A stretch of DNA of 32,331 bases from a candidate division WWE3 bacterium RIFCSPHIGHO2_02_FULL_38_14 (lineage in GTDB: Bacteria; Patescibacteriota; WWE3; UBA101185; UBA10185). Where the stretch lies: positions 1 to 32,331 of the forward strand of contig MEVD01000007.1 in assembly GCA_001772865.1 (NCBI GenBank). The letters are read 5' to 3'. The translations under genes were made by a program, and so were the position numbers. Shown here piece by piece: positions 1 through 32,331 of this stretch; the first letter of the stretch is position 1, and every line of letters starts with the position of its first letter. Below the pieces are notes generated by a model. It made no database searches. It was not told the DNA's origin and worked only from the letters and a program-made list of their open reading frames with translations.

Positions 1-577
1 CCTCCTCTACTTCTTCCTCCATCGTGGCTTTGTCTATTTTAACTACCAGTTCGTCGGGTTCGTGGTCTATCAGTTCCACTTTTTCTCTGTCGTATTCCAA
101 ATCGGAAATTTTTAGTCCTTCTCCTACTTCGGTTATTTTAGATACGTCCACCTCGAATTTGTGGGGTAAATCAGTTGGAAGGGCTTCCACTGTAATCTCG
201 TTTAATAACTGTAAAACCAAGCCCTCGCCGCTTTTTATCAGTTCGTTTTTTTCTTCTCCCACTATTTCAACGGGAATGTCCGCCGTAATCTTTTCTTTTA
301 GATTTACTTTTTGAAAGCTTGCATGAATAGGATTTCCGGTTACGGGATCTAGCTGTAAATCTTTTATTAATACTTTTTCGGATATGCCGCTGTGTTTTAA
401 GTCCACCAAAGTGGTTTCTCCGGCTTCGTCAAATACTTTTACAAATTGATTGTAGTCTACGGTTAAAGGCAGTGATTCTACGCCTTTTGAAAACACAACT
501 GCCGGAAGTTTTCTATCAAGTCTCAGTTTTTTTGATTTTTTTCCGAGTTGGGTTCGGTTTTCTGCAGCAATTTCCAT
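1..577 (-). CDS. rplY: 50S ribosomal protein bL25 (TL5/CTC long form), 3' end cut by window
   Basis: Binds 5S rRNA in the large ribosomal subunit; the long CTC form carries an extra C-terminal beta domain. The visible 192 residues open with MEIAAENRTQLGKKSKKLR and LPAVVFSKG, the typical L25 N-terminus, then a TL5-like domain containing IHASFQKVNL and EITVEALP. The reading frame is open to the window edge and ends in acidic residues, so only a short tail should be missing. The ATG at 577-575 was chosen because it restores the canonical L25 start. It lies inside the upstream zinc-ribbon gene, overlapping its last 55 bases in another frame, which suggests translational coupling. Identification is by family resemblance and is confident. 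Confidence 0.88.
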   Translation of the reverse strand, partial: MEIAAENRTQLGKKSKKLRLDRKLPAVVFSKGVESLPLTVDYNQFVKVFDEAGETTLVDLKHSGISEKVLIKDLQLDPVTGNPIHASFQKVNLKEKITADIPVEIVGEEKNELIKSGEGLVLQLLNEITVEALPTDLPHKFEVDVSKITEVGEGLKISDLEYDREKVELIDHEPDELVVKIDKATMEEEVEE

Positions 578-876
578 AAAGATTCCTTTTCGAGCAGTTT
601 GTGCAAATTCAGCAAATCATCATAACTTACATTTTTAGCAGCCAGAAATTTTTTGATTTCGTCCGCTTTTAAGTCGGTAACTATCGGAGTTGTTCCGGTG
701 CCGGCAGTAGTAATTGTCACCATGCTTTCAGCTTGGCATTTAGGGCATATCGCGTGCGCAATTATAGCAATCGGCGCTTCGGATATTGTTACCAGCTTTG
801 CCCCTTCTAAACTCGTTCCGCATTTGTAGCAGTATGTTCTTTCTAAATGTTCTTTTATATATCGGTTTTCAAACAT
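523..876 (-). CDS. Small zinc-ribbon protein upstream of rplY
   Basis: About 117 residues with one Cys pair near the N-terminus (CYKC) and a second after about 25 residues (CPKC), spaced as in a four-Cys zinc ribbon. The C-terminal third is helical and charged and contains a DDLLNLHKLLEKE segment. Function unknown. The ATG at 876 is preferred over the upstream GTG at 900 because the predicted promoter would start transcription near 899. Its end overlaps the bL25 start by 55 bases, so the two are probably one operon and the protein may be linked to translation. That link is inference from position only. Confidence 0.7.
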   Translation of the reverse strand: MFENRYIKEHLERTYCYKCGTSLEGAKLVTISEAPIAIIAHAICPKCQAESMVTITTAGTGTTPIVTDLKADEIKKFLAAKNVSYDDLLNLHKLLEKESLWKLLQKTEPNSEKNQKN

Positions 877-905
877 TTTTTGGGCTTTCCAGCGAAGCAC
901 GTGTC

Positions 906-933
906 ATTGTACCATTTTGCGTATTCCGGTCAA
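906..933 (-). promoter_or_regulatory. Promoter of the zinc-ribbon/rplY operon
   Basis: Read on the minus strand, a TTGACC -35 box (933-928) and a TACAAT -10 box (911-906) are separated by 16 bases. Transcription would start near 899, giving a leader of about 23 bases before the ATG at 876. Confidence 0.6.
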
Positions 934-1041
934 ATTTTATGCCGCGGTTCAAATTGCATTTTTGCGATTGTGTAGGGTTATTTTAATATATTTTCGGTGT
1001 TTTGTCTTGTGTTTTTTCCGGTGAAAATAGAGAAAGGAGGG

Positions 1042-1133
1042 TTGAAAAAAGAGTGGCTTTGGGTAATATGACTATAGGGCGTGAGCACCGTATTACTATA
1101 AGTTTACATAGCTAGATATATTGCCGCTACAAT
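1042..1133 (+). promoter_or_regulatory. Two candidate promoters upstream of comF
   Basis: A distal candidate has TTGAAA (1042-1047), a 16-base spacer and TAATAT (1064-1069), followed directly by CTATAGGG. A proximal candidate has TTTACA (1103-1108), a 19-base spacer and TACAAT (1128-1133). Between them GTAATA and TATTAC form an inverted repeat around 1063-1096. The stretch 877-1156 holds no gene. Confidence 0.4.
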
Positions 1134-1156
1134 AAAAAGGTGATTGTGGATAACTT

Positions 1157-1876
1157 ATGGAAAAACTTTTAAAACTTATTTTTCCTGAAAAATGTATATT
1201 CTGTGGGCAATTCGGAGACGTTTTTTGTGTTGAATGCCTTAAGAAGTGCAAAGTATTAATGGACAGCTTTTGTATTGTCTGCGATAAAGTGTCAATCGGA
1301 GGTTCTACGCATGAAAAATGCATGGATATACAAAACACACAGGAATCTGTACACAGGCTAAATTTAATATTTCCGTCCAGGCTTATAACACTTTTTTCAT
1401 ATGAAGGAGTAGTAAGGGAGTGTATAAAACGGGCTAAGTTTTCGGGCAGAGAGTTTTTGGCATTTAAAAGGCTGGCTCAATTCGGTTGTACATATGCGGT
1501 TAAGCTTGGCCTGGATTTTAAAGATTTTATTGCAGTTCCTGTTCCTGTAAGTTCAAATAGAATGAGGGAAAGAGGGTTTAATCAATCGGAAATGATTGCC
1601 AAAATAATATGCGGAAATTTTAAAATAAAAATGGGTACTTCTATTTTAATTAGAAAAAAAGATACTCCGCATCAGACAACTTTTGACAGAGAATCACGAT
1701 TTAAAAATGTTGAAAATGCTTTTAAAGTGAATAAAAAAGTAGAGGGTGTAAATATATTGTTGGTGGACGACATCTGCACTACCGGAGCAACATTCCTTGA
1801 GGCATCTAAAGTGCTGATGAATGCTGGTGCCATAAGTGTTGAGTGCTTTGCTCTAAGCAAAAAGCTGAAGGTTTAG
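1157..1876 (+). CDS. comF: ComF family phosphoribosyltransferase-like protein
   Basis: 239 residues. The N-terminus has a Cys cluster (CIFC, CVEC, CIVC, then EKC), the zinc-finger part of ComF proteins. The C-terminal half is a type I phosphoribosyltransferase fold with VPVPVSSNRMRERGFNQ and the PRPP-binding loop ILLVDDICTTGAT near the end. ComF proteins support DNA uptake in competent bacteria, acting in the cytosol with the ComFA helicase. The exact reaction is not established, and no other competence genes are in the window. Length is normal for the family. A weak GGTGAT lies about 10 bases before the ATG. Confidence 0.88.
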   Translation: MEKLLKLIFPEKCIFCGQFGDVFCVECLKKCKVLMDSFCIVCDKVSIGGSTHEKCMDIQNTQESVHRLNLIFPSRLITLFSYEGVVRECIKRAKFSGREFLAFKRLAQFGCTYAVKLGLDFKDFIAVPVPVSSNRMRERGFNQSEMIAKIICGNFKIKMGTSILIRKKDTPHQTTFDRESRFKNVENAFKVNKKVEGVNILLVDDICTTGATFLEASKVLMNAGAISVECFALSKKLKV

Positions 1877-1894
1877 TTTGAAGTTGTTCTAAAG

Positions 1895-1900
1895 TATAAT
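1895..1900 (+). promoter_or_regulatory. -10 box of tRNA-Ser
   Basis: A perfect TATAAT lies 26 bases before the mature tRNA 5' end. The -35 region (TTTAGT near 1872) is weak. Confidence 0.5.
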
Positions 1901-1926
1901 AGCCCTGTCGCCCCAAAGTAAGTAAT

Positions 1927-2017
1927 GGAGGGTTAGCCAAGTGGTTACGGCAACGGTTTGCTAAACCGTCACGGTCTAAAAAGCCGTGCGTGGGTTCGAA
2001 TCCCACACCCTCCGCCA
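1927..2017 (+). tRNA. tRNA-Ser (anticodon GCU), CCA encoded
   Basis: The acceptor stem GGAGGGT pairs with ACCCTCC. The anticodon loop TTGCTAA gives GCT and sits on a 5-bp ACGGT/ACCGT stem. A long variable arm (CACGGTC...GCCGTG) marks it as a class II serine tRNA. The T arm is canonical and GCCA is encoded at the 3' end. Fragments of its 3' end recur at 2690-2706 and, degenerate, at 3496-3524, suggesting the gene served as an integration target. Confidence 0.97.
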
Positions 2018-2019
2018 TA

Positions 2020-2048
2020 TTTATACTCTCTGTATATTAGGTTACAAT
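2020..2048 (+). promoter_or_regulatory. Leaderless-type promoter of the 2055 gene
   Basis: TTTATA (2020-2025), a 17-base spacer and TACAAT (2043-2048). The expected start point, 7 bases after the -10 box, coincides with the A of the ATG at 2055. There is no Shine-Dalgarno. Confidence 0.5.
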
Positions 2049-2054
2049 TTTTAT

Positions 2055-2660
2055 ATGAAACTCAAGGCAATCGTACTAGTATGTTTATTAGTCTTAGTAG
2101 TGGTAACTTACTATTTCTCGCAGCAATATACTTCTAAAAAAAATTCAAAAACTGATAGTAATCAACAAATATCCAAACCATACTTAAATACTAGAAAGCT
2201 ATATACCCATGAACAAGTGTCATTTAACTACGATTCTTCTTTGTCTGTGAAGATTGCAGGTGACTTTGATAACAGTTTATATAAGCCGGGAGATATAGTA
2301 ATAGAAAACCCAAGTTCAAATGCATGTTTTGAGTCTTTTAACCCAACTGTAGTTATAAGAATTCATTCAAATAATACATCTGCAAGTCTAAAAGATTTTA
2401 TTAAGATAATGCACAATTATAAAACTATGGCGGGTGATAAGTATGTATATGATATGTTTACTGTGGATAACTATCTAGATGAAAATACTTTTGAATATGA
2501 AGGGAGTATTTGGGAGATGCCTATGAAATATTATGTTTTAAGGAAAGGTGCTACCTATGTCCAACTGTTTCTGTACGGTAGTTGTAGTGTTGGTGGTAGT
2601 TATTCAGATCAAGAGGAATATGAGTTTTATAAGCTGGTGGATTCTTTGAAGATTAGTTGA
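2055..2660 (+). CDS. Membrane-anchored exported protein of unknown function
   Basis: 201 residues. A short basic start (MKLK) is followed by a hydrophobic segment (residues about 4-22) that fits a signal anchor, then a Ser/Lys/Asn-rich linker and a globular extracellular part. The domain opens with VSFNYDSSLSVK and closes with EFYKLVDSLKI, resembling PsbP-like or stress-response lipoprotein-type domains; this is only a loose similarity. An in-frame ATG at 1986 lies inside tRNA-Ser and was rejected in favour of 2055. The gene sits alone between tRNA-Ser and the first copy of the tRNA 3' end, so it is probably island cargo. Confidence 0.65.
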   Translation: MKLKAIVLVCLLVLVVVTYYFSQQYTSKKNSKTDSNQQISKPYLNTRKLYTHEQVSFNYDSSLSVKIAGDFDNSLYKPGDIVIENPSSNACFESFNPTVVIRIHSNNTSASLKDFIKIMHNYKTMAGDKYVYDMFTVDNYLDENTFEYEGSIWEMPMKYYVLRKGATYVQLFLYGSCSVGGSYSDQEEYEFYKLVDSLKIS

Positions 2661-2678
2661 TCTTTATTGAATTGAAAG

Positions 2679-2707
2679 TTCCAAGTGCGTCCCACACCCT
2701 CCGCCAG
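2679..2707 (+). repeat. Copy of the tRNA-Ser 3' end (att-like), copy 2
   Basis: The 17 bases TCCCACACCCTCCGCCA (2690-2706) are identical to the tRNA-Ser 3' end (2001-2017). GTGCG just before also matches the tRNA if ten bases are skipped. The next copy (3496-3524) matches this 29-base block at 22 positions. No complete tRNA can fold here, so it is best read as a target-site duplication. Confidence 0.75.
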
Positions 2708-2776
2708 TTAGAACACAGAATTTATTGTAAAGCAAAAAAAATTTACCGGTATTAAATTAAACTAAATATCTAATGT

Positions 2777-2805
2777 TAGACAAATTGTATAACATGTGTT
2801 ATGTT
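2777..2805 (+). promoter_or_regulatory. Promoter and candidate operator of the toxin-antitoxin pair
   Basis: TAGACA (2777-2782), a 17-base spacer and TATGTT (2800-2805), with the start predicted at the ATG at 2812. A perfect 6-bp inverted repeat with a 2-base spacer, ATAACA-TG-TGTTAT (2789-2802), covers the spacer and part of the -10 box. Phd-family antitoxins autorepress by binding such palindromes, so this is a plausible operator. Confidence 0.5.
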
Positions 2806-2811
2806 ATAAGT

Positions 2812-3099
2812 ATGAAAAACGATAAAATTAAAAAAGTTACCGTAAGAGCCCTTCAACATAACTTAGCCGCCTATCTGGAAATGGCAAAAGCAGACCCCAT
2901 AGTTGTTACCAAACATGGAAACGATGAAGTTTTAATGATCAATCCTGTAAAGTATCACTATACTGAAAAGACAAATAAGCCGTACAGAGTAAAGGATACA
3001 AAGTTTGTAGGCATGTATAAAGATAGAGAAGACTGGAAGGGACTGTCTAACAGTGACGTAACTAATAAGTTAAGAAATGATTCCTGGTATGGCAAGTAA
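2812..3099 (+). CDS. Phd/YefM-like type II antitoxin
   Basis: 95 residues. The N-terminal part (VTVRALQHNLAAYLEMA, then PIVVTKHGNDEVLMINP) has the Phd/YefM DNA-binding fold: a strand, a helix that aligns with 'REFRxNLxxYLxxV', and the 'PvvvTrhGkp' hairpin. The C-terminal half is polar and would wrap the toxin. It should neutralise the PIN toxin whose gene overlaps its last bases. ATG 2812 is preferred to the upstream in-frame ATG at 2773 because the promoter and operator lie between them. The pair sits between two copies of the tRNA-Ser 3' end, so it is likely mobile cargo. Confidence 0.75.
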   Translation: MKNDKIKKVTVRALQHNLAAYLEMAKADPIVVTKHGNDEVLMINPVKYHYTEKTNKPYRVKDTKFVGMYKDREDWKGLSNSDVTNKLRNDSWYGK

Positions 3100-3475
3100 G
3101 TCAGTAATTCTTGCAGACACATCCATTTTGATCGGTTTGCAGAGAGGTGATCCGAAGATTATACCTCAGTTTGATAAAATTGCAGACTCTATTCACATAT
3201 CGCGTATTTCGACATGTGAATTAATCTATGGTTCTAGAGACAAAAAAGAAAAGAATATAAATAAGACCTTTTTGAGCAACTTTCCAATAATAGAAATCAA
3301 TGAAGACATATCGCAGTATTCCTATATTTTGCTGGATAAATACGGTTTAAAAAATAGATTCGGAATAGCAGATTCTTTATTAGCTGGTACTGCAATAATA
3401 AACGATCTCGCTTTTTGGACCGGTAATACGAAACATTTTCGAGTAATTAAAGAATTAACTTTTTATAAAAGTTGA
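3089..3475 (+). CDS. vapC: PIN-domain toxin, VapC-like ribonuclease
   Basis: 128 residues from ATG 3089. The PIN active-site acids are visible: Asp10 in ILADTSILIGL, Glu44 in STCELIYGS, and Asp95 in GIADSLLAG, followed by a FWTGNTKHF segment typical of VapC C-termini. VapC toxins are Mg2+-dependent RNases that cut tRNA or rRNA when freed from antitoxin; the target here cannot be told. The start overlaps the antitoxin stop by 11 bases (23 if ATG 3077 is used), as in coupled toxin-antitoxin operons. All catalytic positions look intact, so it is probably functional. Confidence 0.82.
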   Translation: MASKSVILADTSILIGLQRGDPKIIPQFDKIADSIHISRISTCELIYGSRDKKEKNINKTFLSNFPIIEINEDISQYSYILLDKYGLKNRFGIADSLLAGTAIINDLAFWTGNTKHFRVIKELTFYKS

Positions 3476-3495
3476 ATTGGTTTTTGTGAGAAAAT

Positions 3496-3524
3496 TTCCA
3501 GTACCGCCCCACCCCATCCGCCAG
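3496..3524 (+). repeat. Degenerate copy of the tRNA-Ser 3' end (att-like), copy 3
   Basis: TTCCAGTACC...CATCCGCCAG aligns without gaps to the 29-base block at 2679-2707 with 22 identities, and ends in TCCGCCA like tRNA-Ser. It lies 21 bases after the vapC stop and marks the far end of the tRNA-linked region. Confidence 0.6.
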
Positions 3525-3533
3525 ATAAAAATA

Positions 3534-4637
3534 CTACAATTCCTTCAAAATATATCCCTTATTCTTAACGGTAATAACAGTATAAAAGTTTTTAATTTTG
3601 GTTTTTAGTCGCTGAATTGCTTTATATATTGCCCACAAAGAGTATGTATCCGGCGTCAATTTCATTAATTGTGCAATTTTTTCACGCTCGACCAATGTGT
3701 TTTTGTTTTCCACCAATATCGCCAAAATACGGCGTTCCCTATCCGACAAGTCTTTCATAAAAAACCCGTAACCTTTTGCATCGAATTTTTTTAAATAGTG
3801 TGATACTAGTTTGGAAAATATTTCGCCTTTGTCGTTAAAAATCTGCAGCCTCCTGCAGATCTCCAATGGCTCTTTAATTACCACTTTGGCGATATCGTTG
3901 ACCCTTGCCAGCAAAGGCGGATATTGGAGCATGTGGTCGATAAAGTTTAATGAATCAGTGTCGTATTCGGTTAAGTAAAAACAGATATAAAGTATCAGCG
4001 CAGGATTTCCTCCGGATAGTTCGTGTATTTCCTGTATAAGACGTAAAGGGATATTCCAGTTGTATTGCTTGTTGTTTATCAAAATGATTCTTTCGGTTCC
4101 TTCCCTGTCGAACGGCTGAACTATTAATGTTTTTGTAAATAAAGCGTATGTTTTGTAGTCTTTTGCGTAATCCAAATTTAAAATAGAATAATTGGCGATG
4201 GTTAAAAATACAACGCTGTTCGGATTAATACCGCCGATACTGTAACAGTACTGCAGAAGGTTTTTGTCGATATTTGCGCTGACCCCTTCCAGAATTATTA
4301 CCAGCTGGTTTTCTTTAGTTAGGTGTTCAATATAAGATTGTATGTCCGCATAGGGCGGACACTCAAGCCTGCTTTTAATTTGATCCCGGTAAATATCGGC
4401 GTTTTTTGACAGAAGTTCTAAATTAATTAATACGGTTTTTATTTTAGGGTATTCCTGATTGAGGATTAATTGTATGAATCTGGGGAAGTATGATTTACCG
4501 AATCCGGGAATTCCGGTAATCACAACACTAATGCCGTTTAAAAGAGATTCAAGCGTTTTATCTGTAATCTGTCCAAAGTGATATCTTGGTAATTTAGATA
4601 TAACTTCTATCACGGTAAGAAAAATAACACGAAACAA
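3534..4637 (-). CDS. AAA/STAND-type ATPase fused to an OmpR-like winged helix
   Basis: 367 residues from a TTG start. The Walker A motif GIPGFGKS is at residues 42-49 and a Walker B-like QLVIILEG at about 111-118. A helical region with a HELSGGNPALI segment is typical of AAA_16/NB-ARC-like regulators. Residues about 297-367 form a winged helix of the OmpR/PhoB type (LSDRERRILAILVENKN ... VITVKNKGYIL). This suggests a nucleotide-controlled transcription regulator without a receiver domain. The start is uncertain: no ATG is in frame near the 5' end, and GTG 4613 is an alternative. The gene diverges from the 4644 gene with only 6 bases between start codons. Target genes unknown. Confidence 0.7.
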   Translation of the reverse strand: MFRVIFLTVIEVISKLPRYHFGQITDKTLESLLNGISVVITGIPGFGKSYFPRFIQLILNQEYPKIKTVLINLELLSKNADIYRDQIKSRLECPPYADIQSYIEHLTKENQLVIILEGVSANIDKNLLQYCYSIGGINPNSVVFLTIANYSILNLDYAKDYKTYALFTKTLIVQPFDREGTERIILINNKQYNWNIPLRLIQEIHELSGGNPALILYICFYLTEYDTDSLNFIDHMLQYPPLLARVNDIAKVVIKEPLEICRRLQIFNDKGEIFSKLVSHYLKKFDAKGYGFFMKDLSDRERRILAILVENKNTLVEREKIAQLMKLTPDTYSLWAIYKAIQRLKTKIKNFYTVITVKNKGYILKEL

Positions 4638-4643
4638 CCATAA

Positions 4644-5624
4644 ATGTCCAATTACAGTCCATCTTGCATTAAAATTTGGTCAAGCCTAAAAAAACAATTC
4701 TTATTAAACTTTCAAATACGGAGCAACGAAAATATGAATTATTTAGTATTGGATTATTTATGGTCAGATAAAGTACCTTATCTGGTTTTGTGTGAGAAAG
4801 CTTCTAAGTACATCATCCGAAGAGAGATTAATAATCTGGCATTCAGCTGGAACGTGTCTTCCTACAGAAAATGTCCGGGTTATATGAACCTTCTGACCGG
4901 AAAACATTTTCTGTGCACTGAAAATACCGATATGACCGGTATGGAATTCGAAAGGTGCAAAAGCTGTGAAGTAAAAACAGGATTTAGAGACGGATTTGTT
5001 TTCCATATAAAAGATATAAATAAAACTGCCCAAAAGTATTTTCAGCATGAACATTATTTATATCTGGCGTTTTTTTCTCCGAACCATTTTAAAGTTGGCA
5101 CTACCAATATAATAAGAAAGTTTGATCGTCTTTATGAACAGGGGGCTTATGCTTTTTGTTTTTTTGCATCTGCCATAGGGCTTAAAGTAGTTGAAATTGA
5201 AAGGTATATTTCCGGACATTTTTATATACCCGAACGGCTGACAAACAAAGTAAAATTTGAGTTGATTAAAAACAATATACAACCCCCAGACCTGCTTGAG
5301 TCATTAAAGGAGAAACACAGAGTAGTTGCGGCGGTTTTGGGCGCCACTGAATTTAAAGAATATCTTTGGGAAAAGCCGGAGTTTAACATAATACAAAATT
5401 CTCAAGTTTTAAATTCAGAAAATATCAGAAACTGCAGTCTGCTTGATGACTTTTCACAGATAAGCGGAACCGTTTTAGGAGTTAAAGGCTCGTATATTAT
5501 ATTTGAAAATGCCGGAAGCTTATATGCAATAAAAGGCAGAAAACTTGTGGGAAGAACTATAGAAGAACTTAACAACGGTACTTATATAGTTGTGGATAAA
5601 TATCAGTTGAGGTTGGATATTTAG
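4644..5624 (+). CDS. DUF2797-like protein with Cys pairs and a GIY-YIG-like core
   Basis: 326 residues. Four cysteines (77, 91, 105, 108) could bind zinc. They are followed by HEHYLYLAFFSPNHFKVGTT (about 135-154), Arg158/Arg162 and EQGA (165-168). That order (Cys cluster, H-x-YLA, KVGxT, R, EQGA) is what I recall for DUF2797 proteins, whose middle resembles GIY-YIG/T5orf172 nuclease cores. The C-terminal 90 residues look like a separate beta-rich domain. No activity is established. It faces the winged-helix ATPase across 6 bases, so the two are probably co-regulated. Confidence 0.55.
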   Translation: MSNYSPSCIKIWSSLKKQFLLNFQIRSNENMNYLVLDYLWSDKVPYLVLCEKASKYIIRREINNLAFSWNVSSYRKCPGYMNLLTGKHFLCTENTDMTGMEFERCKSCEVKTGFRDGFVFHIKDINKTAQKYFQHEHYLYLAFFSPNHFKVGTTNIIRKFDRLYEQGAYAFCFFASAIGLKVVEIERYISGHFYIPERLTNKVKFELIKNNIQPPDLLESLKEKHRVVAAVLGATEFKEYLWEKPEFNIIQNSQVLNSENIRNCSLLDDFSQISGTVLGVKGSYIIFENAGSLYAIKGRKLVGRTIEELNNGTYIVVDKYQLRLDI

Positions 5625-5627
5625 GTT

Positions 5628-6410
5628 TTATTTATAACGGTCAGCCAGTTTACCCTCGTAAATATAACCGGGTTTTTCATCTATATTGCTTCTGGGGTCG
5701 GCCAGTAAGTGATCTCTTCTATCCCTGAGAAAATCTTTAACGTTTACCATGGCTTTATCTTTTTTGTCAGAATCTTCGCTGTCCAAGTCTCTTACCCATC
5801 CTCTTAATACCTCTTCATTCTGTCTATATTTTCTGGCCGGTCCAATTGTGTTGTCACCGTCTGCCTCTGCTTCTTTTGCATATATATCTGCCATGAGTAA
5901 AAGATGTTTTTTGCGCTCCTGTCTGTAGCTGTAATCATCAATGTAATCGTGGTCCTCATCTGCTGATGAGAGTGGAATACCCACCGGTCTTTTGATTGAC
6001 GTTAAACTTCTATCCATTTCAACCAGTTCTTCTTTGAGCCTTTGAATTTCCTGTCTCCTTCTTTCGTGAAGTACGTGTTTCCTGGTTTCTCTCAAGTCTT
6101 CATATATTTCCGGATCGTCACCTACAGAACTCACTCCAGACAGTCTTCTTGCCATTTCAATATAATCCTCTGCTCGTTGCATTTGCGATTTAAAGGCGTG
6201 TGATTCATCTTTTACGTTTAGAGCAACACCTGCAGCAAATTCTCTTGCTTCGTCTTTAGTTTCCTGAGCTAATGCTAAATAATAATTGGCTACATCTACG
6301 GGGCTTAGATTTTCTATTGCTGTATCACTAGGAAGGTTTGCCAGAATTTCATCAAAAGCAGAAACTACTTCTTGTGCTGTCATGTCTTCGTAGGTTGACC
6401 TTGATAACAT
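5628..6410 (-). CDS. Hypothetical charged, helical cytoplasmic protein
   Basis: 260 residues, no membrane segment, no signal peptide and no family I recognise. It is very rich in Glu, Asp, Arg and Lys. Long helices with coiled-coil character are likely at about residues 95-145 (RHVLHERRRQEIQRLKEEL region) and near the C-terminus. It ends only 3 bases from the convergent 4644 gene. On its strand a TATATT -10-like box lies 11 bases before the ATG, with no Shine-Dalgarno, the leaderless-like pattern seen elsewhere in the window. Confidence 0.6.
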   Translation of the reverse strand: MLSRSTYEDMTAQEVVSAFDEILANLPSDTAIENLSPVDVANYYLALAQETKDEAREFAAGVALNVKDESHAFKSQMQRAEDYIEMARRLSGVSSVGDDPEIYEDLRETRKHVLHERRRQEIQRLKEELVEMDRSLTSIKRPVGIPLSSADEDHDYIDDYSYRQERKKHLLLMADIYAKEAEADGDNTIGPARKYRQNEEVLRGWVRDLDSEDSDKKDKAMVNVKDFLRDRRDHLLADPRSNIDEKPGYIYEGKLADRYK

Positions 6411-6520
6411 ACCAAGAGTTTAATATATAAATAAAAATTGTAAATAGTTTCAAATGGGCACATCGGAATTCTTCGTAATTATTTGCACTAAAACCAAAAT
6501 TATGTACAATTAATTCAAAT

Positions 6521-7120
6521 ATGAACCTTAGAGATTTAGCAACATACGTAGGTGTTACCCCTCCAAAAAAAGATGAGGCGCCTGTTCAGCCTTCTACGCC
6601 GGTTCAGGCAACCACTCCGGAAATGCTAGGAGAGAAAAAAGTTTTGTACGAATGGGAATCTTCTTCAAAGCTGGAAAAAAGATCCTGGGACCCTAAAATG
6701 GTCAGGACCGGAGTTGTGATAGGGGTAGTTGTAGGGCTTCTGCTGTTTTTAATGCAGGAGTTCTTTTTAATTCTGGTTGTAGCAAGCGTAATATTTATAA
6801 GCTATATTTTGTCAAATTCTCCAATGGAAAATGTGAGGCATGAAATAAGCACCCACGGAGTAAAATCCGCAGATCAGCAGTTTTACTGGTATGAGCTTAA
6901 GCAGTTCTTTTTTACAAACACCACTGACCCCCAACTTTTGGCGATGGATACAAAAGACAGACTGCCCGGCAGATTGTTTTTCGCTTTCAGACCCGACGAA
7001 AAAGAGAAACTAAAAGAACTTGTCTCACTTTATTTACCTTATCTGTCCGAAGAACCGACTACCGTTATAAACAAAGCCTATTACAGCCTTTTAGACAAAT
7101 TCAATTTTGAAGGCAAGTAA
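6521..7120 (+). CDS. Hypothetical membrane protein with two adjacent transmembrane segments
   Basis: 199 residues. The first 60 residues are Pro/Thr-rich and probably disordered. A pair of hydrophobic segments (about 62-80 and 83-97) forms a hairpin in the membrane. The C-terminal 100 residues are a soluble domain (VKSADQQFYWYELKQFFF, FFAFRPDEKEKLKELVSLYLP) resembling membrane-linked PH-like domains found in candidate-phyla genomes. That resemblance is from memory and is weak. A TACAAT box at 6505-6510 lies 10 bases before the ATG and no Shine-Dalgarno is present. Confidence 0.6.
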   Translation: MNLRDLATYVGVTPPKKDEAPVQPSTPVQATTPEMLGEKKVLYEWESSSKLEKRSWDPKMVRTGVVIGVVVGLLLFLMQEFFLILVVASVIFISYILSNSPMENVRHEISTHGVKSADQQFYWYELKQFFFTNTTDPQLLAMDTKDRLPGRLFFAFRPDEKEKLKELVSLYLPYLSEEPTTVINKAYYSLLDKFNFEGK

Positions 7121-7217
7121 GTTTTTTCCAAGCGAAAATTTTATAGGGGTTCTTCTCGCGGTTTAGGTGTTTTGACCGTTCGTAGGGAAGACTCCCGAAA
7201 ATACTACTTTTACAATG

Positions 7218-7223
7218 TATAAT
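7218..7223 (+). promoter_or_regulatory. -10 box of tRNA-Arg
   Basis: A perfect TATAAT lies 33 bases before the mature 5' end of the tRNA. I see no clear -35 box. Confidence 0.45.
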
Positions 7224-7256
7224 GAGCAAGTCTATGGTTTTGCCTTTTTGTGACTT

Positions 7257-7332
7257 GTGCCCGTAGTTCAGTGGATAGAACGCGACGTTGCGGACGTCGA
7301 AGTCGGGGGTTCAATTCCCTCCGGGCACGCCA
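7257..7332 (+). tRNA. tRNA-Arg (anticodon GCG), CCA encoded
   Basis: The acceptor GTGCCCG pairs with CGGGCAC. The D stem is GTTC/GAAC. The anticodon stem CGACG/CGTCG closes the loop TTGCGGA, giving anticodon GCG. The T stem is GGGGG/CCCTC and GCCA is encoded. Most bacteria read CGU/CGC with an ACG (inosine) tRNA; a genomic G34 removes the need for A-to-I editing here. Confidence 0.95.
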
Positions 7333-7387
7333 TAAAAACAATTGACTATAATCACTATAAAGCCAATAATTAAGCCGTTAAACCAAT

Positions 7388-7963
7388 ATGCTTTGCAAAA
7401 GATGCAATAATTTAATACCTGACGATTCGACATTTTGCAGATATTGCGGAGAGAAGGTTGCAACAGAGGCTGTTCAGACAACTAATACCGCACCAGTAGA
7501 ATATGTACCTTCCAAAAAAAAGTCGCATAAAGTTCTTATAATCTCGATAATTGTTTTCTTTATAGCTTTAGTAGTGGTGGGGGGTATAGTGGTGGTAGGA
7601 GTAATGTTGCCTAATCTCACAAATTTTGTGGCGAATAATCCCGAAACTAAGGAGAAACTGATAAAGGAAACAGTTAAGCAAGTTAAAGCTACTGAAAAAC
7701 TGCCTAGCAAACTTGATGACGTAACAACATGGGTTGATGTAACAGCTCAGCCGGATGCGATTAGATACCACTATGTTCTGGATGGTTTGGATACTTCTCA
7801 ACTTTCAAATGAATTTTTAAAAGATTATTTGCGCGGTGCACTTTGTAATAGCCAGGGGAGTACTTTACTGAAACTGGATATTAATATGGAATATTCATAT
7901 ACCGTTAAGGGATCGCAGCAAAAATTCTTTGTAGTTATGACTAAAGATGACTGCGGTTTTTAA
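7388..7963 (+). CDS. Zinc-ribbon membrane protein, function unknown
   Basis: 191 residues. It opens with a four-Cys zinc ribbon (CKRC ... CRYC in the first 20 residues, the zinc_ribbon_2 pattern), then a Thr/Pro linker and a basic patch (KKKSHK). One strong transmembrane helix follows (about residues 48-75), then an external domain of about 115 residues containing two Cys. The ribbon would be cytoplasmic and the C-terminus outside. Its stop overlaps the convergent Rieske gene by 4 bases. TATAAT about 37 bases upstream is a plausible -10 box. Confidence 0.65.
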   Translation: MLCKRCNNLIPDDSTFCRYCGEKVATEAVQTTNTAPVEYVPSKKKSHKVLIISIIVFFIALVVVGGIVVVGVMLPNLTNFVANNPETKEKLIKETVKQVKATEKLPSKLDDVTTWVDVTAQPDAIRYHYVLDGLDTSQLSNEFLKDYLRGALCNSQGSTLLKLDINMEYSYTVKGSQQKFFVVMTKDDCGF

Positions 7964-8268
7964 TTGAAAACTTTATGTAGTGGTATAGTTGCCGGCCCCT
8001 GTTTCACATTTCCCTCAACATCATATCTTGAACCGTGGCACGGGCAGTCCCATGTTTTGTCGGTAGTATTCCAGTTTACCTGACACCCCAAATGTGTACA
8101 AACAGGAGAAAGCTTAATTATTTCGCTTTCGCTTTTTTTGTAGGCTGCAACCTTTCTATTATTAATTTCAACAATGGCGCCTTCTCCAACTTGAACATCA
8201 CTTAATAAATTGTCGGCTTTCTGATAGTTTTTCAGAAAATTTTTAATGTATGTAATAAAAGAGTTCAT
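7960..8268 (-). CDS. Stand-alone Rieske [2Fe-2S] protein
   Basis: 102 residues. Both cluster-binding boxes are complete: CTHLGC (Cys and His) and CPCHGS (Cys and His), followed by RYDVEG and GPA as in the Rieske domain fused to some FAD-dependent oxidoreductases. There is no signal peptide or membrane anchor, so it should be a small soluble electron carrier. No oxidase, cytochrome or partner oxygenase is in the window. On its strand TATAAT (8282-8277) lies 8 bases before the ATG with no Shine-Dalgarno, suggesting a near-leaderless mRNA. Confidence 0.85.
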   Translation of the reverse strand: MNSFITYIKNFLKNYQKADNLLSDVQVGEGAIVEINNRKVAAYKKSESEIIKLSPVCTHLGCQVNWNTTDKTWDCPCHGSRYDVEGNVKQGPATIPLHKVFN

Positions 8269-8350
8269 TGCTAATTATTATACTTTATTTTTTAAATTTA
8301 TATGAGAGTTTCTACTTCATTTTATAAGGCAGTCATTAGTGCATAATACA

Positions 8351-8390
8351 CCCTATAGCATTAGACATTTAATCTTAACCCAAGTATAAT
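8351..8390 (+). promoter_or_regulatory. Promoter with upstream CCCTATAG box
   Basis: CCCTATAG (8351-8358) lies 2 bases before a TTAGAC -35-like box (8361-8366). An 18-base spacer leads to TATAAT (8385-8390). The same arrangement occurs before the 11222 gene. Confidence 0.5.
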
Positions 8391-8408
8391 ACCTACACAT
8401 AAATCTAT

Positions 8409-8453
8409 TTTTCAGGAGTAGGTTAAGCAAGCAATTTCTCCCTCTCCTGAAAA
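8409..8453 (+). promoter_or_regulatory. Leader hairpin before the 8470 gene
   Basis: A perfect 10-bp inverted repeat, TTTTCAGGAG (8409-8418) and CTCCTGAAAA (8444-8453), encloses 25 bases in the predicted 5' leader. The Shine-Dalgarno (GGAAAGGA) follows directly, so folding may influence ribosome access. Confidence 0.5.
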
Positions 8454-8469
8454 GGAAAGGATAAGAGAA

Positions 8470-8709
8470 ATGGCTTGCGAGATGTGTTGGCACCCCGAGG
8501 CATCCTCGCACAACGAGGGTTGCCCTCTTTCTGGTGGAAGCCAGGAGGAATTCGATCGCGGGTGGTGTGTGGCTTTGGAAGGCTACGTCCTTCTGTGGTA
8601 TGAGCTAATGCACTATTCGGCCTCGTTTCAACTGGGATATCGTGCCGGCAAGGCGGAAATCAACCACCTTGTTGACGCAGCAGTCGAGAGGAGGTTTTAC
8701 GACGAATAA
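8470..8709 (+). CDS. Small Cys/His-rich protein, possible zinc binder
   Basis: 79 residues. The N-terminus CEMCWHPEASSHNEGCPLSGG places three Cys and two His within about 20 residues, consistent with a small metal-binding motif. The rest is helical and ends in acidic residues. I do not recognise the family. Codon usage is clearly more GC-rich than its neighbours. It is a one-gene unit with its own promoter, structured leader, Shine-Dalgarno and terminator. This organisation is shared with the genes at 11222 and 15164. Confidence 0.65.
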   Translation: MACEMCWHPEASSHNEGCPLSGGSQEEFDRGWCVALEGYVLLWYELMHYSASFQLGYRAGKAEINHLVDAAVERRFYDE

Positions 8710-8767
8710 GGGAATGCCAACAAAAAAAGCCCGATCCGGACAAAACATCCGCCTGGACCGTGCTTTA

Positions 8768-8838
8768 CCTAAGCAAATCAGCTAAACTGGTTTATTTAGG
8801 ACAAGAAGCGACTCGGAAACGGGTCGTTTTTTGTTTTT
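8768..8838 (+). terminator. 3' hairpin and intrinsic terminator of the 8470 gene
   Basis: A first hairpin, CCTAA...TTAGG with inner AAA/TTT and CAG/CTG pairs, spans 8768-8800. The terminator proper is CGACTCG-GAAA-CGGGTCG (8809-8826) followed by TTTTTTG and more T. Confidence 0.8.
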
Positions 8839-8877
8839 ACTAAAGGATAATTTTTCACTCTTGAAACCCCCCTCAAA

Positions 8878-8908
8878 TTGATGTATAAAAATAATAGTTT
8901 CGTATTAT
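8878..8908 (+). promoter_or_regulatory. Promoter and candidate operator of the damage cassette
   Basis: TTGATG (8878-8883), a 19-base spacer and TATTAT (8903-8908). A perfect inverted repeat ATAATA-GTTTCG-TATTAT (8891-8908) overlaps the -10 box. It could bind a repressor. It does not match the LexA boxes I know. Confidence 0.4.
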
Positions 8909-8917
8909 CTTCGGTAT

Positions 8918-9178
8918 ATGATACAGGATGTAAAAGCGCCTATAACTGCATATTTGGCTTATGAACATAGAACAAACAGGGTGTTTCCCTTTTTGCTTAA
9001 GTGGGACGGAAGAAATTATAAAGTTCAGAGTTTGGATTTTCATTATACGTACAAAAATGGGGCGGTTTTATACCACGTTTTTTCGGTTTCCACAGAAACA
9101 TTGTCATTTAAATTGGTCCTGAACACGGAAAATCTGTTTTGGACCGTGGAGCAGATAACCGATGGTCTTCCCGAATAA
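8918..9178 (+). CDS. Small protein leading the translesion polymerase operon
   Basis: 86 residues, soluble, apparently beta-rich (ITAYLAYEHRTNRVFPFLLKW, VLYHVFSVSTETLSFKLVL). No family recognised. It overlaps the start of the Y-family polymerase by 17 bases, so the two are almost certainly co-translated. A role as polymerase accessory or regulator is an inference from that coupling. The start at 8918 lies 9 bases after the -10 box, without a Shine-Dalgarno. Confidence 0.6.
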   Translation: MIQDVKAPITAYLAYEHRTNRVFPFLLKWDGRNYKVQSLDFHYTYKNGAVLYHVFSVSTETLSFKLVLNTENLFWTVEQITDGLPE

Positions 9179-10421
9179 TCTGGCATTTAATCCTAAAAGC
9201 CCTACCATAATGCACGTTGACCTGAATTCGTGTTTTGCCACTATTGAACAGCAGGCGTATAAAAAATTCCGCGGAAAGCCGCTGGCCGTGGCCGCGTATA
9301 AAACGCCCAACGGGTGTATAATCGCCCCTTCCGTTGAGGCTAAAAAACTGGGCATTAAAGTGGGGATGAGGGTTAAGGACGGAAAAATGATCTGCCCTGA
9401 GCTCATTGTGCTGGAGCCGGACCCGTGGAAATACCGCAACGTTCATCTTAAATTAAAAAATATTCTGTCCACTTACACCGAAAACTTAACTCCTAAATCT
9501 ATTGATGAATTTATTCTGGACCTTGAGGGTTTTCCGGCCATGAAAAAAGGGATTGCAAATGTGGCCAGGGAAATAAAAGACAGAATAAAAAAAGAGATCG
9601 GAGAATGGATAACCGTTTCAGCGGGAATTGCCCCCAACCGTCTGCTGGCTAAAACTGCGGCGGGTTTAAAAAAGCCCGACGGGCTGGAAACAATTGATGC
9701 AACTAATTATTATGAGATTTATTCGAGGCTCGGGTTATACGACTTTTGCGGAATTAAAACTAACAACATTGTGCGGTTGAACAAAGCCGGCATTTACACC
9801 GTTTTGGACTTTTATAATGCGGCGCCGAAAAAACTTTATCTGGCTTTTCATTCCGTAATAGGCTACTACTGGTATATGAGATTAAAAGGGTGGGAGCCGG
9901 ACGACGTGATTTTCGGAAGGCACAGCTTTGGAAATTCGGTTGCGTTGTATAACCCGCTCTCAACATCTGAAGAATTATCTCCCGTCCTTATGAAGCTGGT
10001 TGATAAAATGTCGCGCAGAATGAGGCGCGCCGGTTTTGTTGCTCGCGGCGTGCATGTTGCCGCTCTTTACCGCAACGGCACCCACTGGCATCACGGAACA
10101 AGTGTTGAAGATAATCTGTTTGCTTTGGGAGATATTTATAAGATTGCGTATAAAATACTTTGCCACTCCCCCTATAAACTTCCCGTGCACACGCTGGCGG
10201 TTTCCTGTTTCAACTTGATTAAAAGCAATTACAGCCAGCTGGACATGTTTGACGATGTGGGAAAAAAGAGGAGGCTCACTGATGCCACGGACACAATAAC
10301 CGATAAGTGGGGGAATTATGTTATTACACCGGCCCGTATGCTTGACGCTAAAAGCATTGTTAAAGACCGGATCGCTTTTGGAAATATTAAGGAATTGGAA
10401 GAATTTATAATTACGCAGTAG
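9162..10421 (+). CDS. dinB: Y-family DNA polymerase (DinB/Pol IV or UmuC-like)
   Basis: 419 residues. Translesion polymerase that copies damaged templates. The palm/fingers motifs are present: MHVDLNSCFATIEQ at about 17-30 (catalytic Asp, steric-gate Phe) and SIDEFILDL at about 113-121 (catalytic Asp-Glu). SAGIAPNRLLAKTAAGLKKPDG-like residues follow, then a little-finger domain. QLDMF near residue 358 fits a sliding-clamp-binding motif. The SIDEFILDL core differs from the usual SIDEAYLD. It lies between the 86-aa gene and the SRAP gene in one operon, supporting a damage-tolerance role. Whether it is closer to DinB or UmuC cannot be settled by eye. Confidence 0.88.
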   Translation: MVFPNNLAFNPKSPTIMHVDLNSCFATIEQQAYKKFRGKPLAVAAYKTPNGCIIAPSVEAKKLGIKVGMRVKDGKMICPELIVLEPDPWKYRNVHLKLKNILSTYTENLTPKSIDEFILDLEGFPAMKKGIANVAREIKDRIKKEIGEWITVSAGIAPNRLLAKTAAGLKKPDGLETIDATNYYEIYSRLGLYDFCGIKTNNIVRLNKAGIYTVLDFYNAAPKKLYLAFHSVIGYYWYMRLKGWEPDDVIFGRHSFGNSVALYNPLSTSEELSPVLMKLVDKMSRRMRRAGFVARGVHVAALYRNGTHWHHGTSVEDNLFALGDIYKIAYKILCHSPYKLPVHTLAVSCFNLIKSNYSQLDMFDDVGKKRRLTDATDTITDKWGNYVITPARMLDAKSIVKDRIAFGNIKELEEFIITQ

Positions 10422-10430
10422 GATATAAAT

Positions 10431-11123
10431 ATGTGCGGAAGATATGTATTGGCACAAGTGAATTTGGAAGAAAGATTTCAGGCTTCTCTGGTAAAGGAAG
10501 GGCCGGTGGGACCGGGCGAGCGGTTGGACCGCGTGATTGAAGAAAATTATAACGCCTCCCCGTCGCAGGTAATGCCAACGATTACCAGGAATTCGCCGAA
10601 TAAAATTACCTTCATGAAGTGGGGCCTAATTCCGTTTTGGGCAAAAGATCCAAGAATTGGTTTTAAAATGATAAACGCCAGGGCTGAAGGTATTGGATCA
10701 AAACCGGCGTTCAGGGAGCCTTTCAAAAAAAGGAGATGCCTGGTTCCCGCGTCGGGATTTTACGAGTGGAAGCGGATTAATTCCAAGGAGAAAGTGCCAT
10801 ATTATATTTTTTTAAAAAGCAGGGAGCTGCTGGCTTTTGCCGGATTGTATGATATTTGGAAAGACGCGGAAGGAAAAGAAATAAAATCGTTTACGATAAT
10901 TACAGTAGAGCCGAACAAAGCGATGAGCGAAATTCATAATAGGATGCCGGCGATATTGAAGATGGAGGATGAGCAAGGTTGGTTGGACCAGGAAGCTCCT
11001 ATAACTTTGCTGCAGAAAATGCTCAAGCCGATTCCGGATGAATTAATGGATTATTATGTTGTGAGTATTAGTGTGAATAGTCCCAGAAATAATAATAGTG
11101 AGCTTTTGAAGAGGGTTTCTTAA
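10431..11123 (+). CDS. SRAP family abasic-site DNA-protein crosslink protein (HMCES/YedK)
   Basis: 230 residues. It opens with MCGRY; after Met removal Cys2 forms the thiazolidine link to abasic sites in single-stranded DNA. Other family residues are present: NARAE, the LVPASGFYEW motif with catalytic Glu, and EIHNRMPAIL with the active-site His. Length is normal. It starts 9 bases after the polymerase stop, so it belongs to the same operon. Shielding abasic sites fits with a neighbouring translesion polymerase. Confidence 0.93.
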   Translation: MCGRYVLAQVNLEERFQASLVKEGPVGPGERLDRVIEENYNASPSQVMPTITRNSPNKITFMKWGLIPFWAKDPRIGFKMINARAEGIGSKPAFREPFKKRRCLVPASGFYEWKRINSKEKVPYYIFLKSRELLAFAGLYDIWKDAEGKEIKSFTIITVEPNKAMSEIHNRMPAILKMEDEQGWLDQEAPITLLQKMLKPIPDELMDYYVVSISVNSPRNNNSELLKRVS

Positions 11124-11153
11124 TGATTGAGTTCTTTTAAACTAAATATTGTA

Positions 11154-11192
11154 CCCTATAGTATTGATAAAAGCCAAATAATAACTTATAAT
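11154..11192 (+). promoter_or_regulatory. Promoter with upstream CCCTATAG box
   Basis: CCCTATAG (11154-11161), then after 2 bases TTGATA (11164-11169), a 17-base spacer and TATAAT (11187-11192). This is one of the strongest promoters in the window. The start near 11199 leaves a short leader containing AAAGGAGG. Confidence 0.65.
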
Positions 11193-11221
11193 CCTGATAA
11201 CTTTAAGAAAGGAGGCCAGAA

Positions 11222-11542
11222 ATGGCTCATAGATCAGGTGGAAAGTACGCTGGGTCGCACTCCACTCTGATGAATAGTGCGACAACAATAGCGGACTTTC
11301 TCGAGAGGAATGGGGATATAAGAAGAATATCTCTAGGTCTTATAAGAAACCATTCCGGGGGAGGAGGAGCTCGGGTGTTAAAGATGCTTGACGATACCGG
11401 ATGTGTTCTCCTTGTTGTATCGCAAGGAGGTTCGGTACAGCAGATCCGAATATATTCGGACAATTCCCAGAAAGTGAAGGATGGTTTAGCCAAGTATGCC
11501 AGGGGAATTGGCTGGAAAGTCAGGTTCGGAAGCAGGATTTAG
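11222..11542 (+). CDS. Small basic protein, possibly DUF2103-like
   Basis: 106 residues, basic and Gly-rich. The start GGKYAGSHSTLMNSA, the middle DIRRISLGLI and the end QQIRIYSDNSQKVKDGLAKYAR resemble what I recall of the DUF2103 family ('predicted metal-binding'), but I am not sure. AAAGGAGG lies 8 bases before the ATG, the best Shine-Dalgarno in the window. It is a single-gene unit with a strong promoter and terminator, and codon usage is richer in GC than the 564-aa gene next door. Confidence 0.65.
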   Translation: MAHRSGGKYAGSHSTLMNSATTIADFLERNGDIRRISLGLIRNHSGGGGARVLKMLDDTGCVLLVVSQGGSVQQIRIYSDNSQKVKDGLAKYARGIGWKVRFGSRI

Positions 11543-11583
11543 CCGCACCTATAGATGTAAGATTCATTGGTGCGGCTTTCGTT
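11542..11583 (+). terminator. Intrinsic terminator of the 11222 gene
   Basis: A perfect 8-bp stem GCCGCACC (11542-11549) and GGTGCGGC (11569-11576) is followed by TTTCGTT. The T run is short and interrupted. The stem begins inside the stop codon. Confidence 0.65.
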
Positions 11584-11589
11584 ATAAGT

Positions 11590-13284
11590 TCAACTTTCGG
11601 TTTCCGCAGATTCAACTTCATTCGGTTCTGGCATCTTCTCTTTTGTAGCGTTTGCAAGGTCTATTCCCGATAATGTTCTGGTGCGATCCAAATTCAAATT
11701 AAACACACCCTCGCGGTTTGTTATTGTGCCGGGATAAGTCATATTTTCCAGTCTTTTAATAACATATAGTGCACAAGCTCTTCTTGCTTCTTCAATTAAT
11801 TTAGGGTCTCTGTCGCTTGCGAACATTTCTATAGTCCCTTCTTCTGATTCCGGGTGTAGAACCAAAAGGGGATTTTCAGGTCCTCCACTTACTGTTACAC
11901 GTTCAGCGAGCATAAGTGCTCTCAAACCATTTAGCAATTCTAAGTCGGGAAATTTTCCGACTTCGTATCCACCTTCGGTTTTTATCGTAGAGGCAGCGTA
12001 TAAAGCACCCATCAACTCATATACATGTTCCTTTGTAAGACCTTTAATTTTACCTTGTTCAATAAGAGCATTTAATGAGGCTGCTAACTCGGAAATACCT
12101 ACTGTAACTGCGGGCTGAGCCTCCATTACTACCTGCAACTCGTCTACAATTTCGGGATGTAATTTTATACCTGCTCTTTCGGTATATCTTGTAAAGGCAG
12201 CATTTACTGCATCATAATTAGTTACCAACGCAGGCTGGTCATTTAAAGTACCCTTTTCGAGCGGAGGCATACTAAGCAGCGCATCAACAAGTTCAGATTC
12301 ATTCTCTTTAATTTCGGTAAAAAGGATTCTTCGGGCTTTGGCTTCGGATATTTTAGAAGCTGTTTCTTCGTGCCATATTATTGCTTTGTAATGAGTTTCG
12401 TATAAAGCTATAGCTAATGATGTTGACTCTCTTTGAAGCCTTCTCATTGCCTCTATTGTCTGGGTCGTAAGTGCTTCATTAGGAAGTTCATCCGTAACAG
12501 CAATTGCAAGTGCTTCCATTCCCTGGGCAAGAGCCAAGAGCCGATGCGTATCTACAAGAAATTCCATATCATCTTTAAGACCCCTCACTTTTAATCGTGC
12601 TTCTACTGAAGCAATATGAGTAAATACATCAATTTCAGCAATACTTTCCTGAGTTGGTCTATCCGAAATAAATTTACGAGGGTCTTTAGGGCCAAAATCA
12701 TTATTAAGCTTGTAATTAAAAACTGTACCTCTTCCTGCCAAAGCAACTGCCCTTGAAAAATCTTTTGCGCCTTTTTCAGTTAACTTTGGCTGTTCAAGCA
12801 TCCGGCGCGCTATATGAGTAGCTACAGTTCCACGTTCAATTTCTTCTCTTCTTGGCTGTTCTGCGAAGTCTTTCATAGGTAATATTATTGATAACCGTTC
12901 TGCTTCGGCGCAAACTGCGTCCGCCTGGCTTATTTCCATTTTTGTAATAATAGCTGCAAGTTCCGGATGTGCTTCAAAAAAGCCGCTTCTAGACTCCATC
13001 CATGCTTTAATCTCTTCTTCTGGAGTGGATGCCTTAGCGGCGGAGGCTTCGGATCCTTCGGCAGATCCGGGATGTATACGGGATCTTAGGCTTGCTGCTA
13101 TTGCTACTGCAGCGATACGAATGCCTGCCAGACGTCCCGATTTTGTTGGTGTGATAGTTTCGACAACATCAGTGGTTTCATCGTCGCTTCTTACTGCTTG
13201 TACTTCTTCTGGATTCCTTTCGCCCGGGTTTCCATCAAAAATGGAGTCAATAGATTCAGGCGGTCTTATATTAGTAAGAGTCAT
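11590..13284 (-). CDS. Large hypothetical helical protein
   Basis: 564 residues, no recognised family. The first 90 residues are acidic, then Ser/Ala-rich and low-complexity, with a short hydrophobic stretch (IRIAAVAIAASL, about 55-66) too weak for a sure membrane segment. The rest looks like an all-helical array rich in Ala, Glu and Leu. No catalytic motif is visible. On its strand TATAAT (13300-13295) lies 10 bases before the ATG with no Shine-Dalgarno. Codon use is typical of the AT-rich neighbours. Confidence 0.6.
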   Translation of the reverse strand: MTLTNIRPPESIDSIFDGNPGERNPEEVQAVRSDDETTDVVETITPTKSGRLAGIRIAAVAIAASLRSRIHPGSAEGSEASAAKASTPEEEIKAWMESRSGFFEAHPELAAIITKMEISQADAVCAEAERLSIILPMKDFAEQPRREEIERGTVATHIARRMLEQPKLTEKGAKDFSRAVALAGRGTVFNYKLNNDFGPKDPRKFISDRPTQESIAEIDVFTHIASVEARLKVRGLKDDMEFLVDTHRLLALAQGMEALAIAVTDELPNEALTTQTIEAMRRLQRESTSLAIALYETHYKAIIWHEETASKISEAKARRILFTEIKENESELVDALLSMPPLEKGTLNDQPALVTNYDAVNAAFTRYTERAGIKLHPEIVDELQVVMEAQPAVTVGISELAASLNALIEQGKIKGLTKEHVYELMGALYAASTIKTEGGYEVGKFPDLELLNGLRALMLAERVTVSGGPENPLLVLHPESEEGTIEMFASDRDPKLIEEARRACALYVIKRLENMTYPGTITNREGVFNLNLDRTRTLSGIDLANATKEKMPEPNEVESAETES

Positions 13285-13390
13285 GATAAGTTAAATTATA
13301 ATATATTTTTGATTAAACTTGAAATCTTTTAAATATATTCTGTGTGCTGATTTTATGATTCTTTATATGTGAGATTAGTTGGATTGTTGC

Positions 13391-13433
13391 GGACAGCTCG
13401 GTGATTACCGGCTTTAGGTTTTCGCCTTAGTCC
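13391..13433. other. Possible three-way-junction RNA fold in an intergenic gap
   Basis: GGAC (13391-13394) can pair with GTCC (13430-13433). Inside are CGGT-GATT-ACCG (13399-13410) and a weak AGG/CCT hairpin. It could be the 3' end of the minus-strand 13464 gene or a plus-strand RNA. Stems are short and support is low. Confidence 0.25.
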
Positions 13434-13463
13434 ATAGTTTTAGTTTTTTAGGGCGAACTTTGT

Positions 13464-13664
13464 TCATAGAAACGCACACCTTAGAAGCTGATAGATGCTC
13501 TGCACAAACAAGTACAGGGCGGCACCAAGCATGACCATCCACATTATCGGTCCTGCAACAACATATACGCGCTCTCTTACAAAGTTATTTAAGAGCGCGA
13601 TGATCACCACTACCTCGATGATGGTGAATGTTATAAATTCAACCAGCTGCGCCGCTGTGCACAC
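13464..13664 (-). CDS. Small two-helix membrane protein
   Basis: 66 residues from a GTG start. Two hydrophobic segments (about 9-26 and 36-58) are joined by the short polar loop NNFVRERVY; both ends carry a Cys. The GTG is preceded at a suitable distance by AAAGGGGAAAG, a clear Shine-Dalgarno, which supports expression. Function unknown. It belongs to the small group of genes here with an SD and GC-rich codons. Confidence 0.6.
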   Translation of the reverse strand: MCTAAQLVEFITFTIIEVVVIIALLNNFVRERVYVVAGPIMWMVMLGAALYLFVQSIYQLLRCAFL

Positions 13665-13806
13665 GGTCTTTCCCCTTTCTCTGAGTGTTATTTACTTATA
13701 AATATCACGAAAACCTTAAATAGTAAAACGTTATTTGTTATTACAGATGTTCGAGTTTTTAAGAATTCCAGCCGGAAATATTGTTTAAATGCGGGGTTGT
13801 AGGGAT

Positions 13807-14556
13807 TTAGTCCGCCACTACATATCTGAATCTTTCATACCTTCTGTCTGTTCCCTCCTGACTGGTGAAAAAATCGGCAGAATCTCTTGCCGCCTGTATG
13901 GAATATTGAGAAGAGTGGCAGGCGTGGGCTTTTATTCTGGTTTCCAGATAATCGGTAACATCAATAAATACTTCATCCTCATGTCCGTAGGAATCCACAA
14001 ATAAAAATTCTGTCACCGTATGCGAGCGATATTTAGAATCACTCAGGTGTTCCGGGAAAAATAAAATATCTCGGGCGTAAGGGTATGTTGCGTCAATTAC
14101 ATTTCTTCCGGTGTAAAGGTGGTCTCTGTGGTTGAACCAGTTAACATCTTTGGCAAACCTTATTATTATGTTTTCCGGATTGTGGGTTATAACAATATCG
14201 GGGTTGAATTCGCGGACTTGTCTTACTAGCATTTCTATTATATTCAAGTCGTTTGTAATCTGCCCATCTCCTAGATCAAGGTAAATGTTATTTTCATCCT
14301 TTATACCTAGAATTTTCATTGCTTCTTTATCTTCCTTCAGGCGGATTTTTTTGAGTTCTTCCTCGGAAACGTTTTCCTGTTTGGATCCTTTTTCCCCCAT
14401 TGTCATTTTTACAACCCTAACTTCCCTGCCGGAAGCAACGAGCCGGGCTATTGTTCCGCCGCTATATAGTTCGGCATCGTCCGGATGGGAGAATACAATT
14501 AAAATTTTATTTTTGTTTGAAAATACTTTTTCAAAGGAGTCGATTGGATTGGTCAT
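13807..14556 (-). CDS. PIG-L/LmbE family deacetylase
   Basis: 249 residues. Zn-dependent N-deacetylases of this family act on N-acetylglucosamine-type groups. The zinc site is visible: HPDDAEL (His24, Asp26, Asp27) near the N-terminus and NHRDH (His143, His146). A Gly-Gly-Thr follows the first motif as usual. The C-terminal region SYGHEDEVFIDVTDYLETRIKA is also family-typical. The substrate (sugar, cofactor or lipid-linked glycan) cannot be told. It diverges from the Nudix gene, with 49 bases between starts. Confidence 0.88.
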   Translation of the reverse strand: MTNPIDSFEKVFSNKNKILIVFSHPDDAELYSGGTIARLVASGREVRVVKMTMGEKGSKQENVSEEELKKIRLKEDKEAMKILGIKDENNIYLDLGDGQITNDLNIIEMLVRQVREFNPDIVITHNPENIIIRFAKDVNWFNHRDHLYTGRNVIDATYPYARDILFFPEHLSDSKYRSHTVTEFLFVDSYGHEDEVFIDVTDYLETRIKAHACHSSQYSIQAARDSADFFTSQEGTDRRYERFRYVVAD

Positions 14557-14593
14557 ATGTGGTTATTTTACCTCAAAAAATATGTTTAGATAG

Positions 14594-14599
14594 TATAAT
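14594..14599 (+). promoter_or_regulatory. -10 box of the Nudix gene (leaderless-type)
   Basis: TATAAT is separated by 6 bases from the ATG at 14606, so transcription should start at or next to the start codon. There is no Shine-Dalgarno. Confidence 0.55.
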
Positions 14600-14605
14600 T
14601 TTTGT

Positions 14606-15091
14606 ATGTCTGGAAAACAAAGACATAATGTTGTACCGGGAGTGGCATGCTTTATCTTTATTGAAGACAAGGTACTTTTAATAAAAGCAAGCGAGGCTAA
14701 AGAATGGAAAGGGAAGTATACTCCTTTGGGAGGCCATATAGAAAAAGGTGAAAGTGTAATTGCAGCGGCTAATAGGGAAATTAAAGAAGAGTCAGGACTA
14801 ACCGTTTTTGATACAAAGCTTAAGGGTATTGTACATGTTTCCGGTTTTTACGGAAAAGATATAATGCTGTTTGTAACATCAAGCAAGTCAAAAACAAAGG
14901 AAGTTATGTCTGGTTATGAAGGAGAGCTGGAATGGGTGAAGATTTCAGATCTGGATAAAAAAGATATTTTGGAAGATGTACGCCCAGTACTCAAACATAT
15001 TTTAGAAATGAATCCAGGCGATATTTTTGTAGGAAGCAGTGAATTTGACGGTGTCGATAAACTCGTTTCTTTCGATGTAAAAATTAACTGA
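14606..15091 (+). CDS. Nudix hydrolase
   Basis: 161 residues. It hydrolyses nucleoside diphosphate-linked substrates. The Nudix box is perfect: G-x5-E-x7-REIKEESGL with the Gly in LGGHIEKGE. The N-terminal PGVACFIFIEDKVLLIKA strand is typical. The last 30 residues (MNPGDIFVGSSEFDGVD and on) extend past the core fold. The substrate is unknown; MutT-like clean-up of oxidised nucleotides is one option. It has no cotranscribed partner. Confidence 0.9.
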   Translation: MSGKQRHNVVPGVACFIFIEDKVLLIKASEAKEWKGKYTPLGGHIEKGESVIAAANREIKEESGLTVFDTKLKGIVHVSGFYGKDIMLFVTSSKSKTKEVMSGYEGELEWVKISDLDKKDILEDVRPVLKHILEMNPGDIFVGSSEFDGVDKLVSFDVKIN

Positions 15092-15104
15092 TAGTCTTTT
15101 ATTA

Positions 15105-15133
15105 TTGTTAAACCCAAGCATATTTGCTATAAG
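15105..15133 (+). promoter_or_regulatory. Promoter of the 15164 gene
   Basis: TTGTTA (15105-15110), a 17-base spacer and TATAAG (15128-15133). The predicted leader is about 24 bases and carries GAAAGGA 8 bases before the ATG. Confidence 0.5.
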
Positions 15134-15163
15134 TTTATTGGGTCCTGAGAAAGGATGGGAGAG

Positions 15164-15463
15164 ATGGTTATTGTGGTAGATAGGACTGCTCCTTGTTTTG
15201 GCGAGGTGCAGGAGAATTGCGAGTCCTTCGAGAGATGGGTTCGCAAAGTTATTCAGAATTGGATAAGCGAACCTGTTGAGTTCAACTGGGTTCGCCCCCT
15301 TTCTGAGAGGGATGTACACCGCCCTCTAATAGTTTTGAAATTTCACTGGCCAGCTTGCGTATCGGAACCGAATGCTTTTGCATACGGACGCACCATTTTC
15401 GAATTACTCTGCAGGTCGGAGTATGAGGCGGACTTTCTGGTGTGTAGCAAGCCGGAGAGATAA
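15164..15463 (+). CDS. Small hypothetical protein with own promoter and terminator
   Basis: 99 residues, soluble, with four Cys (CFGEVQENC, PACVSE, LCRSE) and several Trp. No family recognised. ATG 15164 is preferred over 15155 because GAAAGGA would be 8 bases away instead of overlapping. Codon usage is GC-richer than the flanking Nudix and HD genes. It is a monocistronic unit with promoter, Shine-Dalgarno and terminator, like the 8470 and 11222 genes. Confidence 0.6.
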   Translation: MVIVVDRTAPCFGEVQENCESFERWVRKVIQNWISEPVEFNWVRPLSERDVHRPLIVLKFHWPACVSEPNAFAYGRTIFELLCRSEYEADFLVCSKPER

Positions 15464-15482
15464 ATTCAGGATCCAAAAAAGA

Positions 15483-15515
15483 GCCCGTAGTTTGCCTCAA
15501 ACATCGGGCTTTTTT
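15483..15515 (+). terminator. Intrinsic terminator of the 15164 gene
   Basis: GCCCG...CGGGC outer stem and GTTTG/CAAAC inner stem, separated by a 2-base mismatch (15483-15509), followed by six T. Confidence 0.85.
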
Positions 15516-15572
15516 CATACTAGTAAATATTTTCTAAAACGTAATGGATAGAAACATCTGCAGTTTTGAAAA

Positions 15573-16154
15573 TTATTTTCCCAAACTTTCAAACATCTTC
15601 AAATATTTTTTAATCTCCGGCATTAAAGGGTTTTGAGGCCAAATCTTTTCCAGCGCTTCGGTCATTAAGCGCTTTTTTATTACTTGTTTTACATAAGGGG
15701 CATTAAAATGCTTAGCGAATATATCCTTGCCAACACGTTTGCTTTCTACAGCGTTGTCGCGGATATTATGAAGAATGTCGGCTGATTTTACAAATACACT
15801 ATCTCTATCCCATTTTTTAACATTGTTTAATATAATTTGTTTTCTCTGGTCCCACGAATATTTACTTTTACTTTTTTCAGTGAGGTTTACTACAATTCTT
15901 GCCACTCTATTTCCGAATTCTTTTTCCAAGTATTTTTTAGTTATTTTTGTTTTAGTGGAATCTTCAATTACATCGTGCAGAATTCCGGCCGTAATTAAAT
16001 CTTCGTCAGCTCCCGCGCGGGCTAAAATTAATCCCGTTATTAATAAGTGGGTAATTACCGGAATGGTTGTTCCTTTTCGTACCTGTGCGCCTTCTATTTG
16101 ATGGATTTTTATAGCGAGGTCAATGGCTTTCTGAATCTTTTCCGAAAAGATCAT
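15573..16154 (-). CDS. HD-domain hydrolase, (p)ppGpp-hydrolase-like
   Basis: 193 residues. The HD metal site is complete: His36 (ITHLLIT), His60-Asp61 (GILHDVIEDS, with Glu64-Asp65) and Asp126 (KSADILHNIRD). The GILHDVIEDS and FGNRVARIVVNLTE segments closely follow the hydrolase domain of RelA/SpoT and MESH1 enzymes, so alarmone hydrolysis is the best guess. No synthetase domain is present. It starts 4 bases after the DPPR synthase stop on the same strand, so the two form an operon, though no metabolic link is obvious. Confidence 0.8.
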   Translation of the reverse strand: MIFSEKIQKAIDLAIKIHQIEGAQVRKGTTIPVITHLLITGLILARAGADEDLITAGILHDVIEDSTKTKITKKYLEKEFGNRVARIVVNLTEKSKSKYSWDQRKQIILNNVKKWDRDSVFVKSADILHNIRDNAVESKRVGKDIFAKHFNAPYVKQVIKKRLMTEALEKIWPQNPLMPEIKKYLKMFESLGK

Positions 16155-16158
16155 TGCA

Positions 16159-17115
16159 TTATGTTAACGCTGGAATCATATAAATAATAGACATTACTAC
16201 TCCGCCCCACATAACAACTGTTAAAAGCAAAGGCATGTCATTAAGCAGTACTCTTTCGGGAGATTCTCCTTCTTCTTTTTCATAAATTACATAAAGATAT
16301 CGCGCCACTCCGTAAATTATGAAGGGAATGGTTACCATCATCCATTTGGGGCTGCTCAAAATTGACGGCAGAATAGATTTTAATGTCTGGCTCACTTTAT
16401 CCGATGAGGTTTGGAAAGCAAAAAGCGCGTAGCTTATTATAGTAAATGAAGCCGACATCGAGATCATGCTGTCCAAAAGGCTGTCGGGGTAGTGCTTTAA
16501 AGTTTTGCGTGTGGTTTTTTCTTCGTCTGCTTCCGTAGGTATGGCGTGTCTTCTAAGTATTGTTTTTTCCGATCGTCTTTTTCCGAACGCGAGCAAAAGA
16601 GATAGACCAATAGTGGTTAGAATGAGCCACGAAGAAAGAGAATTACTTGTAGCGAATCCCCCTGCGAATACTCTTATTACAAAGCCGGTTGCAACAATCA
16701 GAGAGTCCAAAATAATTACGTTTCTGATCCAAAGTGAATAAAACAACTGCATTAAAATATAAGCGATCAATGCCACTGTAAAGTATGTTCCGATATTAGT
16801 TATGCTGAAAAAAATACTTCCAAAAATAAAAGCAGATGCTACCAGCCATGCAAGTACGGGCGAAAGTTTCCCCGAAGCAATAGGCCTGTTCTTTTTTATC
16901 GGGTGGAGCCTGTCTTTTGGTGCGTCTATTATGTCGTTTACCAGATAAACTCCTGAAGAAATAAAACAGAAAGCGATAAAAGCTTTAACACCCATTGTAA
17001 ATACTGAAGGAACTAAAACATTTCCGGAAAAAACCGCTGCAGCGAAAACACTTAAGTTTTTGAGCCACTGCCTGGGGCGTATTGTCCGGATTATTTGATA
17101 AGTAGTATTGATCAT
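16159..17115 (-). CDS. Decaprenyl-phosphate phosphoribosyltransferase (UbiA superfamily)
   Basis: 318 residues, polytopic. Transfers 5-phosphoribose from PRPP to polyprenyl phosphate, the first step toward lipid-linked arabinose or ribose donors for cell-envelope glycans. The start RPRQWLKNLSVFAA and the motif NDIIDAPKDRLHPIKKNRP with PIASG (about residues 61-84) carry the two Asp pairs of the Mg-PRPP site in DPPR synthases. About eight further hydrophobic segments follow. Length is normal. Presence of this gene suggests a pentose-containing surface polymer; that is inference. Confidence 0.88.
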   Translation of the reverse strand: MINTTYQIIRTIRPRQWLKNLSVFAAAVFSGNVLVPSVFTMGVKAFIAFCFISSGVYLVNDIIDAPKDRLHPIKKNRPIASGKLSPVLAWLVASAFIFGSIFFSITNIGTYFTVALIAYILMQLFYSLWIRNVIILDSLIVATGFVIRVFAGGFATSNSLSSWLILTTIGLSLLLAFGKRRSEKTILRRHAIPTEADEEKTTRKTLKHYPDSLLDSMISMSASFTIISYALFAFQTSSDKVSQTLKSILPSILSSPKWMMVTIPFIIYGVARYLYVIYEKEEGESPERVLLNDMPLLLTVVMWGGVVMSIIYMIPALT

Positions 17116-17163
17116 AGCCTTATTGTTTGATGATACGGGGTTTATTTGGCAGTTGCAAGTTAT

Positions 17164-17823
17164 TTACTTTTCTATTCTGTAACCGATTCCGTGGACTGTA
17201 ATTATTAAGTTTTTAATCTGCAGCGCCTTTCTCAGGCAGCTAATATGCACCTCTAAAGTATTAGATTCTCTGTAGTCTTCCACTTCCCATAAACTTTCAA
17301 TTAATGCATCTTTTGTAACTATGGTGTTTTTGTTAACAATCATATATTCCAGAATCTGATACTCTTTCTTTCTCAGTTTGATGTTTTTTTTGTCTTTAAA
17401 TACTTGTTTGTTTCTTAAGTCGACTTCTATGTTTTTTATCCGCACAATATCTGTGTAGTGATTCAATACTTTTCTTCTCATAACAGCTCTTATTCTGGAG
17501 TTTAGTTCCTGAATGTCGAAAGGTTTTTCTATGCAGTCATCGGCGCCGTTGTCCAGTGCCGCACACGGTGAGGTTTTTTCGCCTTTATTTATCATCATAA
17601 TAATCGGTGTGTCAATCTGCTTATTTCGAAGCATTGTGCAAATAGAGACTCCGTCCAAGTCGTTAAGTATTAAGTTTATTAGTATGGTATTGTAGTTGAT
17701 CGTAAGAGCAGTGTGCAGCCCGTCCTTTCCTGAATTTTCTATGTCAACAATATAACTACATTTAAGCAGCAAGTTTAATGTTTGTGTGAATTCACAGTCC
17801 TGGTCTATTATGAGTAGCCGCAT
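17164..17823 (-). CDS. OmpR-family response regulator with degenerate receiver
   Basis: 219 residues from ATG 17823, which gives the usual M-x-LLIID start; ATG 17874 would add 17 residues. Residues 1-115 have the receiver fold, but the phospho-acceptor is Asn50 (ILINLILNDLDG where ILLDLMLPDMDG is usual). The acidic pair is Asp7-Gln8, and the switch Thr is replaced (IIMMINKGE). Lys100 (EKPF) is kept. The C-terminal OmpR-type winged helix (LRKKEYQILEYMI ... ITVHGIGYRI) is intact. It should bind DNA but cannot be phosphorylated in the usual way. No histidine kinase is nearby. Confidence 0.85.
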   Translation of the reverse strand: MRLLIIDQDCEFTQTLNLLLKCSYIVDIENSGKDGLHTALTINYNTILINLILNDLDGVSICTMLRNKQIDTPIIMMINKGEKTSPCAALDNGADDCIEKPFDIQELNSRIRAVMRRKVLNHYTDIVRIKNIEVDLRNKQVFKDKKNIKLRKKEYQILEYMIVNKNTIVTKDALIESLWEVEDYRESNTLEVHISCLRKALQIKNLIITVHGIGYRIEK

Positions 17824-17972
17824 TTGCCTGTTCTTGTCGTCCAAGAGCAATTTTTTATTTATAAAGAATAGCATTCTAAATTAAATAATTGTTAAATCTT
17901 ATTGTAAGCACAACTTATTAATTGAAATCTGTGTAAATGATTAATTTAACCTGTTAAAATTGACTTACTGCC

Positions 17973-19676
17973 ATGAACGTCTTTGCCGAACTTAGTCTCA
18001 TAATAGTTATTGCCACGGTTATTGCTGGCGTAATGCGAGTTTTAAAACAGCCTTTAATAATGGGGCACATTATTACAGGAATTCTGGTCGGCCCTTATTT
18101 TTTAGGAATTTTTATTCACAAAGAAACGGTTGAAGTTTTTTCTCAGCTTGGCATTTCAATACTTTTATTTATAGTCGGTTTAAGTCTTTCTCCCAAAATA
18201 GTTAAAGAGGTTGGAAAAATCTCTATAATCACCGGTTTAAGCCAGATAGTTTTTACTACGTTTTTCGGATTTTTAATCGCTATGGTTTTTGGTTACAGTT
18301 TGATTTCTTCTTTTTATATTGCAATCGCGTTAACTTTCTCTTCTACAATAATTATTTTAAAACTTCTGTCCGATAAAAAAGACATTGAAAAGCTTTACGG
18401 GCGGATTGCTATTGGCTTATTGCTTGTTCAGGATTTGGTCGCAACAATTGTTTTAATTGTAATATCCACTATTTCCGGTGGAGACAATGCAGGACTGGAA
18501 ATTCTGTTTACCGCATTAAAAGGTCTTGCAGTGTGGATAGTATTTTCAATTGTCAGTGTTAAAGTGCTGCCTAATCTCAGCGGCTTTTTTGCTAAGTCGC
18601 AGGAATATCTGTTTTTATTTTCTATCGGCTGGGGTTTTGGAATGGCTTCTCTTTTCAATATATTAGGATTTTCGGTGGAAATCGGAGCTTTGGTGGCCGG
18701 TGTAACTTTATCTATTTCACCATTTGCACAGGAAATTAGCAACAAGCTCAAACCTTTACGCGATTTCTTTTTGATAATGTTTTTTATACTTTTGGGTTCT
18801 TCGGTAGAAATTTCAAATTTGGGATCTTTTATAGTTCCTGCAATAGTGTTTTCACTTTTTGTTTTAATCGGGAACCCGTTAATTATGATTATTATTACTG
18901 GTATGCAGGGCTTTAACAAAAAAACTAGCTTCAATGCAGGTTTGACAGTGGCGCAGATCAGCGAGTTTTCTTTAATTCTGGTATTGCTTGGATTAAAACT
19001 CGGTCACATTAATCAGCAAGTAGTGTCACTGGTTACACTTGTCGGTTTGGTTACGATTGCAGTATCGAGTTATTTAATATTGTATTCGGACAGGCTATAT
19101 ACTTATTTTGCCGGTTATTTAAGTATTTTTGAACGTAAAAAAACTATAAAAGAAGTTGAATCGATCGGAGTTTATGAAATAGTTTTGTTCGGGTGCAACA
19201 GAGTCGGGTATGACTTTATCCGCGCTTTCAAAAAACTCGGTTCGGCGTTTTTGGCTGTTGATTTTAATCCTGAAATAGTTGAAAGGCTGAAGGAGAAAAG
19301 AGTAAATGTTAAGTACGGCGACGCCGAAGATCCGGATTTTTTAGAAGAACTTGGATTAGAACATTCAAGAATATTAATTTCTACGATCCCGGATTTTGAA
19401 ACTAACCTGTTTCTATTGAAAAAAGCCAAAGCAGCGAATAGGCATATGATAGTAATTTTGATTTCATACAATTTGGAGGAAGCTATAGAACTTTACGAAC
19501 ACCAGGCAACCTATGTGATAATGCCGCACTTTATAGGAGGACAGTTTGCCGCAGAACTTGCAAAAAAAGCTCATACGGATAATACTAAGTTGCTGGTGGA
19601 GCGCGAGGGCCACATAGAATATTTAAAAGAGCGCCGGGCTTTGGGTCAGGCCCATCCGAGATGGGAACACCATTAG
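17973..19676 (+). CDS. CPA2-type cation:proton antiporter with TrkA-N domain (KefB-like)
   Basis: 567 residues. Residues 1-about 375 form a 10-12 helix antiporter domain with LKQPLIMGHIITGILVGP and LLVQDLVATIVL, family hallmarks. The second part is a Rossmann-type TrkA-N/RCK domain (VLFGCNRVGYDFIRAFKKLG, then LAVDFNP and YGDAEDPDFLEELGLE), which gates transport on nucleotide binding. It should exchange K+ or Na+ for H+ across the membrane. The C-terminal TrkA-C domain seems absent. The next gene begins 3 bases after its stop. Confidence 0.9.
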   Translation: MNVFAELSLIIVIATVIAGVMRVLKQPLIMGHIITGILVGPYFLGIFIHKETVEVFSQLGISILLFIVGLSLSPKIVKEVGKISIITGLSQIVFTTFFGFLIAMVFGYSLISSFYIAIALTFSSTIIILKLLSDKKDIEKLYGRIAIGLLLVQDLVATIVLIVISTISGGDNAGLEILFTALKGLAVWIVFSIVSVKVLPNLSGFFAKSQEYLFLFSIGWGFGMASLFNILGFSVEIGALVAGVTLSISPFAQEISNKLKPLRDFFLIMFFILLGSSVEISNLGSFIVPAIVFSLFVLIGNPLIMIIITGMQGFNKKTSFNAGLTVAQISEFSLILVLLGLKLGHINQQVVSLVTLVGLVTIAVSSYLILYSDRLYTYFAGYLSIFERKKTIKEVESIGVYEIVLFGCNRVGYDFIRAFKKLGSAFLAVDFNPEIVERLKEKRVNVKYGDAEDPDFLEELGLEHSRILISTIPDFETNLFLLKKAKAANRHMIVILISYNLEEAIELYEHQATYVIMPHFIGGQFAAELAKKAHTDNTKLLVEREGHIEYLKERRALGQAHPRWEHH

Positions 19677-19679
19677 TTT

Positions 19680-20390
19680 ATGCTTAATAAAAAAATTGAG
19701 TTTAAAGGACAGTCATCATTAGTCATTTTGTTTTTGATCGTATGTGTTATTTCTATTGTTGCAGTTTTCTTTGTAGTTTTGCGGGATCGAGTACCTAATT
19801 TCAGAGAACCTGCTCCTCCGAATCCGATAGCTCCAAATCCTATAGAAGTTCCACCCGTGCTGCCGGACTCGACAGAAATAATAAATAATTTTGAAACACC
19901 TCCTTTAACTGAAAAATACAATTGGGAGCAGGCATACGCCGCAGAAGACGACTTTGATTTTTATATTTGGTATGACAATAGATATAAAAGAAATAGTAGA
20001 ACCGGTGAAGGAGAAGTACAACAGCTAGAATTCAACGGAAGACTTAATAAAATTTCACTGTCCAAACTGGACAAAACCTCCTTGTTTGAAGGATACAATG
20101 TATTTGTAGAAACTTATATAAACGAGCTTAAAAAACTTGGCTGGGAGGAAAACACTAGCTACGGTGATTATTTCATAATGGGTATAAATGCCGATGGTAT
20201 AAACGCGAAAGTCAGAGGTTTGGTTAAAAAGGAAGAGGAATATATTTCTACGGTTGTGGTTGCGGCGAATTACGAAAGTAACTTCAGCGAATCTCCTGAA
20301 GAGGGTATAGTAGTAAACTGTCCATGTGATCTAACTTTAAAAGTTTTTATGGGAGATCCGCTGAACCTTGACCTTTTGAGCGGTAATTAA
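19680..20390 (+). CDS. Single-pass membrane protein with Pro-rich linker
   Basis: 236 residues. A short basic N-terminus, one transmembrane helix (about 12-34), a Pro-rich segment (PAPPNPIAPNPIEVPPVLP, about 43-62) and a soluble outer domain of about 160 residues rich in aromatic and acidic residues. No family recognised. The 3-base gap from the antiporter stop suggests cotranscription, so it may be an accessory to that transporter; this is inference. Confidence 0.65.
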   Translation: MLNKKIEFKGQSSLVILFLIVCVISIVAVFFVVLRDRVPNFREPAPPNPIAPNPIEVPPVLPDSTEIINNFETPPLTEKYNWEQAYAAEDDFDFYIWYDNRYKRNSRTGEGEVQQLEFNGRLNKISLSKLDKTSLFEGYNVFVETYINELKKLGWEENTSYGDYFIMGINADGINAKVRGLVKKEEEYISTVVVAANYESNFSESPEEGIVVNCPCDLTLKVFMGDPLNLDLLSGN

Positions 20391-20469
20391 AATGAAATTT
20401 TTATATTTTTTTACTTTGGTATAATTTTATGGACATTATCCCCATACTGATTGGCATAATTTATAGTTT

Positions 20470-21084
20470 ATGAGTATTAAAAACAAAGGTTATTTAGAAT
20501 ATTACTCTACGATATCTGAACTAAAGAAGAATCTAAAAAACCAGGGTTCTTATTACTTTCACTTAGGTAAAGGTGATATTGATCGAAAATATTTTCCCAC
20601 ACCCGAATGTTTGTTAGATAAAGTCAAATCAGCATTAGACAAGCAGTACTATAAATATTCGCATCCTCTGGGTAGAAATGATACTAGAAATCTGCTTGCT
20701 TTTTATCACAACTTATTAACAAAAGGCGAGCATTATTCGTCTGGAAACGTGGCACTGCTTATTTCTGCAACAAGTGGATTAAACGCTGTGGTAAATGTAT
20801 TAAAAAAAAAAATCGGGTTAAGGAAGGCCCTTATTACCAGACCGTCATTTATAAATTACAGACATATTTTTGAGAAACTGGATGTAGAATTGGTAAAAGT
20901 AGATGCTACCAGAGAAAATAATTTTAGCCCTTCGTGCGAAGATGTAATTTCGACGTTGGAGGATAATAGGGATATTAGACTAGTAGTAATATGCAATCCG
21001 AATTTTCCCTTCGGAAGGTTCTTAGAAGTGGAATGCTTTAGAGATATTTTAGACTATTGTGAAAGTAACGGTCTAAAGGAGTGA
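20470..21084 (+). pseudogene. Truncated PLP-dependent aminotransferase (class I/II), N-terminal half
   Basis: 204 residues that follow the fold-type I aminotransferase pattern: YFHLGKGDIDRKYFPTPE, KYSHPLGRNDTRNLLAFYH, SATSGLNAVVNVLKK, and CNPNFPFG (the NPxNPTG equivalent). The frame stops after YCESNGLKE, before the region holding the PLP Lys and the rest of the large domain; usual length is about 380-400. It cannot be catalytic as it stands. At its end it runs into a GNAT remnant (21069-21224) in another frame, so a deletion has probably fused two genes. Confidence 0.75.
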
Positions 21085-21224
21085 AGAAAATATCTGTTTT
21101 AATATCGAGTCTCTCGTATAAAGCCTTAAATTTATATAAGGACTTGGGGTATTCAATTGTTGAAAAGAAACCTGTAGGTCCTGATAAATTTATTTTTTAT
21201 CTTGAAAAGAAATCTTATTCATAG
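21069..21224 (+). pseudogene. C-terminal remnant of a GNAT acetyltransferase
   Basis: No start codon with an independent function is apparent. The frame reads SKGVKKISVLISSLSYKALN then LYKDLGYSIVEKK and ends in FIFYLEKKSYS. This is the last third of a GNAT fold (Gly-Val-x-x-Ile strand, the 'N-x-x-Ala-x-x-LY-x-x-x-GF' motif and the final strand). The acetyl-CoA loop that should precede it is missing. It overlaps the end of the aminotransferase remnant by 16 bases, marking the deletion joint. Confidence 0.55.
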
Positions 21225-21350
21225 TGAACGAGTGTTGCGGTAATCTGATTGCTTGATATACTTTTTTTGCTGTTAACTGGTAAAATCATTTTGAATCCGA
21301 AGGTTGTTGAGAACATAATAATCGTATAGTTTTATTTACTAAGTATTTTT

Positions 21351-21427
21351 GGGCCTGTAGCTCACTTGGCTAGAGCGCCGCATTCGCATTGCGGAGGCAG
21401 CGGGTTCGACTCCCGCCAGGTCCACCA
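21351..21427 (+). tRNA. tRNA-Ala (anticodon CGC), CCA encoded
   Basis: The acceptor GGGCCTG pairs with CAGGTCC (one G-U). The anticodon stem CCGCA/TGCGG closes the loop TTCGCAT, anticodon CGC, reading GCG. The T stem is GCGGG/CCCGC with loop TTCGACT, and ACCA is encoded. The third acceptor pair G3-U70 is the alanine identity element, as expected. Confidence 0.96.
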
Positions 21428-21444
21428 TTGGCTTTAGTTTTTAT

Positions 21445-23349
21445 TTATGAATGTAAGTTCACTACGCCATCTTTTACCATAAAAGTTCCCAGATATTTAT
21501 TTTGCAAAGATTCTTTAATTTGTGATTCTTCTTCTTTTCCTCCTTGTACCAGTAAGAATACAGTCTTATCGGAATTATTTACTACATAAGAAATAAACTT
21601 TATGAGTCTTTCTCTCGTATATTGAACGCCTTCCTCAAATCCTTTTGTTGTTCTTTCTAAACCTTCGTCCAGTAAAACAACAGGAGTGGGTCCTGTCAGG
21701 TAATAAGCTGTTAAAAGTCGAGCTTGTTGACCTCCACTTAAGTTTTGTATTTCCGTATCTAGTACATGAAGCTCATTTTCTCTAAAAAGTCCGGATCTTA
21801 TTAAAAAATCATCTAAGATTTTTTTGACACAAGAGTCTATATTTATTTGTTCTTCATTTTGTGGATCCTGTATGTTGTTTAATATGAAATCCTCATTACG
21901 CTCGTGAACGGCTGTGTCCAGTTCACAGTATTTTATTGTTAAAGCATTAAAGAATTCAGAAGATTCGTCTTTTAATAAGCGTGTTCTAAATAATTTTACA
22001 GGGGATGTACCAATAAAATCTATTTTTGACACCCAAACGTAGTTTATTAGGTCTCTGAGTTTCCAATAGTACATTTTATTTAAATCGTAATACTGCCCTT
22101 GTTTATCTAAAATTTGTATCTTTCCACTGGTTGGAAATATTTCACTGCCAATAATACTCATAAATAATGATTTACCCTCTCCAGAGTCTCCTGCTACAAC
22201 ATATAGTCCTTGTTTAAGTTTAATCTCAAGATCTTTTATTTGTAATAATTCCCGTTCTATTTCTTCCTTTCTGTAAACGATATCTTTAAATTCAATTGAA
22301 ATAGGGTTTGTTAGTTCTTTAGCATATTCAGTCTTGGGCAAAGTTAACGGCGATGGTACTGTTGTTTGCAGTTTTTCAAGGAAAGGTTCTAAATAATCCC
22401 ATCTGGCTATCAATGCATAAGGTAGCTCACGCGATATTTCATGTATTTTTGAGTCTATATAAGATGTTATGAGAATGAATACCAGCAAGGATTTAAACTC
22501 AATTTGGATTTTTCCAAAGTGTGCAAAAATAAAAAACATTAATATTATAAATATATTTGCGTAAACGTTAGCAAACACTTTTGCAAAAGTCATCTTTGGC
22601 ATGTTTGCATGCTTAATTGTGATATTTGGATAAGATGACGACTTTGAAACTTTTTGCAGAATATTGTTCTGTAAGTACTGATCCACGTTTTTGTATATTG
22701 TCTGCCATTTTCTATATAAACCGTCCATAATAGAAATGTAAAAAAAATGAGAAAAGGATAAGGTGATGAAAATTGCGAAAGTTACTAAATAGGGTAGTTC
22801 GTACCACTTATTTAAGAAATAAACAAATAATACTAGTGCGATAGTAAAAATAAACCAAATATGAGGAAATCTTTCCATTTGGCAAAAATATTTTATGTAC
22901 ATTCGCAAATTGTTCTTTTTGGAATATATCTCCGAGCCTGCATTTCTTTCTGTTATATATGCGCTTAATGAACTCGAGATAAGAGATTGGTGCAAGTAAA
23001 GGAAATCCTGCATGTAATTTGCAATCGCCATATTAATACCGTAAAAAATTATATTTACTATAAATACAGTTATATACTCTTTAACACCTCTAAATATAAT
23101 TGAATATATAAGCATTAAATATAGAAAAAGTCTTATAAGTTCCAGAGCATTTTGGAGCGTTCTGGATATAACTATCTTTTTGTATATGTTTGCCAAGTAA
23201 GCTTGATTTTCAGGTTTAGTCAGTTCAACTATCTTGAAGTAAGAGTCTTTATCAATTTTACCCACACGTAGCAGGCCATTTTTCCAATAAAATTTCCAAT
23301 CAATGGAAGATAGTTTGGTTTGTATTTTATTGTATATATAAATAAGCAT
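21445..23349 (-). CDS. ABC exporter-like protein with degenerate ATPase loops
   Basis: 634 residues in the type IV exporter layout: about six transmembrane segments in residues 60-330, then a nucleotide-binding domain. Walker A GDSGEGKS (about 387-394), signature LSGGQQAR and Walker B VVLLDEG are intact. However, the Q-loop lacks its Gln (YVWVSKIDFIGT), the D-loop is LERTT instead of SALD, and the H-switch His is Gln (VFLLVQGG). A half-transporter of this type should dimerise. With both flanking loops altered it may be a weak ATPase or need a partner. No partner or substrate gene is nearby. Confidence 0.8.
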   Translation of the reverse strand: MLIYIYNKIQTKLSSIDWKFYWKNGLLRVGKIDKDSYFKIVELTKPENQAYLANIYKKIVISRTLQNALELIRLFLYLMLIYSIIFRGVKEYITVFIVNIIFYGINMAIANYMQDFLYLHQSLISSSLSAYITERNAGSEIYSKKNNLRMYIKYFCQMERFPHIWFIFTIALVLFVYFLNKWYELPYLVTFAIFITLSFSHFFYISIMDGLYRKWQTIYKNVDQYLQNNILQKVSKSSSYPNITIKHANMPKMTFAKVFANVYANIFIILMFFIFAHFGKIQIEFKSLLVFILITSYIDSKIHEISRELPYALIARWDYLEPFLEKLQTTVPSPLTLPKTEYAKELTNPISIEFKDIVYRKEEIERELLQIKDLEIKLKQGLYVVAGDSGEGKSLFMSIIGSEIFPTSGKIQILDKQGQYYDLNKMYYWKLRDLINYVWVSKIDFIGTSPVKLFRTRLLKDESSEFFNALTIKYCELDTAVHERNEDFILNNIQDPQNEEQINIDSCVKKILDDFLIRSGLFRENELHVLDTEIQNLSGGQQARLLTAYYLTGPTPVVLLDEGLERTTKGFEEGVQYTRERLIKFISYVVNNSDKTVFLLVQGGKEEESQIKESLQNKYLGTFMVKDGVVNLHS

Positions 23350-23404
23350 AGTTTTAGGGGATTATAGCAGGTACATGCTAGTTAAATTCATTAAACTTGA
23401 TATG

Positions 23405-23410
23405 TATAAT
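23405..23410 (+). promoter_or_regulatory. -10 box of the 23417 gene (leaderless-type)
   Basis: TATAAT sits 6 bases before the ATG at 23417, the same spacing as for the Nudix gene and the 2055 gene. There is no Shine-Dalgarno. Confidence 0.5.
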
Positions 23411-23416
23411 AAGATT

Positions 23417-23956
23417 ATGAAAAAGGTAGTTCTGGCATTATGTGTTATTTTATTTTTCCTGCTGATATTTGTAATTTTTAAAAGCGTCAATTATGGAAGT
23501 CCACTGGAACAAAAGAACGGAAAAAAGGAATTTCTTTCCGGGGATACGTGCGAAATAAAGTTGGAGAAGATTAATAAATGGATCGATGAAAAGAATTACT
23601 GCGAAACTGTTGATGATTGTCAGGTAGACGAGTCTCATTTTGGATGTCCGGTGGGTTGTTATCAACTGATTAATAAAGGTGAAGGCCTTGAGGATGTACA
23701 AGTAGCTTATAATGCATATGTAGAATCTTGTGGGGCGTGCCTATTTGATTGTGGTAGAACTCCAGTAAAAGACGAAGTTAGATGTGTAAAAAACAAATGT
23801 GTTGATAAAAGGTATATGGACGAACAAGAAAAAGAAGGTTCTTTCTGTGGTGGAATTGCTAATATACCCTGTCCCGAAGGGTTCACTTGCAGGTTAGAAG
23901 GTAACTATCCTGATGCGGGAGGGAAATGTGTACCTTCTAGTAAGACTATTGGCTAA
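23417..23956 (+). CDS. Secreted or anchored Cys-rich protein
   Basis: 179 residues from ATG 23417, chosen because it gives a clean signal sequence (MKKVVLALCVILFFLLIFVI) and lies just after a -10 box; ATG 23375 would add 14 residues. About 16 Cys follow in the exported part, implying several disulfides. The end, CGGIANIPCPEGFTCRLEG ... GGKCV, matches a small Cys-rich module that I recall next to Kazal-type inhibitor domains in bacterial secreted proteins. The middle (CGACLFDCG, CVKNKCV) is not recognised. Function unknown; surface binding or inhibition is a guess. Confidence 0.65.
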   Translation: MKKVVLALCVILFFLLIFVIFKSVNYGSPLEQKNGKKEFLSGDTCEIKLEKINKWIDEKNYCETVDDCQVDESHFGCPVGCYQLINKGEGLEDVQVAYNAYVESCGACLFDCGRTPVKDEVRCVKNKCVDKRYMDEQEKEGSFCGGIANIPCPEGFTCRLEGNYPDAGGKCVPSSKTIG

Positions 23957-23973
23957 TATCCTTTAGATGGAAT

Positions 23974-24891
23974 TCAATTCTGAAAGCTCTCTGCAATTTT
24001 AATAAACTCCCGCTCTGCATGTAATATTGCATTTACATTAACTGCATTTTCCAATCGCAGTTCCATGCCAACCGAATCCATTTCTCCCTTATCGCCTTTT
24101 GCTGTTTTTGTGATGCCAGTAAAAAAGTTTACTGCGTAGTTTTTTATTTCTTTTTTTCCACTTTTAATTATTAATATTAAAAAACTCTGATTGTTAATAA
24201 TTACTATCTGCTCGCCTGAAGGCAGAACTTTTTCAACAAATTTATATTCAGAATCTCTGGAATCCTGCATATTTAACTTACCGGTAAGATCCAACAATCT
24301 AACTATGTTCTGATAGTGTTCGTGTAGTTCTTCTTCGTGACCAATATTATTTGCTTGTTCCGATACCCTTGTTCCGGGAAAAAGGAGTGTTGCGGGACTT
24401 CCAATGTATCCACCCGAACCGTCGTACGATTCATGATCCTGCTGTATCTGCGTATGAAGTTTTTTCATTTGTTCATCTGTTATACCTAAAGAATCTTTCA
24501 TCAATTTAATTCTATTGAGACCGAAATTTGATGCATATAGTTCATCGGCTCTAATAATTCTTAGGGCTTCATGAATAGTCATTCCATATCTGGTTTCAAC
24601 TTCTCTGATTTTGTTAATATTCATTGCGTCCAGGGAACCTTTTTGTTCTTCTAGAACTGCTCTAGCCTTGTTGTATAATTCGTCGGTTTCTTCGCCCATT
24701 ATTACTCTGCTATCGCCATGGCCGGTTTCGTGCAAAAACGTATAAATTCCATTTAACTTATTTAAGTCTTTTCCTAAATGGATCGCGTTTTCTTCTAAGT
24801 CCAAAAATGATTTGCCAGTAGCTCCCTTGGAACCCTCATTAACAGTTACATAAGTGCTAATTGAGCCGGATTGAGCCGGGAACGAATTCAT
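23974..24891 (-). CDS. Protein with HExxH metalloprotease-like motif, probably the 3' part of a split gene
   Basis: 305 residues. TFLHETGHGDSRV (near residue 55) carries HExxH as in zinc peptidases; a downstream acidic ligand is plausible in RADELYASNFG but not certain. The second half (GEQIVIINNQSFLILIIKSGK) is beta-rich. There is no signal peptide and the ATG has no Shine-Dalgarno. The frame is open upstream of the ATG (LFVLMNSFPAQSGS) and overlaps the 159-aa gene by 35 bases. A single frameshift near 24915 would join them into one protein of about 460 residues. Confidence 0.6.
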   Translation of the reverse strand: MNSFPAQSGSISTYVTVNEGSKGATGKSFLDLEENAIHLGKDLNKLNGIYTFLHETGHGDSRVIMGEETDELYNKARAVLEEQKGSLDAMNINKIREVETRYGMTIHEALRIIRADELYASNFGLNRIKLMKDSLGITDEQMKKLHTQIQQDHESYDGSGGYIGSPATLLFPGTRVSEQANNIGHEEELHEHYQNIVRLLDLTGKLNMQDSRDSEYKFVEKVLPSGEQIVIINNQSFLILIIKSGKKEIKNYAVNFFTGITKTAKGDKGEMDSVGMELRLENAVNVNAILHAEREFIKIAESFQN

Positions 24892-25336
24892 TAATACAAA
24901 AAGCTGTGGGTTCTTTGTTACCGCTCAATACAATTTTCTTAACATAATACACGGTGCTTCTGTGTCCCTTGTAAAATGGGGATTTTTGATCTCTAGCCTT
25001 TTTCTCTATAGTTTTAGCTTCGTCATATTCTAAAACTACATCAATGTTCATGTTGGGATTATCACCCATTTTTGACCTTAAATGGTAGTGTATTTTGCCT
25101 TCTGCGTCTGTAACTTTGTATGCCTCACCATGCCAAAATCCGGTAAGATCCTTTTCAAATCCCTCAGCATTTCCTGCCTCATTATTTATTGCTACAGCCT
25201 GTCTACCGGCTATTAACTCATCAAGATTGTAACCGACGGCATCTTTATTGCTTTCATATTTTACTTTTATATAAGAAAACTCTCCCCCTTCGGAAAAGTC
25301 TGTAAATTGTTCGGGAAATTCGGATTTTTTGTTCAT
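24857..25336 (-). CDS. Hypothetical protein, probable 5' part of the HExxH protein gene
   Basis: 159 residues, no family recognised. It contains GFWHGEAYKVTDAEGKIHYH and a STVYYVKKIVLSGNKEP strand, after which the frame changes character (TAFCINEFVPGSIRLN). If translation shifted +1 at the CCC-A in GAA-CCC-ACA, the reading would continue QLFVLMNSFPAQSGS, i.e. straight into the HExxH protein. So this is either a separate overlapping gene, a frameshifted pseudogene or a programmed frameshift site. Confidence 0.5.
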   Translation of the reverse strand: MNKKSEFPEQFTDFSEGGEFSYIKVKYESNKDAVGYNLDELIAGRQAVAINNEAGNAEGFEKDLTGFWHGEAYKVTDAEGKIHYHLRSKMGDNPNMNIDVVLEYDEAKTIEKKARDQKSPFYKGHRSTVYYVKKIVLSGNKEPTAFCINEFVPGSIRLN

Positions 25337-25376
25337 ATTGACGATATTTTATCAAATTGGCATGTTTTATTGAGGT

Positions 25377-25407
25377 GCCGCCCAACAGTAGTTGATTGTT
25401 GAGCGGC
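25377..25407 (-). terminator. Strong 3' hairpin after the 25722 gene
   Basis: An 11-bp stem with one G-U pair (minus strand GCCGCTCAACA and TGTTGGGCGGC) and a 9-base loop, 25 bases after the stop codon. No T run follows, so it may be a Rho-type or processing hairpin rather than a classic intrinsic terminator. Confidence 0.5.
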
Positions 25408-25431
25408 ATATTCGGTTGTGGAATTAGCAGG

Positions 25432-25722
25432 TTAGCGGAAAAGCAGCGCTCGCGCTAATTTGTGTGCCCATGAAGCAGATTCCAACCTTTTTCCTTCTTC
25501 TTTGGCTTCCTCATTGCTGTAGTATGCGGCAGTCACTACAGCAAATGTTGCGTAGAGTATGAGGAAGGTCAGGAAAAAGGGTTCTAAGCTAACTCTCCAC
25601 GTTCTGGTCTCAGAGAGACTATTCCAGAACGTCAAGAGAAAACCAGGGATTCCGAGGATGGATAACCCATTGGCCAGGATTCTGGCCACGTCATCCCGGA
25701 TTGTACGCGTATCATTTTTCAT
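25432..25722 (-). CDS. Small two-helix membrane protein
   Basis: 96 residues. Two hydrophobic segments (about 15-35 and 45-66) with a short external loop, then a charged helical tail. No family recognised. ATG 25722 has GGGAGG 7 bases upstream; the GTG at 25728 would have it only 1 base away, so the ATG is chosen. Codon use is GC-richer than the neighbours. It is a single-gene unit with promoter, SD and 3' hairpin. Confidence 0.65.
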   Translation of the reverse strand: MKNDTRTIRDDVARILANGLSILGIPGFLLTFWNSLSETRTWRVSLEPFFLTFLILYATFAVVTAAYYSNEEAKEEGKRLESASWAHKLARALLFR

Positions 25723-25747
25723 ATTCACGCCTCCCGAGAAGATATTG

Positions 25748-25782
25748 CCCTATAGTATAATTTATAAAGGTGTTTCTGTAAA
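25748..25782 (-). promoter_or_regulatory. Promoter of the 25722 gene
   Basis: On the minus strand: TTTACA (25782-25777), a 17-base spacer and TATACT (25759-25754). CTATAGGG (25755-25748) covers the end of the -10 box and the start region. The leader is about 25 bases and holds GGGAGG. Confidence 0.55.
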
Positions 25783-25839
25783 CGATTATTTAATAAAAAT
25801 AATTTTGATCTTGATGATAAATAACCCAATAATATCTGC

Positions 25840-25845
25840 TATAAT
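25840..25845 (+). promoter_or_regulatory. Extended -10 promoter of the ncRNA candidate
   Basis: TGCTATAAT (25837-25845) is an extended -10 element. No good -35 box is found. Transcription would begin near 25852, at the first base of the closing stem of the RNA. Confidence 0.5.
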
Positions 25846-25851
25846 TCTTGC

Positions 25852-25997
25852 AAAGGTTAGTTGCGAAGAGTTGAAATAAGGGAAAGTTTGACCGGTTTAC
25901 TCCCCCGTGGCCGGTCACTCTAGACGGCAGGAGTATCCGCCCCCGGTACCTGCCGCCAAATTCCCGTCGCTCGCGCAACTAGCCTTTCGCTTTTTTT
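25852..25997 (+). ncRNA. Candidate structured ncRNA with two C-rich hairpin loops
   Basis: About 146 bases with no coding potential. A 14-bp closing stem (25852-25865 with 25974-25987, one G-U) brackets the molecule. Inside, GGGAA (25880-25884) pairs with TTCCC (25961-25965), and TTTG (25887-25890) with CAAA (25957-25960). Two hairpins follow: GACCGG/CCGGTC (25890-25895, 25911-25916) with loop TTTACTCCCCCGTGG, and CGGCAGG/CCTGCCG (25925-25931, 25949-25955) with loop AGTATCCGCCCCCGGTA. A T7 run follows the closing stem after CGC, so the stem can also act as terminator. It does not show the marks of tmRNA, RNase P RNA or SRP RNA. Confidence 0.65.
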
Positions 25998-26056
25998 ATA
26001 CTTTAATTTACACTCCCAGCTTAAAATGATACTATCTGACCTAGGATTTGCTTAGT

Positions 26057-26146
26057 TATGCCAACGATACGGCTGAGCCGTGCGGTTGGTTCCGTTTGCA
26101 CTATGCTAATGATGCGACTTCGTCGCGCGTTGATCCCACTCCGATA
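26057..26146 (+). repeat. Two tandem 45-base hairpin units with covarying stems
   Basis: Unit A (26057-26101) and unit B (26102-26146) align from TATGCYAAYGATRCGRCT onward. The inner stems are ACGGC-TGA-GCCGT in A and GCGAC-TTC-GTCGC in B, i.e. paired changes that keep the helix. Both have the same GAT/GCG internal loop and an outer CAAC/GTTG or TAAT/GTTG stem. The tRNA-Met gene starts one base after unit B, and its 5' end (TACGCCAACG) resembles the unit start. Confidence 0.6.
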
Positions 26147-26147
26147 C

Positions 26148-26223
26148 GCCAACGTAGCTCAGGGGTTAGAGCGGGCGTTTCATAAGCGCTAGGTCGGTGG
26201 TCCGAGTCCACCCGTTGGCACCA
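26148..26223 (+). tRNA. tRNA-Met (elongator; anticodon CAU), CCA encoded
   Basis: The acceptor GCCAACG pairs perfectly with CGTTGGC. The D stem is GCTC/GAGC, the anticodon loop TTCATAA, and the T stem GGTGG/CCACC. The first pair is G-C and the anticodon stem lacks three G-C pairs, so it is not an initiator. The GTAGCTCAG D-arm context resembles elongator tRNA-Met; tRNA-Ile2 (lysidine-modified CAU) cannot be excluded. The T loop is TCCGAGT, with C where the nearly universal U55 should be. Confidence 0.92.
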
Positions 26224-26263
26224 TAACACTAGGCGCGTAAAATTTACCGCCAAGTGTTCAATA

Positions 26264-26293
26264 TTGATTGCCGGCAGGTAAAAATTGTATAAT
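26264..26293 (+). promoter_or_regulatory. Promoter of trpS
   Basis: TTGATT (26264-26269), an 18-base spacer and a perfect TATAAT (26288-26293). The start near 26300 leaves a leader of about 305 bases before trpS. Confidence 0.6.
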
Positions 26294-26299
26294 GCAATG

Positions 26300-26605
26300 C
26301 GTGTTCTAAGATATGCCCGAAAGCCTTGATATATGATTCAATATTTATTGAATATTAAAACTTTTATATACCTCTTTCGTGAAACCGTTTGGTGGCGTTA
26401 GTCGCCAAAACTGGAATTTCCCAATTTAAGCTTTGTTTGCTGGGCAGGTTACTGCTCACTTACACTCTCAAAGTAAATCTGTTAAATTAGTTATAGTGTC
26501 TTATAAACCTATAAGAACTGAAAGGATAAAAGTAATAGTTTGCGGCGGAAAAGATTGCGGCATAGCAAGAACATCTTAATGTTACAGACTAATTAATACA
26601 CACTC
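26300..26605 (+). promoter_or_regulatory. Long structured leader of trpS
   Basis: This 306-base stretch has no long gene. It holds a perfect 8-bp palindrome ATTCAATA-TT-TATTGAAT (26336-26353) and a hairpin GTTT-(GG)-TGGCG-TTAGT-CGCCA-AAAC (26387-26411). A 27-codon frame from GTG 26496 to TAA 26579 encodes KVIVCGGKDCGIARTS at its end; the frame contains no Trp codon. No T-box sequence (AGGGTGG...ACCGCG) is present. A regulatory leader is possible but unproven. Confidence 0.35.
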
Positions 26606-27607
26606 ATGAAAAAAAGAATATTAACCGGAGATAATCCTACAGGAAAACTTCATTTAGGCCACTATGTGGGTTCGCTGGAAAACCGCGTAAAACTTCAAAA
26701 CGATTATAAAACCTTTATTATTTTGGCGGATATGCATGCTTTCGCCTACCCGAAATATATTTCCAACCCGGAAGTAGTAAGTGATTCTATTTTGGAAGTT
26801 CTCATGGACAACCTTGCAGTAGGGCTTGAACCCAAAAAAGTTACATTTTTCGCGGAGTCTGGGATACCGGAAATTTATGAACTGGGAATTATTTTCAGCA
26901 TGTTGGTTACTCACAACCGAGCACTTAGAAACCCAACCATAAAAGATGAAATTCGCGAAAAGAGTATGGGCGACAATTACTCGCTAGGTTTTATTAATTT
27001 TCCCATTCTTCAGGCTGCGGACATTTTATGTGTACAGGCTGACCTGGTGCCGGTGGGAGAAGATCAGCTTCCGCATCTGGAACAGACAAATGAAATAGTG
27101 AGGAGATTTAACCAGCTGTATGGAAAAACTTTAAAGGAAATAGAAGGTATGGTGGGCAGGGTAAGAAGGCTCGTGGGAACCGACGGAAATACCAAAATGA
27201 CCAAATCACTAGATAATTGTATTTACTTAGGCGACTCGGAGGAGGAATTGAAAAGAAAAGTAATGTCTATGTTTACCGATCCGAATAGAGTTCATTCTAC
27301 GGATCCGGGAAAAGTAGAAGGCAATCCGGTATTTGTTTACCACGAAAACTTTAATTCAAACAAACAAGAAGTTGAGGACTTGAAAAACAGATATATGAAA
27401 GGACAAGTCGGAGATGTTGAAGTTAAAGAGAAACTGTTTAAGGCACTGAACGAATTTTTGACTCCGATCAGAGAAAAACGCGTTTATTATGAAAACCACA
27501 AAGACGAGGTTAAAGACATATTGGCTTTAGGAGTGAAAAAAACCGGGGAAGAAGCCGCGAAAACTTTGGAAGTTATCAAACAAAGGATGAAACTGCCAAG
27601 ATTTTAA
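26606..27607 (+). CDS. trpS: Tryptophan--tRNA ligase
   Basis: 333 residues, class Ic synthetase charging tRNA-Trp in the cytosol. The start ILTGDNPTGKLHLGHYVGS carries the HIGH-type motif, and GNTKMTKSLDN near residue 195 is the KMSKS loop. NFPILQAADILCVQADLVPVGEDQ is the Trp-recognition region. Length is normal. No Shine-Dalgarno is visible before the ATG. It sits behind a long leader with its own promoter, which could reflect regulation. Confidence 0.97.
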   Translation: MKKRILTGDNPTGKLHLGHYVGSLENRVKLQNDYKTFIILADMHAFAYPKYISNPEVVSDSILEVLMDNLAVGLEPKKVTFFAESGIPEIYELGIIFSMLVTHNRALRNPTIKDEIREKSMGDNYSLGFINFPILQAADILCVQADLVPVGEDQLPHLEQTNEIVRRFNQLYGKTLKEIEGMVGRVRRLVGTDGNTKMTKSLDNCIYLGDSEEELKRKVMSMFTDPNRVHSTDPGKVEGNPVFVYHENFNSNKQEVEDLKNRYMKGQVGDVEVKEKLFKALNEFLTPIREKRVYYENHKDEVKDILALGVKKTGEEAAKTLEVIKQRMKLPRF

Positions 27608-27609
27608 TG

Positions 27610-27615
27610 TATAAT
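27610..27615 (+). promoter_or_regulatory. -10 box of ftsH
   Basis: TATAAT starts 3 bases after the trpS stop codon. The implied start near 27622 gives a 35-base leader before ATG 27657. The -35 would lie in the end of trpS and is not clear. Confidence 0.45.
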
Positions 27616-27656
27616 TTCCCGTGTTGCGAGTTAAGTTGTAATTGCGTGCAGATAAT

Positions 27657-30600
27657 ATGATTTTATTTAATCAAAATAACCAGAATAATCAGAAAGACGA
27701 CGAGAAGGAGAAAGCCGGCCAAAAAGAAATGCCTAAACACGGAAAACCCGGTTCCGCGATGAATAAAAAGATCAGCAGATCTCCTATAAATCCTCAGAAA
27801 ATGTTTAAGCAGGCAAAAAATCCCCAAAGCATATTCAACAATATATTCTTTTACATATTTCTGATGTTGTTTGCCTACATTATTTTCAGTTCTTTTTTTC
27901 AGAATAATATAGGAACTGATAAAAAACCTATTTCCGATCTGGTCCAGCTTATTAATGAGGACAAGGTGCAGAATATAACTGTTGCAGGCGATTCCATTGA
28001 AGTACAACTTAAAGACGGTTCGGAATTTACAACCGAAAAAGAAACTTCTATCAGCTTTGACGATATTTTGAGCAATAACAATGTGGACAGGAGCAAAATC
28101 GCAGGCGAGATAAAAGTGGAGCACAGAGTAGGCCTGGAGGATATTTTGTCGCCTATCTTGATGATCGGGCTGCCGCTTCTATTAATCTATTTTATTTTTA
28201 GGCAGATGAGAGGTGCAAGCAGCGACATATTTTCTTTCGGCAAGTCGCGCGCCAAGCTGTTTAACAAAGGAATGTCCAAGATTAACTTTCAGGATGTTGC
28301 CGGAAATGAAGAAGCCAAAACCGAAATGATGGAGATAGTGGACTTTTTAAAGAATCCCGAAAAGTACAGAAAACTTGGAGCCCGAACACCCAAAGGTATT
28401 TTGCTAGTTGGTCCTTCAGGGGTAGGCAAAACGTTACTGGCAAAGGCAATCGCCGGAGAAGCTGAAGTGCCGTTTTTCAGTGTTGCAGGAAGCGAATTTA
28501 TGGAAATGCTGGTGGGGGTAGGTTCTGCAAGAGTTAGGGATTTGTTTTTGATGGCTAAAGAAAGCCAGCCGAGCATGATATTTATAGATGAAATTGACGC
28601 GATAGGAAGGCAGCGGGGTATGGGAATAGGCGGAGGGCACGACGAAAGGGAGCAGACGTTAAATCAGATTTTAATCGAGATGGACGGATTTGATGTTAGA
28701 ACGGATGTGATTGTAGTGGCGGCATCGGTTACAGGCGAAACTCCGGTTATGATAAGAAAAAACGGGATGGTTAGTTTAAAACCCATTTCGGAAGTAATAG
28801 ATAGTTATTTTGAATCATTTGAAGAGGGAGAAGAAAAACCATCGTCTGATTTGGAAGCGTTGTCTTACAAGCAAAATGGAACATCAATTGTTTCCAAGTT
28901 TACAAGTGTCAGAGGTGTATTCAGACATAAGGTTAATGAAATATATGAAATAAATTACATCGGTGGAAAGGTGAGAACTACTGGCAATCACTCAGTTTTT
29001 ATTTGGAGTGGCAATGCAGTTGTCGCAAGACCGGTGTCTACTCTTAAAAAGGGTGACGTACTGGTAGACATTACTCCTAAAAAGTTTGATGATTTAGAAA
29101 ACGATAACGATGTTACTCTTTTTGAACGCTATATTAGAACATATCCGGAAAATAAGGAACTTACGCAAAGATATGAATATGTTATGGCTAACAAGGGAAT
29201 AATTTCTCAAGAGAAGCTCGCCGAAGAAACAGGGTTTGCACAGACTACGATATCGTTATGGCATAGAGGAATTAACATTCCCAGAGGGTTAAGCAGAAAT
29301 TATTATTTTGATGTTATTGATGAAGATATAAAAATTACACCTGATCTAATGCGGTTATTTGGATATTACACGGCCGAAGGATATGCAAGAAAAGAAATAG
29401 ATTTTTGTTTTAATGAAAAAGAGGAAGAATATCTTGAAGATGTGCGAAAGTTAATGCTTGATAATTTTGGCCTATTGCCTCAAATGGAAAGAAGATCAAC
29501 TAAAAATGCCGTTAATCTTATTTATCAATCTAAACCTATCGCGAACGTATTCAAAACCTATTGCGGATCCGGTTCAAAGAACAAACATGTACCTGAATTC
29601 TTATTCGAGGCCCCGTTTATTTACTATAAGGAATATTTAAAAGGGGTAGCTCGGGGAGATGGCCACATTGATAAAAAAGGAAGACTTGCGGTTACATCAG
29701 TGAGTAGGAGGTTGGTAACTGAGTTATTGTGGTTGAGCAGGATTCATGGTGTAAAAGCTTCGGTATCCAGTTTTGCGACTTTAGAAGGCAGGAGAATATC
29801 AGGCGGAAAGCCGTTACATTCTTCTATTGCATATAGAATACAATTTGGTAAATATTATAATCTTCTAAGCGATGAGGACAGAAAATATATTAAATACTCA
29901 ATAAAAAAGCCGGTTATAAAAAGTATAGAAAAACTTCCTTATGACGGGTATGTTTATGATTTCTGCGGTTGTGAAAATGAAGCATTCTTCATTGGTAATA
30001 GCCCTGTTTTAGGTCACAATACAAACAGACCAGATATGTTAGATCCCGCATTAATCCGCGCCGGAAGGTTTGACAGAAAAATTACCATTCCTTTGCCTGA
30101 TTTAAAAGACAGAGAAGAAATAATTAAAATTCATATGCGCGGAAAGCCGTTTTTGAAGGATGTCGATATTACCAAGATTGCTAAAAAGACGGTTGGGTTC
30201 AGCGGAGCCGATATTGAGAACATGTTAAATGAGGCGGCCATACTGGCAGCACGTGTAGGCAGGGTGGAAATATCCGCAGAGGATGTAGATGAAGCGTCAC
30301 TGAAAGTGACAATGGGTTCCGAGAGAAAAACTTTGCAGTCGGAACAGGAAAGGAAAATAACTTCATATCATGAGTCCGGGCACGCTTTGGTTGCCACTTA
30401 TGTTCCGGAAATGGATCCTGTGAATAGAGTTTCAATAGTTGCCAGAGGCGGTTCGCTTGGTCATACAAGCTTTCCTCCCGAAAGAGACCGATACAATGAA
30501 ACTAAAACCAGGCTCCTTTCGCTGATTAGCACAATGCTTGGAGGTCGCGCAGCCGAAGAAATAGTTTTTAACGAACTAACCGTAGGTGCGGCTGACGATA

Positions 30601-31043
30601 TTGAAAGAGCGACAAAATTAACCAGAAAAATGGTAACGGAATTTGGTATGAGCTCTTTGGGTCCAATATCATACAACGGCAAAGATAATAATTTTTGGCT
30701 GGCGAGAGAACTGGGCGAAACGCCTTCATACAGCCAGGAAATGGCTGCTAAAATTGATGCAGAAGTAAAGAGAATAATTGACGAATGTTACTCCAGGGCG
30801 AAAAGTATTTTAAATGAGCACAGAGAAAAATTAAACAGCGTTTCGGAAGTTTTGTTGCAGAAGGAGACTTTGGATGGAGATGAATTCCTTCAGCTGGTAA
30901 AAGGTGGAGGGAAAGATGGAGAAAGGAAAGAAGTGGATAAGCATGAGGAGAGAATGAAAGCGGAGGAAAATGATAAAAAGCCAGAAGTAGAAAAAGAAGA
31001 AAAGAAAGAAAATGAAAAGGAAGTTTTCAGTCTGAGCAGTTAA
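27657..31043 (+). CDS. ftsH: ATP-dependent zinc metalloprotease FtsH with in-frame intein
   Basis: 1128 residues as translated from ATG 27657 (TTG 27642 is an alternative); about 696 after removal of the intein (28725-30020). Membrane-bound AAA+ protease that degrades unassembled membrane proteins and regulators. An Asn/Gln/Lys-rich N-terminus precedes two transmembrane helices (about residues 60-80 and 165-185). Next come Walker A GPSGVGKT (near 252), Walker B SMIFIDEID, the SRH TNRPDMLDPALIRAGRFDR after the intein, and zinc site HESGH (near 905) with DIERAT downstream. The acidic, Lys/Glu-rich tail is typical. The intein splits the sensor-1 segment VVAA|TNRPD, so the unspliced protein should be inactive. 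Confidence 0.96.
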   Translation: MILFNQNNQNNQKDDEKEKAGQKEMPKHGKPGSAMNKKISRSPINPQKMFKQAKNPQSIFNNIFFYIFLMLFAYIIFSSFFQNNIGTDKKPISDLVQLINEDKVQNITVAGDSIEVQLKDGSEFTTEKETSISFDDILSNNNVDRSKIAGEIKVEHRVGLEDILSPILMIGLPLLLIYFIFRQMRGASSDIFSFGKSRAKLFNKGMSKINFQDVAGNEEAKTEMMEIVDFLKNPEKYRKLGARTPKGILLVGPSGVGKTLLAKAIAGEAEVPFFSVAGSEFMEMLVGVGSARVRDLFLMAKESQPSMIFIDEIDAIGRQRGMGIGGGHDEREQTLNQILIEMDGFDVRTDVIVVAASVTGETPVMIRKNGMVSLKPISEVIDSYFESFEEGEEKPSSDLEALSYKQNGTSIVSKFTSVRGVFRHKVNEIYEINYIGGKVRTTGNHSVFIWSGNAVVARPVSTLKKGDVLVDITPKKFDDLENDNDVTLFERYIRTYPENKELTQRYEYVMANKGIISQEKLAEETGFAQTTISLWHRGINIPRGLSRNYYFDVIDEDIKITPDLMRLFGYYTAEGYARKEIDFCFNEKEEEYLEDVRKLMLDNFGLLPQMERRSTKNAVNLIYQSKPIANVFKTYCGSGSKNKHVPEFLFEAPFIYYKEYLKGVARGDGHIDKKGRLAVTSVSRRLVTELLWLSRIHGVKASVSSFATLEGRRISGGKPLHSSIAYRIQFGKYYNLLSDEDRKYIKYSIKKPVIKSIEKLPYDGYVYDFCGCENEAFFIGNSPVLGHNTNRPDMLDPALIRAGRFDRKITIPLPDLKDREEIIKIHMRGKPFLKDVDITKIAKKTVGFSGADIENMLNEAAILAARVGRVEISAEDVDEASLKVTMGSERKTLQSEQERKITSYHESGHALVATYVPEMDPVNRVSIVARGGSLGHTSFPPERDRYNETKTRLLSLISTMLGGRAAEEIVFNELTVGAADDIERATKLTRKMVTEFGMSSLGPISYNGKDNNFWLARELGETPSYSQEMAAKIDAEVKRIIDECYSRAKSILNEHREKLNSVSEVLLQKETLDGDEFLQLVKGGGKDGERKEVDKHEERMKAEENDKKPEVEKEEKKENEKEVFSLSS
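28725..30020 (+). mobile_element. Intein with LAGLIDADG homing endonuclease, inserted in ftsH
   Basis: 432 codons in frame. It begins with Ser1 (SVTGETPV, block A) and ends SPVLGHN (block G, penultimate His, terminal Asn), followed by Thr as +1 residue. Joining the flanks gives VIVVAA-TNRPDMLDPA, the normal FtsH sequence. Block B is TTGNHSVFI. The endonuclease core has two LAGLIDADG helices, LFGYYTAEGY (near intein residue 210) and YLKGVARGDGHI (near 304). A helix-turn-helix-like insert, SQEKLAEETGFAQTTISLW, lies before them. All key splicing residues are present, so both splicing and homing may be active. Confidence 0.93.
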
Positions 31044-31092
31044 TTTGTATTTATCGTACTTAACTCTTATTTAGCCATTGAAGTTCTAAAAA

Positions 31093-31599
31093 ATGTTCCG
31101 CGAAAATAAAAATATATATATTGCCTTGGAAAATATTCGGAGCTTGTTTAATATCGGAGCGGTTTTCAGGACCTGTAGTTTCTTCGGGTTTACAAATGTT
31201 ATTTTGGTGGGTTACAGCGGAAAAACAAAGAACACAAAAAACGAAACAATTTTGAATAAAGAAATTCTCAAATCCTCGCTCGGTTCGGAAAAAGATTTAC
31301 AAATTACATTTTTGGAAACCTCAGATGATTTAATAAAGTTTTGTGAAGAAAATGAATTAAACCTTATTTCCATAGAACAAAGGTATAAGAGCATTAAACT
31401 AAGTAAACCGGAAATGAATTTAATTTTAAACGATGAAAAAGGATTCGTTTTGGTTTTTGGAAATGAAGTATCCGGAGTTTCCGATATCGTGCTTAAACAT
31501 TCCAAAGCTGATTTGGAAATACCAAGATTGGGAAAACACAACTCTTTAAACGTTACTACTGCCTGCGGGATAGTTTTATATGAATTATCCAGAATTTAA
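31093..31599 (+). CDS. SpoU/TrmH family RNA 2'-O-methyltransferase
   Basis: 168 residues, SPOUT fold. Uses S-adenosylmethionine to methylate ribose 2'-OH in tRNA or rRNA. The three family motifs are present: NIGAVFRTCSFFG near the N-terminus (motif 1 Arg), FVLVFGNEVSGVS (motif 2 with Glu), and EIPRLGKHNSLNVTTACGIVLYEL (motif 3, Ser-Leu-Asn). There is no N-terminal substrate-binding domain, so it is a minimal form like TrmL. The RNA target is unknown. The stop overlaps the convergent downstream gene by 4 bases. Confidence 0.9.
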   Translation: MFRENKNIYIALENIRSLFNIGAVFRTCSFFGFTNVILVGYSGKTKNTKNETILNKEILKSSLGSEKDLQITFLETSDDLIKFCEENELNLISIEQRYKSIKLSKPEMNLILNDEKGFVLVFGNEVSGVSDIVLKHSKADLEIPRLGKHNSLNVTTACGIVLYELSRI

Positions 31600-32312
31600 A
31601 GGTTTAGCAGCTGACTCACTAATTCTCTCGAACACTCCAGTTTCTGAAGTTCTTTTATAACACCCTTTCTGTTGTGCCTTAATTTCCATTCCAGCTTGCT
31701 GGCGCTTTCATGGGCTTTTGCATAATTCCAGTTTTTATCTTTCATTAAATTTCTCTCATGGAGTTCATGGATCAAAACAAACGGCAGTTCTTCGTAAACT
31801 AAATCATCGTCCAGCCATACCTCCTCTATTGGAACAAATTCATAGACATAGCCATGTCCTCCGTGCACAAAATCTATAAATAATCCGCTCCTGACAAGCC
31901 TTCCGTCTATTACCCAAACATAAACGCTGTTATTTGTGTTTCCCATGTTTTTTTTGTGGAGGTGTTTCAGTTGAACATTACCCTTTTTATCGTAAACCTT
32001 TTTTAAGTCGCCGGCTTTTACTCTTTCAACTTCTTCCTTTGCGTCTCCCATTTCCAAAGCTTTATCGAATTCCACTCCTTTTCTGCACAAGTCCCATTCC
32101 ACGAGAAGGTGATCTATAAAAAAAGTACGTTCGTTTGGAACTGTTTCCTTGTCCAGCCAGAATTCGAATTCCGGAATAAAGCTGAATCCGTAATGTTCGC
32201 CGAAATTTGTAAATTCATTGTCGTGTTTTCTCACTTCTGCGCCGTCCACGAGCCAGATGTTTATTTTTCCTCTTTTGCTGATTTTTTTGATGTATACATT
32301 GGATGAAATCAT
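31596..32312 (-). CDS. Protein with two tandem copies of an unrecognised domain
   Basis: 238 residues. Copy 1 (about 16-100) and copy 2 (about 128-225) align: IWLVDGAEVRKHDNEFTNFG with VWVIDGRLVRSGLFIDFVHG, then the FIPEFEFWLDKE and FVPIEEVWLDDD strands, then FIDHLLVEWDL with LIHELHERNLM. Copy 2 ends in NYAKAHESASKLEWK, close to an 'HE-x2-E-x3-M ... Y-x2-AH-x2-A-x3-E' pattern I recall from small phage and candidate-phyla proteins. Copy 1 has lost the His-Glu and Ala-His parts. Function unknown. The start lies 19 bases from the window end. Confidence 0.6.
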   Translation of the reverse strand: MISSNVYIKKISKRGKINIWLVDGAEVRKHDNEFTNFGEHYGFSFIPEFEFWLDKETVPNERTFFIDHLLVEWDLCRKGVEFDKALEMGDAKEEVERVKAGDLKKVYDKKGNVQLKHLHKKNMGNTNNSVYVWVIDGRLVRSGLFIDFVHGGHGYVYEFVPIEEVWLDDDLVYEELPFVLIHELHERNLMKDKNWNYAKAHESASKLEWKLRHNRKGVIKELQKLECSRELVSQLLNL

Positions 32313-32331
32313 TATATAAATTCTATCAAAA

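Follow-up and report, generated by a model that had tools for sequence, protein, structure and literature searches.

The question raised by this locus is whether a GC-rich, strongly folding stretch encodes a small RNA in its own right and, if so, what its two C-rich hairpin loops might contact. The window, by which we mean the whole 32,331-nt stretch of DNA analysed, had been described from its letters alone in an original prediction that placed an unassigned structured ncRNA at 25837-25997. That assignment is borne out by the feature check, the Rfam search, the fold z score and the shuffling controls. The elements of the locus, referred to below as the twin C-loop RNA, are as follows.

25837..25845, + strand: extended -10 promoter element TGCTATAAT, from the sequence, with the start of transcription predicted at about 25851-25853
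25850..25865, + strand: 5' arm of the closing stem, GCAAAGGUUAGUUGCG, from the fold
25880..25884, + strand: GGGAA, 5' arm of the inner helix, from the fold
25889..25917, + strand: hairpin 1, with a UCCCCC loop at 25901-25906 that is freely open (cost about 0)
25925..25955, + strand: hairpin 2, with a C5 run at 25940-25944 that the best fold leaves partly paired (opening about 1.2 kcal/mol)
25961..25965, + strand: UUCCC, 3' arm of the inner helix, from the fold
25974..25990, + strand: 3' arm of the closing stem, CGCAACUAGCCUUUCGC, from the fold
25991..25997, + strand: U7 tract abutting the closing stem, from the sequence, a probable intrinsic terminator end

Both the extended -10 element and the T7 run that had been claimed are present at these positions, and the folded RNA begins about 7 nt 3' of TGCTATAAT. 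Within this genome the motif TGNTATAAT has 40 non-coding and 23 coding copies (0.202 versus 0.014 per kb), which makes it 15 times denser outside genes. The sequence TGCTATAATTCT lies upstream of the twin C-loop RNA and recurs ahead of a second orphan RNA, rod-like in shape, on contig C1; a search 5' of TGCTATAAT found no good -35 element at normal spacing. On the + strand no gene body covers the locus, and the RNA stands isolated from same-strand genes. Mechanically called ORFs overlap it on both strands and look spurious, in keeping with the earlier statement that there is no coding frame, which is right for the + strand read as an RNA. The next features downstream on the same strand are tRNA-Met (26148-26223) and then trpS, a name given from sequence and from family-wide matches. 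At the level of sequence, the locus thus carries its own promoter, a stable fold and a stem followed by a U tract, with no same-strand gene, as an intrinsically terminated sRNA would, and 25850-25997 (+) is probably a real, free-standing, transcribed orphan sRNA gene.

The fold itself is far more stable than composition would give. The RNA of 25837-25997 reached -62.4 kcal/mol with a z of -4.48 (25850-25997 likewise), and 0 of 200 shuffles were as good. For 25850-25990, the native -61.2 kcal/mol compares with a mean of -40.9 (sd 3.8) among dinucleotide shuffles, none of 5,000 being as good. A closing stem of at least 14 pairs appeared in 38 of these 5,000 shuffles and two hairpin loops with CCCC in 16, while only one combined two C-run loops with a closing stem of 10 pairs or more. 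Across 6,440 non-coding 150-nt windows, from scans that covered about 99% of the genome, as stretches, two CCCC loops were found at four loci. Three of these fold weakly, at -19 to -35 kcal/mol, leaving the twin C-loop RNA as the only strongly stable fold of this kind.

Several details of the fold differ from the earlier description. The closing stem is present but comprises 16 pairs with one bulged C (arms 25850-25865 and 25974-25990) rather than the 14 bp reported. It opens into an internal loop that is asymmetric, with 14 nt on one side and 8 nt on the other and some weak additional pairing, beyond which the GGGAA/UUCCC helix forms as described; the TTTG/CAAA pairing that had been joined to it lies outside the minimum-energy fold and competes with the base of hairpin 1. 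Both GC-rich hairpins exist. Hairpin 1, UGACCGGU...GCCGGUCA, exposes its UCCCCC loop fully, as claimed, whereas in hairpin 2 (CGGCAGG...CCUGCCG with a C5 run) the best fold is CCG-CCCC-CGG and leaves the C run open only in part.

Rfam was searched at gathering and relaxed thresholds, and only tRNAs scored above cut-off. No known family with a settled role was matched, which upholds the original view of the RNA as unassigned. The nearest family was 6C RNA (RF01066), at 21.3 bits against a cut-off of 47 (E 1.9), in an alignment that spans both C hairpins with five C instead of six and several broken pairs. The 6C model at E <= 5 gave no match in 45 genomes of the class, the window's own included. 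The score therefore falls short of membership, and the likeness in layout is real: the 6C/B11 RNAs of Actinobacteria also have two adjacent GC-rich C-run hairpins (here with UCCCCC and CGCCCCC loops) and an intrinsic-terminator end. However, the C runs are five long here and at least six in 6C, as its name implies; the hairpins, unlike those of 6C, are enclosed by the 16-pair closing stem and inner helix; and the terminator is the closing stem here but a C-loop hairpin in B11. The hosts are of different kinds, and no intermediates connect them. Among C-rich-loop sRNAs of Gram-positive bacteria, unpaired C runs are candidate seeds. The twin C-loop RNA shares such runs with them but matches none in sequence or family. 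These Gram-positive sRNAs have been remarked on (PMC12395582). A retron-type ncRNA was also considered, on account of paired ends, and set aside; no reverse transcriptase was present among the neighbours read.

The same architecture invites comparison with 6S RNA (RF00013), which likewise has a long closing stem, an open internal loop or bulge, a distal arm and a U tract. The locus could accordingly encode a stable structural or protein-binding RNA, such as a diverged 6S-like decoy of RNA polymerase, laid out as closing stem, 14/8-nt asymmetric internal loop and distal domain. Neither the Rfam model nor a class-specific model found a 6S RNA in the window's family, so the 6S job may be vacant there. 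Two 6S RNAs were found in genomes of the same class, both on the - strand (L061 1501-1658 and L062 1501-1656); they score 39.6 and 33.2 bits, below the Rfam cut-off, and are clearly alike. Their clear consensus is absent from the twin C-loop RNA, which neither 6S model matched (the Rfam model not even at E 10); its branched twin-hairpin distal arm is unlike 6S, and the other members of the window's family lack the twin C-loop RNA as well. We therefore regard a structural or decoy role of this type as unlikely.

Relatives were sought at several levels. A DNA search of 57 genomes matched the twin C-loop RNA only in its own genome, and phage and plasmid collections gave no match to it in a DNA search. 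The covariance search in related genomes, to which the original prediction had looked for support, did not provide it: a model built from the single sequence recovered only the genome of origin from the 45 genomes of the class and the 380 of the phylum. Four weak matches of that model (13.8-17.2 bits) were discarded because their alignments, partial or composite, failed to preserve both C loops in the context of the complete structure. A class-wide pattern of CCCCC-gap-CCCCC-gap-T6 occurred roughly as often as in the reversed control, with only the window folding into twin C loops, and the exact 16-mer of hairpin 1 had eight matches in viral contigs, all in unrelated GC-rich sequence. In 18 relatives the region around trpS held no comparable RNA, although tRNA-Met upstream of trpS is a common arrangement in the family, whose genomes measure 0.6-1.1 Mb. 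The nearest relatives compared belong to other genera of the same family, and their TrpS identity does not exceed 73%. For scale, 6S RNAs from two genera of the class retain 79% identity over 67 nt (E 3e-9), and a conserved RNA of such size should therefore have been detected; this detectability rests on one control, the 6S pair. Since the searches returned only the window or chance matches, the twin C-loop RNA is, as judged from sequence, lineage-restricted among the genomes compared, and without a homologue in the genomes tested there is no covariation.

Such isolation also fits a young or decaying foreign element, a GC-rich orphan island that includes the neighbouring gene, folds well and has no function in the host. 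The GC content is 57% in the RNA and 47% in the divergent neighbour, an orphan gene at 25432-25728 encoding a 98-aa membrane protein, against 34% for the genome; neither has a credible homologue in the 45 class genomes, and the genome contains many further GC-rich orphan blocks. Nevertheless, the promoter-like element, the near-perfect closing stem and the U7 tract are all intact, a high GC content is also usual in the structured RNAs of AT-rich genomes, and the phage and plasmid collections are silent. On balance a functionless import seems rather doubtful to us, with somewhat more in its favour than the 6S-like role.

The divergent gene had also been named, as the 25722 gene, as a target of loop 1. 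The CUCCC of this loop is complementary to the GGGAG of that gene's ribosome site, and the raw duplexes of the two loops with its leader reach -13.9 and -17.5 kcal/mol. Together with the adjacency of two GC-rich orphans, these energies would favour an antisense-type regulator of 25432-25728, on the model of divergently arranged type I toxin-antitoxin pairs. However, the GGGAGG site is buried in the fold of the gene's own leader, and because it is hidden there the net pairing energy is only about 0 to -1 kcal/mol. The RNA and the gene do not overlap, and their complementarity is limited to short, loop-size pairing. Control of this neighbour by the twin C-loop RNA is thus unlikely by the modelled energies, and an antisense pair of the toxin-antitoxin kind is very improbable.

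Wider pairing with G-rich ribosome sites was the general idea of the original prediction. In mycobacteria the C loops of B11, the 6C RNA, repress by pairing with G-runs at ribosome sites, and this direct pairing is backed by compensatory mutations in loop and target (PMC10470900, PMC12395582); the same pairing is proposed here. Loop 1 opens at a cost of about 0 and the C run of loop 2 at 1.2 kcal/mol. Accessibility-corrected scoring, based on a crude longest-ORF gene set with approximate start sites, gave a handful of good ribosome-site partners. The best was GGGGCG of C3:82777-83223, accessible at -9.6 kcal/mol net; GGGGGUG of C11:6179-6724, whose protein has a start resembling that of a secreted protein, is well complementary and accessible at -9.1 kcal/mol net. 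Ribosome-site windows as a class were not enriched (9 predicted targets at -7 kcal/mol or below versus 10-19 within or upstream of genes), and shuffled loops were roughly as good at pairing with leaders as the native ones. With few good partners and no enrichment, a small regulon is possible on the modelled energies, which lend no support to a general anti-Shine-Dalgarno role.

Our preferred reading, to which we tentatively give a probability of about 40%, is a free-standing, intrinsically terminated and lineage-restricted sRNA gene of about 138-146 nt that acts in the manner of 6C/B11 on a few G-rich mRNAs. The closing stem would protect the RNA and form the terminator, the twin C-run loops would serve as seeds for a few mRNAs that carry G-runs, and pairing may block or destabilise these targets, by analogy with the C loops of actinobacterial 6C/B11. 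On this reading the resemblance to 6C would be convergent. The fuller proposal is of a reduced-genome bacterium that silences a small regulon with G-run ribosome sites through twin C loops displayed on a closed three-way frame, evolved independently of actinobacterial 6C. This proposal is decidedly improbable as it stands; were 6C-like action true, twin C-loop regulation would have been invented independently. At present this is a single orphan sequence without conservation. Literature searches turned up no work on small regulatory RNAs among Patescibacteria/CPR bacteria, the group to which the genome sizes in its family provisionally assign this genome, and a compact, well-delimited candidate with mutable loops offers a practical entry point to them.

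Other structured or GC-rich stretches were noted in the same genome. The orphan rod-like RNA of contig C1 (L091, 11795-11885, - strand) is 91 nt long, folds at -0.5 kcal/mol per nt, and has TTGACA-TGCTATAAT upstream and a T7 run after it; its sole Rfam matches, to microRNA models, fall below cut-off and are not credible. On contig C8 (L097, 3819-4150, + strand), a GC-rich structured stretch behind TTGACA-17-TATATT has ends that pair (GUGUC-GGAUAGAC with GUCUAUCC-GACAC) and is followed by a long terminator hairpin; Rfam gave no credible match for it. GC-rich orphan blocks in this 34% GC genome include window positions 8411-8791, contig C8, C14:71571, C22:5461 and C3:112271, and several resemble short genes behind strong GGAGGTGA ribosome sites. 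Within the window, 26060-26140 contains two GC-rich hairpin units that resemble each other (ATGCCAACGATACGGC... and ATGCTAATGATGCGAC...), without another copy in the genome, immediately 5' of tRNA-Met. At 27642-31043, as read from the translation, an FtsH-like protein is apparently split by an intein with a homing-endonuclease-like region.
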